From contig JAFXVJ010000043.1 in NCBI GenBank assembly GCA_017524615.1, positions 23,647-87,646 on the forward strand: DNA of 64,000 nt. Direction: 5' to 3'. The notes beneath the pieces are model-generated. The model worked only from the letters and a program-made list of their open reading frames with translations, was not told where the DNA came from and ran no database searches. Origin of the DNA: Clostridia bacterium (lineage in GTDB: Bacteria > Bacillota > Clostridia > Christensenellales > Aristaeellaceae). The position numbers and the translations under genes were made by a program. Shown here piece by piece: positions 1 through 64,000 of the stretch (its first letter is position 1; each line of letters opens with the position of its first letter).

Positions 1-2162
1 CGGCTGTAGGCCGTGTTGCCGGTGTACAGGCTGACGCCGGAATCGCCGTCCATGTCCAGCGCAAGGGCCGCGTCGATGTTGTCGCCGCCGTCCACGGCCC
101 ACACGGTCTTCATGGTGTCGGAATCCACGCAGCGGATGATGCCGTAAGCATCCGCCATGTAAATGTACCGGTCATACATGGCCACACTGCCCTCCACGCC
201 CACGCTGGCCTCCTTTTCGCTGTTGGCCTTGGTGCGCAGATAAGTGACGGCGGGCTTGATGGAGAAGGACGTTTCCGCGTCAGGATTCTCCTCGGTGGGG
301 AAGCTCCATTGGGTGTCCAGATCCACCGTGTACAGCAATCCGTTCTCCCCGGCCACGATCATGGCGTCCCCCAGGGCGCCCCTGGTGGCATCGTTGTAAA
401 GGAAGAGGGCGGTGCCGTCGAAAGCGCCGTTGGTGATGTACTGTTTCTGGCTGTTGGACTGCCTGCCGTTGAGGAAGTATGCCTCCTTGCCGTCCGTCAG
501 ATAATACATGTGCAGCCCGATGGGGTGCTGCTTGTTATCGGTCATCTTGGAAATGCCCTGGCCTACAGCGATCAGCGGCATGCCCAGCGAATGGACCGAT
601 ACGCTGCCCTTCAGAGGATAGCCCACATTGATGGGGTCCCGGGTGGCGCTGCCGTCCCGGAGGTCCAGGAAATAGATCTTGCCGTCCTGCGCCCCGAAAA
701 TCACTTCCCGCAGGGCGGAGGTGTCCTTCTTTTCATCATACAGGTTCATCATCTGGCGGATGTCAATGGTCCATTTGACGATGGCAGGCTGGCCGGTCCA
801 GCCCACGCCGTAGAAGGTGCCGCTGCCGGTGCGCAGGGAGCCGATGGGTGTTTTCCACAGCACAGACAGCTGTTCCTTCTGCACGTCCACGGTGCCAAAG
901 GCGGCGTTGCGCCGGAAGTTATCCCCCCGGAAGGTGAACACGCCGATATCGTGGCGGGAATACAGATCGGGATGCGGCGCCTGATAGCTGTTGGCGCGGG
1001 TGAAGGTGAGGCTCTTGCCGCCCTGGAACACCGTATCGGTTACCTTCAGGGAACCGTCTCCCGCCGATGCCTCCAGTTTGGGCAGCGGGGTCTGGGTGGG
1101 CAATGCCGTGGGGGCCTGCGTGGGCACCGGGGTGGGGACGGACGTGGGCGACGGGGTCGCCGTTTCTTCCGGACGCTCAGGCGCATCCGTGGGCGTTTCT
1201 GTCGGCGCTTCCGTAGGCGCCTCGGTGGGCAGCGGCGCGTTGGTGGGCGCCCAGGTCACCACCGGCGCGGCGGTCGCATCCGCCGTAGGCGCAGCCGTGA
1301 CGACGGCGTTGTTCTGGCCCTGGGGCGTGGGAGTGACCACCGGGCGCTGGGTGGCCAGCGGCGTTTCCGTAGGCTCCGCCACGGGCAGCGTCACCTGCAC
1401 CAGATCGCTCAGATCCGTGCGGATCAATTCATCCTCCGCCAGGATCACGGCGAACACCCGGCCCTCATAAGGCTCATCAAAAACCACGTCGATGATCCAC
1501 ACCTTGTGGCCTTCGCTGTCCAGGCTCACCGTGGCGCTGCTGACGAGCGGATTGTTTTCCTCGTCCCATACTTCCACGCTGTCCACGGCCTGGCTGGAGA
1601 CCAGGCGGAAGGCGAGCCCCGAATCCGTGGTGCCTTCCCTGCCGACCGCCTGGAAAGAATAGGCTTCGGCGGGGCCGCGCCCCTCCGTATCCGTGGGGAG
1701 CAGCTGGGTCTGGACCGGATTCGACGGCGTCTTGGCCGGCTGGCCGTCTCCCTTGAAGGGGCCGATCTTCAAAACGGCCATCAGCGCCACAGCCAGCAGG
1801 GCCAGCACAGCCAAGCCCACCAGCGCGATTTTCAGCCAGGGGAAGGGACGCTCTTCATCATATTCGTCCTCGTCCTCGGCAGGCGAAACGGCCCGGGGCT
1901 TGTATACCGCGTCCGCGTTCTGCGGATAGCGGTAAGGCGCGGTGCCGTCTCCCTCCTGGGTGGGCATGGCCGGCTGACGGCGGGCCCACTGGATCTCCGG
2001 CTCCTGAACGGCAGGACGCTGGGGCTGATAAGCGTTCGTATCGCCAGCAGCGCGGCTGTCCGGCGCTGCCGGGGCGGCGCGGTGCCGCTCGCTGCGGCGG
2101 TGGCGCGGCTGCCCGCTTCCCTCCGTCGGCGCGCGATACGGCTCGTTATTATAATCGCTCAA
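1..2162 (-). CDS. Membrane-anchored beta-propeller (PQQ/WD40-like) protein, C-terminus cut by window edge
   Basis: 720 residues are visible and the frame is still open at the window edge, so the C-terminus is missing. I chose the TTG at 2162 because GGAGG lies 9 bases upstream. Order: a charged, Pro/Arg-rich cytoplasmic stretch (about 1-107), an acidic patch (EDEDEYDEE), one membrane helix (about 108-132, LKIALVGLAVLALLAVAL), a region of about 100 residues that may be a small beta domain, a Thr/Pro-rich linker (repeated PTE, PTP, TEAPTE), and then a propeller-like part with repeated outer-wall strands such as FTFRGDNFRRNAAFG, LSVLWKTPIGSL and GQPAIVKW. These resemble PQQ-type quinoprotein repeats, which often act as extracellular scaffolds or sensors. 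It is a single-pass type II topology. The ligand and role are unknown. It is divergent from rsmE. Confidence 0.75.
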   Translation of the reverse strand, partial: MSDYNNEPYRAPTEGSGQPRHRRSERHRAAPAAPDSRAAGDTNAYQPQRPAVQEPEIQWARRQPAMPTQEGDGTAPYRYPQNADAVYKPRAVSPAEDEDEYDEERPFPWLKIALVGLAVLALLAVALMAVLKIGPFKGDGQPAKTPSNPVQTQLLPTDTEGRGPAEAYSFQAVGREGTTDSGLAFRLVSSQAVDSVEVWDEENNPLVSSATVSLDSEGHKVWIIDVVFDEPYEGRVFAVILAEDELIRTDLSDLVQVTLPVAEPTETPLATQRPVVTPTPQGQNNAVVTAAPTADATAAPVVTWAPTNAPLPTEAPTEAPTETPTDAPERPEETATPSPTSVPTPVPTQAPTALPTQTPLPKLEASAGDGSLKVTDTVFQGGKSLTFTRANSYQAPHPDLYSRHDIGVFTFRGDNFRRNAAFGTVDVQKEQLSVLWKTPIGSLRTGSGTFYGVGWTGQPAIVKWTIDIRQMMNLYDEKKDTSALREVIFGAQDGKIYFLDLRDGSATRDPINVGYPLKGSVSVHSLGMPLIAVGQGISKMTDNKQHPIGLHMYYLTDGKEAYFLNGRQSNSQKQYITNGAFDGTALFLYNDATRGALGDAMIVAGENGLLYTVDLDTQWSFPTEENPDAETSFSIKPAVTYLRTKANSEKEASVGVEGSVAMYDRYIYMADAYGIIRCVDSDTMKTVWAVDGGDNIDAALALDMDGDSGVSLYTGNTAYS

Positions 2163-2210
2163 AGGGATGTACCTCCTTTGTGTTAATGCAGGATACAGAT
2201 ACCCATATAT

Positions 2211-2239
2211 AGTATATCAGAAATGCGCCTGTTCTACAA
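2211..2239 (-). promoter_or_regulatory. Sigma-A type promoter of the beta-propeller gene
   Basis: On the minus strand TTGTAG and TATACT are separated by 17 bases, about 50 bases upstream of the TTG start. The rest of the 365-base gap to rsmE holds only the rsmE promoter; nothing else is recognisable there. Confidence 0.55.
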
Positions 2240-2385
2240 GCGGAAATCTGACGGAAGACGGCCTTTGTAACAAATTCCTTGGCTGGCAGCGGGGAGCCCC
2301 GCAAAGCAAAACCCCGGATGCAGGCCGCTCCGCAAGCCGCCAGCGCATCCCCCGCTTTACTGAAATTTCCTCCGGGAGGCTACAA

Positions 2386-2409
2386 ATCCAGCCAAAAATA
2401 TGGTATAAT
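2386..2409 (+). promoter_or_regulatory. Extended -10 promoter of the rsmE-mtaB operon
   Basis: TGGTATAAT (TATAAT at 2404-2409) has the TGn extension of an extended -10 element. The -35 position (around 2381) is poor. It lies about 120 bases before the rsmE start. Confidence 0.45.
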
Positions 2410-2527
2410 CAGCAAGGAAAGCGCAGCTTTCTGTCCCGGCGGGCCCCGGATGGGTACACACCCTAAAAACTGCTGCCCATTTGAACGCGCCAGGAAACGC
2501 CACCAAATCAAGCAAAGGATGAACGCC

Positions 2528-3244
2528 ATGCACCGATTTTTCACCGAGCCTGCGGGGGACGGCCTGGCCCGCCTGTCTCCGGAGGAAGCAAATCACGCCC
2601 TGCGCGTGCTGCGGCTGAACGTGGGCGACGCCTGCCAGGCGCTGATGAACGGGCAGGTGTTCGACGCGTGCCTGGAAGAAACGGATCCGCAGGTGCTGCT
2701 GCGGCTGGGCACGCCCCAGCCTTCTCCGGAGCCGTCCGTGCGGGTGACGCTGTACCAGGGCATTCCCAAGGGCGACAAAATGGATTATATCGTGCAAAAA
2801 TGCACGGAAGCGGGGATTTACCGGATCGTGCCAGTGGCCTTTTCCCGGTGTGTGGCCAAATGGGACAGCAGGGACGCCGCCAAAAAGCAGACCCGTTTTC
2901 AGCGGATCGCCGCCGAGGCGGCCAAGCAGTCCGGCCGGGCCTGGGCGCCGCCCGTCGCGCTTCCCCTGTCCATGGCGGGCCTGTGCCGGGCGCTCCAAGA
3001 CCACGAACTGGCCCTGGTACCCTGGGAAGAGCAGCGGGGCCAGGGCATCCGCTCCCAATGGACGGATCAAAGGGACATGGCGCTGGTGATCGGCCCCGAG
3101 GGCGGCATTTCCCCGGATGAAATCGCCCTGCTGCGGGGGGCGGGCGCCATTCCCGTGACCCTGGGCAAACGCATTTTCCGCACGGAAACCGCCGGCCTGG
3201 CCGCACTGATTTCCCTGCTGACCCTGACAGGAGACATGGAATGA
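2528..3244 (+). CDS. rsmE: 16S rRNA (uracil1498-N3)-methyltransferase RsmE
   Basis: 238 residues, normal for RsmE (about 240-250). The enzyme uses SAM to methylate N3 of U1498 in 16S rRNA. The N-terminal MHRFF opening and PUA-like region (1-70) are followed by the SPOUT domain with KGDKMD (about 81-86), the SAM-binding knot loop VIGPEGGIS (about 187-195) and LGKRIFRTETAG (about 212-223). The frame is open further upstream and there is an ATG at 2519, but AAGGA sits 8 bases before the ATG at 2528 and the family starts MHRFF, so I use 2528. The stop overlaps the next gene (ATGA), showing translational coupling in a three-gene operon with mtaB. Confidence 0.93.
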   Translation: MHRFFTEPAGDGLARLSPEEANHALRVLRLNVGDACQALMNGQVFDACLEETDPQVLLRLGTPQPSPEPSVRVTLYQGIPKGDKMDYIVQKCTEAGIYRIVPVAFSRCVAKWDSRDAAKKQTRFQRIAAEAAKQSGRAWAPPVALPLSMAGLCRALQDHELALVPWEEQRGQGIRSQWTDQRDMALVIGPEGGISPDEIALLRGAGAIPVTLGKRIFRTETAGLAALISLLTLTGDME

Positions 3245-3777
3245 CGACGCATCAAAAACCGGAAAACAGCGGCTCGGAAAAGGGCCTGTCGATGCTGGAC
3301 CGCTGGATGGCGCTGCATCAGCGCGCCTTCTGGCTGGTCATTGCCGCAGTGGCCGTGGCCGGGGCAGCGCTGATCGTGCGGTGGGCGCCCGCCGCCTATG
3401 GCACGTATTTGGGGGCGGGGCTGGCGATGGGGCTGATGGTGGCCTACCGGCGATGTGCCGGCGCGCCGGTGCGGATGCTGCGGCAGGCGACCGCCCGGCT
3501 GCGCACCCCGCCGGACCGCGTGAAGGACGGTCAGGCGCTGGATGATTTGAACGCCTTGCATGCGCATTTGCCCTCTCTACGGAAAAAAGAATTGGCCTAT
3601 TCCATCACCTGCTGCCAGGCGATGCTTTTGGCGCGACTGGGCCGCAGGGACGAGGCCCTGGCCCTCCTGCGCGGCTTTGATCAGACCTGGGATGAATCCC
3701 AGCGCCAGGACATCCGTATCCTCATTCAAAAAATCAGCGGGGAAGGCGCGCCCTCCCCCGAAAAGGAGCAAGCATAA
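3241..3777 (+). CDS. Small membrane protein of unknown function in rsmE-mtaB operon
   Basis: 178 residues. Two membrane helices at about 29-48 (AFWLVIAAVAVAGAALIV) and 52-69 (AYGTYLGAGLAMGLMVAY) are followed by a soluble, helical C-terminal part (about 90-165) containing paired helices of TPR-like character (ELAYSITCCQAMLLARLGRRDEALALL). I do not recognise the family. It overlaps rsmE by 4 bases and its TAA abuts the mtaB ATG directly, so the three genes are almost surely co-transcribed. A role in RNA modification is not implied by the sequence; it may only share the transcript. Confidence 0.8.
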   Translation: MTTHQKPENSGSEKGLSMLDRWMALHQRAFWLVIAAVAVAGAALIVRWAPAAYGTYLGAGLAMGLMVAYRRCAGAPVRMLRQATARLRTPPDRVKDGQALDDLNALHAHLPSLRKKELAYSITCCQAMLLARLGRRDEALALLRGFDQTWDESQRQDIRILIQKISGEGAPSPEKEQA

Positions 3778-5070
3778 ATGCCTTCCGTCGCCTTTCACAC
3801 CTTGGGCTGCAAGGTCAACCAATACGATTCTCAGGCCATGCTGGAATTATTTGAGCAAGCCGGCTATGAAGTGCGGGATTTTACCCAGTCCGCGGACGTT
3901 TATGTGGTGAACACCTGCACCGTCACCGGCACCGGCGATAAAAAAAGCCTGAACGCCGTGCGCCGGGCCCTGCGTCAAAACCCCGCCGCGCAAGTGGTGA
4001 TCGCGGGCTGTCTGGCCCAGCGGGACGGGGAAAAGCTGCTGGAAACCGGGGCGCGGCTGGTGATCGGCAACGCCCGGCGAAGAGAAGTGGTGACGCTGCT
4101 GGAAGAAGCTGTCGCCCAGGGGCAGCGGGTGGCCGCCGTCAGCGATATCCTGCGGGTGCCGTATGAACCGCTGGCCATTTCCCGTCATGAGGGGCACACC
4201 CGGGCCGTGCTGAAAATCCAGGAGGGCTGTGATCGGTACTGCACCTATTGCATCATCCCTTACGTGCGGGGCGGCATCCGTTCCCGGCCTCCGGAGGACG
4301 TGCGGGCCGAAGCGCGGCGCCTGGCTGACGCCGGGTTTACCGAACTGGTGCTCACCGGCATTCACTTGACCAGCTATGGCCGGGATCTTCAGCACGCGAC
4401 GCTGCTGGACGCCGTCCGCGCCTGTGATGTACCGGGGGTGCAGCGCATCCGCCTGGGCTCGCTGGAGCCGCTGATCGTAACGGAGGAATTCGTGCGCGGG
4501 CTGAAGGAAGAATCCGAGGTGTGTCCCCAGTTTCACCTGGCCCTGCAATCGGGAAGCGACCCGGTATTGCGCCGCATGCGCCGCCGGTATACCGCCGATG
4601 ATTTCCGCGCCGCCGCGGCGCTGCTGCGCCAGGCGTTTCCCGGCTGCGCCCTCACCACCGACGTCATCACCGGGTTCCCCGGGGAAACGGAGGAAGAATT
4701 CGCCGATACCCTGGCCTTCTGCCGGCAGATCGGCTTCGCCCGGATGCACGTGTTTCCCTATTCCGCCCGCCAGGGTACCCCGGCGGCCCAGATGCCCGGC
4801 CAGGTGCCCCGGGCTGTCCGGGAGGAACGGGCGCGCCGCCTGATCGCCCTGGGCAATGAACTGGCCTTCAGCTACCGCGCCGCTCAGGTGGGCTCCGTCG
4901 TTCAGGTGCTCACCGAGGAGGTGTCGGACGGCGTCGCCCATGGCTACACCGCCCAGTATATCCCCTGCGCCTTTCCCGGCGGCCAGCCGGGACGGGTGGA
5001 CGATGTGACCGTGACCGGCCTGACCGATGAGGGGCTGACTGGAGAAAAGCTGAACGGCACCGAAAAATGA
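3778..5070 (+). CDS. mtaB: tRNA (t6A37) methylthiotransferase MtaB
   Basis: 430 residues, family-typical. A radical-SAM enzyme that adds a methylthio group to t6A at position 37 of ANN-decoding tRNAs. The N-terminal UPF0004 domain carries the three cluster cysteines C11 (TLGCKVNQ), C47 (NTCTVT) and C78 (AGCLAQ); the radical-SAM motif is C151-x3-C155-x2-C158 (GCDRYCTYC); a TRAM-like domain closes the protein (about 365-425). The TLGCKVNQYDS opening and the ECX-free GCDRYCTYCIIPYVRG loop fit MtaB better than MiaB or RimO. The ATG directly follows the stop of the preceding gene. Confidence 0.92.
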   Translation: MPSVAFHTLGCKVNQYDSQAMLELFEQAGYEVRDFTQSADVYVVNTCTVTGTGDKKSLNAVRRALRQNPAAQVVIAGCLAQRDGEKLLETGARLVIGNARRREVVTLLEEAVAQGQRVAAVSDILRVPYEPLAISRHEGHTRAVLKIQEGCDRYCTYCIIPYVRGGIRSRPPEDVRAEARRLADAGFTELVLTGIHLTSYGRDLQHATLLDAVRACDVPGVQRIRLGSLEPLIVTEEFVRGLKEESEVCPQFHLALQSGSDPVLRRMRRRYTADDFRAAAALLRQAFPGCALTTDVITGFPGETEEEFADTLAFCRQIGFARMHVFPYSARQGTPAAQMPGQVPRAVREERARRLIALGNELAFSYRAAQVGSVVQVLTEEVSDGVAHGYTAQYIPCAFPGGQPGRVDDVTVTGLTDEGLTGEKLNGTEK

Positions 5071-5158
5071 CCGTTCGGCAGGGGATTCCGTGACAGCGCA
5101 CTTCAAAATAGCCCGGAAAGCGCGCGGAACGCGCCGATAAAGCCGAGAAAAAAAGAGG

Positions 5159-5362
5159 TTCTTCACGGATTGTGTGGGAAACGAAAACCCTTTGGTGTCA
5201 TCCCGAGCGATGCGCAGCCGAAAGGCGAAGCGCAGCCGAGGGATCTGTGCGGGAAACGTAAAAAACGGGGAATAGATCTTTCGACTTCGTTCCGCTTTTC
5301 GCTCCACTCCGCTCAAGATGACAATCAAGGTCGTTTCTTTCTCGCTGACTTTCCGTGAAGAA
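5159..5362. repeat. Type-1 inverted-repeat element, copy A (204 bp)
   Basis: Bounded by perfect 11-base inverted ends TTCTTCACGGA (5159-5169) and TCCGTGAAGAA (5352-5362). Inside is a second, imperfect inverted pair: GTCATCCCGAGCG near 5198 against CCGCTCAAGATGAC near 5309-5322. No coding potential. It lies in the gap between mtaB and the convergent metalloprotease gene. Three further copies are in this window (10596, 15275, 60680). It looks like a miniature non-autonomous element. Confidence 0.8.
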
Positions 5363-5382
5363 TCATTTTTTGGATAACAATT

Positions 5383-6240
5383 CTATGCGCGTTCGCGCAT
5401 GAATGCGTCAAAGCCCGTTTTCACTTCTTCTATTCCGTATCGGATGATTTGATCAAAGCTGCTGTGGCGCAGAAGAAAACGAACAAAACGCGCGCCAAGA
5501 TAGTAGCCGGTATCGCCGTATCCTTCCAGGCGGGTCCAGTCGCCAAAGTAGCGCTGATTCTCCCGCGTCATGACCCGGATGTCATTCCGGAAGGACTGCC
5601 GGATGAATTCCGCGTGGCCGTCGCACCATTGTTTCCAGCCGTTTCGGTCTTGATGAAAATAGGAAGGATCGCCGATGATTTCCTGCTCAAAAACCATGGC
5701 GACGCCTTCGGTGAACAACTGCCAAAGGAAATGATCCGGCAAAGCATCTGTCGTTCGATGCAGGATGCCGTATTGCGCCTGGTATACATGCCCCAATTCG
5801 TGCACGATCAATCCGGTCAGGGCATCCGGATCGCACCAATTCAGTTCCATGATTTTTTCGATGCCCAGCAGCACCGTGGTGCGCCCGCTGACAGGGGTCA
5901 CCCATCCCGCTCCGTTGCATAAACCGAGGTACAGAACCACCGCGGCGTCCACCGTCCTGCCGAATCGGCGAACAATCCTTTCATCCAGATGCGCAGTGAC
6001 GCAGCAAAACGACCTCACGGCTTCTTCCCGCTTCTTTGTTTCCCATAGCACAGCATTCAATACCGGCAAAAAATCATGCTCCCAGGAAAAACCTGCGTGG
6101 ATGCATGCCCGCATATCGCTCAGACACAGGTCTTTGGCGCCGGGGACATGCGCATCCATATAGGTTTTCCACTTTTCCATGTCGAACCGACCCGCGTCAA
6201 AGGCGGATAACAGGTCGGCGGAGGTGTTGATTACCTTCAT
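5383..6240 (-). CDS. Zinc metalloprotease-like protein with HELGH motif
   Basis: 285 residues, cytoplasmic (no signal peptide or membrane segment). HELGH at about 147-151 (LIVHELGHVYQAQYG) gives the two zinc-binding histidines and the catalytic glutamate; FTEGVAMVFEQE about 27 residues later offers E178 as a third, gluzincin-type ligand. This is the pattern of predicted Zn-dependent peptidases in Firmicutes that lack an assigned substrate. The start ATG has GAGGG 9 bases upstream. It is convergent with mtaB across a type-1 repeat, and 80 bases upstream of its start is the end of the cytidylate-kinase-like gene on the same strand. Specific family not recognised. Confidence 0.75.
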   Translation of the reverse strand: MKVINTSADLLSAFDAGRFDMEKWKTYMDAHVPGAKDLCLSDMRACIHAGFSWEHDFLPVLNAVLWETKKREEAVRSFCCVTAHLDERIVRRFGRTVDAAVVLYLGLCNGAGWVTPVSGRTTVLLGIEKIMELNWCDPDALTGLIVHELGHVYQAQYGILHRTTDALPDHFLWQLFTEGVAMVFEQEIIGDPSYFHQDRNGWKQWCDGHAEFIRQSFRNDIRVMTRENQRYFGDWTRLEGYGDTGYYLGARFVRFLLRHSSFDQIIRYGIEEVKTGFDAFMRERA

Positions 6241-6319
6241 CCTGGCACACCCTCTGTGAAATATGCGTCAGCCCCGCAGCACCGCTGTTCTGTCGGGCCG
6301 TTTTCAGGCAAGCGGAGGA

Positions 6320-6898
6320 TCAATACAGGCTGACAATGATGTCCGCGCAGCGCTCCAGGCCCAGGATGCCGCTGTCCAGCGCCAGGTGGTAATTCCCCAT
6401 GGCGCCCCATTCCCTGTCGGTGTACAATTGATAATAGGCCTTGCGCTTTTTGTCCTTATCCCGCAGCCGGGCGAAAGGATCCTCTGCCCGCTCGCCGTAC
6501 TGGTTCACGATCCGCTCCGCCCGCTTGTCCATGGAAGCGTGGATAAACACGGTGAGCACATTGTCAAAGTCCTTCAGGATATAGTCCGAGCAGCGGCCCA
6601 CCAGGATGCAGGATCCCTTTTCCGCCAGTTCCCGGATCACTTTGGATTGCGCCAGGAACAGATCGTCCTGCATGGAATGGCCGTAAAAATCGCGCCCCGC
6701 CATGAAGGACAGCCACCCGCCCTCGATGTTTTCGGATTTTTCTTCCACATAGGGCTTCATCAGCCCGGTTTCCGCGGATATTCTGTCGATCAATTCCTGA
6801 TCGTAGCAGGGAATGCCCAGCTTCTCGGCTGCCATGCGGCCGACGGTCCTGCCGCCGCTGCCAAATTCGCGGCTGATGGTGATGATTCTGTGACTCAT
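6320..6898 (-). CDS. Cytidylate kinase-like family protein
   Basis: 192 residues. The opening MSHRIITISREFGSGGRTVG carries a nucleotide-binding loop typical of the cytidylate kinase-like family (AAA_26/Cmk2 type), followed by RMAAEKLGIPCYD and a C-terminal helical part with a lid-like RDKDKKRKAYY. Substrate is not established in this family; nucleoside-phosphate phosphorylation is inferred. An upstream in-frame extension exists, but AAAGGAG sits 8 bases before the ATG at 6898, so I take that start. It is preceded by a good promoter. Confidence 0.82.
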   Translation of the reverse strand: MSHRIITISREFGSGGRTVGRMAAEKLGIPCYDQELIDRISAETGLMKPYVEEKSENIEGGWLSFMAGRDFYGHSMQDDLFLAQSKVIRELAEKGSCILVGRCSDYILKDFDNVLTVFIHASMDKRAERIVNQYGERAEDPFARLRDKDKKRKAYYQLYTDREWGAMGNYHLALDSGILGLERCADIIVSLY

Positions 6899-6989
6899 AC
6901 GCACAGCTCCTTTCTGTGAGAAAACGACCCGCCTGATCCCCCCGGCGGCTGGCTGTACCATATCTGCTTCTTTGTATTCGGTCCTTTTT

Positions 6990-7017
6990 ATTCTACCATT
7001 TCTGCCGCAATTGTCAA
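6990..7017 (-). promoter_or_regulatory. Sigma-A promoter of the cytidylate-kinase-like gene
   Basis: TTGACA (7012-7017) and TAGAAT (6990-6995) are 16 bases apart on the minus strand, about 90 bases upstream of the start. The remaining stretch 7018-7265 up to the ecfT stop shows no gene and no clear terminator. Confidence 0.65.
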
Positions 7018-7265
7018 GGCGCGTTCAGCCGGTGAAAGCTAACGGGCAGAACTGCGTCAGGGCCCTCGAAGCCTCCGGAAAACAAACCGGAAAACGCTTT
7101 TTCTGTCGGATACTGTTCAAAAAAGAGATATCTTTGGGTGATCTTGCCGCTCTGGCAGCGCTTCGCGCCGGCTGGAGGAGAAGAAAGCGCCCGGGTTCCG
7201 TGAAGGAACACCGAGGCGCTGATTCATGGGAATATTGCGTATTTTGGGTCTTTTACGCATGCGCG

Positions 7266-8078
7266 TCAATACAGATGCAAACTGTTGCAGGCCACCACGC
7301 AGAAAATCAGCGCGGCCATGAGCACGCAGGCGGCCACGTCGCCGTCGCTGATGCGCAGCACCCGCAGGCGGGTGCGCCCTTCGCCGCCGTGGTAGCACCG
7401 GGCTTCCATGGCCATGGCCAGATCCCCGGCCCGGCGGAAAGCGCTGACGAACAGCGGCACCAGCAGCGGCACCATGGCCCGGGCCCGCTTGAGCAGGTTG
7501 CCGGATTCAAAATCCGCGCCCCTGGCGGTCTGCGCCTTCATGATCTTGTCGGCCTCTTCCAGCAGGGTGGGAATGAAGCGCAGGGCGATGGACATCATCA
7601 TGGCCATTTCATGGGCGGGGAAATGGATCACCTTCAAGGGAGATAAAAGCCTTTCCAGCCCGTCTGTGAGCACAATGGGCGGGGTGGTGAGCGTGAGCAG
7701 GCTGGAGCCCATCACCAGCAGCACCAGGCGGAAGGAATACAGAATGGCGGTGAGCAGCGCCTCTTTTTTGATCACAGCGAAGCCCACATCCCACAGAGGC
7801 GTTTCCCCGGGCAGGAAAAACAGATTCAGCAGGAAGGTGAGCACCAGGATGAACCGAAGCGGCTTGATGCCCTTGATCATCAGCCTGACCGGCACCTGAG
7901 AGAGCACCGTGGCCAGGATCAGGAACAGCACCACCGGAATGAAGGCCACCAGGTTCCGCGCCATAAAAATGGCCACGATCAGCCCGATGAGCAGCAGGAT
8001 CTTGACTCGGGGATCCAGACGATGCACCGCACTGTCGGCGGGGTAGTACTGGCCCAGGGTGATATCACGCATGGCCAT
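7266..8078 (-). CDS. ecfT: ECF transporter transmembrane subunit EcfT
   Basis: 270 residues. The membrane-coupling subunit that links the two ATPases to exchangeable vitamin-binding S components. The N-terminal region holds HRLDPRVKILLLIG, typical of EcfT, then several membrane helices (for example LVAFIPVVLFLILATVL and FILVLTFLLNLFFL), and the cytoplasmic coupling helices with ARG-type motifs (AQTARGADFESGN, about 185; EARCYHGGEGRT, about 227) that contact the ATPases. GGAGG lies 9 bases before the ATG at 8078. The gene overlaps ecfA2 by 14 bases. No S-component gene is in the window, so this is probably a shared group II module. Confidence 0.93.
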   Translation of the reverse strand: MAMRDITLGQYYPADSAVHRLDPRVKILLLIGLIVAIFMARNLVAFIPVVLFLILATVLSQVPVRLMIKGIKPLRFILVLTFLLNLFFLPGETPLWDVGFAVIKKEALLTAILYSFRLVLLVMGSSLLTLTTPPIVLTDGLERLLSPLKVIHFPAHEMAMMMSIALRFIPTLLEEADKIMKAQTARGADFESGNLLKRARAMVPLLVPLFVSAFRRAGDLAMAMEARCYHGGEGRTRLRVLRISDGDVAACVLMAALIFCVVACNSLHLY

Positions 8079-8934
8079 GTGGCTTCCCCTCCTTCCAAAG
8101 GTCCAGCAGCGCCTGCACGGCCTGCTCCTCCCGGAAAACGCTATCGGGGCAGTTTACGCCCATCTGGCGCAGCTGGATGCCCAGCCGGCAAACGGAGGGC
8201 ACATCCAGGCCCATGCTTTCCAGCCGTTCGGCATGGCGGAAGATCTCCTCCGGCGTGCCCTCCATGGTGATTCTTCCGTGCTCCATCACCACAGCCCGGG
8301 TGGCAAAGCGGGCCACGTCGTCCATGGAATGAGAGATCATCACGATGGTGGCGCCCTGGGCGTGCAACTGGGCGATCAATTGCAGCATATCTTCTCTGCT
8401 CTGCGGATCCAGCCCGGCGGCGGGCTCGTCCAGCACCAGCATATCGGGCCGCATGGCCAGCACACCGGCGATGGCCACCCGGCGCATCTGGCCGCCGGAC
8501 AGCTCGAAAGGCGATTTTTCCTCAATGCCCGCCTGGGTCAGGCCGACCTTCTTCAGCGCCTCCCGGACACGCCCGTCGATTTCATCGGCGGGCAGCCCCA
8601 GATTCCTGGGGCCGAAGGCCACGTCCCGGGCCACGGTTTCTTCAAACAGCTGATGCTCCGGATATTGAAACACCAGTCCCACGCTCCGGCGCACGACTTT
8701 CTTATCGAAGCCCTTTTCGTGAATGTCCTGCCCGTCCATCAGCACCCGCCCGGAGGTGGGCTGCAAAAGGCCGTTGATGTGCTGGGCCAGGGTGGATTTG
8801 CCCGAGCCCGTGTGGCCGATCAGCGCCAGGAATTCCCCCGGCCGGATGGTGAGGCTGACATCCTCCAGCGCGGTGGATTGGAAGGGGCTGCCGGGCTGGT
8901 AGGTGTGGGTCACATGATCCAGCGTTATTTGCAC
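8065..8934 (-). CDS. ecfA2: ECF transporter ATPase EcfA2
   Basis: 289 residues. Second ATPase of the energy-coupling factor module. Walker A GHTGSGKST (about 40-48), Q-loop in VFQYPEHQLFEETV, ABC signature LSGGQMRRVAIAG (about 146-158), Walker B LVLDEPAAGLDP and the H-switch ISHSMDD. The C-terminal extension of about 60 residues after the ATPase core is typical for EcfA proteins. It overlaps ecfA1 by 10 bases upstream and ecfT by 14 bases downstream, so the three are a tightly coupled operon. Confidence 0.94.
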   Translation of the reverse strand: MQITLDHVTHTYQPGSPFQSTALEDVSLTIRPGEFLALIGHTGSGKSTLAQHINGLLQPTSGRVLMDGQDIHEKGFDKKVVRRSVGLVFQYPEHQLFEETVARDVAFGPRNLGLPADEIDGRVREALKKVGLTQAGIEEKSPFELSGGQMRRVAIAGVLAMRPDMLVLDEPAAGLDPQSREDMLQLIAQLHAQGATIVMISHSMDDVARFATRAVVMEHGRITMEGTPEEIFRHAERLESMGLDVPSVCRLGIQLRQMGVNCPDSVFREEQAVQALLDLWKEGKPHGHA

Positions 8935-9761
8935 AGCCGGGCCACCTCCTTTGCCATATCTGAAACGGTCAGCACCCCGTCAGCGATGGGCATGCCCTTT
9001 TGCCGCAGGGCCTGGGCGATCCGGGCCATGGGGGGCACGTCCAGCCGGTACGCGGCCAGCCGCTCCGCGTCGGAAAACACCTCCCGGGGCGTGCCGGACA
9101 TAACGATCTGGCCGTCGTGCATCACATGCACCCGATCGGCGGCCACGGCCTCCTCCATAAAGTGGGTGATCCACAGTACCGTGATCCCCTGCTCCCGGTT
9201 CAGCCGCTGCACCGCGTCCATCACTTCCCGGCGGCCCCGGGGATCCAGCATGGCGGTGGATTCGTCGAAAATAATGGCGTCGGGCTCCATGGCCAGCACG
9301 CCCGCGATGGCCACCCGCTGCTTCTGCCCGCCGGACAGGGTGTGGGGCGCGCGGCCGGCGAAGGCTTCCATGCCTACGTCCCGCAGGGCTTTTTCGATGC
9401 GGGCAGGCATATCCTGGGAGGGCACGCCGATGTTTTCCAGGCCAAAGGCCACGTCATCCTCCACCACCGTGGCTACCAGCTGGTTGTCCGGATTCTGGAA
9501 TACCATGCCTGCCCGGCGGCGGATTTCCCAGGTGTCCTTTTCGCCCTGGGTGTCCATGCCGCACACGGTCACTTTTCCTTCCGTGGGGAGATACAGGCCG
9601 TTGATCAGTTTGGCCAAGGTGGATTTGCCTGATCCGTTCTGGCCCAAAATAGCGTGAAATTCCCCCCGGGGTACGGTGAGGCTCACGTCCCGGACGGCGG
9701 TGGCGGCGTCCTCTTCATACGAAAAGGACACATGATCCACTTGAATGATGGCGTCTGCCAT
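8925..9761 (-). CDS. ecfA1: ECF transporter ATPase EcfA1
   Basis: 278 residues. First ATPase of the module. Walker A GQNGSGKST (about 40-48), Q-loop VFQNPDNQLVATVVEDDV, signature LSGGQKQRVAIAG, Walker B with the EcfA1-typical DESTAMLDP, and H-switch ITHFMEEA. First gene of ecfA1-ecfA2-ecfT, transcribed from a strong promoter at 9840-9868 and divergent from yajC. Confidence 0.94.
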   Translation of the reverse strand: MADAIIQVDHVSFSYEEDAATAVRDVSLTVPRGEFHAILGQNGSGKSTLAKLINGLYLPTEGKVTVCGMDTQGEKDTWEIRRRAGMVFQNPDNQLVATVVEDDVAFGLENIGVPSQDMPARIEKALRDVGMEAFAGRAPHTLSGGQKQRVAIAGVLAMEPDAIIFDESTAMLDPRGRREVMDAVQRLNREQGITVLWITHFMEEAVAADRVHVMHDGQIVMSGTPREVFSDAERLAAYRLDVPPMARIAQALRQKGMPIADGVLTVSDMAKEVARLCK

Positions 9762-9839
9762 GGGCTTTCCTCGTTTCCTTGCCGGTTGCTGCCGGATGAC
9801 CGGTCAACACCGCGTATTGGCGCCCTGCGGCGCAGGCGC

Positions 9840-9868
9840 ATTATAGCATATTTTTCCGGCCTTCGCAA
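9840..9868 (-). promoter_or_regulatory. Promoter of ecfA1-ecfA2-ecfT
   Basis: TTGCGA, 17-base spacer, TATAAT on the minus strand, with a TG extension just before the -10 (TATGCTATAAT). About 75 bases separate it from the ecfA1 start; I saw no vitamin riboswitch in that leader. Confidence 0.7.
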
Positions 9869-9965
9869 CACGGAAAGCGCCTTTCGTGGGCAGGACGCCC
9901 TCTCCCGCGCCGGGTTTTGGCCGCCATCTGCGGCCGGGTACGCCTCGATTGCTGAAAATTTGGGG

Positions 9966-9994
9966 TTTACAGGGGCGAAATTTCATTATATAAT
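9966..9994 (+). promoter_or_regulatory. Promoter of yajC
   Basis: TTTACA (9966-9971), 17-base spacer, TATAAT (9989-9994), 38 bases before the yajC start. It is divergent from the ecfA1 promoter. Confidence 0.75.
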
Positions 9995-10032
9995 ATTCAG
10001 GCAACAATTCGTTTGAAAGGCGGTTTACCATC

Positions 10033-10473
10033 ATGATTGATTATTTCTCCCTGATTTCCAGCGCAGCGGCTGAGGGCGAAGCCCAGCAGACCCAGGAAGT
10101 GGCGGGCGCTACCGAATCCCAGAGCACGCTGGACCCGAATGATCCGAACGCGCAGCAAGGCAGCATGGGCGCCAGCCTGGTCGGCATGCTGCTGCCCCTG
10201 GTGCTGATGGGCCTGATCTTTTATTTCATGCTCATTCGTCCCCAGCGCAAGAAGGACAAGAAAGTCAAGGAAATGCTGAATAACCTCAAGAGCGGCGACC
10301 GGGTCACCACCATCGGCGGCATTTACGGCACCATCGTGAGCATCAAGGATGACACCATCACCCTGGCTGTGGGCCAGAAGAATTCTCAGCCCACCGAAAT
10401 GATCATTGCCCGCTGGGCCATCCGCAATGTGGAAGAGATCAGCGTGGAAAATGAAGGCGAAATGCTGAACTGA
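10033..10473 (+). CDS. yajC: Preprotein translocase auxiliary subunit YajC
   Basis: 146 residues. YajC is a small membrane partner of SecDF in the Sec translocase. A soluble, acidic and Gln-rich N-terminus (about 1-48) is longer than usual; then one membrane helix (about 50-71, LVGMLLPLVLMGLIFYFMLI), the family hallmark RPQRKKDKK, and a basic-to-beta C-terminal domain (LKSGDRVTTIGGIYGTIVSI). SD AAAGGCGG lies 9 bases upstream. secD and secF do not follow; the gene stands alone, ended by a hairpin at 10519 and then mobile repeats. Confidence 0.92.
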   Translation: MIDYFSLISSAAAEGEAQQTQEVAGATESQSTLDPNDPNAQQGSMGASLVGMLLPLVLMGLIFYFMLIRPQRKKDKKVKEMLNNLKSGDRVTTIGGIYGTIVSIKDDTITLAVGQKNSQPTEMIIARWAIRNVEEISVENEGEMLN

Positions 10474-10518
10474 TCCCAGATCGGGCCTGCGAATCCGCAG
10501 TTACAGCCCTGAATCCAC

Positions 10519-10590
10519 GGGCGTCTTATCCGCACCGGCGCTGCTTCAAATGCCTGCGCGGAAAAGGCGCCCGTAAATTTGACTTTTTTT
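10519..10590 (+). terminator. Hairpin terminator after yajC
   Basis: GGGCGTCTTATCCGC (10519-10533) pairs with GCGGAAAAGGCGCCC (10558-10572) at 13 of 15 positions; a run of seven T follows about 12 bases later. The left arm with its flanks recurs almost exactly at 43275-43298. Confidence 0.5.
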
Positions 10591-10595
10591 ATTGG

Positions 10596-10791
10596 TTCTT
10601 CACGGATTGTGAGGGAAACGAAAACGCTTCGGCGTCATCCCGATCGCAGCGAAGCCGATAGGCGAAGCGCAGTCGAGGGATCCATGCGAGCATCCGGCAA
10701 ACAGATCTTTCGACGCCGTTCCGCTTTTCGCTCCACTCCGCTCAAGATGACAGGAAAGGCCGTTTCTTTTTCGCTGACTTTCCGTGAAGAA
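10596..10791. repeat. Type-1 inverted-repeat element, copy B (196 bp)
   Basis: Ends TTCTTCACGGA (10596-10606) and TCCGTGAAGAA (10781-10791). Internal GTCATCCCGATCG and CCGCTCAAGATGAC arms are present. It sits directly before a full type-2 element (10815-11381), with only 23 bases between them. Confidence 0.8.
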
Positions 10792-10814
10792 TCTCTTTAT
10801 TTGAAAACAGTATA

Positions 10815-11381
10815 ATACTATTCTTCTTCAAAAATCTTTCATGTTTGGGCGCCTTTTACGTTCTGACAGTGCGTCACTGCGGTCAACGCAGCGCTGCTGC
10901 GCTTTCCTTCGTTCTGCTTAGCCAGAACAAAAACCCCTCCCAAATCTGTTAAGATTTAAATCCAGATTGGCAAGGATGAAAAAAAGCAAAGGGACGACGG
11001 GGGTATTCTCTTTCGGAGCCCGAAAGAGAACCAGAAAGGGCGCCATAACGGCGGTGGTCATCGTACAGCTTCTGGCCCGGCCGCTGAAAGCGGCCAACCC
11101 GGATGCGATGCATCCGGGGAAAGCCGGGGGATCATCCCCAGGGAAAAACTCGCTTTTCTCTGAGGATGATCCCGGCTTTCATTGGGCCAGAAGCGTCAAA
11201 CATTCGCAATCCCAGCGTAACACGCGACGATTCCTTGGGTCTATCGATCAAGCAGCTTTGCGAGGAGTGGGTCCAGGGGATCATCCCCTGGCGCGGGGTT
11301 CAGGGGCCGCGAAGGCCCCTGCCTCGTCCTCCCGTTCTTTTGTCTCCCTTTGCGAATTGTGTTTTAGAAGAAGAATAGTAT
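10815..11381. repeat. Type-2 inverted-repeat element, full copy (567 bp)
   Basis: Perfect 15-base inverted ends ATACTATTCTTCTTC (10815-10829) and GAAGAAGAATAGTAT (11367-11381). The interior is rich in hairpins: CTCTTTCGG against CCGAAAGAG near 11010-11035, GGCCGC against GCGGCC near 11077-11095, and several GGGGATCATCCCC-like palindromes (11129-11290). A 138-codon frame starting with a TTG at 10967 runs through it but is not conserved in frame in the second copy at 63754, so I treat the element as non-coding. No transposase is present, so it would have to be moved in trans. Confidence 0.75.
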
Positions 11382-11393
11382 AAGACGAAAATA

Positions 11394-11435
11394 GCAAAAA
11401 GCGCAGGGCTGCTACGGCAGCGCCTGCGTTTTTGC
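11394..11435. terminator. Bidirectional hairpin terminator
   Basis: GCAAAAAGCGCAGG and GCTGC arms pair with GCAGC and CCTGCGTTTTTGC, giving a near-perfect stem with A-run and T-run on both sides. It could end transcripts from either direction downstream of cysK. Bases 11436-11644, between it and the cysK stop, hold no gene that I can support. Confidence 0.75.
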
Positions 11436-11644
11436 TTGTACCTGTTCGGTTGAGGCGTGTACAGAAACGAAAAACGAAAAAAAGTGAAAAACGTGAGAAA
11501 CGCGTGATGCGCGCGGGGGTATGGCGTCCCCGCGTACCCCTCGGTTTTTCTCCCGGGCGGGAAACCGCCCTCCGGTTGGCTGCGCGCCCGACGGAAAGAT
11601 TCCGTTCCCCTGGCGTGCAGGGCGCGCCTCCGGATCAACCGAAC

Positions 11645-12577
11645 TCAATCGGCGAACAGCGGTGTGGACAGATACCTGTCGCCGGTGTCGGGCAAAAGCG
11701 CCACGATGGTCTTGCCCGCGTTTTCGGGACGCTTGGCCAGCTCAATGGCCGCCCAAGCAGCAGCGCCCGAGGAAATGCCCACCAGCACGCCCTCTTTTTT
11801 ACCGATCTGCTTTCCGGCGGCGAAGGCGTCTTCGTTCGCCACGGGGATGATCTCGTCATAAACGCCCGTATCAAGCACCTGAGGCACGAAGCCTGCGCCG
11901 ATGCCCTGGATCTTGTGGGGGCCTGCGGTGCCCTGGCTGAGCACGGGGGAGGAGGCGGGCTCCACGGCCACCACCTTCACGGCGGGGTTCTTTTCCTTCA
12001 GGAATTTGCCCGTGCCGGTGATGGTGCCGCCGGTGCCCACGCCGGCCACGAAGATATCCACTTTCCCATCGGTATCCTGCCAGATTTCGGGGCCTGTGGT
12101 GGCGTAATGGATGGCCGGATTGGCGGGATTGACGAACTGGCCGGGAATGAAGCTGCCGGGGATCTGAGCGGCCAGTTCATCGGCCTTGGCGATGGCGCCC
12201 TTCATGCCCTTGGCGCCTTCGGTGAGCACCAATTCAGCGCCGTAGGCCTTCATCAGCTGGCGGCGCTCCACGCTCATGGTGTCGGGCATGACGATGATGA
12301 TGCGGTATCCGCGGGCGGCGGCCACGGCGGCCAGGCCGATGCCGGTGTTGCCGGAGGTGGGCTCAATGATGGTGGCGCCGGGCTTCAGCAGGCCCTTATT
12401 TTCCGCGTCATCGATCATGGCCTTGGCGATGCGGTCCTTCACCGATCCGGCAGGATTGAAGTATTCCAGCTTGGCCAGCACCTTGGCCTTCAGGTTCAGT
12501 TCGTTTTCAATATGGCTCAGCTCCAGCAGCGGGGTGCCGCCAATCAGCTGGTCGGCAGATGTATACGTACGGCTCAT
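11645..12577 (-). CDS. cysK: Cysteine synthase A (O-acetylserine sulfhydrylase)
   Basis: 310 residues, family-typical. PLP enzyme that makes cysteine from O-acetylserine and sulfide. The PLP lysine is K47 in [10 protein letters not shown]; the substrate loop is TSGNTGIG; the phosphate-binding loop is [10 protein letters not shown]; the QGIGAGFVP segment is also typical of CysK. An upstream in-frame ATG exists, but GGAGG lies 8 bases before the ATG at 12577. It has a consensus promoter and, just downstream of it, a palindromic site shared with the neighbouring Rrf2 gene, so sulfur- or Fe-S-responsive control is likely (inference). Confidence 0.95.
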
Positions 12578-12667
12578 GATTTCATCCTCCATTTATTCTT
12601 TAATGATTTCCGGGAAAAAACACTGTCCGCATCAACATCGCCTGATCCTTGCGCAGTTCATCTGAAT

Positions 12668-12688
12668 AACCCACCTTTCAAATAGGTT
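12668..12688. promoter_or_regulatory. Candidate Rrf2 operator in the cysK leader
   Basis: A 21-base imperfect palindrome starting AACCCACCT and ending ATAGGTT, located just downstream of the cysK -10. It matches the site at 12831-12851 in the Rrf2 promoter at 15 of 21 positions in the same orientation, including ACCC, CCT, AAT and GGTT. Confidence 0.45.
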
Positions 12689-12695
12689 TATCGGC

Positions 12696-12724
12696 ATTAT
12701 AGAAGGACCGGAGCGGATTGTCAA
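12696..12724 (-). promoter_or_regulatory. Consensus promoter of cysK
   Basis: Perfect TTGACA (12719-12724) and perfect TATAAT (12696-12701) with a 17-base spacer on the minus strand, about 120 bases before the cysK start. A promoter this strong next to a palindrome suggests repression rather than activation. Confidence 0.85.
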
Positions 12725-12817
12725 GGGGGAAAAAGAAAAAAACTGGATACTTTCGGCGGATATACTGTAAAAAAACAATGGCCGATCTCTCCTCGGCCGA
12801 ACAGAAACAAAAAACAA

Positions 12818-12846
12818 TTGAAATCCCACTTACCCTCCTGTATAAT
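12818..12846 (+). promoter_or_regulatory. Promoter of the Rrf2 regulator
   Basis: TTGAAA (12818-12823), 17-base spacer, TATAAT (12841-12846), 28 bases before the start codon. Confidence 0.75.
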
Positions 12847-12851
12847 GGGTT
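12831..12851. promoter_or_regulatory. Candidate autoregulatory operator of the Rrf2 gene
   Basis: TACCCTCCTG followed by TATAATGGGTT: an ACCC/GGGT palindrome that overlaps the -10 element completely. Binding here would block the promoter. It matches the cysK leader site at 15 of 21 positions. Confidence 0.45.
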
Positions 12852-12874
12852 AAACCGGAAAGGGGGAGACGACA

Positions 12875-13387
12875 ATGATGATGATTTCCACGCGTGGGCG
12901 ATATGCGCTGCGGGTGATGGCTGACATGGCGCAGCATGGCCGGGACGGGTATCTTCCGCTGAAGGAAATCGCGGACCGGCAGGAAATATCCGAAAAATAT
13001 CTGGAAAGCATTCTGATGATCCTGGTTCGCCAGGGCCTGCTGACCGGCGTGCGGGGCAAAGGCGGAGGATACCGCCTCACCCGGCCGCCCGAAGCATATA
13101 CCGTGGGGGAGATCCTGCGCCTCTCCGAGGGAAGCCTGGCCCCTGTTGCCTGCCTGGAGGAGGGAGCCGATCCCTGTCCCCGGCGGGAAAAATGCGTCAC
13201 GCTGCCGATGTGGAAGCGGCTGGACGATTTGATCCGGCAGTTTTTCGATGGGATCACTTTGAAGGATTTGATGGCCTCGCCCGGGAAGCCTGACGCGATT
13301 CTTCCGGAGATCAACGCCCCGGCAGAGGCCTCCGCGGCCCCGTATCCCGCCGGAAAACAGGAAAAATCCCAGAGAAAGCACGAATGA
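12875..13387 (+). CDS. Rrf2-family transcriptional regulator with three conserved cysteines
   Basis: 170 residues. Winged-helix N-terminus (STRGRYALRVMADMAQ, recognition region around 28-62 with LKEIADRQEISEKYLE), the Rrf2 wing GVRGKGGGYRLTR, then C93, C101 and C107 (ACLEEGADPC, PRREKC), the position where IscR binds a [2Fe-2S] cluster and which CymR lacks. An unusual Ala/Pro-rich tail (about 140-170) follows. SD AAGGGGGAG is 6 bases upstream. It is divergent from cysK and shares an operator-like palindrome with it, so it probably senses Fe-S or cysteine status and controls both genes (inference). Confidence 0.88.
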   Translation: MMMISTRGRYALRVMADMAQHGRDGYLPLKEIADRQEISEKYLESILMILVRQGLLTGVRGKGGGYRLTRPPEAYTVGEILRLSEGSLAPVACLEEGADPCPRREKCVTLPMWKRLDDLIRQFFDGITLKDLMASPGKPDAILPEINAPAEASAAPYPAGKQEKSQRKHE

Positions 13388-13397
13388 TCTCTGGGAT
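13366..13397 (+). terminator. Terminator at the end of the Rrf2 gene
   Basis: ATCCCAGAGA (13366-13375) pairs perfectly with TCTCTGGGAT (13388-13397); TTTTT follows about 10 bases later. The stem overlaps the stop codon. Confidence 0.5.
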
Positions 13398-13460
13398 TCA
13401 TGGGATGTTTTTCGCTGTGGCCTTCAGCCGCTTTGCACGGCAGGGGGGAGGACACCTTCC

Positions 13461-14798
13461 TCAACGCTCCTGCAATTGCTGCATCAGATCGCTGACCAGG
13501 GTGCTCAGCGCGGGGGAGGATTTCATTTCCAGGGATACCTTTTGGCAGGCGTGGTTCACCGTGGAGTGATCCCGTCCGCCAAAGGAGGAGCCGATCATGG
13601 TGAGCGGCGCGCCCACGATTTCCCGGGCGATATACATGGCGATTTGACGGGGAACGGCCACATCGCGGCTGCGGCGGGGGCCCTTCAGATCATCCACCGA
13701 CACGCTGTAGTAGGTGGCTACCGCGTCCATCACATCCTCGCAGGTGACCCGCCGGGGCTCGCTGCGGGCAAAGATCTCCTTCAGCGCTTCCTCCGCCAGC
13801 GCCCGGTCCACCGGACGCCCGGTCAGGGAGGAATAGGCCACCAGGCGGGTCAGGCAGCCCTCCAGCTCCCGGATGTTGCTGGACACCCGTTCGGCGATCA
13901 TGGTGAGCACTTCCGTGTCCACGTTCAGCAGTTCGTCCTCGGCCTTCTTTTGCAGGATGGCCACGCGGGTTTCCAGGTCGGGCTTGGTGATATCGGCAAT
14001 AAGCCCCCACTCAAACCGGCTGCGCAGGCGCTCCTCTAACTTGGCGATTTCCCGGGGCGGTTTATCGGAGCTGAGGATGATCTGCTTTCCGGCGGTATGC
14101 AGCGCGTTGAACGTGTGGAAGAATTCTTCCTGGGTGCCTGTTTTGCCGGTGAGGAACTGGATATCGTCCACCATCAGCACGTCGATGTTCCGGTATTTTT
14201 CCCGGAATTCGGCCTGGGTGCGCTTATTGAGGGAATTGACCATTTCGTTCATGAAGATTTCACTGGTGACGTACTTCACCCGCAATGTGGGCTTCTGGGA
14301 CAGCATATAATGGCCGATGGCGTGCATCAGATGGGTTTTGCCCAGGCCCACGCCGCCGTAAATGAACAGGGGATTATAAGCGTCCGCGGGGGATTCCGCC
14401 ACCGCCAGGGACGCCGCGTGGGCAAAGCGATTGTTGTTGCCCACCACGAAGGTGTCAAAGGTGTATTTGGGATTCAGGCTGGATTCGTCCGCCGGCTTGT
14501 TGTCCGGGGTGATGCCCGCCCGGTACTCATCCGCTTGGGACGGGGTGAGGATGTGGGCCGTGATGGGCTTGCCCACCACCTGGGACAGGGAATTGCTGAT
14601 CAGCAGGGAATAACGGGGCACCACGAACTGATGGAAAAAATCCGTGACGGCCTCGATAAAAAACTGATCGCCGGAATACCCCAGCGGGCGCAGCGAGGTT
14701 TTGATCCAAGTGTTGTATGTAATGTCGGACATTTCAGCGCGCATGATGGCGCACGCCTGGTCCCAAATCGCCTGTTTGTCCAATGTGCTCGCTCCCAT
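13461..14798 (-). CDS. dnaA: Chromosomal replication initiator DnaA
   Basis: 445 residues, family-typical. Domain I (about 1-85) begins DKQAIWDQACAIMRAE; a short linker (to about 108) follows; the AAA+ domain has FVVGNNNRFAHAA, Walker A GGVGLGKTHL, Walker B VLMVDDIQFL and sensor motifs; domain IV ends with the DnaA-box-binding signature GGRDHSTVNHACQKV. The start has only a weak AAAGAA ribosome site. dnaN, recF and gyrB are not next to it: the upstream side is a 470-base leader with DnaA boxes and the downstream side is the Rrf2 gene, which departs from the usual Firmicute dnaA-dnaN order. Confidence 0.97.
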   Translation of the reverse strand: MGASTLDKQAIWDQACAIMRAEMSDITYNTWIKTSLRPLGYSGDQFFIEAVTDFFHQFVVPRYSLLISNSLSQVVGKPITAHILTPSQADEYRAGITPDNKPADESSLNPKYTFDTFVVGNNNRFAHAASLAVAESPADAYNPLFIYGGVGLGKTHLMHAIGHYMLSQKPTLRVKYVTSEIFMNEMVNSLNKRTQAEFREKYRNIDVLMVDDIQFLTGKTGTQEEFFHTFNALHTAGKQIILSSDKPPREIAKLEERLRSRFEWGLIADITKPDLETRVAILQKKAEDELLNVDTEVLTMIAERVSSNIRELEGCLTRLVAYSSLTGRPVDRALAEEALKEIFARSEPRRVTCEDVMDAVATYYSVSVDDLKGPRRSRDVAVPRQIAMYIAREIVGAPLTMIGSSFGGRDHSTVNHACQKVSLEMKSSPALSTLVSDLMQQLQER

Positions 14799-14891
14799 TT
14801 CTTTTGCGCGGTTTCTGCATGTTTATTTGCGGCCCTTTTCGCTGAAAAGCGGAAAAAAGAACACCCGGCAGCAATCATCCATGCGGCAGGA

Positions 14892-15183
14892 TGTGGATAA
14901 CTTTTTGTGGAAAACTCTTTTCCAGATCAACCACGCCCTTATCATAGCAGATTTCATGTTTTTTTTCAAGAGGAACACCGCCTTGCCTCCCCCTTTCCCC
15001 GAAGGAAAGAAAATAGAACTGTTGATAACTTTTATTCAACCAATGGTATGACCCTTCCGTTGCCGCCACAATTTATGGAACCGTTGCCGTCTGAAAATGA
15101 AAATTTATCCAATTTATTTATATTTATTCAATATTATTAAATTTCTGGTGCAAATTCTTCTTATTTGGGAAATATTTCTATAC
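14892..15183. promoter_or_regulatory. DnaA boxes and AT-rich stretch upstream of dnaA
   Basis: One perfect DnaA box (TGTGGATAA, 14892-14900), near-matches TGTGGAAAA (14906-14914), TGTTGATAA (15020-15028) and TTATCCAAT (15105-15113), then a very AT-rich run at about 15100-15180. The first two boxes lie between the promoter and the dnaA start, where bound DnaA could repress its own gene. It could also be a secondary part of the origin. Bases 15184-15274 hold nothing I recognise. Confidence 0.55.
14941..14969 (-). promoter_or_regulatory. Promoter of dnaA
   Basis: TTGAAA (14964-14969), 17-base spacer, TATGAT (14941-14946) on the minus strand. The leader is about 135 bases and contains DnaA boxes. 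Confidence 0.65.
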
Positions 15184-15274
15184 ACGGCTGAAAAGAACCT
15201 GGGCCGGACAGGCAGCCGGCCTGAAAAACGGAGGGGCAAAGCACGGAAGGGAGCCGGGACACGGGAAAAAGGTG

Positions 15275-15570
15275 TTCTTCACAGATTGTCAGAGAAACGA
15301 AAACCCTTCGGTGTCATCCCGAGCGAAGCGCAGCCGAGGGATCTATGCGTGAATCGTTAACCCGGCAAGCAGATCTTTCGACTCCGTTCCGCTCTCGCTC
15401 CACTCCGCTCAAGATGACATGATACTATTCTCAGAAAAAACATTTATCATTTTTGAGCGTCTTTTTCCGCCTTGGCGGGGCTTCATTCCGGCCAACGCAG
15501 CGCTGCCACGTCTCCCTTCGTTAGAATAGTATGAAAGACTGATTCTTTCTCCCTGACTTTCCGTGAAGAA
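15275..15570. repeat. Type-1 inverted-repeat element, copy C, interrupted by a type-2 element
   Basis: Ends TTCTTCACAGA (15275-15285, one change) and TCCGTGAAGAA (15560-15570). Without the 111-base insertion at 15422-15532 it would be 185 bases, close to copies A and B. The flanks of the insertion (GATGACATG and GAAAGAC) line up directly with the uninterrupted GATGACAGGAAAGG of copy B. Confidence 0.8.
15422..15532. repeat. Type-2 element, internally deleted, nested in type-1 copy C
   Basis: Inverted ends ATACTATTCT (15422-15431) and AGAATAGTAT (15523-15532). The first roughly 95 bases resemble the left end of the full copy at 10815 (shared CCAACGCAGCGCTGC-like and CTTCGTT segments), then it jumps to the right end. 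A deletion derivative of this kind is typical of miniature elements. Confidence 0.75.
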
Positions 15571-15659
15571 TCAAAAAAGGGCACGCTCAGCGCGCCCACT
15601 GTCTCCTCCGCGCGATTCTTCCCGTCAGGGATATCTGCGCTGCCATTTTTCCATACGGC

Positions 15660-16508
15660 TCAATGCCCTTCCAGCTGCTCCAGGCACTGGTACAGGTGCT
15701 CCAATTCATCTTCGCTGTAGTATTGCAGGATGATCCTGCCCTTTTTCCGGCTGCCCTGCAGGGTGGTGCGCAGGCCCAGGGTTTCCCGCATGCGGTTTTC
15801 CATATCCTGCAATTCCAGCGGCAACGGCTTGGGGGCGGCTTTTTTCCGGATGACGGGCAGCGGCTGGGCCGCCAGCTTTTCCAGCGCCCGCACGCTGAGC
15901 CCCTCCAGGACGGTCCTTTCCGCCAGGGCGATCTGGCGCTGCTCCTCCTCAACGCCCGCCAGCACCCGGGCGTGGCCCGCGCTGAGGCGGCCCTCGATCA
16001 CGTCCTGCTGCACGGACGCGGGCAGGTTCAGCAGCCGCAGCAGATTCGCCACCGCCGGGCGGGATTTGCCCAGCCGCTTGGCAGCCTGTTCCTGGGTGTA
16101 GTTGCAGGCGTCCATCAGCTGACGCACAGCGGCGGCTTCCTCGATCGGGTTCAGATCCTCCCGCTGGATATTTTCGATCAGCGCCGCTTCCATCTGCTCT
16201 TCCGGGGTAAAATTCCGCACGATGCAGGGCACCGCGTCCAATCCGGCGATCCGGGCGGCGCGGAACCGGCGTTCTCCGGCGACGATGCGGTATCGTCCGT
16301 TTTGCTCCACCACCAGCAGCGGCTGCAGCACGCCCGCTTCCCGGATGGAATCGGCCAGGGTCTGCAGCCCGGCCTCGTCAAAATCCCGCCGGGGCTGGTC
16401 CGGGTTCCGGTCCAGTTCCGTGATGGCGATCATGCTGACTGTATTTTCTGAATCGTTGGGTTCGGGCAGCAGGGCATCCAGCCCCCGGCCCAGGCCGGTT
16501 TTCTTCAT
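15660..16508 (-). CDS. parB: Chromosome partitioning protein ParB (Spo0J)
   Basis: 282 residues. CTP-dependent DNA clamp that loads at parS and works with ParA and SMC in origin segregation. The N-terminus MKKTGLGRGLDALL is typical of ParB; then the ParB/sulfiredoxin domain with the CTPase motif GERRFRAARIAGL, the ENIQREDLNPIEEA stretch, the helix-turn-helix (TQEQAAKRLGKSRPAVANLLRLL) and a C-terminal dimer domain (YYSEDELEHLYQCLEQL). The frame is open further upstream but AAAGGAG lies 8 bases before the ATG at 16508. The 240-base gap to parA is long and holds a hairpin (16725-16746) but no clear promoter. I saw no parS-like palindrome in the window. Confidence 0.94.
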   Translation of the reverse strand: MKKTGLGRGLDALLPEPNDSENTVSMIAITELDRNPDQPRRDFDEAGLQTLADSIREAGVLQPLLVVEQNGRYRIVAGERRFRAARIAGLDAVPCIVRNFTPEEQMEAALIENIQREDLNPIEEAAAVRQLMDACNYTQEQAAKRLGKSRPAVANLLRLLNLPASVQQDVIEGRLSAGHARVLAGVEEEQRQIALAERTVLEGLSVRALEKLAAQPLPVIRKKAAPKPLPLELQDMENRMRETLGLRTTLQGSRKKGRIILQYYSEDELEHLYQCLEQLEGH

Positions 16509-16748
16509 GGGCGTTTCTCCTTTGGCGGACGCGCCGCGATACTCGTGATACAAAAGGATGCTGCGGCATGCGCATGCCGCAATCAGGGTGCCGCAAAGAC
16601 GTGTCTGACGCGCCGCGGCTCCGGGCGGCATCGGCGTCCGATCGGATCCGATGCATCGATTCCTTCCAATAAATGAGGCAACTGTCCAGCGCGCGACCGA
16701 ACAGATACAAATAAACGACATTTTGATAACCGCGCAAGCCGCGCGCGG

Positions 16749-17507
16749 TTATTTGTTGCGCCGGATGACTTCCTGGGCCAGCGCTCTGTATGCCTCCGCG
16801 CCGGTGCTGCGGTTATCGTACAGATTGACGGGCAGGCCGTGGCTGGGCGCCTCGCCCAGGCGCACGTTCCGGGGCACGGTGGTGGCAAACACCTTTTGCC
16901 GGAAATGCTTTTTCACCTCCGCCACCACCTGCAGGCCCAGGTTGGTGCGTCCGTCCAGCATGGTCAGCAGCACACCTTCGATTTCCAGGGTGGGGTTCAG
17001 CCCTTTCTTCACCCGCTGAATGGTGTTCATCAGGGCGGTCACGCCCTCCAGCGCGTAATATTCGCACTGAATGGGGATCAGGATGCTTTGGGCGGCGGTG
17101 AGCGCGTTGACGGTGAGCAGGCCCAGGGAAGGCGGACAGTCAATGATGAGGAAATCAAAGCCCTGCTTCACGCTTTCCAGCGCCGCCCGCATGCGGTATT
17201 CCCGGCGGTCCAGGCCGGCCAGCTCCAATTCGGCGCCGGCCAGACGGATATCGGCAGGCGCTACCAGCAAATGCTTTTGTTTGGTTTTTTCCAGGATGCT
17301 GTCCAAGGTGCATTCGCTCAGCAGCGCTTCATACACCGTTTTCTTGCCGGCCCGCACGCCCAGACCGCTGGAAGCGTTGCCCTGGGGATCCATGTCCACC
17401 AGCAGCGTTTGTTTGCCTGCCTCGGCCAGGCAGGCCGCCAGGTTGACGGCCGTGGTGGTTTTGCCCACCCCGCCCTTCTGATTGGCAACGCAAATGATTT
17501 TACTCAA
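16749..17507 (-). CDS. parA: Chromosome partitioning ATPase ParA (Soj)
   Basis: 252 residues. Deviant Walker A KGGVGKTTTAVNLAA at the N-terminus, LLVDMDPQGNASSGLG (Walker A'), and Walker B FLIIDCPPSLGLLTVNAL. Length and lack of an N-terminal DNA-binding domain mark it as a chromosomal Soj-type ATPase, which binds DNA nonspecifically in the ATP form and is stimulated by ParB; in Bacillus it also regulates DnaA. It is between a gene of unknown function and parB on the same strand. Confidence 0.95.
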   Translation of the reverse strand: MSKIICVANQKGGVGKTTTAVNLAACLAEAGKQTLLVDMDPQGNASSGLGVRAGKKTVYEALLSECTLDSILEKTKQKHLLVAPADIRLAGAELELAGLDRREYRMRAALESVKQGFDFLIIDCPPSLGLLTVNALTAAQSILIPIQCEYYALEGVTALMNTIQRVKKGLNPTLEIEGVLLTMLDGRTNLGLQVVAEVKKHFRQKVFATTVPRNVRLGEAPSHGLPVNLYDNRSTGAEAYRALAQEVIRRNK

Positions 17508-17549
17508 CGCAATGATCCTTCCTCAGTTTTCCTGCGTCCCGCCGGGCGA

Positions 17550-18026
17550 TCAGCGCAGCCACTGCCGCCAGCGGAACGGGGGATAGCAGTTTTTTGCCAC
17601 GGAGGCAATGGCGTCCAATTCCGCGTCCGCCTGCAGCGGCGCGAAGCGGGTGTACAGCGCCCGCAGGACGGACAGGCTGGCGTGTCCCATGGAATAGGAC
17701 CGCAGAAGATTCAAATGGGCACTGTCCACGGGGAATTCCTCAAACACCGGCAGCAGCAGCTCATCGGCCATCACCGAAAAGTCCTCCACCCGGATGCGCA
17801 CCCAGTCTCCCTCCGGCAGCTGGATCAGCATCTGGCCCCGGGTGGCCTGGTGCACGGCGCGGAACAGCAGGCTGTCGATCTCCTGGGCCAGGGCGCTGAT
17901 TTCCTGCCGGGGCGAATAGGCGTTCAGCCGGGAGGCAATATCGGCCATCATGGGCATCAGCGCCTGGGTCAGCCGCGCGCCAAGCCAGGGCTCAAGCACC
18001 ATCATGACCTGCGCCTGGGAAATCAT
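17550..18026 (-). CDS. Unknown protein leading the parA-parB operon
   Basis: 158 residues, mostly helical, no signal or membrane segment. The frame extends upstream but GGAGG sits 8 bases before the ATG at 18026 and a promoter lies just beyond, so the shorter form is real. No motif is recognised; the middle (SALAQEIDSLLFRAVHQATRGQMLIQLPEGDWVRIRVED) resembles a small regulatory or heat-repeat-like fold but I cannot assign it. It ends 42 bases before parA and is probably the first gene of the operon, which makes a role in segregation or origin control worth testing. Confidence 0.7.
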   Translation of the reverse strand: MISQAQVMMVLEPWLGARLTQALMPMMADIASRLNAYSPRQEISALAQEIDSLLFRAVHQATRGQMLIQLPEGDWVRIRVEDFSVMADELLLPVFEEFPVDSAHLNLLRSYSMGHASLSVLRALYTRFAPLQADAELDAIASVAKNCYPPFRWRQWLR

Positions 18027-18053
18027 GGCCTTCGCCTCCTCCCTGCATCCTTC

Positions 18054-18082
18054 ACGATACCACACTCCGCCAGGTTTGTCCA
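18054..18082 (-). promoter_or_regulatory. Promoter of the unknown gene-parA-parB operon
   Basis: TGGACA (18077-18082), 17-base spacer, TATCGT (18054-18059) on the minus strand, 28 bases upstream of the start. Confidence 0.4.
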
Positions 18083-18194
18083 GCATTCGCGGCCCATTCC
18101 GGAAAAATTTCGATCCGTGTCGAAAACCGAAAAAACGAAAAAAGCGCCGGGAGCAAAGCGCGCGCGTGCACAGCAAATGTTTCCGGAGAAAGAT

Positions 18195-18223
18195 TTGCAT
18201 TCTGGAGGAAGGTATGCTATAAT
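18195..18223 (+). promoter_or_regulatory. Promoter of the CNNM/CorC gene
   Basis: TTGCAT, 17-base spacer, TATAAT (18218-18223) with a TG extension. About 33 bases before the TTG start. Confidence 0.65.
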
Positions 18224-18256
18224 ACTTCCACCTTGTTTTATTGGGAGGGAATTTCC

Positions 18257-19606
18257 TTGGAAGACCCGGTTGGCCGATGGTTGATTGAAATCTCGCTGCT
18301 TTTTCTGTGCGCCCTGCTGAGCCTGATGCAGTCGGCGCTGACAAACGCAAATGACGGCAAGCTGCGCGCCGCTGCCGCCGATGGCGACGGACGGGCAAAA
18401 AAGCTTGTGCCCTTATTGGAGCGGACCGGCCCCGTGATTGCGCTGCGCGGGCTGCGGACGCTTTTTCTCTTGCTGTTCGCGGCCCTGGGCGTCAAAACCT
18501 GCCAGCAGGGCGGCATGCGCTTTTCCCATGCGGCGTTGCTCTTCTGCCTGGCCGCGGCGCCGGTGATCATGATCCTGTGCAAGCTGACGCCGGACAGGAT
18601 CGGCAAAAAGCGGGCGGATCATCTGGCACTGTCCCTGCGCCCGATCATTCAGCTGATCGACTGGGTGATGACGCCCTTTACCTGGCTGGAAGGCCTGTGC
18701 GCCCGGGGATTGGCCCAAGTGTTCGGCATTGACTTCCATGCCCGGGAGGAAGAGGTGACGGAGGAGGATATACGCGCCATGGTGGATATCGGCGAGGAAT
18801 CTGGCGCCATTGAGAGCGACGAAAGGGAAATGATCAAAAACGTGTTCGACTTTGGCGATCTGACCGCTGCCGACTGCATGACCCACCGTACGGATGTGAC
18901 CGCCCTGTGGATCAATGACGACGAAAAAACCATCCGCAACACCATCAAGGAAAGCGGCCTGAGCCGTTTCCCGGTGTACGATAAGGATATCGACGACATC
19001 GTGGGCGTGCTGTCCACCCGGGAATACCTGCTCAACGCGGGCGAAAAGCAGCCCAGGCCCCTGCGCGAACTGCTGCGGGCCCCGTATTTCGTGCCGGAGA
19101 CCGTGCCCACCGACGTGCTGCTGCGCAATATGCAGCATGCCAAGACGCACATTGCCATCGTGGTGGATGAATACGGCGGCATGAGCGGCCTGGTGACCAT
19201 GGAGGATCTGCTGGAGGAAATCGTGGGCAACATCTACGATGAATTCGATCCCGCCGAAGCCAGCGAGATCCAGCCCCTGGGGCCGGACACCTGGCGCATC
19301 AGCGGCACGGCGGATCTGGAAACCGTGGCGGAAACGCTGCGCGTGACCCTGCCCCAGGACGAGGATTACGATACGCTGGGCGGCCTGATCTTCAGCCGCT
19401 TTTCCTCCATCCCCGGGGATGGATCCACCCCCAGCCTGACCCTGTACGCCACCCCGGACGGGGAGGAACCGGAGGAGGGCGAAGCGGACCGGATCAGCAT
19501 CCAGGTGGAATCCATCGTGGACCGCCGTATCGAATGGGCCCGGGTGACGGTGATCCGCGCTGACGCAGAGGAACAGGAAAAGGAAGACAAGGAACAGAAG
19601 GAATGA
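18257..19606 (+). CDS. CNNM/CorC family transporter-like protein (DUF21-CBS-CBS-CorC)
   Basis: 449 residues from a TTG start chosen because GGAGG lies 8 bases upstream; the frame is open a little further. DUF21 membrane domain (about 1-130, helices such as LIEISLLFLCALLSLMQSA and LLFCLAAAPVIMILC), an acidic helical linker with VTEEDIRAMVDIGEESGAIE, a CBS pair (CMTHRTDVTALW, GLSRFPVYD, DDIVGVLSTREYL; then HIAIVVDEYGGMSGLVTMEDLLEEIVG) and a C-terminal CorC/HlyC domain. Such proteins are linked to magnesium or cobalt efflux and resistance. The usual Gly/Pro-rich DUF21 motif is weak here, so transport itself is less certain. The 214-base gap after it has no gene. Confidence 0.88.
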   Translation: MEDPVGRWLIEISLLFLCALLSLMQSALTNANDGKLRAAAADGDGRAKKLVPLLERTGPVIALRGLRTLFLLLFAALGVKTCQQGGMRFSHAALLFCLAAAPVIMILCKLTPDRIGKKRADHLALSLRPIIQLIDWVMTPFTWLEGLCARGLAQVFGIDFHAREEEVTEEDIRAMVDIGEESGAIESDEREMIKNVFDFGDLTAADCMTHRTDVTALWINDDEKTIRNTIKESGLSRFPVYDKDIDDIVGVLSTREYLLNAGEKQPRPLRELLRAPYFVPETVPTDVLLRNMQHAKTHIAIVVDEYGGMSGLVTMEDLLEEIVGNIYDEFDPAEASEIQPLGPDTWRISGTADLETVAETLRVTLPQDEDYDTLGGLIFSRFSSIPGDGSTPSLTLYATPDGEEPEEGEADRISIQVESIVDRRIEWARVTVIRADAEEQEKEDKEQKE

Positions 19607-19820
19607 TTTTCTTCTGATGCGCGCGCCTTTTCCGCGCGGCGCTGCCGCGTCCTCCTTCCCTGGCTCCGTCAGAATGGAAAATCGATCCCAGGTTTAAGAT
19701 GCTTTTGCCCGGGTCAGGCGATATCCGCTGTGAAATCCGCGGGGGCAGGGGTCCATATACAGACGGGCGGAAGAGAGCGGAAAAAACGGTTTTCGCAATT
19801 GAAAGGAATGCAAATCCCCT

Positions 19821-20387
19821 TCATGCTTCCCCTTGCTCCGTCACGGCGCCGGCCAGCACCAGCAGACAGGTTTCCGTGATCTTAACGCCGGGGGTGGCCA
19901 GCAGCCGGCGGATATCCCGCGGGCTCATTTTATAGGAACGGATCTGTTCATAGGCCGTATCGCAACTCCGCATGTCGCCAGCTACGGTCACGAACACCGG
20001 CACGATCAATTCGTCTGTGACGCCCACCGAATAGCAGGCGGGGGGAAGCACCCGGTCCACCCGGATCACCCGCAGCCCGGTTTCCTCATATAATTCCCGG
20101 GCGGCGGCGGTTTCCGGAGATTCGTCGCCGTCGATCATGCCGGTGGGGAACTCGTATACTTCATCGTTCACCGGAAAGCGGAACTCCCGGCACAGCAGGT
20201 AATCCCCATCATCAAACCGGGCGATGATCTCCACCGCCGTGAGGCGGGAGGCCAGGTCCGCCGCCGTTTTCAGGGGATTCAGGGAAACCATTTCCCAGCG
20301 CACCTCCTGCCCGTCCGCATCGTATACCAATTCATATTTTTTCAGGAAGCCATCCGTCAGCTTACGGATGGTTTTTAACGTTTTCAT
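19821..20387 (-). CDS. NUDIX hydrolase, ADP-ribose pyrophosphatase-like
   Basis: 188 residues. The Nudix box is complete: G-x5-E-x7-REL-x-EE-x-G, read as GMIDGDE, then REL, YEETGL. The N-terminal beta region (VRWEMVSLNPLKTAADLASRLTAVEIIARFDDGDYLL) and FPTGMID resemble ADP-ribose pyrophosphatases, but the substrate cannot be fixed. GGGAGG lies 7 bases before the ATG at 20387. Confidence 0.85.
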   Translation of the reverse strand: MKTLKTIRKLTDGFLKKYELVYDADGQEVRWEMVSLNPLKTAADLASRLTAVEIIARFDDGDYLLCREFRFPVNDEVYEFPTGMIDGDESPETAAARELYEETGLRVIRVDRVLPPACYSVGVTDELIVPVFVTVAGDMRSCDTAYEQIRSYKMSPRDIRRLLATPGVKITETCLLVLAGAVTEQGEA

Positions 20388-20427
20388 GGCGTTTCCTCCC
20401 GATCTCATGCTTATTGTTAGATAACGG

Positions 20428-20715
20428 TTCAGGGGCCTGTGCAGCCCCTGGACCCATTCAGCGGAAGATGTTTGACTTCAATCACCGGCTTGGTCCCCGC
20501 TGAAACTTGAAGGAACGCAGATGTTCCTTCTGACGTCGTACGCTTCTGGCCCGGCCGCCTTCAGCGGCCAACCCCGACGCGCCAGGCGGACATTGTCTGT
20601 GCTCCCCAATGGAGAAAATTCGCCTGCTGGGATGCAAGGGATGAAATTCCTTGCCGCGGGGTCTGGGCGCGCGGAGCCCCCAGCCGTTTCCCTTGAAAAG
20701 CTTTCCAACAAGTTT
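20428..20715. repeat. Degenerate palindromic intergenic region related to type-2 interior
   Basis: No gene is visible in 20388-20759. The stretch has a GGGGCCTGTGCAGCCCC hairpin (about 20431-20447), a CTTCTGGCCCGGCCGC segment followed by AGCGGCCAACCC that also occurs inside the type-2 element near 11070-11100, and further short palindromes. The type-2 end sequences are absent, so it is a relic or a relative rather than a full copy. Confidence 0.4.
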
Positions 20716-20759
20716 TAGCACGCGATGCGTATCAAGGCATTTTCTCAAATGAAACAGCG

Positions 20760-22301
20760 TCAGCCGCCGTCGGCATTTTCCTGAGCCGCGCGGGCGAGTC
20801 CGTCCGTCTCCCGCCCGGGACGGATGCGCACCTCTTCCCGGATGCTGCGCTGCGGGTCCAGCACCCGAATCTCCGCAACGCTGTCAAAGCCCGAGGACTG
20901 ATACAGCGCCCGTGCCCTTTCATTGCCGCAAAGCACGGTCACCCGCATATCCCTGCGGCCATCCAGAACGGAAACAGCATAGGCGACCGCCGCCCGGCCA
21001 ATGCCCAGGCCCTGGCAGTCGGGATGCACGTACAGGGATACCAGCTCGTTTTCCTGCCGGTCGATCACCAGCACGCCCGCGGCTTCGCCCGCGATCCACA
21101 GGCCGTACACGTCCCTGCCCGCGTCCCGCTGGCCCCGCAGCACCGCTTCCATATGGGCAGCGGTGTGGTCGGCAAGGAAAGCGGGCGCGCAGATGCCGGC
21201 ATGGCTGTCTTTCCAGCTGTCCGCGTAGGCCGCGGCCAGGAGCGGCAGGGATGCGTCATCGGACAGGATCACCTGAGGCGTCAGCAGCCGGAACGCCGCT
21301 TCCCGGGCCGCGCGCATGGCGGTGGGCATGGGCAGGGCCTGCATTTCCGATAAGGTGACGAAACGGCCCGAACGGCAGGCGGCGCTGCCTGCCCGGTCGT
21401 GAAACAGGCGCATGTTCCACACCCGGTGGGTGAATACGTGGCGGGCCGGCCCTAAATCCGCCTGACGCTCCGCCTGAATGCCCAGGGCTTTCAGCGGCTG
21501 CTCCGGGTCGCCGTCCGGTTCGTCCGCTGAAAGCGCGTACACCCACAGATGGTTGAGCAGCGCTTCCTTGCGCTGGGTCATCCAGATCCGGCCATGGCAG
21601 GTGATGAGATGGACGGCCAAAGACACATTCACCGGCGGTTTGGCCGCCGCCTTGACGGGCAAATCCTCCGCGTCCCCCGCGCGGCACGCGTCGCACAGGG
21701 TGCGCAGGGGACAGCGGGGACAATCCGGCGTGCCGGGCACGCACACCGTGGCCCCCAGGTCCATCAGCGCCTGGTTGAAATCCCCGCAGCGGACGGGCGG
21801 CATATCCCGCTGGCCCAAAGCGGCCAGCCGCCGCTGGACGGACGGGACGCCCACATCCTCCCGAACGCCGTGGAACCGGCTCAGCACCCGGGTCAGGTTG
21901 CCGTCCATGGCGGGGGCGGGCAGGTCAAAGGCGATGGACGCCACCGCCGCGGCGGTGTAATCCCCCACCCCGGGCAGGGCACGGAGGGCGGTAACGTCGG
22001 CGGGAAAGCGGCCGCCGTATTGCTTCACCACTTTTTTTGCGGCTTTGTGAAGATTCCGGGCCCGGGAATAATAGCCCAGCCCTTCCCAGCATTTCAGCAC
22101 GTCTTCCTCAGGCGCATCGGCCAGGGCAAACACGTCCGGGAAGCGCCGCAGGAACCGTTCGTAATACGCGCCGACCGTTTCGGTGCGCGTTTGCTGCAGC
22201 ATGATTTCGCTGACCCAGATGCGGTAGGGATCCTTGGTGCCCCGGAAGGGCAGGGTGCGCCCGTTTTCATCATACCAGGCCAGCATCAGGGCGGACAGCA
22301 A
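20760..22301 (-). CDS. mutY: A/G-specific adenine glycosylase MutY fused to a GNAT acetyltransferase
   Basis: 513 residues from a TTG start chosen for AAAGGAGG 9 bases upstream. Residues about 1-220 are the MutY glycosylase: LPFRGTKDPYRIWVSEIMLQQT, the helix-hairpin-helix LRALPGVGDYTAAAV and the [4Fe-4S] ligands C-x6-C-x2-C-x5-C (CVPGTPDCPRCPLRTLC). Residues about 235-340 are the C-terminal NUDIX-like 8-oxoG reader. A normal MutY stops near 350; here about 150 more residues form a GNAT domain (VYGLWIAGEAAGVLVI, LVSLYVHPDCQGLGIGRAAV, NERARALYQSSGF). The acetyl-CoA motif QGLGIG is intact. The fusion is read through without any frame break. It removes A opposite 8-oxoG; the role of the acetyltransferase is unknown. 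Confidence 0.9.
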   Translation of the reverse strand: MLSALMLAWYDENGRTLPFRGTKDPYRIWVSEIMLQQTRTETVGAYYERFLRRFPDVFALADAPEEDVLKCWEGLGYYSRARNLHKAAKKVVKQYGGRFPADVTALRALPGVGDYTAAAVASIAFDLPAPAMDGNLTRVLSRFHGVREDVGVPSVQRRLAALGQRDMPPVRCGDFNQALMDLGATVCVPGTPDCPRCPLRTLCDACRAGDAEDLPVKAAAKPPVNVSLAVHLITCHGRIWMTQRKEALLNHLWVYALSADEPDGDPEQPLKALGIQAERQADLGPARHVFTHRVWNMRLFHDRAGSAACRSGRFVTLSEMQALPMPTAMRAAREAAFRLLTPQVILSDDASLPLLAAAYADSWKDSHAGICAPAFLADHTAAHMEAVLRGQRDAGRDVYGLWIAGEAAGVLVIDRQENELVSLYVHPDCQGLGIGRAAVAYAVSVLDGRRDMRVTVLCGNERARALYQSSGFDSVAEIRVLDPQRSIREEVRIRPGRETDGLARAAQENADGG

Positions 22302-22505
22302 GGGCGTGTCCCTCCTTTCAACGGATAGGGGATCATTCGGCAGAATTCGATTTTCATTGTAACACGAAAAGCCCCCGATTTGAACATGAAAACAAAAAAT
22401 TAAAGAAAATCGAAGAAAATTCAAGAAAACATGTGGAAAACAGACAGCAATCGGACAAACGCATGAATTTTTGAATGAAATGGATGAATTTGGAGAAAAT
22501 ACCAT

Positions 22506-22534
22506 TTGCGCCGAACGGATTTATGAAGTACACT
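22506..22534 (+). promoter_or_regulatory. Promoter of groES-groEL
   Basis: TTGCGC, 17-base spacer, TACACT, directly upstream of the CIRCE operator. Confidence 0.6.
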
Positions 22535-22547
22535 ATGCAAGGATGGT

Positions 22548-22574
22548 TTAGCACTCAACAATTGTGAGTGCTAA
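22548..22574. promoter_or_regulatory. CIRCE operator (HrcA binding site)
   Basis: Perfect inverted repeat TTAGCACTC, 9-base spacer, GAGTGCTAA. This is the exact CIRCE consensus; HrcA represses groESL from it until heat stress. hrcA is not in the window. Confidence 0.97.
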
Positions 22575-22618
22575 CAAATCTCCTGAATGTGTTGAACCAT
22601 GATTGAAGGAGGAGCCTT

Positions 22619-22903
22619 ATGAACATCAAACCTTTGTTTGACCGCGTGGTCATCAAGAACGTGGAAGCGGAAGAAACCACCAAGAGCGGCATCATTCTCA
22701 CCAGCAGCGCCAAGGAAAAGCCCCAGATGGCGGAAGTGCTGGCTGTGGGTCCCGGCGGCACGGTGGAAGGAAAAACCACCACCATGTGCGTCAGCGTGGG
22801 CCAGAAGGTGATTTATTCCAAGTACGCGGGCACCGAAGTGAAAATGGACGGCCAGGAAGTGATCATCGTGAAGATGAGCGATATCCTGGCAGTGGTGGAA
22901 TAA
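22619..22903 (+). CDS. groES: Co-chaperonin GroES
   Basis: 94 residues. Forms the seven-membered lid of the GroEL chamber. The N-terminus MNIKPLFDRVVIKNVEAEE, the mobile loop ETTKSGIILTSSAKEKP and the C-terminal GQEVIIVKMSDILAVVE are all canonical. GGAGG lies a few bases before the ATG. CIRCE-controlled and followed 36 bases later by groEL. Confidence 0.97.
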   Translation: MNIKPLFDRVVIKNVEAEETTKSGIILTSSAKEKPQMAEVLAVGPGGTVEGKTTTMCVSVGQKVIYSKYAGTEVKMDGQEVIIVKMSDILAVVE

Positions 22904-22924
22904 TCCGGATAAGACAGAAAATAA

Positions 22925-24568
<1,644 letters not shown>

Positions 24569-24620
24569 GGCAGGCAATCCGCTGAAGCATAATTCGTAAA
24601 ATACGAAAAATACGTAAATC

Positions 24621-24648
24621 AAAGGGGCTGCTGCGGCAGCCCCTTTTT
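24621..24648 (+). terminator. Terminator of groESL
   Basis: AAAGGGGCTGC, TGCG loop region, GCAGCCCCTTTTT: a perfect 11-base stem followed by T-run. Confidence 0.9.
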
Positions 24649-24735
24649 CAGTGGTCGGAATCTCCTTTTTCCCATCCGGGATTTGCAGGGCGGCAGGATT
24701 CGTCGCATCGTCCATTCGCGTCCGACGAAAGAAAA

Positions 24736-25749
24736 TCAGCCTTCCGCGGCGTTCTTTTCAGCCAGCGCTTTGCGCCCCTGATCGTACATGGCCAGCATCA
24801 GCATCACGGTGTCCCGAACGGAGGCCAAATCATTCCGGAAGGGCTTGCCGGACGCCAGACTGTGATAAAAATCCCGGATGCAGGGCAGATGGCCGTTGCC
24901 CCAGTAGCCTTTCCCCAGCGTCTGGGGCAGATCGAAGGTGCGGCGCTGCGTTTCATGCCCGGTGATGATTTCCAGCGCGTCACACTCCAGGCGGAGCGCT
25001 GCCTGTTCAGCCTGCAATTCGATCAGCACAGGCGCGTCGGCGGCGTAGGCCGTGGAGGCGAAAAACAGCACCGGCTTGCCCCCGAGGCGGAGATAGGCTT
25101 CCACCGTGTCCTCCGTTTCGATCACGCCCCGCAGGTGATGATTGACCATGTGGGTTTCTGCCAGATCGGCGGGCCCCATCAGGCGCACCAGCAGATCCAG
25201 GGTGTGGATGGCCTGATTGATCAGGGCGCTGCCGCCCTCCGTGGCCCAGGCGCCCCGCCATCCGCTGTCCCGGTAATAGCTTTCATCCCGGTGCCAGGTG
25301 ATAAAAGCCCGGGCGCCCGTCAGCGCGCCGTACTGCCCGGTTTCCAGGATGTCCTTCGCGGCCTGGACGTTGGGATTGTACCGGTTTTGAAAGCACACGC
25401 CCAGAGGCACCTGGGCGGCGGCTTGCTCCAGCTGCGTCCATTGCTCATGGCTGATTACCGGCGGCTTTTCGGTGAATACGGCGATGCCCCGCCGGGCCGC
25501 CGCCACAGCCATGGGCGTATGCAGCGCGTGAGGCGTGCACAGATGCACGCTGTCCAGCCGTTCGGCGTCCAGCATTTCCTCCATGGATCTGTATGCCCGG
25601 CAGCCGTATTGGGCCGCCAGGGCCTCCGCCCGCTCCGGGATAATATCGGCGCAGGCCGCGATATTCGTATCCGGCAATTGATGCAGCACGGCCGCGTGCA
25701 CCCGGGCGATGCCGCCGCAGCCCACAATGCCTACCTGAAACAAATGCAT
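24736..25749 (-). CDS. Gfo/Idh/MocA family oxidoreductase (1 of 3 in the island)
   Basis: 337 residues. NAD(P)-dependent sugar or inositol dehydrogenase family. The Rossmann loop VGIVGCGGIARVHAAVL is at the N-terminus, the conserved EKP appears as FTEKPPV (about 98), and the catalytic region contains NQAIHTLDLLVRLMG with the H-x-D-type motif. AAAGGA is about 4 bases before the ATG at 25749. It faces away from the transporter operon, which starts 316 bases to the right; an AT-rich divergent control region lies between. The substrate is not determined, but the location suggests a sugar or uronic acid imported by the neighbouring transporter. Confidence 0.85.
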   Translation of the reverse strand: MHLFQVGIVGCGGIARVHAAVLHQLPDTNIAACADIIPERAEALAAQYGCRAYRSMEEMLDAERLDSVHLCTPHALHTPMAVAAARRGIAVFTEKPPVISHEQWTQLEQAAAQVPLGVCFQNRYNPNVQAAKDILETGQYGALTGARAFITWHRDESYYRDSGWRGAWATEGGSALINQAIHTLDLLVRLMGPADLAETHMVNHHLRGVIETEDTVEAYLRLGGKPVLFFASTAYAADAPVLIELQAEQAALRLECDALEIITGHETQRRTFDLPQTLGKGYWGNGHLPCIRDFYHSLASGKPFRNDLASVRDTVMLMLAMYDQGRKALAEKNAAEG

Positions 25750-26065
25750 CCCATCCTTTCCCGTATGGGCCCGCTTCCGGACCCATCCTGGATATATTCT
25801 GCAGCGCCGGATAAAATCCTGTCGGATCGGAAAGAAAAGTTGCCGCCGGCTTCCGTTTCTGTCAAAGAATCCGGCCGGATGCTTTCCGATGCCGTTTCTG
25901 TAAAAACAGCAGGGGAGGATGCTTTGATGATTGTGCGCGATTAGCATAATATCAAGCCGGATTTGCATAGATATATCCAAATCCTGTCTTTATAATATTT
26001 ATATCTGGTTGATATATTCCCAAAAATATCTGTTTTCATTTTTTCCAAAGGAAAGGAAGTCCGTC

Positions 26066-27001
26066 ATGAGCACCAAGTCGATCAACGCAAAGGCCACGGG
26101 AGGGCGTTCATGGCTGCAGGATTGGCGGCTGTATGTGATGCTGATCCTGCCGCTGGCCTTCTACGCGATCTTTTGCTATAAGCCTATGGTCGGCGTGATC
26201 GTCGGGTTTGAAAAATTCAACATGTTCAAGGGCATGTGGGCCAGCCCCTGGATCGGCATCAAAAACTTCAAGGACACCATGTCCATGCCGGATTTCAGGC
26301 CCGCCCTTGTGAACACCCTGTGGCTGAACCTGATGGGTCTGATCGCCGGTTTCCCGGTGCCCATCATCCTGGCCATCATGCTGAACGAAATGCGCAGCAT
26401 CAAAACAAAAAAGCTCTGCCAGACGCTGCTGTACCTGCCCCACTTCCTGTCCTGGATCATCATCGGCGGTATGGTGCTGCAGATCTTCTCTCCCAGCAGC
26501 GGCATCATCAACGCCACGCTGCTCAAATGGCGCTGGATCGGCAAGAGCATTCCTTTCCTGACGGACGGCCCTCACTGGCAGTTCACCTACACGCTGGTGG
26601 GCGTGTGGCAGGGCATGGGCTGGGGCACCATCCTGTACCTGTCCGCCATCACCGGTATCAACATGGAGTTGTTTGAGGCGGCCAAGATCGACGGCGCCAA
26701 CAAGCTGCAGCAGATCTGGCACGTCACCCTGCCCGGTATCCGCTCCACCATCGTGGTGCTGCTGATCCTGAGCGTGGGCCAGATGATGAATATTTCCTTC
26801 GACCGGCCCCAGATCCTGGGCAATCCCCAGGTGCTGGACTACTGCGACGTGCTGTCCACGTTCGTGTACCGCACCGGTATCACCAACTCTCAGTTCGCCC
26901 GGGCGACCGCCATCGGCCTGTTCCAGTCGGTGGTCGGGCTGATCCTGATCACAGGCGCCAACTTCGTCTCCAAGAAATTGGGCGAAGAGGGCATCTGGTA
27001 A
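26066..27001 (+). CDS. Carbohydrate ABC transporter permease, LplB type
   Basis: 311 residues, six membrane helices. The EAA loop is EAAKIDGANKLQQIWHVTLPGI (about 215), the contact site for the ATPase. The N-terminus (WRLYVMLILPLAFYAIFCYKPMVGVIVGFEKF) is characteristic of the LplB family, which in Paenibacillus imports aldouronates from glucuronoxylan. AAAGGAAG is 6 bases upstream of the ATG. The 316-base region upstream holds a TATAAT at 25991 with no good -35, as expected for an activator-dependent promoter. No ATPase gene is present, so a shared MsmK-like ATPase is presumed. Confidence 0.9.
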   Translation: MSTKSINAKATGGRSWLQDWRLYVMLILPLAFYAIFCYKPMVGVIVGFEKFNMFKGMWASPWIGIKNFKDTMSMPDFRPALVNTLWLNLMGLIAGFPVPIILAIMLNEMRSIKTKKLCQTLLYLPHFLSWIIIGGMVLQIFSPSSGIINATLLKWRWIGKSIPFLTDGPHWQFTYTLVGVWQGMGWGTILYLSAITGINMELFEAAKIDGANKLQQIWHVTLPGIRSTIVVLLILSVGQMMNISFDRPQILGNPQVLDYCDVLSTFVYRTGITNSQFARATAIGLFQSVVGLILITGANFVSKKLGEEGIW

Positions 27002-27014
27002 GGAGGTGTGGAAA

Positions 27015-27932
27015 ATGAGTGTAAACACCGTACAGCAGCCGCATCTGATTGCCGAAAAGAAACAGCGCATATGGACCGGGCCGCAGATCGTCCTGACGGT
27101 CATTATCGTGATCATCAGCCTGACCTGCCTGCTGCCCTTCATCAACGTGGCGGCCATGTCCCTGAGCAGCAAATCCGCCATTCTCAGCGGCCGTGTGTCC
27201 TTCCTTCCGGTGGAATTCACCGGCATGGCCTATAAGGCGATCTTCTCCGACCCGGCCATGATGCGCAGCCTGTCTTTCACGGTGTCCATCACCGTGGCCT
27301 ATACCGCCTTTTCCATGGTGCTGACAGTGCTGATGGCCTACCCGCTGACCAAGAAGCGTCTGAAAGGCCGCAAGTTCTTCAATTTCCTGGCGCTGTTCAC
27401 CATGTACTTTTCCGGCGGCACCATCCCGATCTACCTGAACATCAAGGAGCTGAGCCTGCTGAATACCCCCTGGTGTCTGATCCTGCCGGGCATGCTGAGC
27501 ACCTATAACATGATCATCCTCAAGAGCTTCTTCTCCGCGCTGCCCAGCGAGCTGGAGGAAGCGGCCACCATCGACGGCGCCAACGATTTCCAGATCCTGC
27601 TGCGGGTGTATCTGCCCCTGTCCATGGCTTCCCTTGCCACGCTGACCCTGTTCTACGCGGTGGGCAAATGGAACAGCTTCCAGGACGCCCTGTACTATAT
27701 CCAGGATAAAAAATTCCAGCCCCTGCAGCTCAAGCTGTACCACCTGATCAAGGGTTCCCAGGCGGTAGACGTAGCCGCCATGGAAGGCGGCTCGTCCACA
27801 GTGGCCACGGAGATTTCCGAATCCATCCAGCCCGCTTCCATCATTTTCGCCACATTGCCGATCCTGCTGGTGTATCCCTTCGTGCAGCGCTACTTCGTGG
27901 CCGGTGTCACCATCGGCGCCGTCAAGGGATGA
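27015..27932 (+). CDS. Carbohydrate ABC transporter permease, LplC/YtcP type
   Basis: 305 residues, six membrane helices. EAA motif EAATIDGANDFQILLRVYLPLSMAS. The start at 27015 has AAGGAGG 8 bases upstream; a GTG nine bases earlier is less suited. Thirteen bases after the partner permease, so both are translated from one mRNA. Its family is the usual partner of LplB in uptake of oligosaccharides carrying uronic acids. Confidence 0.9.
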   Translation: MSVNTVQQPHLIAEKKQRIWTGPQIVLTVIIVIISLTCLLPFINVAAMSLSSKSAILSGRVSFLPVEFTGMAYKAIFSDPAMMRSLSFTVSITVAYTAFSMVLTVLMAYPLTKKRLKGRKFFNFLALFTMYFSGGTIPIYLNIKELSLLNTPWCLILPGMLSTYNMIILKSFFSALPSELEEAATIDGANDFQILLRVYLPLSMASLATLTLFYAVGKWNSFQDALYYIQDKKFQPLQLKLYHLIKGSQAVDVAAMEGGSSTVATEISESIQPASIIFATLPILLVYPFVQRYFVAGVTIGAVKG

Positions 27933-28071
27933 TCTGCCGAAGGTGAAATCAGCCGAAACAAGCGGGCTGCCCCTGAAGGACAGCCGCGCCGATCGAGGCT
28001 GCGCGCCCTTTCCAATTACCGTACCCTGCCGCCTGTATGGCGGTGAAAATAAAAAAAGGAGTGACAAATCC

Positions 28072-29664
28072 ATGAAAAAGGCTCTGGCTATCCTGCTGAC
28101 CCTGGCGCTGCTGCTGGGCACGACCGGCACTGTGCTGGCCGATGACGACTGGATCACCCTGCGGGTGGAAACCTATGACCGTGAAATCACCGGTCTGGAC
28201 GTAACGAACTGCTGGCAGCTCCATTACGCGCAGGAAAACTTCGGCGATCCCAACCACATCAAACTGGAATTTGTGTCCTTTGCCCGCTGGACGGAAGGTG
28301 ACCTGCTGACCAACGCGCTGGCCGGCGGCACCGCCCCCGACATCTGCCTGACCTATAACGGCGGTCTGGTGCAGCAGTGCATCGACGACGAAGGCATCTG
28401 GCAGCTGGACGATCTGCTCAACGAATACGGCCCCAACCTGAAAGCCTTCCTGGGCGATGAACTGCTCGGCTACGGCCAGAGCGACCATGACGGCGACGGC
28501 GTGAAGGAGCAGTGGTACATCCCCGCCCGCCGCATCAGCCGCGCCAACGTGGGCAACTTCATCCGTGAAGACTGGCTGAAAGCCCTGAACATGGAAAAGC
28601 CCACCGATATCGAAAGCTTCACCGAATACCTCCGCGCTGCCAAGGAAGCTCAGCTGGCCGGTGAAAACACCATGCCCTTCTCCTTCGGCATTTACGCGCC
28701 CGATCCTCTGTACAACGTGCGCCGCTTCACCGACGCTTGGGTGGACTTCAGCCAGGTCACCGAAGAAGACTGGTTCGCCTATGCCCGCAACCCCGAAATG
28801 CTGCCCGGCGCCAAGGAAGGCTTCCGCTGGCTGAACACCCTGTATCATGAGGGCCTGCTCCCCGAAACCTTCGCCCTCTCCGACAATGACAAGGCCAACG
28901 ACACCGCCCTGATCATGGGCTACAACGGCTTCTTCTCTCAGCAGCCCGACCAGCCCTGGCGCACCGACAAGAACTACCAGGTTGAACTGGCCAAGAACGT
29001 GGAAGGCGGCCACTGGGTCACCGTGAACCCCTTCAAGAATGACAGCCTGGGCGGCAAGACGCTGCACGACATGTATGCGCCCGCCGGTCTGAGCATCATC
29101 ATCCCCCTGACCACCGATGAAAAAACCGCCATCGCCGCCATCAAGTACATGGACTGGATGGCCATCCAGGATAATATGTTCATGATGCAGAACGGTCTGG
29201 AAGGCATCAACTATGAAGGCCTCACCGCGGACGGCATCCCCTACGGCGTGAAGAGCGCTGACGCTGTGCCCGATGAAAACAAGATGCACGCAGGCGACAT
29301 TTGCTTCATCTCCAACGGCCTGTGCTACGGCGATGACGCCAAGAACGCCGCCGCTCTGGCTCTGCCCTTCGCCGGCTATGAAGACGACGTGGTGGCCTCC
29401 TATGCGGATTCTCTGACCGATGCGTGGACCCAGATCAGCTTCACCGTCAGCATCCAGGCCGAAACCGACTTCGGTGCGAACGTGAAGAGCCGTCAGGGCA
29501 AGTTCCTGGCCGACGTGGTCAGCTGCGATCCCGCTGAATTTGACGCTGTGTACGATGCCGGCATCCAGGATATCCTGAACTCCGGTGCTGCCCAGATGAT
29601 CGAAGGCTTCCGTGAGGCCTATCAGGCTGGCAACTACCGCGGCGTGTTCCCCGGCAACCTGTAA
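28072..29664 (+). CDS. Extracellular solute-binding protein, LplA-like, without a lipobox
   Basis: 530 residues. Large (over 50 kDa) cluster-1 type sugar binding protein that goes with LplB/LplC. The signal peptide MKKALAILLTLALLLGTT ends at VLA/DD, a signal peptidase I site; there is no cysteine, so the protein is not a lipoprotein, which is unusual for a Gram-positive binding protein. The body has the typical FIREDWLKALNMEKPTDIESF and GTAPDICLTYNGG segments. The SD AAGGAG is 10 bases before the ATG. The 139 bases between it and the permease gene may allow mRNA processing or a second promoter; a terminator follows at 29701. Confidence 0.9.
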   Translation: MKKALAILLTLALLLGTTGTVLADDDWITLRVETYDREITGLDVTNCWQLHYAQENFGDPNHIKLEFVSFARWTEGDLLTNALAGGTAPDICLTYNGGLVQQCIDDEGIWQLDDLLNEYGPNLKAFLGDELLGYGQSDHDGDGVKEQWYIPARRISRANVGNFIREDWLKALNMEKPTDIESFTEYLRAAKEAQLAGENTMPFSFGIYAPDPLYNVRRFTDAWVDFSQVTEEDWFAYARNPEMLPGAKEGFRWLNTLYHEGLLPETFALSDNDKANDTALIMGYNGFFSQQPDQPWRTDKNYQVELAKNVEGGHWVTVNPFKNDSLGGKTLHDMYAPAGLSIIIPLTTDEKTAIAAIKYMDWMAIQDNMFMMQNGLEGINYEGLTADGIPYGVKSADAVPDENKMHAGDICFISNGLCYGDDAKNAAALALPFAGYEDDVVASYADSLTDAWTQISFTVSIQAETDFGANVKSRQGKFLADVVSCDPAEFDAVYDAGIQDILNSGAAQMIEGFREAYQAGNYRGVFPGNL

Positions 29665-29700
29665 TTCACGCCGGAACAAGCTGTAACTGATCCTTCAATG

Positions 29701-29734
29701 AAAACAGGCGCCGGCTTCGGCCGGTGCCTGTTTT
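29701..29734 (+). terminator. Terminator of the transporter operon
   Basis: AAAACAGGCGCCGGC, TTCG tetraloop, GCCGGTGCCTGTTTT. It can work in both directions and also serves the convergent oxidoreductase gene. Confidence 0.9.
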
Positions 29735-29782
29735 CATCCAAGGGATCATCGTATCGCTTAGTAATGATGGCTGAAAAACGGA

Positions 29783-30859
29783 TTATCTGATCCTGACCGC
29801 CTTTTCCTGCGCCTGCAGGCACAGTTCCGCCGCCTTGAAGGCGTGGGCCTGGGTCATGGCGTTTTCCGTACGGTTCAAGCAATCCAGGATCAACTGGCCA
29901 AAGAAGGGGAAGCCGGTGACGCCGTTGGCATTGAAGTACTGTTCTCCCTGGCCGTTGACCAGATACACGTGATTGCCGCCGGGCTGATCCGCCGCCAGGT
30001 TGATGTACTTCCGCACCTCGATGAAGCCTTCGGTGCCCACGATGAACACCCGTCCGTCGCCCCAGGTCCGCAGGCCGTCGGGGGTGAACCAATCCACACG
30101 GAAGTAGTTGGCGGTCCCGTTTTTTCCTGTCAGCGTGCAATCGCCGTAATCCTCCAATTCGGGGTATTCGGGATGCGCGTAATTGGCGATGCGGCTGGAA
30201 GTGACGGTGGCGTCTTCCTCACTTGCGAAATACAGGTACTGCTCGATTTGATGGCTGCCGATGTCGCACAGGATACCGCCGTATTTTTCCCGTTCAAAGA
30301 ACCAACGGGGACGGCCGGCAGCGCCCAGACGGTGAGGGCCGAAGCCGTTGACGGACAGCACTTTGCCGATGGCGCCTTCCTTCACCATGTATCCGGCCAG
30401 GATGGCTCCTTCGTCGTGCAGACGCTCGGAATAATACACCATGTATTTTTTGCCGGTGGACGAGGCTTTCTGCCGGGCAGAGGACAGCTGATCCAGGGTG
30501 GTGAAGGGCGCCTTGTCGGTGAAGTAATCCTTCCCGGCGTCCATGGCGCGCAGGCCCAGCGCGCAGCGCTCGCTGGTGACGGCGGCGCCGGCGATCATGT
30601 GGGTCTCCTGATCCGCCAGGGCCTCTTCCTCGCTGCGGGCGGGGGTGGCCTGGGGATAGGTCCGCAGGAACGCTTCCACTTTTTTGGGATCGGGATCCCA
30701 CACATATTTCAGCGTGGCGCCGGCCTCGGTGAGGCCGTTGGTCATGCCGTAAATGTGGCCGTGATCCAGCCGTACGGCGGAGAATACGAATTCTCCGGGC
30801 TTGACCACCGGCTGGGGCTTGCCCTTGGGTGCGTAGTTCATGCCGTCGGATACCTTCAT
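29783..30859 (-). CDS. Gfo/Idh/MocA family oxidoreductase (3 of 3) with altered nucleotide loop
   Basis: 358 residues. The fold and the second half (SHQIEQYLYFASEEDATV, TGKNGTANYFRVDWFTPDGLRTWGD) fit the family, but the usual GxGxxG loop is replaced by AVRLDHGHIYGM and the EKP lysine occurs as TDKAPF. This subgroup is known in polysaccharide-degrading bacteria and may bind NAD in a different way or be tightly bound; activity is uncertain. The ATG is 1 base after the stop of the upstream oxidoreductase gene and AAAGGA lies 7 bases before it, so the two are one operon. Confidence 0.82.
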   Translation of the reverse strand: MKVSDGMNYAPKGKPQPVVKPGEFVFSAVRLDHGHIYGMTNGLTEAGATLKYVWDPDPKKVEAFLRTYPQATPARSEEEALADQETHMIAGAAVTSERCALGLRAMDAGKDYFTDKAPFTTLDQLSSARQKASSTGKKYMVYYSERLHDEGAILAGYMVKEGAIGKVLSVNGFGPHRLGAAGRPRWFFEREKYGGILCDIGSHQIEQYLYFASEEDATVTSSRIANYAHPEYPELEDYGDCTLTGKNGTANYFRVDWFTPDGLRTWGDGRVFIVGTEGFIEVRKYINLAADQPGGNHVYLVNGQGEQYFNANGVTGFPFFGQLILDCLNRTENAMTQAHAFKAAELCLQAQEKAVRIR

Positions 30860-30860
30860 G

Positions 30861-32018
30861 TCATTTTCCTTTCCCGAAACCACCGAAGGTGATTTCGCCC
30901 TCGAATTCCGTGACGGACACGGTTTTTTCGTAAAAATGGGGCACGCTTTTCCGAATCCCCTCCACCGTATAGAAGGGATCGTCGGAGGCCAGGGGCAGGG
31001 AGACGGGAACGCGCTCCGCGCCGGATTTGTAAATGGCGGTGATCAGCTCGATGGTGCGTCGGCCGTCCTCCCCGGTGATGGCCACGTCGCCGCCCGTTTC
31101 CAGGGCGGTGAGCACATTTTCCAGCTGTCCCTCATGCATTTCATAAGGCAGGGGCGGCAGGGCGGCCAGGTAATCCCGGGCCCTCTGCTCAAAGGCGGGA
31201 TCGGGCTGCTTGAGGGGGAAGCCGTTGGGCTGGGGCTGGGAGGCAAACACGCTGAAGGGCGCGGCGATCTTGGCCTTTTCGCACTGAAACACCAATTGCT
31301 GCTCTTCTCCGTGATGCACCACCGAGGCCGTCACCGTGGCCAAAGCCCCGGGGTATTCCATCACGGACACGCTCAGATCCTCCACCTCCGCGTTGTCGTG
31401 GGCGGTATTGGCCAGCACGCTGGTCACCCGATTGGGCAGGCCCATCATCCAGCCCAGCATGTCGATGTGATGCACGGCATGGTTCAGGGTGCAGCCGCCG
31501 CCCTCCTTTTCCCAGGTGCCACGCCACCACAGATCGTAGTAACAGTGGCTGCGGAACCAGAAGGAATCCACCTGGGCGTGACGGACGGGGCCGGCCATGC
31601 CGCTGTCCAGCAGGGCCTTCAAATCCCGGATGGGCTGGCGGAACCGGTTCTGGGCGATGATGGACAGCTTTTTGCCGCTTTCATCCCGCGCCAGCAGCAT
31701 GGCGTCGCATTCTGCCAGGGAGGCGGCCATGGGCTTTTCGCATACCACGTTTTTACCGCTGCGCAGGGCGTTGATGCTGATTTCCGCGTGCACATACGGC
31801 GGCGTGCATACATCCACCAGATCGATATCCAGGGGCAGAATATCCCGGTGATCCAGGAATACTTCAGCATCCAGATGATACTGCTCTTTCACCCGTTGGG
31901 CCTTGCCGGGCTGGATGTCCACCAGCGCAACGATACGGCAGCGCTCCGGAAAGCGCAAATAAGCGGATATGTGGGCGTGCGAAATATTGCCTGTGCCCAC
32001 AATGGCGACTTGAAGCAT
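30861..32018 (-). CDS. Gfo/Idh/MocA family oxidoreductase (2 of 3)
   Basis: 385 residues, slightly long for the family. Canonical VAIVGTGNISHAHISAYL loop, CEKPMAAS (the catalytic lysine), and NHAVHHIDMLGWMMG. It is the first gene of a two-gene minus-strand operon that ends against the transporter terminator. Paired dehydrogenases of this type often interconvert keto-sugars or uronates during breakdown of modified oligosaccharides (family knowledge); the exact substrate is unknown. Confidence 0.87.
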   Translation of the reverse strand: MLQVAIVGTGNISHAHISAYLRFPERCRIVALVDIQPGKAQRVKEQYHLDAEVFLDHRDILPLDIDLVDVCTPPYVHAEISINALRSGKNVVCEKPMAASLAECDAMLLARDESGKKLSIIAQNRFRQPIRDLKALLDSGMAGPVRHAQVDSFWFRSHCYYDLWWRGTWEKEGGGCTLNHAVHHIDMLGWMMGLPNRVTSVLANTAHDNAEVEDLSVSVMEYPGALATVTASVVHHGEEQQLVFQCEKAKIAAPFSVFASQPQPNGFPLKQPDPAFEQRARDYLAALPPLPYEMHEGQLENVLTALETGGDVAITGEDGRRTIELITAIYKSGAERVPVSLPLASDDPFYTVEGIRKSVPHFYEKTVSVTEFEGEITFGGFGKGK

Positions 32019-32187
32019 ACATGATCATCCTTTCTGCGCGGTTCTGGGACGGATCGCTCCAGACGCGTCTGTTATGAGCATACCTTGATCGTCATTTGTA
32101 GTATAATGGTTTTTCCGGATGCCTATCTGTGCAATTTCTGTTGTCTTCTATGTGAATCTGGCATGCGTGCCGGAGAGGAGGAGTACT

Positions 32188-33075
32188 GTGGATCACCTGA
32201 TGACGGAAAACGCCGCGTCCCTGACCACCATGCAAAACGGCGGCCTGGGATATGAGGCCAAGTACAATTATACCGACCGGCTGCGCAAATCTGAATACCA
32301 CTGCCACGATTTTTATGAGTTTTATATTCACCTGCGGGGCGGTCAGTATTTCGGGCTGGATGACAATCTGTATTTGCTGCAGCCCAATCAGCTGTTCATC
32401 GTTCCTCCTTTTTCCATGCATGGCCTGTCCTGCGAGGATGAGATGCGGGGCTACGAGCGCGCTTATCTGAACCTGTCGCCGGAGCTGATGAAGATCCTGG
32501 GCTTTGAGCAGATCGACCTGGACCAGTTTTTCCGCTCCTATACCTCCCGGGGACAGAACACCTTCCAGCTCAGCGCCCGGGATGCGGAGCAATGCATCGC
32601 CTGGATTCGGCAGCTGGAGGCCGGACGGTCTTCCGACAGCGCGCTGGACAACTATGGCAATTACTGTATTCTGGTGAATTTCCTGAATGTGGTCTGCAAA
32701 ACCGTGCACCAGTCCCAGGCGATTACCGGCAATGTGATTTCCAATAACATCATCCAGAACGTGCTCACTTACATCAACAGCCATTACACGCAGCCCCTGA
32801 AAATGGATCAGCTGGCCAAGCAATTCGGCATCAGCATTTCCTATCTTTCTCATGAATTCACGAAATTCACCAACCGCAGCGTGTATGAGTATATCCTTTA
32901 CCGCCGGGTGATGCTGGCCAAGCAAATGATCCAGACGGACCTGACATTGAACACCATCGCCTATCAGTGCGGCTTTAACGATTATTCCAATTTCCTGCGG
33001 ATGTTCAATAAGCTGGTGGGCGTTTCGCCCAGTCAATACCGCAAACAGCTCAAGCCGCTGCAGAGGATTCGCTGA
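32188..33075 (+). CDS. AraC-family transcriptional regulator
   Basis: 295 residues from a GTG start chosen for GAGGAGG 6 bases upstream. The N-terminal cupin domain (YHCHDFYEFYIHLRGGQYFGLDD, PNQLFIVPPFSMHG) binds a small ligand, and the C-terminal double helix-turn-helix (MDQLAKQFGISISYLSHEFTKFT; LNTIAYQCGFNDYSNFLRMFNKLVGVSPSQYRK) is canonical. Its place between the divergent oxidoreductases and the esterase suggests it is the local activator for sugar-responsive control of the island. Genes that lack a -35 box, such as the LplB promoter, would need such an activator. Confidence 0.88.
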   Translation: MDHLMTENAASLTTMQNGGLGYEAKYNYTDRLRKSEYHCHDFYEFYIHLRGGQYFGLDDNLYLLQPNQLFIVPPFSMHGLSCEDEMRGYERAYLNLSPELMKILGFEQIDLDQFFRSYTSRGQNTFQLSARDAEQCIAWIRQLEAGRSSDSALDNYGNYCILVNFLNVVCKTVHQSQAITGNVISNNIIQNVLTYINSHYTQPLKMDQLAKQFGISISYLSHEFTKFTNRSVYEYILYRRVMLAKQMIQTDLTLNTIAYQCGFNDYSNFLRMFNKLVGVSPSQYRKQLKPLQRIR

Positions 33076-33186
33076 CGCGGGGGAGAGGCGCGCACAACGA
33101 CGGAGCCCTGCGCACCAGGCCGGCGTTTGTGCAGCCGCTCCTTTTTTATTTGTGCATAAAATGCATACTTTTACGCCAGATCTGTA

Positions 33187-33215
33187 TTGAAATCAGGCAA
33201 ATCGCTTTGTATAAT
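33187..33215 (+). promoter_or_regulatory. Promoter of the CE15-like esterase gene
   Basis: TTGAAA (33187-33192), 17-base spacer, TATAAT (33210-33215). The leader to the start codon is about 170 bases. A TGCATAAAATGCATA palindrome lies just upstream, a possible operator. Nothing else is recognisable in 33076-33390. Confidence 0.7.
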
Positions 33216-33390
33216 ACGGTTAGAAAGCAGCCGAAAAGACCGTATTCCCGCCTTGCGAACAGGCTTTTCCGTGCTATGCGGAATTGTGAGCGGACGACAT
33301 GAAAGGAGGCTGACCGCATTCGCAAGCGGCGAAAATTCGGCTGACGCATGGAAACCATGCGACGTTGAAAAAAAGGAAAGGAGAATCCAT

Positions 33391-36345
33391 ATGACAAAGC
33401 TTTTGAGCATGATATTGGCTGGTTTGCTGGTGCTGTTCATGGTGGGTGGCGCGCTGGCGGAAAACACCGAGGCGCCCCGGTCCTACTTCCCCTATCCGAC
33501 GGAATTGGAAAACCTGCCGGATAACTTCAGTTTGCCTGATCTGTTTGAATTCTTCGATGCTTCCGCCGACCCCGACGGCACCGGCCGGGTGGACAGCCCG
33601 GAGGAGTGGGAAGCCCGCCGGGACGAGATGAAAGACCTGCTGAAATACTATCTTTACGGCAGCCGGATGGATCCCCTCAAGTCTGACACCACTGTCACCG
33701 CCGTGCGTGAAAACTACGCCTACAATTGGGCGGACGGCGTGATGGGCGGCGCGCCCGGCTATTTTGGCTACAGTGAGCTGCCCAACCTGCCCGAAGGCGC
33801 CGTGACCTACACGGCCATGGATTTCAGCCGCTGGGGCATGGGCATGGTGTATTCCAACATCGCTCCGGATAACGCCTTTGTGTATCACGGGGATGGATTT
33901 GCCATGCCGGAAGGGCTGAAGGACTGGGCGGAAGGCGACACCTGGCAGGAGCATGCCGATGCCGTCACGCGCATCACCCTGCCCACGGTCACCGTGGAAA
34001 TGACCATCCGGGACACCAACCCGGACAACGCGGCCTATGTGTCCGAGGAAGCCAAGACCACCGGCGTCAAGGCTACCTTCAACATCCGCTTCCCCGCGGC
34101 CCCCGTGCAGGTGGACGGCGAGGAACGCGGCCCCCACAGCAGCGTGAATGGCCGCGGCTATCCCGTGGTGGTGGGCATCGGCTCCCTGTCTGAGGCCCAG
34201 ATCGTGACCCTGAACAGCAACGGCTATGCCTTCATCGCCGCCAGCGATTCCGCCGATCCGGATAACGGCCAGCTGAGCGTGTATGAAAAGCTGTATCCGC
34301 CCCAAGATCCCATCGTGTACAACGACAACACCATCAAGAATGACTACGCCGTGGACAGCGGCGACCTGATGCACTCCGGTTGGTTTGCCAGCCGCGCGCT
34401 GGACGCGATCGAGAGCTACATGGCCCTCAGCGATGAGGAAAAGGCCGCCCTGAACGCTAACGTCATTATCCCCGACATCGACGTGTACGCTTCCGCCATC
34501 ACCGGCTGCTCCAACAACGGTAAACGCGCCATGGTAGGCGGTGTGTTCGACACCGGCGACAACGGCGACACCCGCTTTGACATCATCGTGCCCAGCGATC
34601 CCGGCGGCGGCGGCGCCAGCGGCTATCGGTACGCCACCGAGGGCCAGCTGTTCAGCTATGAGCCCCCCATGGCCAGCGGCGTGGTGCACAACTATCCTTA
34701 TGGCTTGAATGAAACCACCCAGCGCGCCATCCAGAACACCGGCGAGGATCATTGGTTCTGCGATCGGGCCCAGATCCTGACCATCCGGGCGGATCTGGCG
34801 GACAATATGCCCATCGACGCGCATTCCCTGATCGCCTCCTTCGCCACCACCAAGGAAAACCACTACTTCCTGGTGTGGACCGGCGAGGGCCAGGATGCCT
34901 GGCTGAACACTCCCGCCACGGTGCTCAACACCTGGGGCGCCCGCGAAGCCTTCGAATTCCTGGGCCAGGGCGACAACATCGCCGTCATCGTCCGCGACCA
35001 GGCCCATGCCAATCAGGACCGCGACATCGCCGACCTGATCGGCCTGATGGACCATCTGTACTACGGCGCGGAGAAGATCGTACGCAAGTATCATGAAACC
35101 CTGACCAGCAACGGCCTGCTGGCCGCCGACGGCAACGGCGCCATCATGCCGGATAAGGCCTACGATTCCATCCGCGAAATGGAACGCAATCCCTTCTACA
35201 TTCCCAGCACCTATCTGAATTGGAGCCGGCCCACCAAGCACGTGCTGTGGACGGAATCCAACTCCGTCACCGAGGGCGTGGCCATGACCTTCGCCTTCCA
35301 CACCGACGCCCAGAAGGTGGAATTGCTGCTCACCGACGGGGAAACCAAGCTGGAAGCTGAGGTTGTGGATGGCGTGGCCAGCATCCCGCTGACTGCCGAG
35401 CAGGCCAAAGCGGGCCGCTATATGGCCACCGCTATCGGCGACAAGGATTCCAAGAGCATCGAGATTTGCGGCTGGACCGTGAAGGATGCCCTGCGGCATG
35501 CCATTTCCGATAACAGCGCTCTGGGCCACGACGCCGGCTCCGGCATCTGCTTCACCACGCCGATGGTGAACTACAACGATCCCGCCGACCCCGTGAAGCT
35601 GTATCTGAATGGCGAAGAAATGCCCACCGATATCTACGATTACGACAACAAGATCACCCTGGCCGATGGCACTGTGGTGCCTCAGAGCGGCTATCTGCAG
35701 CCCTATGGCGCCACCATGACCCTGTATCCGGACACCATGGGCTACAACGTGCCCATGGGCGACAAGGTGGTTTATTCCATCCGCAACGCCAAGATCGAAG
35801 CGCTGCAGGGCTATGTCCTGTCCCTGGATGTTGAACTGGAGAAGTATGATCCCGCTCAAGGCCGTATGCGCTTCAAGACCACCTACAACACCGTCAGCAC
35901 CCAAACCCCCGTGTGGGAGCCTGAGCTGCGCCAGAATACCCCCAAGCTGGGCCTGCCCAAGGACGAAGAACGCTGGCCCATCCTGGGCAACTGGGCAACC
36001 GACTTTGACGAGCAGGGCAACCTGAAGCCGCTTGATGAGATCCGTCCGCTGTACACGGCCGAAACGGAGTCTGCCTACAAGGCCGAAATCACCTTGGCCG
36101 CTGCGGACGCCAACGGCTTCACCATCGCTTTCAGCGAGCCTGTGAATCCCAATGACTTCGCCCTGGCCGTGAACACAGTGTCCGGCTATACCTACGAGTG
36201 GGCGGAAGGCAACCAGGCTGTCACCGTCACCTATGACGCGCCGGTGGAAGCCGGTACGGCTGTGTCCGTGTTCGTGTTCCGCTCCGTGGACCTGGACGGC
36301 AACATGATCGGCGGCCCCGTGGCCCTCACCGCCGTGGCGGAGTAA
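33391..36345 (+). CDS. Large secreted CE15 glucuronoyl-esterase-like enzyme
   Basis: 984 residues, more than twice a basic CE15 domain. Signal peptide 1-23 (LLSMILAGLLVLFMVGGALA, no cysteine). The catalytic region spans about 35-590: the family opening LPDLFEFFD and SPEEWEARRDEMKDLLKYYLYG, the nucleophile loop GCSNNGKRA with S374, then SDPGGGGASGYR, DAHSLIASF, TGEGQDAWLNTP, a region typical of CE15 and containing RDQAHANQD (H539 as the likely catalytic histidine). CE15 enzymes cut the ester between 4-O-methyl-glucuronic acid of xylan and lignin alcohols. The last 390 residues form several beta-rich modules, the final one Ig-like; none has a named carbohydrate-binding signature. Start has GGAAAGGAG 7 bases upstream. 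Confidence 0.85.
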   Translation: MTKLLSMILAGLLVLFMVGGALAENTEAPRSYFPYPTELENLPDNFSLPDLFEFFDASADPDGTGRVDSPEEWEARRDEMKDLLKYYLYGSRMDPLKSDTTVTAVRENYAYNWADGVMGGAPGYFGYSELPNLPEGAVTYTAMDFSRWGMGMVYSNIAPDNAFVYHGDGFAMPEGLKDWAEGDTWQEHADAVTRITLPTVTVEMTIRDTNPDNAAYVSEEAKTTGVKATFNIRFPAAPVQVDGEERGPHSSVNGRGYPVVVGIGSLSEAQIVTLNSNGYAFIAASDSADPDNGQLSVYEKLYPPQDPIVYNDNTIKNDYAVDSGDLMHSGWFASRALDAIESYMALSDEEKAALNANVIIPDIDVYASAITGCSNNGKRAMVGGVFDTGDNGDTRFDIIVPSDPGGGGASGYRYATEGQLFSYEPPMASGVVHNYPYGLNETTQRAIQNTGEDHWFCDRAQILTIRADLADNMPIDAHSLIASFATTKENHYFLVWTGEGQDAWLNTPATVLNTWGAREAFEFLGQGDNIAVIVRDQAHANQDRDIADLIGLMDHLYYGAEKIVRKYHETLTSNGLLAADGNGAIMPDKAYDSIREMERNPFYIPSTYLNWSRPTKHVLWTESNSVTEGVAMTFAFHTDAQKVELLLTDGETKLEAEVVDGVASIPLTAEQAKAGRYMATAIGDKDSKSIEICGWTVKDALRHAISDNSALGHDAGSGICFTTPMVNYNDPADPVKLYLNGEEMPTDIYDYDNKITLADGTVVPQSGYLQPYGATMTLYPDTMGYNVPMGDKVVYSIRNAKIEALQGYVLSLDVELEKYDPAQGRMRFKTTYNTVSTQTPVWEPELRQNTPKLGLPKDEERWPILGNWATDFDEQGNLKPLDEIRPLYTAETESAYKAEITLAAADANGFTIAFSEPVNPNDFALAVNTVSGYTYEWAEGNQAVTVTYDAPVEAGTAVSVFVFRSVDLDGNMIGGPVALTAVAE

Positions 36346-36407
36346 GATAAGCCGTGATCTGTCACCCCAGCCTTTGTGCCGCGACAGATCATTGAGACTG
36401 TGAAATG

Positions 36408-36441
36408 CCCGGGGATGGAAGAAGGGTCTTCCATCCCCGGG
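36408..36441. other. 15-bp perfect hairpin after the esterase gene
   Basis: CCCGGGGATGGAAGA, AGGG loop, TCTTCCATCCCCGGG. Very stable, no T-run, so a stem that may protect the 3' end or block antisense transcription rather than a classical terminator. Confidence 0.6.
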
Positions 36442-36470
36442 GAATCCAAAAACATTCCTGAAACTCGATC

Positions 36471-36533
36471 AAGGGGCTGCCTCAAATCGTCAGAAAAACT
36501 GACGGGAAGAGGCAGCCCCTTGGCTCTTTTTTT
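36471..36533. terminator. Long cruciform terminator between the esterase gene and purA
   Basis: Outer stem AAGGGGCTGCCTC with GAGGCAGCCCCTT, inner stem CGTCAG, AAAAA loop, CTGACG, then GGCTCTTTTTTT. Both convergent genes are served. Confidence 0.85.
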
Positions 36534-36582
36534 GGATACGCCCATTGTGTGGGCATTTCTACGCTTCAACTTATCTCCCGGG

Positions 36583-37857
36583 TTATCGGTAAATGATTTC
36601 CTCCCGCTTGGGTCCGTTGGACAGCATGGTCAGGGGGCATTCGATTTCCTTTTCCAGGAATTCCACGTACTGCCGGCATTTTTCGGGCAGATCCCCGTAC
36701 TCCGTGATGCCGCGGATATCTGTTTTCCAGCCGGGGAGGGTGACATAAACAGGCTTCGCCTTGTTCAGCATCGGTGTCACCGGGAAATCCCGCACCTGCC
36801 GGCCGTCAATGTCATAGGCCACGCATACCTTGATTTCGTCCAGGTAGCCCAGCACGTCCAGATTGGTCATCACGCAGTCGGTGGCGCCCTGGATCATGCA
36901 GCCGTAACGGGTGGCCACCGCGTCAAACCAACCCACCCGCCGGGGGCGGCCCGTCTTGGCGCCATATTCGCCGGCGTCACCGCCGCGGCGGCGCAGCTCT
37001 TCCGCTTCATCTCCGAACAATTCCGTGGTGAAGGGGCCCGCGCCCACACAGGAGGAATAAGCCTTGGTCACCGCAATGACCTGCTCAAAGGCCGTTACCG
37101 GCAGCCCCGCGCCCACAGCCCCAAAGCCGGCCAGGGGAGAGGAGGAGGTGGTGAAGGGGAAAATGCCGTGATCCGGATCCCGCAGGGTCCCCAATTGACC
37201 CTCCAGCAGGATGCGCTTGCCTTCCTTCACGGCTTTATGCAGGTACTGGGCCACATCGCACACCATGGGCTGAATCTGCTGGCCCAAGGCGTAATACTTT
37301 TCCGTCAGGGCGTCTACATCCAGCAGTGGCTTGTGATACAGGCTTTCCAGCATGGCGTTTTTGATTTTGCTGGCGTTTTCCAGACGGGCGCGGAGGATTT
37401 CCTTGTCCATCAGCTGACACACCTGCAGGCCGATTTTCATGTATTTATCCCCGTAGAAGGGGGCAATGCCCGATTTGGTACTGCCGAAGGAGGCCTTTCC
37501 CAGGCGCTCTTCCTCATAGCAGTCAAAGGCCACGTGGTATTCCATCAGCACCTGTGTCCGATCGGAAATCAGCAGCTGGGGCTGTGGCACGCCCCGGTTC
37601 CGCAGCATTTGCAGTTCCTTGAGCAATGCTTCGATATCCAGCGCTACGCCGGGGCCGATGACGTTCATCACATGCCGGTGGCATACGCCGCTGGGCAGCA
37701 AATGCAGGGCGAATTTGCCGTAGTTGTTGATGATGGTGTGGCCCGCGTTGGCTCCGCCCTGAAAGCGAATCACGATATCGCTGTTCTCCGCCAGCATATC
37801 GGTGATTTTTCCCTTTCCCTCGTCGCCCCAGTTGGCGCCTACGATTGCGCGTATCAT
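36583..37857 (-). CDS. purA: Adenylosuccinate synthetase
   Basis: 424 residues, family-typical. Joins IMP and aspartate with GTP in AMP synthesis. The P-loop-like GANWGDEGKGKITD is at the N-terminus; QGGANAGHT follows near residue 38 as in all PurA; GRPRRVGWFD is the IMP-site region. The in-frame sequence extends 6 codons further but AAGGAGG sits 8 bases before the ATG at 37857. The dapL stop lies 60 bases further on, so purA and dapL are separate but co-oriented. Confidence 0.96.
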   Translation of the reverse strand: MIRAIVGANWGDEGKGKITDMLAENSDIVIRFQGGANAGHTIINNYGKFALHLLPSGVCHRHVMNVIGPGVALDIEALLKELQMLRNRGVPQPQLLISDRTQVLMEYHVAFDCYEEERLGKASFGSTKSGIAPFYGDKYMKIGLQVCQLMDKEILRARLENASKIKNAMLESLYHKPLLDVDALTEKYYALGQQIQPMVCDVAQYLHKAVKEGKRILLEGQLGTLRDPDHGIFPFTTSSSPLAGFGAVGAGLPVTAFEQVIAVTKAYSSCVGAGPFTTELFGDEAEELRRRGGDAGEYGAKTGRPRRVGWFDAVATRYGCMIQGATDCVMTNLDVLGYLDEIKVCVAYDIDGRQVRDFPVTPMLNKAKPVYVTLPGWKTDIRGITEYGDLPEKCRQYVEFLEKEIECPLTMLSNGPKREEIIYR

Positions 37858-37917
37858 GCGTGATTCCTCCTTCAAGTGTCAGCGGGGTACGCTTTTGTTT
37901 CAGCTTTGCCGGTTGGC

Positions 37918-39126
37918 TTACAGGATCCGCAGGATCCGATCCACCGCTTCCCGGGTGTTTTCCAGGGTGTTGAAGGCGGTCAGGCGGAAATAACCTTCCC
38001 CGCTGGGACCGAAGCCTTCCCCCGGCGTGCCCACCACGTGGGCTTTTTTCAGCAGCAGATCAAAGAAATCCCAGCTCTTCATATCCGCCGGCGTTTTCAT
38101 CCAGATATAGGGCGCGTGCACGCCGCCGAACACCCTGATGCCCGCGGCGGCAAGCCCCTCCCGGATCACCCGGGCGTTTTCCTGATAATACGCGATATTT
38201 TCCATGGTCTGCTTTTGTCCCTCGGGGGTGTACACCGCGACGGCGGCGCGCTGGGTGACATAGGAAACCCCGTTGAACTTGGTGGCCTGGCGGCGGCCCC
38301 AGACGCGGTTCAGGCTGACGCCGCCAAAGACCAGCTCCTTCGGCACCACGGTATAGGCGCAGCGGGTGCCGGTGAAGCCGGCGGTTTTGGAAAAGGAGCA
38401 GCATTCCATGGCGCATTTTTTCGCGCCGGGGATTTCATAAATGCTCCGGGGGATATCCCCGTCGGAAATGAAGGCCTTGTAGGCGGCGTCATAAACGATC
38501 AGCGCATCATTATCAAGCGCCCAATCCACAAACACCTTCAGCTGATCCCGCGTCAGCACCGTGCCGGTGGGATTGTTGGGATAGCACAGGTAAATCACAT
38601 CCACCGGCTTGTCCGGAAGCGGCGGCACGAATCCGTTTTCGGCGTTGCAGGGCAGGTAGGTCAGGCGTGTCCATCTGCCGTTCACATATTCGCCCAGGCG
38701 GCCCGCCATGGCGTTGGAATCCACGTAAACCGGATACACCGGATCGGTCACGGCGATGGCGGCGTCCGGGCCGAACAGCTCCTGCAAATTGCCCACGTCA
38801 GACTTGGCTCCGTCGGAAATGAACACCTCGTCCGGGCCGATCTCCACCCCACGGGTGCGATAATCGCCGTCGATGATGGCGTCGATCAGCCAGCGATAAC
38901 CAAAATCAGGGCCGTATCCCCGGAAACCGGACGGCGTGCCCATTTCCACGGCGGCCTGCTTCATGGCCTCCACCACAGCGGGCACCAGGGGCCGGGTCAC
39001 ATCGCCGATGCCCAAGCGCAGCAGATCGGCGTTCGGGTTTTCAGCGGCGTATTCCTTCACTCGTTTGGCAATTTCGGCGAACAAGTATCCGGCAGGCAAG
39101 CTGGCCAGACAGGCGTTGATTTTCAT
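37918..39126 (-). CDS. dapL: LL-diaminopimelate aminotransferase
   Basis: 402 residues. A PLP fold type I enzyme that converts tetrahydrodipicolinate to LL-diaminopimelate in one step, bypassing the succinylase or acetylase branches. [45 protein letters not shown] and the PLP lysine region [12 protein letters not shown] are all diagnostic. GGGAGG lies 7 bases before the ATG at 39126. It is next to dapF, which acts on its product, so the pair makes meso-DAP for lysine and peptidoglycan. Confidence 0.95.
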
Positions 39127-39294
39127 ATGGAAGCCTCCCTTTTCTGTCAGGCGTGCGGACCGCCTGCGATGGTATTCACCGGAAAGCCGGAATCCATGCC
39201 GGGATTCGGACAGACCGCGTCCAGTATATACCACAATTCATCGAAAGGGAACCTGTCTGACGGTTCTTTTTTGGTACTCGTTTCTTCTTTCGCC

Positions 39295-40131
39295 TCAGTC
39301 GCCCAGCCATTCCCCGTCGAACACGAAAGCGGCGGGGCCGGTCTGATACACGTGGTTGTCTTCGGCGCTCCAGTGCAATTGCAGGTTGCCGCCGGACAGC
39401 TTCATCTGTACCGTGCGGTCGGAAAGGCCGGCCAGCACGGCAGCCACCACCGCGGCGCACGCGCCGGTGCCGCAGGCAAGGGTTTCTCCGGCGCCCCGCT
39501 CCCACACCCGCATTTGCAGGATGCCCCGGTCAATGATCCGCACGAATTCCACATTGGTGCGCCGGGGGAACAGGGGATGATGCTCGATCATGGGGCCGAT
39601 GGTGGATACGTCGATCACCTCCGGATCCCGGACGAACAGCACCGCGTGGGGGTTGCCCATGTTGACGCAGGTGATGAACCAGGTTTGCCCCAGGATCTGC
39701 AGCCGGTGGCGCAGCACGATTTCGCCTGGCAGATCCACCGGGATCAGCCGGGGGTTCAGCTCCGGCGTGCCCATGTCGGCCTTCACCCGGGCCACCTTTC
39801 CATCCTCCACCGTCAGCCACAGCTGGCGGATGCCGCTCTTGGTTTCGATGGTCAGCTCGGTTTTATCGGTCATGCCCCGGTCGTAGACGTATTTGCCCAC
39901 GCAGCGGATGCCGTTGCCGCACATGTCGCCCTCGCTGCCGTCGGCGTTGAAAATGCGCATGCTGAAATCCGCCGTGTCGCTGGGCTCGATGAGGATCAGG
40001 CCGTCCGCTCCCACGCCGAAATGGGATTTGGACATGACGATGGCCATGCGCTCCGGGTCTCTCACGATCTCTTCAAAACAGTTGATATAAATATAATCAT
40101 TGCCGATGCCGTGCATCTTGGTGAATTTCAT
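39295..40131 (-). CDS. dapF: Diaminopimelate epimerase
   Basis: 278 residues. Racemises LL-DAP to meso-DAP without a cofactor using two cysteines: one in GDMCGNGIRC (about 75) and one in ACGTGACAAV (about 222). The opening MKFTKMHGIGNDYIYI is family-typical. Genes dapF and dapL are 168 bases apart and on the same strand, dapF first. Confidence 0.95.
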   Translation of the reverse strand: MKFTKMHGIGNDYIYINCFEEIVRDPERMAIVMSKSHFGVGADGLILIEPSDTADFSMRIFNADGSEGDMCGNGIRCVGKYVYDRGMTDKTELTIETKSGIRQLWLTVEDGKVARVKADMGTPELNPRLIPVDLPGEIVLRHRLQILGQTWFITCVNMGNPHAVLFVRDPEVIDVSTIGPMIEHHPLFPRRTNVEFVRIIDRGILQMRVWERGAGETLACGTGACAAVVAAVLAGLSDRTVQMKLSGGNLQLHWSAEDNHVYQTGPAAFVFDGEWLGD

Positions 40132-40185
40132 GGCGCTGCCTCCTTTCGGCCTTACCTTCTGTATATGTTGCGCCGATCCCCGGCG

Positions 40186-41898
40186 TTACATGCGCTCCGG
40201 GGCGGAGAGACCGATCAGGTACAGCCCGGTCTTGATCACCTGGCGGCAGGCGTCCGTCAATTGCAGGCGGGCGGCCGTGGCGCCGGCATCGTCGTCCAGG
40301 ATGCGGTGCTCGTAATAGAATTTATTGTACGCCTTGGCGATTTCCGTGGTGGCCCGGGTGACCAGGTAAGGCTCGTTCCGCTGGGCAGCTTCCGCCACCG
40401 CCTCCGGGAAGCGGCTGAGCAGCCGGAGCAGGGCCTGGCTTTCGTCATCGGTGAGGGCGGCGTAATCCGGCGCGGCGGTGTTGTCCGGCGCTTTGCGCAG
40501 CACCGAGCAGCACCGGGCGAAGGTATACTGCACGTAGGGGCCCGTTTCCCCGTCAAAATTCAGCGCCCGATCCCACCAGAAGTCGATGTCCTTGATGCGG
40601 TTGTTTTGCAGCGTGGCGTACACCACCGCGCCCACGCCCACCTGACGGGCCACTTCTTCCTTGTTTTCCAGGCCCGGGGATTTTTCTTTGATGATCTCCA
40701 GGGCCTTTTCCCAGGCGCGGGTCAGCAGCTCGTCCAGCAGCACCACGTGGCCCGTGCGGGTGGCCATGGCCTGGCCTTCATAGCTGACCATGCCGAAGGA
40801 TACGTGCTCGCATTCATCCCTGGCCCAATCGTAGCCCATCAGCTCCAGCACCTTGAACAGCTGCCTGAAATGCAGATCCTGCTGGTATGCTACGATATAC
40901 AGGCTTTTATTGAAATGGTAGGTTTCTTTGCGGTAGATGGCGGCGGCAATGTCCCGGGTGTGATACAGCGTGGCGCCGTCGGATTTGAGGATCAGGCAGG
41001 GCGGCATGCCGTATGCTTCCAGGTCCACGATCTTGGCCCCGTCTGAATCCTTCAGCAAGCCTTTTTCTTCCAGCTCGCGGATGACGCGGCCTGTTTTTTG
41101 AGCCATGACGCTTTCGCCGTCGTAGCTGTCGAACTTGACGTCCAGCAGGCCGTAGACCTTCATGGCGTCCCGTAGCGTCACATCCTTGAACCACTGGAAG
41201 ATTTCCAGCGCTTCCGGGTCCCCATCCTCGATCTTTTTGAACCAGGCCCGGCCTTCTTCCTCCAGGGAGGGGTCTGCTTTCGCCTCGTCATTGAAGCGGA
41301 CGTAGAGCTTCGTCATTTCGTCCACGCCGCCCTTTTCCACCTGCTCCCTGTCGCCCCATTTTTTGTAGGCGCAGAGCATTTTGCCGAATTGCGTACCCCA
41401 GTCGCCCAGATAATTGATGGAGACCGTTTTCCAGCCCTGGAAATCATAAATCCTTTTCAGGGAATTGCCGATCACGGTGGTGCTCAGATGACCCAGATGG
41501 AAGCGCTTGGCGATGTTGATGGAGGAATACTCCACGCAGGCCGTTTTGCCCTTGCCGTCCTCGCTGCTGCCCCACTTTTCCGGGGCGGCCAGGATGGCGG
41601 CAAGCAATTCCCGAGCGAAGTTTTCCCTGTTAAAAAAGAAATTCAGATAGCCGCCCACGCACTCCACCCGGGCGATTTCCGGCTTTTCCAGCGTCGCCGC
41701 CAGTTTTTGCGCGATCATGGGCGGGCCCATGCGCAGCGCTTTGCTCAGCTTGAAGCAGGGAAACGCATAATCCCCCATGGCGGGATCGGGCGGCACTTCC
41801 AGCAGGGCGGCCAGATCCTCCGGCAGGCCCTGGGCTTCCGGAAACGCGGCACGGAGCATGTCCCCTGCCAGGTCGGCGATGCGCTGTTTCATATCCAT
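40186..41898 (-). CDS. argS: Arginyl-tRNA synthetase
   Basis: 570 residues, class I. Contains the HIGH motif in the form HLGHL within INIAKRFHLGHL, the catalytic and anticodon domains, and the conserved end SAPERM. The usual KMSKS is replaced by a degenerate loop (VSYEGQAMATRTG), which is normal for many ArgRS. The frame is open 33 codons further upstream; the ATG at 41898 has AAGGA 10 bases upstream and matches family starts. dapF begins 54 bases after its stop. Confidence 0.95.
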   Translation of the reverse strand: MDMKQRIADLAGDMLRAAFPEAQGLPEDLAALLEVPPDPAMGDYAFPCFKLSKALRMGPPMIAQKLAATLEKPEIARVECVGGYLNFFFNRENFARELLAAILAAPEKWGSSEDGKGKTACVEYSSINIAKRFHLGHLSTTVIGNSLKRIYDFQGWKTVSINYLGDWGTQFGKMLCAYKKWGDREQVEKGGVDEMTKLYVRFNDEAKADPSLEEEGRAWFKKIEDGDPEALEIFQWFKDVTLRDAMKVYGLLDVKFDSYDGESVMAQKTGRVIRELEEKGLLKDSDGAKIVDLEAYGMPPCLILKSDGATLYHTRDIAAAIYRKETYHFNKSLYIVAYQQDLHFRQLFKVLELMGYDWARDECEHVSFGMVSYEGQAMATRTGHVVLLDELLTRAWEKALEIIKEKSPGLENKEEVARQVGVGAVVYATLQNNRIKDIDFWWDRALNFDGETGPYVQYTFARCCSVLRKAPDNTAAPDYAALTDDESQALLRLLSRFPEAVAEAAQRNEPYLVTRATTEIAKAYNKFYYEHRILDDDAGATAARLQLTDACRQVIKTGLYLIGLSAPERM

Positions 41899-42003
41899 GA
41901 CTGAATCATCCTTCCGATTGCAAAAAAAGTAAGGAACGGGAGGGCGTCTCCGTGGCGCTTCGCTTCTCCGCCGCGCCGCATGGGCCGGTCCCGACATTTT
42001 CTA

Positions 42004-42032
42004 ATCATACCATATTATGGCCCGATTCGCAA
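42004..42032 (-). promoter_or_regulatory. Promoter of argS
   Basis: TTGCGA, 17-base spacer, TATGAT on the minus strand, about 105 bases before argS. Divergent with the fRMsr promoter. Confidence 0.6.
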
Positions 42033-42134
42033 CCGCGGCGGGGTCGGAAAAGCAAAAAAATGCGCGCGGCATCCGGAAACTTCGGGAAGATCCGGGACGA
42101 TATCCTCCGCTTTTCTGCCGCTATGAAAAAACGA

Positions 42135-42163
42135 TTGCCTGGGGCTGCCCGGTATTGTATAAT
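42135..42163 (+). promoter_or_regulatory. Promoter of fRMsr-msrA
   Basis: TTGCCT, 17-base spacer, TATAAT (42158-42163), 33 bases before the GTG start. Confidence 0.7.
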
Positions 42164-42195
42164 GACGGTGATAAAAGAAAAAAGAGGTGACGGCG

Positions 42196-42666
42196 GTGGA
42201 TTATTCGCTGCTGACGGAGCAAGCGCGGGCTTTGGCGGAAGAGGATGGGTGGTATGTGCCCCTTTTGTCCAACGCCTCCGCCCTGCTGTATCAATCGCTG
42301 CCCGATTTGAACTGGGCAGGGTTTTATCTGGTGCGGAACGGCGCGCTGGTGCTGGGGCCTTTCCAGGGAAAGGCGGCCTGCATCCACATCGCCCGGGGAA
42401 AGGGCGTATGCGGCGCCGCCTGGCAGGAAAACCGCACGGTGCGGGTGGACAACGTGCATCTGTTTTCCGGCCACATCGCCTGCGACGGCGCGTCCAACGC
42501 CGAAATCGTGATACCCCTGCGGGACGGCCGGGGGACCGTGCGGGCCGTGATGGATCTGGACAGCCCGGTGTTTTCCCGGTTCACGGCGGAAGACGAAAAA
42601 GGCCTGGAGCAATTTGCCCGGGCCGTGGAACAAGCGATCCATTGGCAGGAGGAAAACGACGCATGA
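42196..42666 (+). CDS. Free methionine-(R)-sulfoxide reductase (GAF-domain fRMsr)
   Basis: 156 residues from a GTG start with AAGAGG 8 bases upstream. Reduces free methionine-R-sulfoxide. The three active cysteines are present in GKAACIHIARG, GVCGAAW and GHIACDGAS, along with the DGAS/SNAEIVIP segment that lines the pocket. ATGA overlap with msrA; together they repair R-form free and S-form methionine sulfoxide. Confidence 0.92.
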   Translation: MDYSLLTEQARALAEEDGWYVPLLSNASALLYQSLPDLNWAGFYLVRNGALVLGPFQGKAACIHIARGKGVCGAAWQENRTVRVDNVHLFSGHIACDGASNAEIVIPLRDGRGTVRAVMDLDSPVFSRFTAEDEKGLEQFARAVEQAIHWQEENDA

Positions 42667-43139
42667 AGGAAAAAACCATTTATCTGGCGGGCGGCTGCTT
42701 TTGGGGCTGCCAAAAGTATTTTGATTTGATCCCCGGGGTGCTGGACACCTGCGTCGGCTATGCCAACGGGGGTACGGAAAACCCCACCTATGAGCAGGTA
42801 AAGCACCAGCACACCGGCCACGCGGAAACCGTGCGGGTCCGGTATGACGCGGACGAATTGCGGCTGCCCGAATTGCTGAACCGCTATTTTCAGGTGATCG
42901 ACCCCACTGCGGTCAATCATCAGGGGGAGGATTTCGGCATTCAGTACCGCACCGGGATTTATTACACCGATCCCGCAGACGCGCCGACGGTCGCCGCCGC
43001 CCTGGCGGAATTGGCGAAGCGGTATGACCAGCCGTTGGCCGTGGAAAATCTGCCCCTCCGGAATTTTTATCCGGCGGAGGAATACCACCAAAAATACCTG
43101 GAAAAGCATCCGGATGGCTACTGCCATATTCATTTTTGA
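42663..43139 (+). CDS. msrA: Peptide methionine-S-sulfoxide reductase MsrA
   Basis: 158 residues. Catalytic cysteine in GGCFWGC at the N-terminus, the EETH-like HTGHAETVRVRYD, PLRNFYPAEEYHQKY, and a C-terminal cysteine (YCHIHF) likely to be resolving. It overlaps the fRMsr stop by four bases (ATGA). No MsrB domain follows; the 159 bases to dusB hold no gene. Confidence 0.95.
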   Translation: MKEKTIYLAGGCFWGCQKYFDLIPGVLDTCVGYANGGTENPTYEQVKHQHTGHAETVRVRYDADELRLPELLNRYFQVIDPTAVNHQGEDFGIQYRTGIYYTDPADAPTVAAALAELAKRYDQPLAVENLPLRNFYPAEEYHQKYLEKHPDGYCHIHF

Positions 43140-43298
43140 TATAAAACTTTGACGAGCCGGACAGCCTAGGATCTGCGGGAGGGTTTTAGGAGCCTCCGCG
43201 GCCCACTGCCCCCCGCGCCACCGGAAGCTCACCCTCTGTTCGTGACCTTATCATGCTCATCCAAGGTCTTGCATCTACGGGCGTCTTTTCCGCACCGG

Positions 43299-44255
43299 TC
43301 AGCGCGGAGAATTCTGCGCCAAGGATCGCAGCAGCGCCTCCACCTCGTCAAATGAATCGGCCTGGTTGATGCGGATCCGTACCTGCGCGGCGCCGCGGCG
43401 GCCGAAGGTATACCAGGTGAAATGCTTGCGCATTTCCAGCAGCGCGCTGCGTTCGCCCTTCCAGGCGGCCATTTCCCGGGCATGGCGCATGGCGGTGTCC
43501 ACGATGTGGGAATACGGGGGAGGCGTATAAGGCCGGCCCGCCAGCGCGGCCTGGATTTCCGCAAACACCCAGGGCCGGCCCAGCGCGCCCCGGCCCACCG
43601 CCACGCCGTCGCAGCCCGTGATCTGCAGCGCCTGCAGGGCGGAGGGGCCATCCACGATATCACCGTTTGCGATGACGGGGATGCGCACCGCCTGTTTTAC
43701 CTGAGCGATTTTTTGCCAATCGGCCTTTCCGGCGTATTGCTGCGCCCGGGTGCGGCCGTGCACGGTCAGTCCATCGGCGCCGGCCTGCTCCATCAGCCGG
43801 GCGAAGGGCACGGCGTTCACGTGCTCCGCGTCCCAGCCCAGGCGCATTTTCACGGTGACAGGCAGGACGGTGGACTTTTTTACCTGCTCCACGATCCGTG
43901 CGGCCAGATCCGGGTCCTTCATCAGGGCGCTGCCGGATTGGCCGCCCACCACCTTCTGGGCGGGGCAGCCCATGTTGATGTCAATGCGGTCAAACAGCCC
44001 CAGACCGGTCAGTCGTTCGGCTGCCTGCGCCATATACAGGGGATCGGCGCCGAAGATCTGTACGCCGAGGGATCCTTCATCGGCATACCGGGCCAGCAGG
44101 AAGCGATAGGCGTTTCGGTCCGGCGGCGCGGTCAAAAAGCCCTGGGCGCTGACCATTTCGGTGGTGGCCCAATCACAGCCGTTTTCAAAACAAAGGCGGC
44201 GGAACACCTGATCCGTGATCCCCGCCATAGGCGCCAAATGTACGGTTGGATTCAA
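43299..44255 (-). CDS. dusB: tRNA-dihydrouridine synthase DusB-like
   Basis: 318 residues. FMN TIM-barrel that reduces uridine to dihydrouridine in tRNA. LAPMAGITDQVFR opening, the catalytic cysteine in INMGCPAQKV, GSALMKDP, KMRLGWD, and VHGRTRAQQYAGKADW; the last three match the Dus family closely. The start is a TTG at 44255 with GAGGG 7 bases upstream. It follows the small membrane-protein gene after 11 bases on the same strand, so both are probably one operon. Confidence 0.93.
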   Translation of the reverse strand: MNPTVHLAPMAGITDQVFRRLCFENGCDWATTEMVSAQGFLTAPPDRNAYRFLLARYADEGSLGVQIFGADPLYMAQAAERLTGLGLFDRIDINMGCPAQKVVGGQSGSALMKDPDLAARIVEQVKKSTVLPVTVKMRLGWDAEHVNAVPFARLMEQAGADGLTVHGRTRAQQYAGKADWQKIAQVKQAVRIPVIANGDIVDGPSALQALQITGCDGVAVGRGALGRPWVFAEIQAALAGRPYTPPPYSHIVDTAMRHAREMAAWKGERSALLEMRKHFTWYTFGRRGAAQVRIRINQADSFDEVEALLRSLAQNSPR

Positions 44256-44266
44256 TTTGCTTCCCT

Positions 44267-44851
44267 CTATTGCTGGTTATTGATGACCCGGGTGGGGGTC
44301 AGATCCAGGATGTGCCATTGTCCGTTTTCCAGCCGGAGAATGACGGAATACTGCGTGGTTTCCCACTTGGGGGAGGAGCCGGTCAGGCCCGCCGCCTGGG
44401 CCGCCTCGCGGGCGGAGGATTTCAGCTTCCCATCAATCGCGGGGATGGATTCGGTGATGGTGGCGCTCACTTCATTGTCCCAGGGCCAGCACCAGAACCG
44501 GTCCAGGGAGATACGGTGATCAAAGCCCGTGATGCTGTAATAATTCTGATAGGCCGATTGGCCGGCCCGGGCCTGGGATAATTGCCGGTCGCGATCCAGA
44601 TAAGTGACGGAAAAATACCGATCCAGGCCGGATTGCTGATAATAGGCCAGGGCGCTGCCCGCGTCCCCCTCCGCGCCGTCCACGCCCATCATGATCGCCT
44701 GGGCGCGGTTGGCCATGCCATCCTTCAGCACGATATAGACATTGGTGGCATTCATGGAATAATAGAACACAATGGTCATCAGCCCCAGCACCAGACACAG
44801 GATCAGCAGCCGGGAAACCAGATACCACAGCAATCGCCGTAAATACTTCAC
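44267..44851 (-). CDS. Single-pass membrane protein of unknown function upstream of dusB
   Basis: 194 residues from a GTG start with GGAGG 5 bases upstream. An N-terminal membrane helix (about 10-30, LVSRLLILCLVLGLMTIVFYY) is followed by an extracellular part with Gln/Tyr-rich segments and a C-terminal VILRLENGQWHILDLTPT that resembles NTF2-like beta strands (inference). Family not recognised. It is transcribed from a promoter at 44895 just left of the candidate origin. Confidence 0.72.
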   Translation of the reverse strand: MKYLRRLLWYLVSRLLILCLVLGLMTIVFYYSMNATNVYIVLKDGMANRAQAIMMGVDGAEGDAGSALAYYQQSGLDRYFSVTYLDRDRQLSQARAGQSAYQNYYSITGFDHRISLDRFWCWPWDNEVSATITESIPAIDGKLKSSAREAAQAAGLTGSSPKWETTQYSVILRLENGQWHILDLTPTRVINNQQ

Positions 44852-44894
44852 AGGCACCTCCGCATGTCGCAAGCAGAAAAAAGGAACCACGGGC

Positions 44895-44924
44895 ATTATA
44901 CCACACAAAAGCGCCGCTTGTCAC
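44895..44924 (-). promoter_or_regulatory. Promoter of the membrane protein-dusB operon
   Basis: GTGACA, 18-base spacer, TATAAT (44895-44900) on the minus strand. It faces away from the DnaA-box cluster. Confidence 0.6.
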
Positions 44925-45079
44925 CCCCGAAGCGGGAAGAAAGGCACATTTGAACAACGAATGGGACGCGCTTTTTCTTCCCGAAGCGGTCTGGCCCCGG
45001 TATCCTCCGGCGCGCGCCGCCGGCCAGGCAGACGCGTGGAGGGGAACAAACGATCTGCATGTTCATGCTCGGTTCGTTT

Positions 45080-45443
45080 AATTATTACGATTTTATGACG
45101 AATTAAAGATGCGAATTTAATATTTTGGCCGCGGCTTTTCTTGGATCATTTTGTGGACAAAAACGGCGGATGAGCCGAAATTTGCTGTGGATAACTTGGA
45201 TTATTCGGGAAGTTATCCACAGGCGTTTTGAGAAATCACGGAAAACAGGCGGTTTTGACGGTTGATTTTGTGGATAACTCTGTGGATAATGTGGAAAACT
45301 TCATTTTTCGAGAAAACGCATAAACTCAGACGGCGCTGAGGCGATATGCGCGCGGAAGCCACGGATTTCGTAGGATTTCCCATTCATTCGCTATGCATAT
45401 TATGAATAATTATGAATAATCGGTCCTTGTGGGCTGTGGATAA
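45080..45443. other. Candidate replication origin (DnaA-box cluster, AT-rich)
   Basis: Five perfect DnaA boxes (TTATCCACA or its complement) at 45186-45194, 45213-45221, 45269-45277, 45281-45289 and 45435-45443; two near-boxes at 45152-45160 and 45290-45298. A very AT-rich stretch precedes them (45076-45125, TTAATTATTACGATTTTATG type) and a tandem 10-mer TATGAATAAT lies at 45401-45420, both possible unwinding elements. The gap 44925-45547 has no coding sequence. Genes on the left (36.5-44.9 kb) mostly run left and those on the right (50.4-60.5 kb) run right, which agrees with a strand switch at an origin. Confidence 0.7.
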
Positions 45444-45547
45444 TTCCATGGGCGAAAGACGTGATGAAAAGTTCAAACTTTTTTGACTTGACAGAATAAA
45501 CGGGGGAAGCGGCGCATACGCTGAGGACGGCGGAGGTGAAGCCGGAT

Positions 45548-46282
45548 ATGAGCAAGTGTCGTTGGCTGCGGTGGGCAGGCGGAGGAATCGCGGGGCTGTG
45601 CCTGCTCTTGTTTGCGGTGGCGCCCCGGCCCGCGCGTCCGGCGGTGCCGGCCCGGCCGGTGCGGCAGGAGGAGGCGGGCGGGCTCAGCGGCCGGGTGATC
45701 CTGGTGGACGCGGGCCACGGCGGCGACGACGGCGGCGCCCGCGCGCGGGATTCGGGCCTGTGGGAAAAAGAAATCAACCTGCTGGTGGCCCAGGCGCTGC
45801 GGGAGGAATTGGAGGAGAGCGGCGCGTCGGTGATCATGAGCCGGGAGGGGGACATGCAGTACAGCGCTAAGAAACGCGAGGATCTGACCGCCCGGCTGGA
45901 TCTGGCCCGGCAGCACGGGGCGGACATGGTGGTCAGCATCCATATGAACGAATACCGCACGCGGCGGGAAAGCGGCCCGCAGGTGTTTTACCGGGAAGGC
46001 CAGGAAAACAGCCGCCTGCTGGCAGGGGCCATCCAGGCGGCGCTGATCCGCACGCTGCATCCCGTCCGGGAAAGAAGCGCGATGGCCGGGGATTATTTCA
46101 TTCTCTCTCTGGATGTCCCGTCCGTGCTGGTGGAATGCGGCTTTCTTTCCAACGCCGCGGAGGAAGCCAGGCTGCTGACGCCCGATTATCGCCGCCAGGT
46201 TGCCCAGGCCATCCGGGATGGCATTCAGGAGTACTTCCTGCTGGCGCCGGAGCATACACCGCAGGCCGCTCCCGCTTCATAA
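45548..46282 (+). CDS. N-acetylmuramoyl-L-alanine amidase, CwlD-like
   Basis: 244 residues. N-terminal signal or anchor helix (about 8-27, WAGGGIAGLCLLLFAVA), a Pro/Ala/Arg linker, then an Amidase_3 zinc domain: VDAGHGGDDGGA (first zinc His), KEINLLVA (Glu), VSIHMNEY (second His) and VECGFLSN (catalytic Glu). Closest in size to CwlD, the amidase that helps make muramic delta-lactam of the spore cortex; a general amidase role is the alternative. The ATG at 45548 has GGAGG 11 bases upstream; a GTG at 45536 is directly on the SD and less likely. Confidence 0.87.
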   Translation: MSKCRWLRWAGGGIAGLCLLLFAVAPRPARPAVPARPVRQEEAGGLSGRVILVDAGHGGDDGGARARDSGLWEKEINLLVAQALREELEESGASVIMSREGDMQYSAKKREDLTARLDLARQHGADMVVSIHMNEYRTRRESGPQVFYREGQENSRLLAGAIQAALIRTLHPVRERSAMAGDYFILSLDVPSVLVECGFLSNAAEEARLLTPDYRRQVAQAIRDGIQEYFLLAPEHTPQAAPAS

Positions 46283-46286
46283 AAAC

Positions 46287-46334
46287 AAAGCCGCCTTCTC
46301 CGCCGGGCAACGCCGGCCGGGGAGGGCGGCTTTT
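46287..46334. terminator. Terminator between the amidase and acyltransferase genes
   Basis: AAAGCCGCCTTCTCCGCC pairs with GGGGAGGGCGGCTTTT, with a GC-rich internal loop. Works for both convergent genes. Confidence 0.8.
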
Positions 46335-46345
46335 GTGAGGTCTGG

Positions 46346-47437
46346 TTATGCCGACAGCTTTTCGTCCAGCCATTGACAGGCAGGGGACAGCAGCTTCATG
46401 AGCGGCGTTTCCAGGACGTATTTGCGCAGGCAATCCGCCAGGGCGCAGGCCAGATAGATGCCCGGGGGAATCAGCAGCGCCCAAAGCCAGAAAGTGCCGC
46501 GCTGGCACAAGGTCCAGATCTGCAGCCAGGTGCGCCAGATCATATCCCGCATCAGGCTGTGATCGTGAATCAGGTACACCCCAAAGGATGCGCCGGACAG
46601 CACGGTCAGCAGGGCCGAGGAGCTGACGCGCAGATTTGCGAAAAACAGAAACAGCGCGCAGGAGCAAATCAACTGGGGAATGGTGTTCTTATCGGCAAAG
46701 AAATTATGCCGGCTGCCAACGCGCTGGAAGAGCTCAGCATGCTCTTCGCCCCACAGGCAGGAAAGGGCGATGAAGGCCAGGGACAGCGCAAAGACTGCGG
46801 CGTGGAGCGGTATGCAGCGGGTCACCCGGCTGGGATACTTGCGAAAGAACGCGCCCAGCACATAGAGGAAAAAGAACCAGATGAGCTGGTGAAAATACGG
46901 GGAAGCGGGATCCTGAAAGGTGAGGGTGGGAATGACGCACAGGTACAGCGCGGCCACGGCCAGCACCCAGGCATGCGCGCGTTTCCCCAAACGCTGGACC
47001 GCGGGCTGCAAAAGGGGCAGCAGGGCGGTCATCGCCGCATACATGGTGACGAACCAATAGGGGCTGCGGGCGAGCACAAAGGCCGATCGCAGCACGGCAT
47101 CATCTGTCACGTCCTGCCGCCAGCCGGTCCACCGGCACAGCAGCGTCAGGCCCACGGAATAAAACAGCGTTTGCAGCAGGATGCTCACGAGGCGCTTGGC
47201 CCGAAAGGGCGCCAGAAAATAGCCGGTGATGAGCACAAAGCTGTTGACGCCCGTCATGCCGCCGGAAAACAGCACCGTGGCCAGCACCTTGTTGGTCCGC
47301 AGGGGAGCGTGCATGGCCACCCCATGATAGGCCAGGTGGTGGGCGATGATCATGAGCATGCACACGATGCGCAGCAATTCTATATTGCCCTCCCGCTTTT
47401 TCACAGGCGAGAGGGCAGGCGCGGCCAGGGCCGTCAT
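46346..47437 (-). CDS. Acyltransferase 3 family membrane protein
   Basis: 363 residues, about ten membrane helices. The first helices carry REGNIELLRIVCMLMIIAHHLAYHG with the conserved His pair, then FVLITGYFLAPF; the fold is that of OafA/WecH-like O-acetyltransferases acting on surface polysaccharide or lipid sugars. It starts inside the serS stop (AATGA) and so is translationally coupled with serS, a strange partner for a tRNA synthetase. Substrate unknown. Confidence 0.85.
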   Translation of the reverse strand: MTALAAPALSPVKKREGNIELLRIVCMLMIIAHHLAYHGVAMHAPLRTNKVLATVLFSGGMTGVNSFVLITGYFLAPFRAKRLVSILLQTLFYSVGLTLLCRWTGWRQDVTDDAVLRSAFVLARSPYWFVTMYAAMTALLPLLQPAVQRLGKRAHAWVLAVAALYLCVIPTLTFQDPASPYFHQLIWFFFLYVLGAFFRKYPSRVTRCIPLHAAVFALSLAFIALSCLWGEEHAELFQRVGSRHNFFADKNTIPQLICSCALFLFFANLRVSSSALLTVLSGASFGVYLIHDHSLMRDMIWRTWLQIWTLCQRGTFWLWALLIPPGIYLACALADCLRKYVLETPLMKLLSPACQWLDEKLSA

Positions 47438-48711
47438 TTGATTGTGTCGCTGTGCATGTAGGGACGCAGCGGCTCGGGAATGCGGATGGAGCCATCTTCA
47501 TTCAGGTTGTTTTCCAGGAAAGCGATCAGCATGCGGGGCGGGGCCACGACGGTGTTGTTCAGGGTGTGGGGCAGATATTTCTTGCCGTCCGCGCCCTTGA
47601 CCCGGATGCCCAGGCGGCGGGCCTGCGCGTCGCCCAGATTGGAGCAGCTGCCCACTTCGAAGTACTTCTGCTGCCGGGGGCTCCACGCCTCCACGTCGCA
47701 GGATTTCACCTTCAGGTCAGCCAGGTCGCCGGAGCAGCACTCCAGGGTGCGCACCGGGATATCCATGCTGCGGAAGAAGTCGACCGTGTTCTGCCACAGG
47801 CGGTCATACCACATCATGCTGTCCTCCGGCTTGCACACCACGATCATTTCCTGCTTTTCGAACTGGTGGATGCGGTACACGCCTCTTTCTTCGATGCCGT
47901 GGGCGCCCACCTCCTTGCGGAAGCAGGGGGAATAGCTGGTCAGGGTCTGGGGCAGTTCGCTTTCGTCCAGGATCTGGTCGATGAACTTGCCGATCATGCT
48001 GTGCTCGCTGGTGCCGATCAGGTACAGATCCTCGCCCTCGATTTTGTACATCATGTTTTCCATTTCGGAAAAGCTCATCACGCCGTTCACCACGGCGCTG
48101 CGGATCATGAAGGGGGGCACATAATAGGTAAATCCGCGGTCGATCATGAAATCCCGGGCGTAGGAGAGGATCGAGCTGTGCAGCCGGGCGATATCGCCCT
48201 TCAGGTAATAGAAGCCGTTGCCGGAGGTGCGGCGTGCGGCGTCCAGGTCGATGCCGTTCAGGCGCTCCATGATATCCACGTGGTAGGGGATTTCAAAGGG
48301 CGGCACCACGGGCTCGCCAAAGCGCTCGTTTTCCACGTTCTGGCTGTCGTCCTTCCCAATGGGCACGGAAGGATCGATGATCTGCGGGATCACCATCATG
48401 CGCTTCTTGATTTCCTCGGCGTATTCGCCTTCCTTGATTTCCAGGGCGGCCAATTCGTCCTGCATGTCCTTGACCTGCTGCTTGGCCTGTTCGGCCTCGT
48501 CCTTCTTGCCCTGGCCCATCAGCGCGCCGATCTGCTTGCTGATCTTGTTGCGCTGGGAGCGCAGGAAGTCCGCCCGCTGAATGGCTTCGCGGTTCTTTTT
48601 GTCCAGGTCCAGCACTTCGTCCACCAGGGGCAGTTTCTGATCCTGGAATTTCTTTTTGATGTTTTCCCTTACCAGATCGGGGTTGGTCCGAATGAGGTTG
48701 ATGTCGATCAT
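47434..48711 (-). CDS. serS: Seryl-tRNA synthetase with an atypical active-site motif
   Basis: 425 residues. The long coiled-coil arm that grips tRNA-Ser is at about 25-105 (LVDEVLDLDKKNREAIQRA and on). The catalytic core is class II, but motif 2 reads FRKEVGAHGIEERGVYRIHQFEKQ where most bacterial SerRS have FRxEAGSAGRDTRGLxRxHQF. Motif 3 is NNTVVAPPRMLIAFLENN. The form resembles SerRS seen in archaea and a minority of bacteria (inference). Start MIDINLIRTNPDLV fits the family; AGGAAG is 7 bases upstream. It is controlled by a T-box leader and a hairpin array and is followed by the coupled acyltransferase gene. Confidence 0.92.
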   Translation of the reverse strand: MIDINLIRTNPDLVRENIKKKFQDQKLPLVDEVLDLDKKNREAIQRADFLRSQRNKISKQIGALMGQGKKDEAEQAKQQVKDMQDELAALEIKEGEYAEEIKKRMMVIPQIIDPSVPIGKDDSQNVENERFGEPVVPPFEIPYHVDIMERLNGIDLDAARRTSGNGFYYLKGDIARLHSSILSYARDFMIDRGFTYYVPPFMIRSAVVNGVMSFSEMENMMYKIEGEDLYLIGTSEHSMIGKFIDQILDESELPQTLTSYSPCFRKEVGAHGIEERGVYRIHQFEKQEMIVVCKPEDSMMWYDRLWQNTVDFFRSMDIPVRTLECCSGDLADLKVKSCDVEAWSPRQQKYFEVGSCSNLGDAQARRLGIRVKGADGKKYLPHTLNNTVVAPPRMLIAFLENNLNEDGSIRIPEPLRPYMHSDTIK

Positions 48712-48728
48712 GAGGCTACTTCCTTTCT

Positions 48729-49083
48729 TTTGGATGCCTGCCGCTTTTCCATACGGAAGCGGCAGGACGCGCCACGGCTCCGCCCGTGCGCTCATCTTTT
48801 TTTGGATGCCTGCCGCTTTTCCCTACGGAAGCGGCAGGACGCGCCACGGCTCCGCCCGTACGCTCATCTTTTTTTGGATGCCTGCCGCTTTTCCCTACGG
48901 AAGCGGCAGGACGCGCCACGGCTCCGCCCGTGCGCTCATCTTTTTTTGGATGCCTGCCGCTTTTCCATACGGAAGCGGCAGGACGCGCCACGGCTTCGCC
49001 CGTGCGCTCATCTTTTTTGGATGCCCGCCGCTTTTCCCTACGGAAGCGGCGGGACGCGCCACGGCTCCGCCCGTGCGCTCATC
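48729..49083. repeat. Five tandem 72-base hairpin units between the T-box and serS
   Basis: Units start at 48732, 48804, 48876, 48948 and 49019 (period 72, 72, 72, 71). Each is nearly identical and has two stems: CCTGCCGCTT with AAGCGGCAGG, and CACGG with CCGTG. In the last unit both arms change together (CCCGCCGCTT with AAGCGGCGGG), so pairing is kept. In the serS mRNA the array forms about ten hairpins between the T-box terminator and the start codon. A minus-strand frame of 24-residue repeats (ARPAASVGKSGRHPKKDERT type) runs through four units and stops 4 bases before the serS start codon. Confidence 0.9.
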
Positions 49084-49086
49084 CTT

Positions 49087-49310
49087 GAAATAAAAAATCC
49101 TCCTGTCCCTCATCTGGGACGGAAGGTATCCGCGTTGCCACCCAGCTTGCGCGGAAGTTTCTGCGCCGCTCGACGGCGCTGTAAGGGGCGCGCCCCGGCG
49201 ATTCCTCATCGCCCGCTCCGGGATGGATCGCGCCGTGCTCCAGCTGCCTCGCACCGAACCGGCAGTTCTCTGGATGAAGCGTCCGCCGCCATGTCCCTTC
49301 CACGCGGTAT
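49087..49310 (-). promoter_or_regulatory. T-box riboswitch in the serS leader
   Basis: The T-box sequence TGGGTGGCAACGCGG (49130-49144 on this strand) is the binding site for the uncharged tRNA acceptor end. Upstream lie an AGAGAACTGCC distal stem-loop (about 49260) and a GATCCATCCC segment (about 49220) in which TCC is a possible serine specifier codon. Downstream CCGTCCC/GGGACAGG is the terminator hairpin followed by TTTTTT at 49087-49124. Uncharged tRNA-Ser would turn off the terminator and allow serS expression. Confidence 0.88.
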
Positions 49311-49316
49311 GGGGAT

Positions 49317-49345
49317 ATCATAGCACCAAAGCGCCTAAAATGCAA
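49317..49345 (-). promoter_or_regulatory. Promoter of serS
   Basis: TTGCAT, 17-base spacer, TATGAT on the minus strand; transcription would start near 49310, exactly at the beginning of the T-box leader. The full leader is about 600 bases. Confidence 0.65.
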
Positions 49346-49461
49346 GGAGAAAATCTGAGGGATTCGCTTGCGAAAAAACGGGAACAACGTGAAAAACCGT
49401 TCCGTGAAGGCGCGGGACGCCGGGGCCGCAAGGGGCACGCCCCGGCGCTCCGCGAAAAGCG

Positions 49462-50319
49462 TTATTTCCGCGCTTCCAGCAGGGAGGTCATCACCGGGCT
49501 GGAGCGCTTGCCCAGCAGGGGATGCCGGTGTTCCAGGGTGGCCAGGGCGATTTCCACGTCCTCATGCACTTCGTCCGGGGTGAATGCGCCCAAGGTGACC
49601 ATGTCGCAGGGGCGCAGGGTGGTGTAGCTGAAGGTAAGGCCCACAAACGGCGTGCACCGGCCCGCCGCCATGGATTTGATGGTCATTACGGGCTTTTTGG
49701 CGTTCCAGATCACGCTGTTCACGCCTTCCACCTCCACCTGCATCAAAAAGCCCATGCAGTTATAGATCTGGATATAGGTCTGGACGTCGTATTCATTGTC
49801 GTCGGAATACTGGATCAGCTCCGGCATATGGGCGGACAGGCCGGGGATCATGCCGTGCTGGCGGATCATGTCCAGATAATCGGGCAGCCGGTCCATGGTG
49901 CGGCGGTTTTTATTCACCAGCTGCTCCGCGGAGGCATGATGGATCAGGCAGAAGGTCGCCCCGTCTTTGGCGCACTGGCGGATGGTCTTTTCCGCCTCCG
50001 CCCGGGCCGCCGCGCTGTCATCCACGTTGATGCCGGGGGTGACGATCTGGATGATGGGACGTTGATAGGCTTCCTCCACCCGGTGAATGGCTTGACGCAT
50101 GGGGGTGCCTTCGGTGAAATTGGGCGCCATCATGGCGTCGATGCCGTATTGCATGTAGGCGTCCAGCAGCAACGCGGTGTTTTCCGGGTTCGCGTGCCTG
50201 CGCTTGATCATATCGTCGGCCGCCGGCCCGGTATGGCTGTAGCCCAGGATCCAATTGGTGCCGATCAGCATGCGGGGCAGGGATTGCCCAGCGACCTCCG
50301 TGCGCGGAAACTGCGTCAT
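49462..50319 (-). CDS. Conserved protein of unknown function, possible TIM-barrel enzyme
   Basis: 285 residues, cytoplasmic. The pattern of alternating hydrophobic strands and helices (MLIGTNWILGYSHTG, ALLLDAYMQYGIDAMMAPN, PIIQIVTPGIN, TFCLIHHASAEQLV, YLDMIRQHGMIPGLSAHM, PVMTIKSMAAGRCTP) suggests an alpha/beta barrel with candidate catalytic HH and K residues, but I cannot name the family. SD GGAGGAG is 5 bases before the ATG at 50319; the longer upstream frame is not needed. The 116-base gap before the serS promoter has a GC-rich hairpin near 49411-49436 that may end its transcript. Confidence 0.75.
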   Translation of the reverse strand: MTQFPRTEVAGQSLPRMLIGTNWILGYSHTGPAADDMIKRRHANPENTALLLDAYMQYGIDAMMAPNFTEGTPMRQAIHRVEEAYQRPIIQIVTPGINVDDSAAARAEAEKTIRQCAKDGATFCLIHHASAEQLVNKNRRTMDRLPDYLDMIRQHGMIPGLSAHMPELIQYSDDNEYDVQTYIQIYNCMGFLMQVEVEGVNSVIWNAKKPVMTIKSMAAGRCTPFVGLTFSYTTLRPCDMVTLGAFTPDEVHEDVEIALATLEHRHPLLGKRSSPVMTSLLEARK

Positions 50320-50418
50320 TCGATCTCCTCCTGTCGTTCTGTTCGCTTTTTTTGTTTCATTATAACGCGGGAAGGGGAAAAAGTCTACAATATATTTCAC
50401 CGCCCTGCTATTATTGGC

Positions 50419-50447
50419 TTGAAGCCGATGCCATTCTGCGCTATACT
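50419..50447 (+). promoter_or_regulatory. Promoter of rpiB
   Basis: TTGAAG, 17-base spacer, TATACT (50442-50447), 32 bases before the start. Confidence 0.65.
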
Positions 50448-50479
50448 AAAGGTACAAAAGAGCGGGAGGATGATTGCTT

Positions 50480-50932
50480 ATGAAATTTGCCATCGCGTGC
50501 GATCCGGCGGGCGAACCGCTGAAGCAGCCCATCAAGGAAACGCTCCAGGAGCTGGGCATCGAATATGAGGATTTCGGCATCAACGAGGGGGATCCCCGGG
50601 ATTATCCCATTTTCGCCGTGCGCGCCGCCAACGCCGTGGTTAAGGGCGACTGCGACCGGGGCATCATCCTGTGCGGCACGGGCGTGGGCATTTCCATCGC
50701 CGCCAACAAGGTGAAGGGCATCCGGTGCTGCTGCTGCTCGGACTGCTACAGCGCCAAAATGAGCCGCGCCCACAACGACGCCAATATGCTGGCCCTGGGC
50801 GGACGGGTGATCGCGCCCGAACTGGCCAAATTGATCGTGGAGATCTGGGTGAAGGAGCCCTTCCAGGGCGGACGCCACCAGCGCCGCGTGGACATGTTCT
50901 CATTGATCGAGGAAGAAAAACCGCTGGAATAA
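50480..50932 (+). CDS. rpiB: RpiB/LacAB family sugar-phosphate isomerase with an altered active-site loop
   Basis: 150 residues. The phosphate and catalytic loop CGTGVGISIAANKVKGIR has the catalytic cysteine, and RAHNDANMLALGGRVI has the ring-opening histidine. However, the N-terminal DHAG of RpiB is DPAG here, so the usual histidine is a proline, and the segment after the loop reads CCCCSDC, four adjacent cysteines. Ribose-5-phosphate isomerase is the default; another pentose or hexose phosphate is possible. SD GGGAGG is 10 bases before the ATG. ybaK follows 74 bases later. Confidence 0.85.
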   Translation: MKFAIACDPAGEPLKQPIKETLQELGIEYEDFGINEGDPRDYPIFAVRAANAVVKGDCDRGIILCGTGVGISIAANKVKGIRCCCCSDCYSAKMSRAHNDANMLALGGRVIAPELAKLIVEIWVKEPFQGGRHQRRVDMFSLIEEEKPLE

Positions 50933-51006
50933 CGAGGCGGATTACGGGGGGATCATGCTGCGGACGAAAAGCATGGTCCCCTTCCAATCATAAAGAAGAG
51001 GAAAGC

Positions 51007-51495
51007 ATGGCAAAACAGGAGAAGACCAATGTGATGCGCACCCTGGAGCGGCTGAAGATCCCCTATCGGGAGCATTTTTACGGGGATACCGACGCCGTCA
51101 GCGGCGTGGAGGTGGCTGCCGCGCTGGGAGAGGACCCGGCACGGACCTTCAAGACGCTGGTGACGGTGGGCAGGAGCAAGACGCATTATGTGTTCATGAT
51201 CCCGGTGGCGCAGGAACTGGATCTCAAAAAGGCCGCCGCGGCGGTGGGGGAAAAGGCCGTCGAAATGCTGAAAAGCAAGGAGCTCTTGCCGCTGACCGGT
51301 TACGTGCATGGGGGCTGCTCCCCCATCGGGATGAAAAAGCCTTTCCGCACCCTGATCCATGAAACCGCCGCCCGGTACGACACCATCCTGTTCAGCGCCG
51401 GGAAAATCGGCTATCAGGTGGAATGCGCCCTGACGGATCTGCAAAAAGCCGTGCCGGTCACCTGCGCCGACCTGATCGTGCGCCCCTCCGTTTGA
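51007..51495 (+). CDS. ybaK: Cys-tRNA(Pro) deacylase YbaK/EbsC
   Basis: 162 residues. Removes cysteine mischarged onto tRNA-Pro. The family core is intact: YREHFYGDTDAVSGVEVAAALGEDPARTFKTLV, FMIPVAQELDLKKAA, and GYVHGGCSPIGMKKPF with a lysine pair that binds the substrate. The AGAGG site is 5 bases before the ATG. No gene lies in the 297 bases after it, only the next promoter. Confidence 0.93.
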   Translation: MAKQEKTNVMRTLERLKIPYREHFYGDTDAVSGVEVAAALGEDPARTFKTLVTVGRSKTHYVFMIPVAQELDLKKAAAAVGEKAVEMLKSKELLPLTGYVHGGCSPIGMKKPFRTLIHETAARYDTILFSAGKIGYQVECALTDLQKAVPVTCADLIVRPSV

Positions 51496-51659
51496 CTGCT
51501 CCCCGCGGAAGCAGGACAAATTCCCGCCGCTCGGTGAAGCGGTTCTTTCGTTGGCGCGGGTGGGGGAATGCTTTTGACCTGGCCGGTCGGCATGGCGGGA
51601 GCCGTGACGCCCTTCGCCCGGTGCGGAGGAGCCGCAGGCGACATTTACAATTCAGCGCC

Positions 51660-51688
51660 TTGACAGCGGCGGGGGGCCATGCTAAGAT
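51660..51688 (+). promoter_or_regulatory. Promoter of the secreted protein gene
   Basis: Perfect TTGACA (51660-51665), 17-base spacer, TAAGAT. The leader is about 100 bases. Confidence 0.7.
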
Positions 51689-51792
51689 GAAATCGTAGAC
51701 AAATGTCCACGCCATCGGAAAGGGCGGGATTTTCACCGCCTGCCCGCTGGGTATAAGGGAAATTGAAGCCTGAAACGCAAGGAGGTTATCGT

Positions 51793-52740
51793 ATGCGTAC
51801 AGCGAAAAGAATCCTGTCTCTGTCCGTGTTTCTGCTGTGCCTTTGCTTCGCCGCCGCGGCGCTGGCTGAAAGCCCACTGGCCGAGCTGTGGGACAGCGGC
51901 ATCGCGCTGCTGTTTGATACCGACAATGTGACCGTGGATGGGGAAGCGTCCTTTGACCTGGAATGGGACAGGACCGCTGAACTGGAGGAAGAAGGAATCA
52001 TCTTTGGAATGAACGGCCGTTTCAAGACGGCGAAGCTGCATTACGTGCAGGATGGCTATAACTCCTATTACGGCCTGAAGCTGCTCACGCCCCGGAAGGA
52101 CGGCACGGAGCGGGAAACAGGCTGGATCATCATCGGCCAGGCGAAGGGCGAATCCACGTTCGTGTATGTGATGGAAGCCTTATCACCCGGCAAATACCGT
52201 CTGGGCACAGATGGGCTCAACAGCAGCTTGCTGCACCGTTCGCCGCAGTTGGACGCGCTGACCGCGCTGGGCGGGCAATTGACCCGGATGCTGGAGCCCA
52301 CGCTGCCGGCTGGCACGGTGACGGTGACGCGGGAAAACGATGCGAAAAAGGTCCATATTTCTCTGACGGGCGATCAGCTGCCGGATGTGGCCCAGAGCGC
52401 CCTGAGCATGGGCGCTGCGTACTTGGCGGATCGCTGGTTCAATACCGGCCATGACCGGTATTCCTTTAACCTGACTTCTTTTTCCAGCTACGTCGCCCCC
52501 GCCACCGCGCTGGCCGAGGGCACGGTGCGCTGGGAGCTGAAACAGGCGGACGTGGATTTCACCGTGGACGGTCAAGGCCGGCTGGTCAAAGTGAATGGAA
52601 GCGTCTGGGCGGATTCCGTCTTCTGCGACGGGGAAATCTTCCATGTCCGGGCACAGTTTGATTTGAACGTCACGGACTGGGGGAAAAGCCATGTCGAGCC
52701 CTTCGATCCCAAGACATATCATGTCGAACTCGCCCGGTAA
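51793..52740 (+). CDS. Secreted protein of unknown function
   Basis: 315 residues. Signal peptide (about 1-25: ILSLSVFLLCLCFAAAALA/E) with two cysteines in the hydrophobic core but no lipobox at the cut site, so it is probably exported and soluble or wall-associated. The mature part is beta-rich (VTVDGEASFDLEW, FKTAKLHYVQDGYNSYYGLKLLT, VDFTVDGQGRLVKVNGSVW), like an outer-surface LolA-like or beta-barrel-like lipid binder, but I do not recognise it. AAGGAGG is 7 bases upstream. Confidence 0.78.
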   Translation: MRTAKRILSLSVFLLCLCFAAAALAESPLAELWDSGIALLFDTDNVTVDGEASFDLEWDRTAELEEEGIIFGMNGRFKTAKLHYVQDGYNSYYGLKLLTPRKDGTERETGWIIIGQAKGESTFVYVMEALSPGKYRLGTDGLNSSLLHRSPQLDALTALGGQLTRMLEPTLPAGTVTVTRENDAKKVHISLTGDQLPDVAQSALSMGAAYLADRWFNTGHDRYSFNLTSFSSYVAPATALAEGTVRWELKQADVDFTVDGQGRLVKVNGSVWADSVFCDGEIFHVRAQFDLNVTDWGKSHVEPFDPKTYHVELAR

Positions 52741-52759
52741 GGGAAGGATCGTATTCCGC

Positions 52760-52788
52760 TTGTGCATTTAGCAAAAATAGGTTATAAT
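52760..52788 (+). promoter_or_regulatory. Promoter of the DUF1292-uvrC operon
   Basis: TTGTGC, 17-base spacer, TATAAT (52783-52788), 38 bases before the DUF1292 start. Confidence 0.7.
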
Positions 52789-52826
52789 AAAAGCGGATCA
52801 AATGCGTATGGAAAGGAGCGGTATCC

Positions 52827-53111
52827 ATGGCCAATCAGGAAGACTGGGATATCATCGAGCTGGAGGGCGACGACGGGGAGCCCATCCGCCTGTGCGTGGA
52901 GCGCTATTTCTTCTATAACGGGGATGAATACGTGCTGCTCAGCGACGCCTGCGACGTGGAGGACGAGGAGGAGGTCTCCCGGTACGTGATGAAGGTGCAG
53001 TCCGTGGAAGGGGACGAAGACATGGAGGAATTCGTGCCCGTGGACGAGGACCTGATGGATCAACTGATCAGCGTGGTGGAGAACGTATTTGAAGCCGACG
53101 AAGAGGAATAA
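52827..53111 (+). CDS. DUF1292 family protein
   Basis: 94 residues, very acidic. The family is common in Firmicutes and often sits near yrrK, ruvX or uvrC; function unknown. Characteristic DIIELEGDDGEPIRL and EYVLLSDACDVEDEEEV are present. SD AAAGGAG is 8 bases upstream. uvrC starts 12 bases after its stop. Confidence 0.9.
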   Translation: MANQEDWDIIELEGDDGEPIRLCVERYFFYNGDEYVLLSDACDVEDEEEVSRYVMKVQSVEGDEDMEEFVPVDEDLMDQLISVVENVFEADEEE

Positions 53112-53123
53112 TCCCGTTGCCCC

Positions 53124-54968
53124 ATGAACGAGATCATCGCCCAGAAGCTGAGCCTGCTGCCGGATTCTCCCGGGTGCTATCAAATGAAGGAAAACGGGAA
53201 AATCATTTATGTGGGCAAGGCTGTCAATTTGAAAAACCGTGTGCGAAGCTATTTCCATGGCCGCGACCACACTCCCAAGGTGGCGGCCATGGTTTCGCAT
53301 ATCACGGATTTCGACATCATCCTGTGCCGGACCAACCTGGAAGCGCTGATCCTGGAATGCAACCTGATCAAGCTGTATAAGCCCTACTACAACATTCTGC
53401 TCAAGGATGACAAGCACTATCCCTACATCCGCCTGAACCTGTCGGAGCCCTATCCCCGGGTCACCCTGGCCCGGCGGCAGGCATCGGACGGAGCCCGGTA
53501 TTTCGGCCCCTACATCGGGGCCACCGCGGTGCGGGAGGTGCTGGAAGCGCTGAAAAAGCTGTTCCCTCTGCGCACCTGCGCCCATCATCTCCCGGAAAAA
53601 GGCCCCAAACGGCCCTGCATGAACTACGAGATCGGCCGGTGTCTGGGCCCTTGCTGCGGCAAATGCACCCAGGAGGAATACCGGGCGGTGGTGCAAAGGG
53701 TGCTGAAATTCCTGGAAGGGAAATTTCAGGATGTGACGGCGGGCCTGGAAAAGGACATGCGGGCCGCCGCGGCCCAGCTGCAGTTTGAAAAGGCCGCCAG
53801 GTTACGGGACCAGATCCGGGACATCGAAGGGCTGATGCAGCGTCAGCAGGCCATTCAGACCAGCGGGGCGGAGCAGGATGTGTTCGCCCTGTGCCAGGAT
53901 GATCTGGACGCGATGGCCCAGGTGCTGTACGTGCGGGGCGGCCGTATCCTGGGCGGCGATTCCTTCGCGCTGCCCCGGGAGGGCAAGGAGGATCCCGGCG
54001 AAGTGCTGTTCGATTTCATCGTGCAGTTTTACGAGGACGAACGCAAGCCTGCCCGGGAGGTGCTGTGCCCCGGCCTGCCCGGCGAAATCAGCGGCGATCT
54101 GGAAGAATGGCTGCGGCGGCAGCGGGGCGGCGCCGTCACGCTGACCGTCCCCCGGCGGGGGGACAAGCGGGCGCTGACCCTGCTGGCGGAAAAAAACGCC
54201 CGGGACGCCCTGGAAAAGCGCAACGCGAAAAAGCAGGTGCAGTACGAGCGCACCCTGGGCGCGGCCGAAGAACTGGCCCGGGCCATCGGCATGGATCATG
54301 TGCCCCACCGCATCGAAGGATACGATATATCCAACACTCAAGGGGCTCAGAACGTGGCGTCGATGGTGGTCTTTATCGACGGGGAGCCCGCCCCCAGGGA
54401 ATACCGGCATTACCGGATCAAATCCTTTGAAGGGGCCAACGATTTCGCATCCATGAATGAAGTGCTTTCCCGCCGCTTCCGCCGCTGCTTTGCGGAGGAT
54501 CCCAAGGAGCGCTGGCCCCTGCCCGATTTGGTGCTGATCGACGGCGGCCCGGAGCAATTGGCCTTCGCCCGGGATGCCATGCGCAGGGAGGGGGCCGACG
54601 TGCCCATGTTCGGCCTGGCCAAGCGGCTGGAGGAAATCTTTTTGCCGGACCGGGTGGATTCCATCCTGATTGACCACCACTCCCCGGCGCTGCATTTGAT
54701 TCAGCGTATCCGCGACGAAGCCCACCGCTTTGCCATCACCTACCACCGGGGATTGCGGGGCAAGGCGAGCGTCCACAGCGCCCTGGAGGATATCCCCGGC
54801 ATCGGGCCCGCCCGCAGGCGCGCCCTGCTGCAATACTTCAAGTCCGTGAAAGCCATCAGGGAAGCGGAATTGGAGGAATTGCAGAAAGCACCCGGCATGA
54901 ACGCCCCGGCGGCGAAGGCCGTCTACGCCTGGGCGCACCCGGAGGATAAGTCCGGGCAGGAGGAATGA
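53124..54968 (+). CDS. uvrC: UvrABC system protein C
   Basis: 614 residues, family-typical. Nucleotide excision nuclease that makes both cuts around the lesion. The GIY-YIG domain (PDSPGCYQMK, IIYVGKAVNLKNRVRSYF) is at 12-95, the UVR motif (FEKAARLRDQIRDIEGL) at about 215-235, the RNase-H-like 5' nuclease in the middle (ISNTQG, VVFIDGEPA, LVLIDGGPEQL), and two helix-hairpin-helix motifs at the end (LEDIPGIGPARRRALL). Its ribosome site is weak; translation is likely coupled with the DUF1292 gene. Confidence 0.97.
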   Translation: MNEIIAQKLSLLPDSPGCYQMKENGKIIYVGKAVNLKNRVRSYFHGRDHTPKVAAMVSHITDFDIILCRTNLEALILECNLIKLYKPYYNILLKDDKHYPYIRLNLSEPYPRVTLARRQASDGARYFGPYIGATAVREVLEALKKLFPLRTCAHHLPEKGPKRPCMNYEIGRCLGPCCGKCTQEEYRAVVQRVLKFLEGKFQDVTAGLEKDMRAAAAQLQFEKAARLRDQIRDIEGLMQRQQAIQTSGAEQDVFALCQDDLDAMAQVLYVRGGRILGGDSFALPREGKEDPGEVLFDFIVQFYEDERKPAREVLCPGLPGEISGDLEEWLRRQRGGAVTLTVPRRGDKRALTLLAEKNARDALEKRNAKKQVQYERTLGAAEELARAIGMDHVPHRIEGYDISNTQGAQNVASMVVFIDGEPAPREYRHYRIKSFEGANDFASMNEVLSRRFRRCFAEDPKERWPLPDLVLIDGGPEQLAFARDAMRREGADVPMFGLAKRLEEIFLPDRVDSILIDHHSPALHLIQRIRDEAHRFAITYHRGLRGKASVHSALEDIPGIGPARRRALLQYFKSVKAIREAELEELQKAPGMNAPAAKAVYAWAHPEDKSGQEE

Positions 54969-55022
54969 CCGCCGCGCCGGGCCTGTCACCCCTTTTTTTC
55001 CCAATATGAAAGGAGAATTTTT

Positions 55023-56018
55023 TTGAGCACATCCCGTTTTGCGTTATTTGTAGACCTGGAAAACTGCGGGGCCAAGGCGGCCACGCTGAACAGCATTCTG
55101 GACAAGGTGAAGATCCGCGGGGACATCCTGCTGGGCAAGGTATACGGCTACACCGACCGGTTCAGCGATCTGAAGGAAGTATTGCTGTCCAACACCTTTA
55201 CCGTGGTGCCCTCCATCCGCTACGGCTTCGCCCAGAAAAACAACGCCGATATCATGCTGGTGATCGACGCCCTGGAGGTGGCCTACACCAACCCGCTGAT
55301 CGACTCCTTCTGCATCGTATCCGGCGACAGCGATTACACCCCCCTGGTGGGGCGCCTAAAGAGCATGGGCAAATTCGTGCTGGGCATCAGCCGCAGCGAG
55401 GTGGCCAGCAGCATTTTCATCAACGCCTGCAATGAATTTCAGTTCCTGGAGACGGTTTCTTCCGTCAGCCGGGACAAGCGCACCCGGAAAACCCAATCCA
55501 AGGACGAGCCGCTGGACGACGCCGGGCTCAACAAGCTGCTGGAGGGCATCCTGGCCGAGCAGTCGGACGAGGATGAAATGTACGCCAGCGAATTGAAAGG
55601 CGTGCTGCTGCGCCTGCGGCCGGATTTCAACGAGAACTCCTTTGGCTGCGCGTACTTCGGCAAGCTGCTGAGCAAGCTGGCGGCCAAGTTCGGCACCATC
55701 AAGGTGCGCAACGACAATTACAATCTGCTGGTATCCCTGAACACCGATGCGCCGGACGAAGGCGGCGGCAAGAAACAGCTGACGCCGGACAACTGGCGCG
55801 CCGCGTTCACCGAGCAATTGCAGCATTATAAGGATGACGGCTTTGAGCGCATCAATCCCTCCATCCTCAAGGCGGATATCCAGGCCGCTTTCCCCGATTT
55901 TACCGAGCGGGCGATCGGCTTCAAGCGTTTTTCCGATGTGCTCAAGCAGATGGAAAAGGAAAAGCTGCTGAAGCTGGAATTGGACGGGCAAAACAATATG
56001 CTGATCAAAATGCTGTGA
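55023..56018 (+). CDS. NYN-domain protein with two LOTUS/OST-HTH domains
   Basis: 331 residues from a TTG start with AGGAG 7 bases upstream. The N-terminal NYN (PIN-like) domain (about 5-150: FALFVDLENCGAKA, KNNADIMLVIDALE, FCIVSGDSDYTPLVGRLKSMGKFVLGI) has the acidic residues of a metal-dependent ribonuclease, and two LOTUS domains follow (about 165-245 and 255-331; LSKLAAKFG, FSDVLKQMEKEKLLKL) that bind RNA, in particular G-rich RNA in other systems. Substrate not known. It stands alone 54 bases after uvrC. Confidence 0.88.
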   Translation: MSTSRFALFVDLENCGAKAATLNSILDKVKIRGDILLGKVYGYTDRFSDLKEVLLSNTFTVVPSIRYGFAQKNNADIMLVIDALEVAYTNPLIDSFCIVSGDSDYTPLVGRLKSMGKFVLGISRSEVASSIFINACNEFQFLETVSSVSRDKRTRKTQSKDEPLDDAGLNKLLEGILAEQSDEDEMYASELKGVLLRLRPDFNENSFGCAYFGKLLSKLAAKFGTIKVRNDNYNLLVSLNTDAPDEGGGKKQLTPDNWRAAFTEQLQHYKDDGFERINPSILKADIQAAFPDFTERAIGFKRFSDVLKQMEKEKLLKLELDGQNNMLIKML

Positions 56019-56063
56019 TGCTTTGGAAAACTGTCTGAACGGAACAAAAAGGAGGCTGCTGCC

Positions 56064-56630
56064 GTGAAACGGATCTTCTGCGCGCTGATGGCGGGCATCC
56101 TGGCTTGGGGCGCGTGTATTGCCGTCTTCGCGGAGGGAAGGAAAGCGCAGGAAGAGGAACCGGCCGTATTGCAGTGTCTGCAGGAAGCAATGGAGAAAGT
56201 CAGGACGTTCGTCTTTGGCGGCAGTGAAGATACGCCGCCTGAAAAATGGCTGAAACAATGGAAAAAGTCCAGGGCGTATGCGGCGCAAGCCTCCCTGTAC
56301 GTCATAAGCGATGAACCCATTACCGACTTAAATGCCTACTTCCAAAGCATCGATATGGACGCTTACATCACTGCCTTGTCCTCGGATGAGGCGCTGGAAG
56401 AAATCCTGTCCCAATTGTATTTGGATATGCCGCTGGAAGAATTCCGTGAACGGATCTTCTTCTATCGTCCGCCTGACACGCAGCTCATCGAGATTTACAT
56501 GGTGTCTTTGCATAGCGCACGGGAAGCGGTCACCTTGCTGAATAAGGCCATCCCTGTCTGCACAGCGTTCATCAAGAACAGGATGAACTGGCCTGAGCCC
56601 ATAGTGATGTCGGTGCCTGCGATGCCGTAG
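56064..56630 (+). CDS. Exported protein resembling the extracellular part of a Wzz chain-length regulator
   Basis: 188 residues from a GTG start with AAGGAGG 8 bases upstream. Signal peptide (about 1-23, ALMAGILAWGACIAVFA/E). The mature part (ASLYVISDEPITDLNAYFQ, SDEALEEILSQLYL, MPLEEFRERIFFYRPPDTQLIEIYM, AREAVTLLNKA) matches the pattern of the periplasmic or extracellular domain of Wzz/YveK polysaccharide co-polymerases, where dimer-forming beta-alpha units control chain length. The usual second transmembrane helix is absent, so it is a soluble homologue, perhaps a regulator or partner. A GT2 glycosyltransferase follows 68 bases later, which supports an envelope polysaccharide role (inference). 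Confidence 0.6.
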   Translation: MKRIFCALMAGILAWGACIAVFAEGRKAQEEEPAVLQCLQEAMEKVRTFVFGGSEDTPPEKWLKQWKKSRAYAAQASLYVISDEPITDLNAYFQSIDMDAYITALSSDEALEEILSQLYLDMPLEEFRERIFFYRPPDTQLIEIYMVSLHSAREAVTLLNKAIPVCTAFIKNRMNWPEPIVMSVPAMP

Positions 56631-56698
56631 GATTCGGGAAGAAACTGCCACGCTTGTTCGTCTTGATGGTGAACAAACACTTGAAAGGGGGATGAACC

Positions 56699-57634
56699 AT
56701 GAACCCCGTGTATTCCATCATCGTGCCCTGCTACAATGAGGAGGCCGTGCTGGGCGAAACCCACAAGCGGCTGACGAAGGTCATGACCGACATGGGCGAA
56801 AGCTACGAAATCGTGTATGTCAACGATGGCTCCCGGGATGAAACGGGAAATATCCTGCGGAAACTGGCGGCGGAGGACGATCACGTCCGCGCCATCATGT
56901 TTGCCCGGAACGCCGGCCACCAAATGGCGGTGACCGCAGGGCTGGATTATGCCAGCGGCGACGCCGTCGTGATCATCGACGCCGATTTGCAGGATCCACC
57001 GGAACTGATTCCGCAGATGGCGGAAAAATGGAAGGACGGCGCGCAGGTGGTGGCCGCGCAGCGAAACAAGCGGGCGGGGGAGACGGCGTTCAAAAAAATC
57101 ACCGCCAGCGCGTATTACAAGCTGCTCAACTGGCTCACCGGCGGCATGGTGCCCCGGGATACCGGGGATTTCCGGCTGGTGGACCGGCGGGTGGCGGACG
57201 TGATCCGGGGCATGCCGGAGCATAACCGCTTCCTGCGGGGCATGTTCGCCTCCGTGGGCTTCCGGCAGGAATCCATCCGCTATGACCGGGACAAGCGTTT
57301 CGCGGGGGAGACCCACTATCCCCTGAAAAAAATGCTGAAGCTGGCGGCGGACGGCGTGTTTTCGTTCTCCAAAAAACCGCTGAAAGCCATCACGGCGGTG
57401 GGCCTGCTGCTGCTGCTGGCGGGCGGATTGGGGCTGCTGGCGCTGCTGATTCTGCTGCTCTGCGGCCGGCACGGCGGGCTGTGGTGGATGGCGGCGCTGA
57501 ACGGGGCCCTCACCGGCACGGTGCTCACTGCTCTGGGCATCCTGGGCGAATATGTGGGCCGGATTTACGATGAAAGCAGGGGACGGCCGCTGTACATCGT
57601 GGCGGACGCCCTGGGCTTTGATGAGGAACAGTGA
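56699..57634 (+). CDS. GT2 glycosyltransferase of the DPM1/GtrB type
   Basis: 311 residues. The GT2 domain has the nucleotide-sugar motifs SIIVPCYNEEAVL, VNDGSRDET and DADLQDPPEL (metal-binding DxD), and the membrane-proximal RGMFASVGFRQESIRYDR segment. Two C-terminal helices (about 228-255 and 260-285) anchor it, as in GtrB and YkcC, which move a sugar onto undecaprenyl phosphate. The product would feed glycosylation of wall polymers or proteins; no flippase is adjacent. Confidence 0.9.
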   Translation: MNPVYSIIVPCYNEEAVLGETHKRLTKVMTDMGESYEIVYVNDGSRDETGNILRKLAAEDDHVRAIMFARNAGHQMAVTAGLDYASGDAVVIIDADLQDPPELIPQMAEKWKDGAQVVAAQRNKRAGETAFKKITASAYYKLLNWLTGGMVPRDTGDFRLVDRRVADVIRGMPEHNRFLRGMFASVGFRQESIRYDRDKRFAGETHYPLKKMLKLAADGVFSFSKKPLKAITAVGLLLLLAGGLGLLALLILLLCGRHGGLWWMAALNGALTGTVLTALGILGEYVGRIYDESRGRPLYIVADALGFDEEQ

Positions 57635-57665
57635 CGAAAGACAAAAAATGAAAGGAGCCTGATTT

Positions 57666-60536
57666 ATGAATCCCGGAACCATTCTGCACGGCTTTGAGCT
57701 GAAGTATTCCCAGCCCCTTCCCGAACTGAAAGCCACCCTGCACCGGTTTACCTATCAGAAAAACGGCGCGGACACCATCTGGCTGGAAAGGGACGACGAC
57801 AACAAATCCTTTTCCATCGCTTTCAAAACCGTGCCCCAGGACAGTACGGGCGTGTTCCATATCCTGGAGCATTCGGTGCTGAACGGATCGGAAAAGTACC
57901 CCCTGCGGGAGCCTTTCGTGGATTTGCTGAAAAGCTCCCTGGCCACCTTTCTCAACGCTATGACCTTCCCGGACAAGACCATGTATCCCGTGTCTTCCCG
58001 CAACGATAAGGATTTTCTCAATCTGATCGACGTGTATATGGACGCGGTGCTGCATCCCCTGTCCCTCAGGGATCCCCATTCCTTCCGGCAGGAGGGCTGG
58101 CATTACGAACTGGACAGCGCCGACGGCGAACTGACCATCAACGGCGTGGTATTCAATGAAATGAAGGGCGCTTACACCTCTCAGGATGAGATGATCCGGG
58201 ATCAGATCAACGTGCAGCTGTATCCCGACAATTGCTACGGCTGCGATTCCGGCGGCAACCCGGACCACATTCCGGAACTGACCTATGAACAGTATCTGGC
58301 CAATCATCGCCGGTTCTATCATCCCTCCAACGCTTACATCTTCCTGGATGGCAAGGTGGATCTGGACGCGGTGTTTGCCAAGCTGGACGGCTTCCTCAGC
58401 CCCTATGACCGCATCGACCCCGACGCAGACATCGCGATGCAGTCTCCCATCGCCCCGGCGGATAAAACGGTGTATTACGCGATAGGGCCGGACGATGATG
58501 AAAAGAATAAAGCCCTGCTGGGCGAGGGTTGGGTGTACGGCCGGTTCGATGAGCTGGAAAAGAACCTGGCGGTGTCGGCGCTGGTGGATGTGCTGGCCGG
58601 CTCCAATGACGCGCCCCTGACCCGGGCGCTGCTGGATGCGGGGCTGTGCGAGGATGTGGCCCTGGAGCAAAGCGATGGCCGGCAGCAGATGCATGTGCAT
58701 CTGGTGCTGAAAAACTGCGATCCCGATAAGCGGGAAGAAATCTGGGCGCTGGTGGATGATGTGCTCCGGCAGCAGGCGGAGCAGGGCCTGGACAAAAAAC
58801 GGCTGAACAGCGTGCTGAGCCGCATGGAATTCTTGAACCGGGAGAAGGATTTCGGCCGGATATCGAAGGGCTTGATCTATGCCATTATCAGCATGAATAC
58901 CTGGCTGTACGGCGGCGATCCCGCTGCGCCCCTGAGCCAGGAAACGCTGTTCCCGTCCCTGTATGCCATGGTGGGAGAGGGCGGCTTCGAGCAGCTGCTG
59001 CGGGAAGTGCTCCTGGAAAACAGGCATCATGCCCGGGTGATTATGCTGCCCTCCAAAACCATCGCCGGGGAAAAGCGCGAAGCGGAAAAGCGGCGCCTGG
59101 CCGCCGTGAAGGCGGGCTGGAGCGATCAGCAGGTGCAGCAGGTGATCAGCGATTTTGCCGCCCTGCGGGAACGCCAGAGCCGCCCGGACACGCCTGAACA
59201 GCAGGCCGCCCTGCCCCGGCTGTCCCTGAGCGACATTCCCGAAACGTGCGCCCCGGTGCCCAACCGGACAGCGAAGATCGAAGATACGGCGCTGCTGCAT
59301 CAGGATGTGGATACCGCCGGGATCAGTTACCTGACGATGTACTTCTCTTTGGCCGATTTCACCGCGGAGGAGCTGAGCCGCGCGGCCATCCTGGCTCCGC
59401 TGATGGGCAATATCGCCACCGAGCATTACGACGTGGCCGCCCTGAAATCCGAAACCAATGAAAAGCTGGGCCGCCTGGCCATCTTCCCTCAGATTCACGC
59501 CGGCCGCAAGCAGGCGGGGGCTTTCGTCACCGTCAATATCGCCGTGCTGGAAAGCCACAAGCAGGATGCCGTGGCCCTGGCGGACGAGATTCTCAATCAT
59601 TCCCTGTTCACCGACGAAGCCTATATCCTGAACCTGATTCGCCAGAACCGCATCGGCATGGAGCAGGCCATCATGATGCAGGGCAACGCCTACGCCGCCC
59701 GCCACGCCTCCGCGGCGCTGTCCCCCGTGGGGGCCATGAGCGAGCATTTCCAGGGCATGAGCTTGCTGCGGCAGCTGCAAAAGGAAGAAAAAGCGTTCGG
59801 GCCTGACACCCTGCGCTGGATGGATGCGCTGGCAAAGAGAATCTTCACCCGGGAACGGGTCACCCTGAGCCTGACCGGCCCGATGGATGAAGCCTGGCTG
59901 CGGGCCGCCCGGGATGTGCTGCGGTCAGCGCCCATGGGTGAGCCTGTGGCGCTGACGCCTCTGCAGGGGAAGGCCGACGGCTTCATGATCCCCTCTGAAA
60001 TCGGCTTTGCCGCCCGTGTGGCGGATCTGCCTGCCGATAATCGCGGCGCGGTACAGGTGGCGGCTCAATTCCTCACGTTCGATTTCCTGTGGAATGTGAT
60101 CCGCGTCAAGGGCGGCGCATATGGCACCGGTTTCCGGAGCACGGAAACGGGCACCATGGAGATCACATCCTTCCGGGATCCCAATGCGGCGCAATCCCTG
60201 CGCAGCTTCTGCCAGACCGCCGATGCCCTGCGCGCCTTCTGCCAGAGCGACGCCGATCTGACCCAGTATATCATCAGCACCATCGGCGGCATCGATCCCC
60301 TCCGCACGCCCCGCTCCATCGGCGTGGAAGCCGCCTGGATGTATTTCAGCGGAACCACCGAGGAGGAACGCATGCAGGAGTGGAATCAGGTGCTGCATAC
60401 CACCAAGGCGCAGTTGCTGGCCTTTGCGGATGTTCTGCATACGGCCTGCGCCCGGTCCAGTGTTTGCGTGATCGGCGGGCAGACCAGTCTGGATGCCTGC
60501 GGCGATCAGCTGAACCATATTGAATCCGTGCAGTGA
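57666..60536 (+). CDS. M16C-family metallopeptidase (presequence protease-like)
   Basis: 956 residues, family-typical. The inverted zinc motif HILEH (about 61-65) with the distal Glu in NEMKGAYTSQDEM marks the active N-terminal half; the second half is inactive, as usual for this pitrilysin subfamily. It degrades peptides up to about 70 residues in a closed chamber. No signal peptide. AAAGGAG precedes the ATG closely. A terminator follows at 60633. Confidence 0.93.
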   Translation: MNPGTILHGFELKYSQPLPELKATLHRFTYQKNGADTIWLERDDDNKSFSIAFKTVPQDSTGVFHILEHSVLNGSEKYPLREPFVDLLKSSLATFLNAMTFPDKTMYPVSSRNDKDFLNLIDVYMDAVLHPLSLRDPHSFRQEGWHYELDSADGELTINGVVFNEMKGAYTSQDEMIRDQINVQLYPDNCYGCDSGGNPDHIPELTYEQYLANHRRFYHPSNAYIFLDGKVDLDAVFAKLDGFLSPYDRIDPDADIAMQSPIAPADKTVYYAIGPDDDEKNKALLGEGWVYGRFDELEKNLAVSALVDVLAGSNDAPLTRALLDAGLCEDVALEQSDGRQQMHVHLVLKNCDPDKREEIWALVDDVLRQQAEQGLDKKRLNSVLSRMEFLNREKDFGRISKGLIYAIISMNTWLYGGDPAAPLSQETLFPSLYAMVGEGGFEQLLREVLLENRHHARVIMLPSKTIAGEKREAEKRRLAAVKAGWSDQQVQQVISDFAALRERQSRPDTPEQQAALPRLSLSDIPETCAPVPNRTAKIEDTALLHQDVDTAGISYLTMYFSLADFTAEELSRAAILAPLMGNIATEHYDVAALKSETNEKLGRLAIFPQIHAGRKQAGAFVTVNIAVLESHKQDAVALADEILNHSLFTDEAYILNLIRQNRIGMEQAIMMQGNAYAARHASAALSPVGAMSEHFQGMSLLRQLQKEEKAFGPDTLRWMDALAKRIFTRERVTLSLTGPMDEAWLRAARDVLRSAPMGEPVALTPLQGKADGFMIPSEIGFAARVADLPADNRGAVQVAAQFLTFDFLWNVIRVKGGAYGTGFRSTETGTMEITSFRDPNAAQSLRSFCQTADALRAFCQSDADLTQYIISTIGGIDPLRTPRSIGVEAAWMYFSGTTEEERMQEWNQVLHTTKAQLLAFADVLHTACARSSVCVIGGQTSLDACGDQLNHIESVQ

Positions 60537-60632
60537 CGGGACGGCGTCCCGCGGGCGCTGCCCCGGAATCACCGTCCGCGGGCATCGCAATCTTTGATGA
60601 TTCGGATCCAAACGCATACCGGCAATGAAAAA

Positions 60633-60672
60633 CGGGACTGTTGCAGCGGTTTGAAAAGCTGCAACAGTCCCG
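60633..60672. terminator. Terminator after the M16C gene
   Basis: CGGGACTGTTGCAGC (60633-60647) pairs perfectly with GCTGCAACAGTCCCG (60658-60672), then CTTTAT. The type-1 repeat copy D begins 8 bases later. Confidence 0.8.
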
Positions 60673-60679
60673 CTTTATG

Positions 60680-60820
60680 TTCTTCACGGATTGTGAGGGA
60701 AATAAAAAAACCTTCGGCGTCATCCCGAGCGCAGCGAAGCCGGGAGGTGAAGCGCAGTCGAGGGATCCATGCGTGCATCCGGCAAACAGATCTTTCGACT
60801 CCGTTCCGCTTTTCGCTCCC
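60680..60820. repeat. Type-1 inverted-repeat element, copy D, right end missing
   Basis: Left end TTCTTCACGGA (60680-60690), internal GTCATCCCGAGCG and AGATCTTTCGACTCCG are present, but after TTCGCTCC at about 60820 the sequence departs from copies A-C and the right end is absent. The truncated end lies 50 bases before the carboxypeptidase stop. Confidence 0.75.
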
Positions 60821-60871
60821 CGGCGTCCCTCCCTGTCACTGGCAGGTGCCGGGTGTTTTTCGCAGGCCGCT

Positions 60872-62335
60872 TCACCTGTAATACCGGCTGGTGGGCTTGA
60901 AGGTTTTCACGTGCGTGCGTTTTTTCATCAGCCGAAGCAGCAGCTTGAGCACCCGAATGGCCACATACACTGCCAGAATGGGCAGCAGCACATACAGCAC
61001 CACCAATTCCACTGTCAGCCGCGGGAAGGGGTTCGGGTCGTTTTCGGCGGCGGCGACGATTTGATCAATGGTGGGGGCGATGTTATCCCGGGCGGCGATG
61101 GAACGGGAGGCAATCAGCTCGTAAACCACAGGATTGCTGCGCTCCGGATAATAGGTCAACGTGCCCATCACTTCCCCTTCCTGGATGGGCGCCTGGAAAT
61201 CCCGGGTGAATTCGGTGACGGTGATGGTGGAAAAATTCTGTACCCAGTAATCCACCTGCTGCTGGGTGGTAACGACCAGATCGGAAGCATCGGTGGAGGT
61301 CATGCGCAGGTTCAGCGTCAGGCGGCCCACCTGGGGGTCGTCCAGCGCGAAGCCCCGTATCTCCACCACCCGGGGGTTCATCATGTAGATTTCGGCGATG
61401 CTGGTGCTCAAAAACTGTGAGAATCCGTAGTCCATCAAGCGGCGGGCATCAGTGTAGCGGGAGCCGTCGGACGTGGAGCCCAGCACCACGGCAATCAGGT
61501 TGACGCCGTCCTTGCTGGCGGAAGCCACCAGGCAGTTGCCGGCGGCGGAGGTGGTGCCCGTCTTAACGCCGGTGGAGTATTCGTAATAGCGGCCGGCCTT
61601 GCTTTCCTCCGTCGGCTTGTTCACGAAATTGTTGCGGTTGACGATGGTGCGGTTCCGGTAGACATTGTCCCGGGGCATGATATGCTCCTTGGCCAGCACG
61701 ATTTGCCGGAAGGTTTCATTCTGCATGGCCACGCGGGTCAGAATGGCCAGATCCCGGGCGGTGGTGAAGTGATTGTCGTCGTGCAGGCCGTTGGCGTTGA
61801 CAAAGTGCGTGTTGGTGCAGCCCAGGGAATAGGCGGCCTGGTTCATCAGCTGCACATAGGTTTCCTCCGACCCGGCCAGCCCCTCGGCAATGGCCGTTGC
61901 GGCGTCGTTGCCGGAGGGCAGGATGGCGGCGTAGCACAGATCAATCAGCGCCACCTGCTCCCCAGCCGCCAGCTTGGCCGATGATTCGTCGGGGGCCAGG
62001 TTCACGGCGTTTTCGCTGACGGTCAGCTTGGTTTGCAGCTTATCGTACATGGTCTCGCCCGGAAGCTGCTCCGCCAGGGTCAGGGCCAGCCATACGGTGA
62101 GGATTTTGGTGGTGGAGGCGGGATAGAGCGGTTCATCGGCCTTTTTTTCAAAAATCACTTCGCCGGAGTCCGCCTCGATCAGGATCACCGCGGTGGCGGA
62201 CAGGTGGCCTTCCTCCAGGATCTCGGGATAATCGGGGTTGTAGTCATCGGCCTTGGCGGGCAGGGCAAAAATGGGCAGCAGAAGCAAGGCTGCCATCAGC
62301 AGCCCGGCCAGTCGTTGCGCCGTTCCTCGCCTCAT
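60872..62335 (-). CDS. D-alanyl-D-alanine carboxypeptidase (S11, DacA/DacF type)
   Basis: 487 residues. Penicillin-binding protein that trims the terminal D-Ala of the stem peptide. Signal peptide (about 8-29: LAGLLMAALLLLPIFALPAKA). Active site: S-x-x-K in PASTTKILT (about 73), SGN in LPSGNDAAT, and KTG in TGVKTGTTSAAG. A beta-rich C-terminal domain and a final membrane helix (LTVELVVLYVLLPILAVYVAI) attach it to the membrane. GGAGG is 5 bases before the ATG at 62335, a longer open frame upstream is not needed. Confidence 0.94.
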   Translation of the reverse strand: MRRGTAQRLAGLLMAALLLLPIFALPAKADDYNPDYPEILEEGHLSATAVILIEADSGEVIFEKKADEPLYPASTTKILTVWLALTLAEQLPGETMYDKLQTKLTVSENAVNLAPDESSAKLAAGEQVALIDLCYAAILPSGNDAATAIAEGLAGSEETYVQLMNQAAYSLGCTNTHFVNANGLHDDNHFTTARDLAILTRVAMQNETFRQIVLAKEHIMPRDNVYRNRTIVNRNNFVNKPTEESKAGRYYEYSTGVKTGTTSAAGNCLVASASKDGVNLIAVVLGSTSDGSRYTDARRLMDYGFSQFLSTSIAEIYMMNPRVVEIRGFALDDPQVGRLTLNLRMTSTDASDLVVTTQQQVDYWVQNFSTITVTEFTRDFQAPIQEGEVMGTLTYYPERSNPVVYELIASRSIAARDNIAPTIDQIVAAAENDPNPFPRLTVELVVLYVLLPILAVYVAIRVLKLLLRLMKKRTHVKTFKPTSRYYR

Positions 62336-62494
62336 GTGCTCCTCCCGCGTTCGTAAAGAATTTGAAACACAGTCTTGATGTTTAGACCTTAATGCTCGGC
62401 GTGCGCCCATTCGCGCCCACCGGGACAGAAAGCCGCGCTTTCTTCGCTATCATACCATAATAATCCCGGGTTGTACAGGCCGAGTTTCGGCGCG

Positions 62495-63151
62495 TCAGCC
62501 CAAATCCGGGTCGTCCCACACGGCTTCCAGGATGGGCAGGCACACGCTGCCGGGGCGGCTGTCCAGCCGCAGGGTCAGGCTGCCGGCGAAGCACAGGTGC
62601 ACGGCGGCGCACAGATAAGGGAAGGGCAGATGCAGCATGCGGGCCAGCGCGGCTGTGGAGGATCCGCCGTGGCAGAACAGCGCCGCTGTGGCGCGCTGCT
62701 CCCGAACGCAGCGATAGGCCGCGCCCTGCCGGACGTAGCCCATTTCTTCCAGCCAGGCGTCCGTGGCGTCACCCACCCGGGGCACCTCGGTGAGCAGGAG
62801 ATTGCCCTGGAAAACGGGGTGCGCCATCCAGCCCGGATCGGCCAGATCGACGCCCCGACGGATCAGCTCGTTGGCCGTATCCCAGGGGTGGCCGTCTGCA
62901 AAAAGCCGCGTGCCATCCGCGCTGCCCCAGCGGATTTCATGCATGAAATCCAGCACCTGAATGGGAAGGCCCAGCGCGTCGGCGGTGTATTCCGCTGTCT
63001 CCATCGCCCGCCCCATGGGAGAGGAAAATATGTGCGTGATGCCTTCGCTCCGCAGCCGCTCCGCCGCGGCCCGGCCCTGGCTATGGCCGGCTTCGGTCAG
63101 GCAGTCCCGGGCATAATCGGGTTCCCCGTGCCGGACAAAAATGATGCGCAT
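62495..63151 (-). CDS. Histidine phosphatase (phosphoglycerate mutase-like) protein
   Basis: 218 residues. RHG motif in FVRHGEPDY and the second catalytic His in FCHGGSSTA. SSPMGRAMETAEYTADALG is the typical arginine-containing segment. Low-molecular-weight substrates or cobalamin precursors are possible; the sequence does not tell. AGGAG is 8 bases before the ATG at 63151; the open frame is longer upstream. 22 bases separate it from the fumarase beta gene. Confidence 0.88.
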   Translation of the reverse strand: MRIIFVRHGEPDYARDCLTEAGHSQGRAAAERLRSEGITHIFSSPMGRAMETAEYTADALGLPIQVLDFMHEIRWGSADGTRLFADGHPWDTANELIRRGVDLADPGWMAHPVFQGNLLLTEVPRVGDATDAWLEEMGYVRQGAAYRCVREQRATAALFCHGGSSTAALARMLHLPFPYLCAAVHLCFAGSLTLRLDSRPGSVCLPILEAVWDDPDLG

Positions 63152-63173
63152 ACGCTGTTCTCCTGCTGGAAGC

Positions 63174-63728
63174 TTATTCTTCCCGGTATTGGGCCGGGCC
63201 GGATTCATACAGATTGCCGCCGTGGGCGTCCATGAGCACAATGGCGGGAAAATCCCGCACGGTGAAGCGATGGATGGCTTCGGTGCCCAGATCGGGGTAG
63301 GCGATGACCTCCGCCTTTTCGATGCTCCGGGCAATCAGCGCCGCGGCGCCGCCCACGGCGCCCAGATAGACGGCGCCGTATTGCCGCATCGCGGCGCGTA
63401 CCGTGTCGCTGCGGCGGCCTTTGCCGATCATACAGTTCAGGCCCAGGGCCAGCAGCTGGGGCGTGTAGGCGTCCATGCGGTAGCTGGTGGTGGGGCCGGC
63501 GGAGCCGACAGCCCGGCCGGGCGCGGCCGGGGCGGGCCCCACATAATAAATGGCCTGGCCCCGCACGTCCACGGGCAGGGGCTTTCCCTCGTTCAGCAAT
63601 TGGATCAGCCGCTTATGGGCAGCGTCCCGGCCGGTGAGCATGGTCCCCGTTAAATAAACGGTGTCACCGGCTTGCAGCATCCCTACATCCTCCGAAGACA
63701 GGGGCAATTGCAGATGGTATTCGCTCAT
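63174..63728 (-). CDS. Fumarate hydratase class I beta subunit (or tartrate dehydratase beta)
   Basis: 184 residues. The C-terminal domain of a class I fumarase or tartrate dehydratase as a separate polypeptide: LQAGDTVYLTGTMLTGRDAAHKRL, IYYVGPAPA, GSAGPTTSYRMD and GKGRRSDTV are diagnostic. It needs an alpha subunit with the [4Fe-4S] cluster. No alpha gene lies in the 270 bases upstream inside the window, where a type-2 mobile element starts instead, so the pair is separated here or the alpha gene lies beyond. GGGAGG is 6 bases before the ATG. Confidence 0.88.
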   Translation of the reverse strand: MSEYHLQLPLSSEDVGMLQAGDTVYLTGTMLTGRDAAHKRLIQLLNEGKPLPVDVRGQAIYYVGPAPAAPGRAVGSAGPTTSYRMDAYTPQLLALGLNCMIGKGRRSDTVRAAMRQYGAVYLGAVGGAAALIARSIEKAEVIAYPDLGTEAIHRFTVRDFPAIVLMDAHGGNLYESGPAQYREE

Positions 63729-63753
63729 ACGGTGCCTCCCTGTGCGATGATTG

Positions 63754-64000
63754 ATACTATTCTTCTTCTAAAACCTTACATCTTTGGGCGTCATTTTCGT
63801 TCTGGCAGCACATGACAGCGGTCAACGCGGCGCTGCTGCGCCTCCCTTCGTTCTGCTTGGCCAGAACAAAGAATCCATCCCAAATCTGTTAAGATTTAAG
63901 ATCCAGATTGGCAAGGATGAAAAAAGAGCAAAGGGACGACGGGGTATTCTCTTTAGCCCGAAAGAGAAGCAGAAAGGGCGTTATAACGGCGGTGATCATC
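63754..64000. repeat. Type-2 inverted-repeat element, left part, cut by window edge
   Basis: Left end ATACTATTCTTCTTC at 63754 and about 245 bases of interior that follow the full copy at 10815 closely (CCAAATCTGTTAAGATTTA, GGCAAGGATGAAAAAA, AGGGACGACGGGG, AACGGCGGTG). Small insertions and deletions break any reading frame against that copy. It lies 25 bases upstream of the fumarase beta start. Confidence 0.75.

Follow-up and report, generated by a model that had tools for sequence, protein, structure and literature searches.

A dispersed folded repeat, probably an insertion element of -10 boxes and Shine-Dalgarno sites, forms the tandem array in the serS leader of a Clostridia bacterium

Introduction

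The BOX, RUP and SPRITE repeats of Streptococcus pneumoniae are, according to the passages of the source that deal with them, short and dispersed, predicted to fold when transcribed and probably non-autonomous; BOX elements hold a variable number of tandem boxB modules between distinct boxA and boxC ends (PMC3049150). Bacterial MITEs are characterized in the same passages by a high AT content, inverted repeats at their ends and duplications of the target (PMC3049150). REPINs, which need a RAYT, are built from a pair of inverted REPs with a spacer between them, and local amplification has been proposed for them in the part of the literature cited here (PMC8049555).

The repeat unit described here, of which five tandem copies lie in the leader of serS, resembles BOX, RUP and SPRITE in being short, dispersed, folded and probably non-autonomous (PMC3049150). 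Going by the published description, its anatomy differs from that of BOX, with its boxA-boxB(n)-boxC order, in that here whole units repeat together with a TATAAT or purine linker, and it also differs in sitting at the -10 box or the Shine-Dalgarno sequence. Like REPINs, as these are portrayed in the cited passages, it is a short non-autonomous folded repeat replicated within a genome (PMC8049555); unlike them, it combines a closing stem with two dissimilar hairpins, and 16 of 20 carriers yielded no Y1 gene. With MITEs, as outlined above, it shares its small size, fold, non-coding nature and dispersal, and it differs from them in that its copies are G+C-rich and its terminal 4 bp covary. The T-box family (RF00230) is represented at this locus by the leader upstream of the array, of which the units are no part. 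Integron cassettes and IS200/IS605 elements insert at a short core that remains on either side of the insert, and their arrays share one orientation. The outcome proposed here would be formally the same, and a Y1 gene is mostly not found in the carriers.

Results

T-box terminator and ribosome site of serS are separated by a tandem array

In the window, by which we mean the whole stretch of 64,000 nucleotides that was analysed, the 5' region of serS runs on the minus strand from a promoter-like site through T-box, terminator and five units (48733-49083) to CAAAAGAAAGGAAGTAGCCTC and the start codon (Table 1). An earlier note had described five tandem units of about 72 nt behind the T-box and its terminator and before serS, and both their number and their position ahead of the ribosome site are borne out: Tandem Repeats Finder reports 48723-49083 with a period of 72, 5.0 copies, 96% matches and a score of 664, the second-best tandem array of the window scoring 60. 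Successive units are spaced 71, 72, 72 and 72 nt apart. The leader aligns to the full RF00230 model (1-219) ahead of a seryl-tRNA synthetase gene; its 76.2 bits lie below the gathering score of 93, so that a default Rfam scan of the window reports nothing. The expected serine specifier position of the T-box (49205-49240, minus strand) holds a UCC triplet, as it does by eye in four comparison leaders (L055, L056, L066, L081). A simple consensus scan returned no promoters, missed both the promoter-like site and the T-box terminator of serS, and gave a single terminator-like site elsewhere (49403-49381, minus strand).

Table 1 Features of the serS leader and its repeat array.
Feature	Position	Strand	Basis
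serS, seryl-tRNA synthetase	47434..48711	-	PF02403 + PF00587 (N-terminal and class II core domains)
Right linker with Shine-Dalgarno AAAGGA	48712..48732	-	sequence reading
Unit 5, adjoins ribosome site	48733..48796	-	R1, 93.9 bits
Unit 4	48805..48868	-	R1, 89.1 bits
Unit 3	48877..48940	-	R1, 92.8 bits
Unit 2	48949..49012	-	R1, 94.1 bits
Unit 1, first in mRNA; paired change CCCGCC/GGCGGG	49020..49083	-	R1, 93.2 bits
T-box terminator stem and T-run	49092..49126	-	by eye; part of stem in whole-array fold
T-box leader, RF00230	49112..49311	-	76.2 bits, E 1.5e-16, gathering score 93
Promoter-like TTGCAT-17-TATGAT of serS leader	49317..49345	-	by eye

The units themselves matched no Rfam family above its gathering score in the window; between 48600 and 49500, at up to E 1, the sole match besides the T-box was ctRNA_pGA1 on the plus strand (17.6 bits, gathering score 45). 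A coding repeat was considered, as some frames stay open through the 72-nt period, yet it is unlikely because other arrays are spaced at 74, 75 and 76, which do not keep to multiples of three, and because the stems change in pairs. The unit adjoining serS (48709-48795, minus strand) contains an ATG in the serS frame that would allow a 28-residue N-terminal extension, and three of the five units have a TAG stop in that frame. An antisense terminator was likewise set aside: each unit is followed by a T-run on the plus strand, but the long open reading frame at 49462-50400 runs with serS, and the simple scan reported no plus-strand terminator. That reading frame, upstream of serS on the minus strand, encodes 312 aa and has no Pfam match at E 0.001.

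Each unit folds into a three-way junction whose stems covary

The unit forms a three-way junction in which two unlike hairpins are enclosed by a 4-bp closing stem; it is non-coding and measures 64-69 nt, followed by a right linker of about 7-13 nt. The G+C content of the copies is mostly 0.6-0.75, the lowest value being 0.56. Two stems per unit had been noticed before and both are present, to which the closing stem (GATG/CATC) is now added as a third. Folded on the sense strand, three of the five serS units gave z values of -2.6, -3.0 and -4.1 against shuffles. In the fold of the whole array the near-identical units are mixed, which makes it unreliable. A sequestering of the ribosome site was considered as well: in one local fold the purine linker is predicted to have its two ends paired as a weak hairpin of 3 bp, and the closing stem to open and pair with serS codons.

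Across 90 matches to covariance model R1 (78 distinct), the two hairpins and the closing stem are paired in 97.0% of cells, as compared with 78.3% for shuffles and 32-47% for slid versions of the structure, and two-sided changes occur in 21 of 22 pairs. This alignment was fitted to the hairpins of R1; the closing stem, which lies outside R1, is 97.4% paired and shows two-sided changes in four of four pairs. A second set of 39 copies, used for model R2, has 97.8% of cells paired and two-sided changes in 13 of 26 pairs, with seven of the 11 pairs of the first hairpin invariant; in all such counts, kinship among copies inflates covariation. The terminal 4 bp of the unit are this closing stem, whose letters change in pairs, and there is no fixed terminal inverted repeat. 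The units thus vary with their stems kept paired by two-sided changes, and the suggestion that the main stem matters is upheld by covariation across copies. The paired change from CCTGCC/GGCAGG to CCCGCC/GGCGGG, on which that suggestion had rested, is real; its placement needs correction. With serS read from the minus strand, it is the altered unit that comes first in the mRNA, beside the T-box terminator and away from the start codon. The loop region of the first hairpin contains a c-GNA-g word in 152 of 201 copies. In DNA, loops of the c-GNA-g type have a very high stability.

The unit belongs to a family dispersed in one genus

The search for the unit in related genomes that had been proposed revealed a dispersed family. 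With the whole serS leader as query, 36 of 60 relatives gave matches, many in the T-box alone, and the array part also matched many other places in genomes of the same genus. Forty places were fetched initially; leaving aside the serS comparison loci, the unit stands there before unrelated genes, often with a Shine-Dalgarno sequence directly 3', although the BLAST query behind these 40 included the serS flanks and thereby favoured neighbours of Shine-Dalgarno sites. Within its own genome the 72-nt unit has five matches at high identity, all in the serS array, the next match having E 0.3.

Two covariance models were built, R1 from 33 copies and R2 from 39 copies of the AACGAGG/GATGAGG type, and run against a panel of 29 genomes of the genus, all of them incomplete assemblies. 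R1 matched 20 of the 29 at E 0.001, and 20 of 200 genomes of the family, seven of these 20 belonging to the genus. R2 matched 21 of the 29 at E 1e-4. In wide draws, where stricter filters lose weak matches, it was found in four of 396 genomes of the order (two of the genus and two of the family) and in one of 391 genomes of the class, the genome of the window itself. There, R2 has 31 places at E 0.01, several tandem, several directly 3' of TATAAT and some at contig ends. In the window it recovers the five serS units and two weak matches (62391-62448, minus strand, 19.4 bits, E 0.02; 40244-40294, plus strand, 16.5 bits, E 0.09), which may be decayed copies or chance. Other arrays of the family in this genome run into contig ends (L082 on C44, L083 on C7, and the ends of C43 and C12), suggesting that the repeats break assembly and that copy numbers may be underestimated.

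An exact pattern of the serS-type core occurred in 40 stretches of an 84,980-species collection, from records titled as MAGs of Clostridia, Clostridiales or Christensenellaceae, many of which name ruminants. The same pattern had no matches in IMG/VR, where diverged copies would escape it, and a phage origin was set aside on this result. In openly licensed articles we found no description of an element with such a target.

Copies stand directly 3' of -10 hexamers or 5' of Shine-Dalgarno sites

From 140 fetched loci and the window, 201 copies were collected into 139 arrays, which form 122 clusters by downstream flank. Arrays of at least two copies make up 40 of the 139, tandem copies thus being a property of the family. 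Flanks were counted in 136 arrays, the three arrays lacking a flank being omitted. An exact TATAAT lies in the left 14 nt of 61 arrays, as compared with 0.4% of 2780 random windows, and the reverse word ATTATA in one. When one mismatch is allowed, 74 arrays have TATAAT on the left, with a gap to the element of 0 in 45 and of 3 in 22. On the right, 31 of the 136 have an exact TATAAT within 14 nt and 86 a Shine-Dalgarno-like word within 20 nt; the right end of the insert often provides a fresh TATAAT or purine tract. An exact TATAAT is absent from the left side of 75 of the 136, and in 19 both signals are missing, TATAAT on the left as well as a Shine-Dalgarno-like word on the right. To allow for the bias of the first 40 loci, the count was repeated on loci picked by the model (L082-L181), which gave TATAAT on the left in 54 of 102 and ATTATA in none.

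Copies are also oriented with respect to the gene that follows. By gene calls from our own codon-usage script, the next gene is in sense direction for 108 of 126 arrays and antisense for 18, a count that omits 11 arrays without a called right gene and two of the 139 that lie inside a called gene. At the model-picked loci the next gene is sense in 76 cases, antisense in 16 and not called in 11, and with one array per flank cluster the figures are 92 sense and 18 antisense. Upstream genes are divided evenly (61 sense, 60 antisense). Forty-four of the 108 sense arrays end 15-29 nt 5' of the called start codon. The downstream proteins are mixed (uvrB-, lepA-, proA- and ABC-transporter-like, among others, as named from their N-termini), and no common theme is apparent among them.

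A GACGAGG..CGTC subtype (L059, L060, L136, L138, L139, L140 and L147 in G007; L129 in G013) is flanked by AGGGATTAGGG / AGGGAATAGGG repeats in place of TATAAT and is tied more loosely to gene direction. Its copies in G007 account for four of the 18 antisense cases.

Orthologous sites are mostly empty

The serS leader was read in 26 of the 29 genomes of the genus (G008, G016 and G025 are not included), and all 26 have the T-box and terminator. Units are present in three of them, namely the genome of the window (five), G028 (two) and G011 (one), while 17 have a short spacer and six (G003, G004, G010, G013, G019 and G023) other inserts that are palindromic by eye. An empty spacer reads TTTTCAG|GAGG in G009 and TTTTCAG|GAAAGG in G026, and the filled one TTTTCAG-element-CGATAAG|GAGG in G011. 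The units of G028 have a different variable stem at the same site, which may thus have been entered more than once. The earlier proposal of a device linked to the T-box is not supported by this comparison: units are missing from 23 of 26 serS T-box leaders of the genus, the element precedes many unrelated genes, and no reason is left to tie a second layer of control to the T-box. The six other inserts (L014, L021, L022, L024, L025, L079) are, for example, of the type GAGT.CAGAGTACAGAGT...CTCTGTACTCTGCACTC, of an AAGTTC type or of a GTGTGGAGT type, and the serS spacer looks like a site that tolerates several repeat families.

Further ortholog sets were scanned with R2. At the promoter of an ABC transporter, read in 28 genomes, R2 elements occur in G007 (one), G023 (four) and G002 (three), each array beginning directly 3' of TATAAT, and a decayed copy is visible by eye in G014; the other 24 are without the element, G028 perhaps retaining a remnant. 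At proA only G003 has an R2 element among 23 loci read, several of the others lying in different surroundings and not being comparable, and G016 and G023 show the uninterrupted sequence TATAATATGC...GGGAGGGATGARC. At a permease gene (18 loci) the element is present in sense direction in G003, G006 and G025, and the copy found in G007 is antisense and belongs to that genome's own subtype.

Arrays appear to have grown in more than one way

Of 62 pairs of neighbouring copies, 29 share at least 90% identity and 21 less than 70%. The promoter array of G023 (L175) has four units of at least two kinds, whose neighbours are 0.67, 0.94 and 0.61 alike; such unlike neighbours are most simply read as the outcome of repeated insertion at a TATAAT that had been rebuilt. 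Neighbours in the serS array, at 0.94-0.98, suggest duplication, which probably enlarged this array.

Discussion

The element is dispersed in one genus of ruminant-gut Clostridia and in a few relatives from the family, and occupies a strand-specific place, directly 3' of the TATAAT -10 hexamer or directly 5' of the Shine-Dalgarno sequence. The serS units stand outside the tRNA-sensing switch, and the element appears to rebuild the signal at its point of insertion. We therefore regard the five units as probable copies of an insertion element, small and non-autonomous, with the -10 box or the Shine-Dalgarno site as its target. The strand of the target would set the orientation, leaving copies in sense direction at the heads of genes, and an insert that regenerates its target would let further copies enter at the same place. 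In serS the element would have entered the spacer between terminator and Shine-Dalgarno sequence, after which the near-identical copies would have arisen mostly through tandem duplication. Since the units lie 3' of the terminator, they would be present in read-through transcripts; judged from the sequence, an effect on serS expression is possible and would be a by-product.

A rather unlikely alternative is a MITE whose transposase makes a target duplication of about 10 bp. Near-identical 10-mers do flank some copies, as in proA of G003 with ATGTTATAAT on both sides, and in 46 single copies the two flanking 10-mers are slightly more alike than shuffled partners (7.17 vs 6.87, sd 0.09, p ~0.001). 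However, where the left word is not ATGG (n=38), the right word is ATGG in 12 copies and equal to the left in three; at the ABC-transporter promoter of G007 the left side retains ATGC as in its relative G013 and the right side has ATGG; and the paired variation of the terminal 4 bp leaves no fixed terminal repeat. Irrespective of the left word, the right word is for the most part ATGG. We lean towards a right word that is mostly carried by the element rather than duplicated from the target.

We think it unlikely that the element is a cis-acting regulatory RNA, a three-way junction before the ribosome site that acts by binding a protein or ligand or by protecting the mRNA, and that has spread and been amplified because it helps expression. 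Its sense orientation (108 of 126), its nearness to Shine-Dalgarno sequences and its covarying stems would fit this role. Against it stand the mostly empty orthologous sites and the mixed downstream genes. Moreover, where TATAAT adjoins the element with no gap, transcription starting about 7 nt 3' would omit part of the closing stem, yet this stem covaries, and a strand-specific target accounts for the orientation without selection.

An element of the REPIN/RAYT or IS200/IS605 type, moved by a Y1 transposase, is improbable. An element with folded ends that inserts strand-specifically 3' of a short word would fit the single-stranded transposition of IS200/IS605 elements, but PF01797 was detected in six of the 29 genomes of the genus, four of the 20 R1 carriers and two of the nine others, and the case for a Y1 or RAYT partner is weakened accordingly, although with incomplete assemblies some of the 16 carriers in which it was not found may owe its absence to lost contigs. 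Finally, a minisatellite confined to serS and grown by slippage or unequal crossing-over, to which the 94-98% likeness of serS neighbours and the lack of a high-identity unit elsewhere in the same genome would point, is very improbable and as a full explanation refuted by dispersed copies, the unit lying at many loci in other genomes and relatives of it elsewhere in its own.

As regards the route by which the insertion element would spread, we tentatively suggest a DNA form of the copies, either single-stranded and folded or a small circle, which would join its target at a short core; the alternative route is a transposon with a target duplication of about 10 bp. A speculative extension, which we hold with similar reserve, is a minimal mobile element of about 75-80 nt without any gene, whose core is the -10 hexamer or, in one branch, the Shine-Dalgarno sequence, and which would regenerate this core as it moves in a single-stranded, folded form or as a circle. 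No autonomous copy was seen among the 102 first-hairpin motifs of the sequence examined; five were flagged by script as lacking the second arm pair, and all five show a mismatched second hairpin.

If such a minimal element with the -10 hexamer as its core exists, promoters would gather element-TGGTATAAT units into arrays in the manner of cassettes, and every unit would bring an extended -10 box of its own. Possible transcription starts would thereby be multiplied, and many genes would gain a folded 5' leader. The filled and empty promoters of one gene in different species are natural experiments on such a leader, and they point to a putative recombination enzyme. Inserting at the -10 box and rebuilding it would be a harmless way to live in a compact genome.
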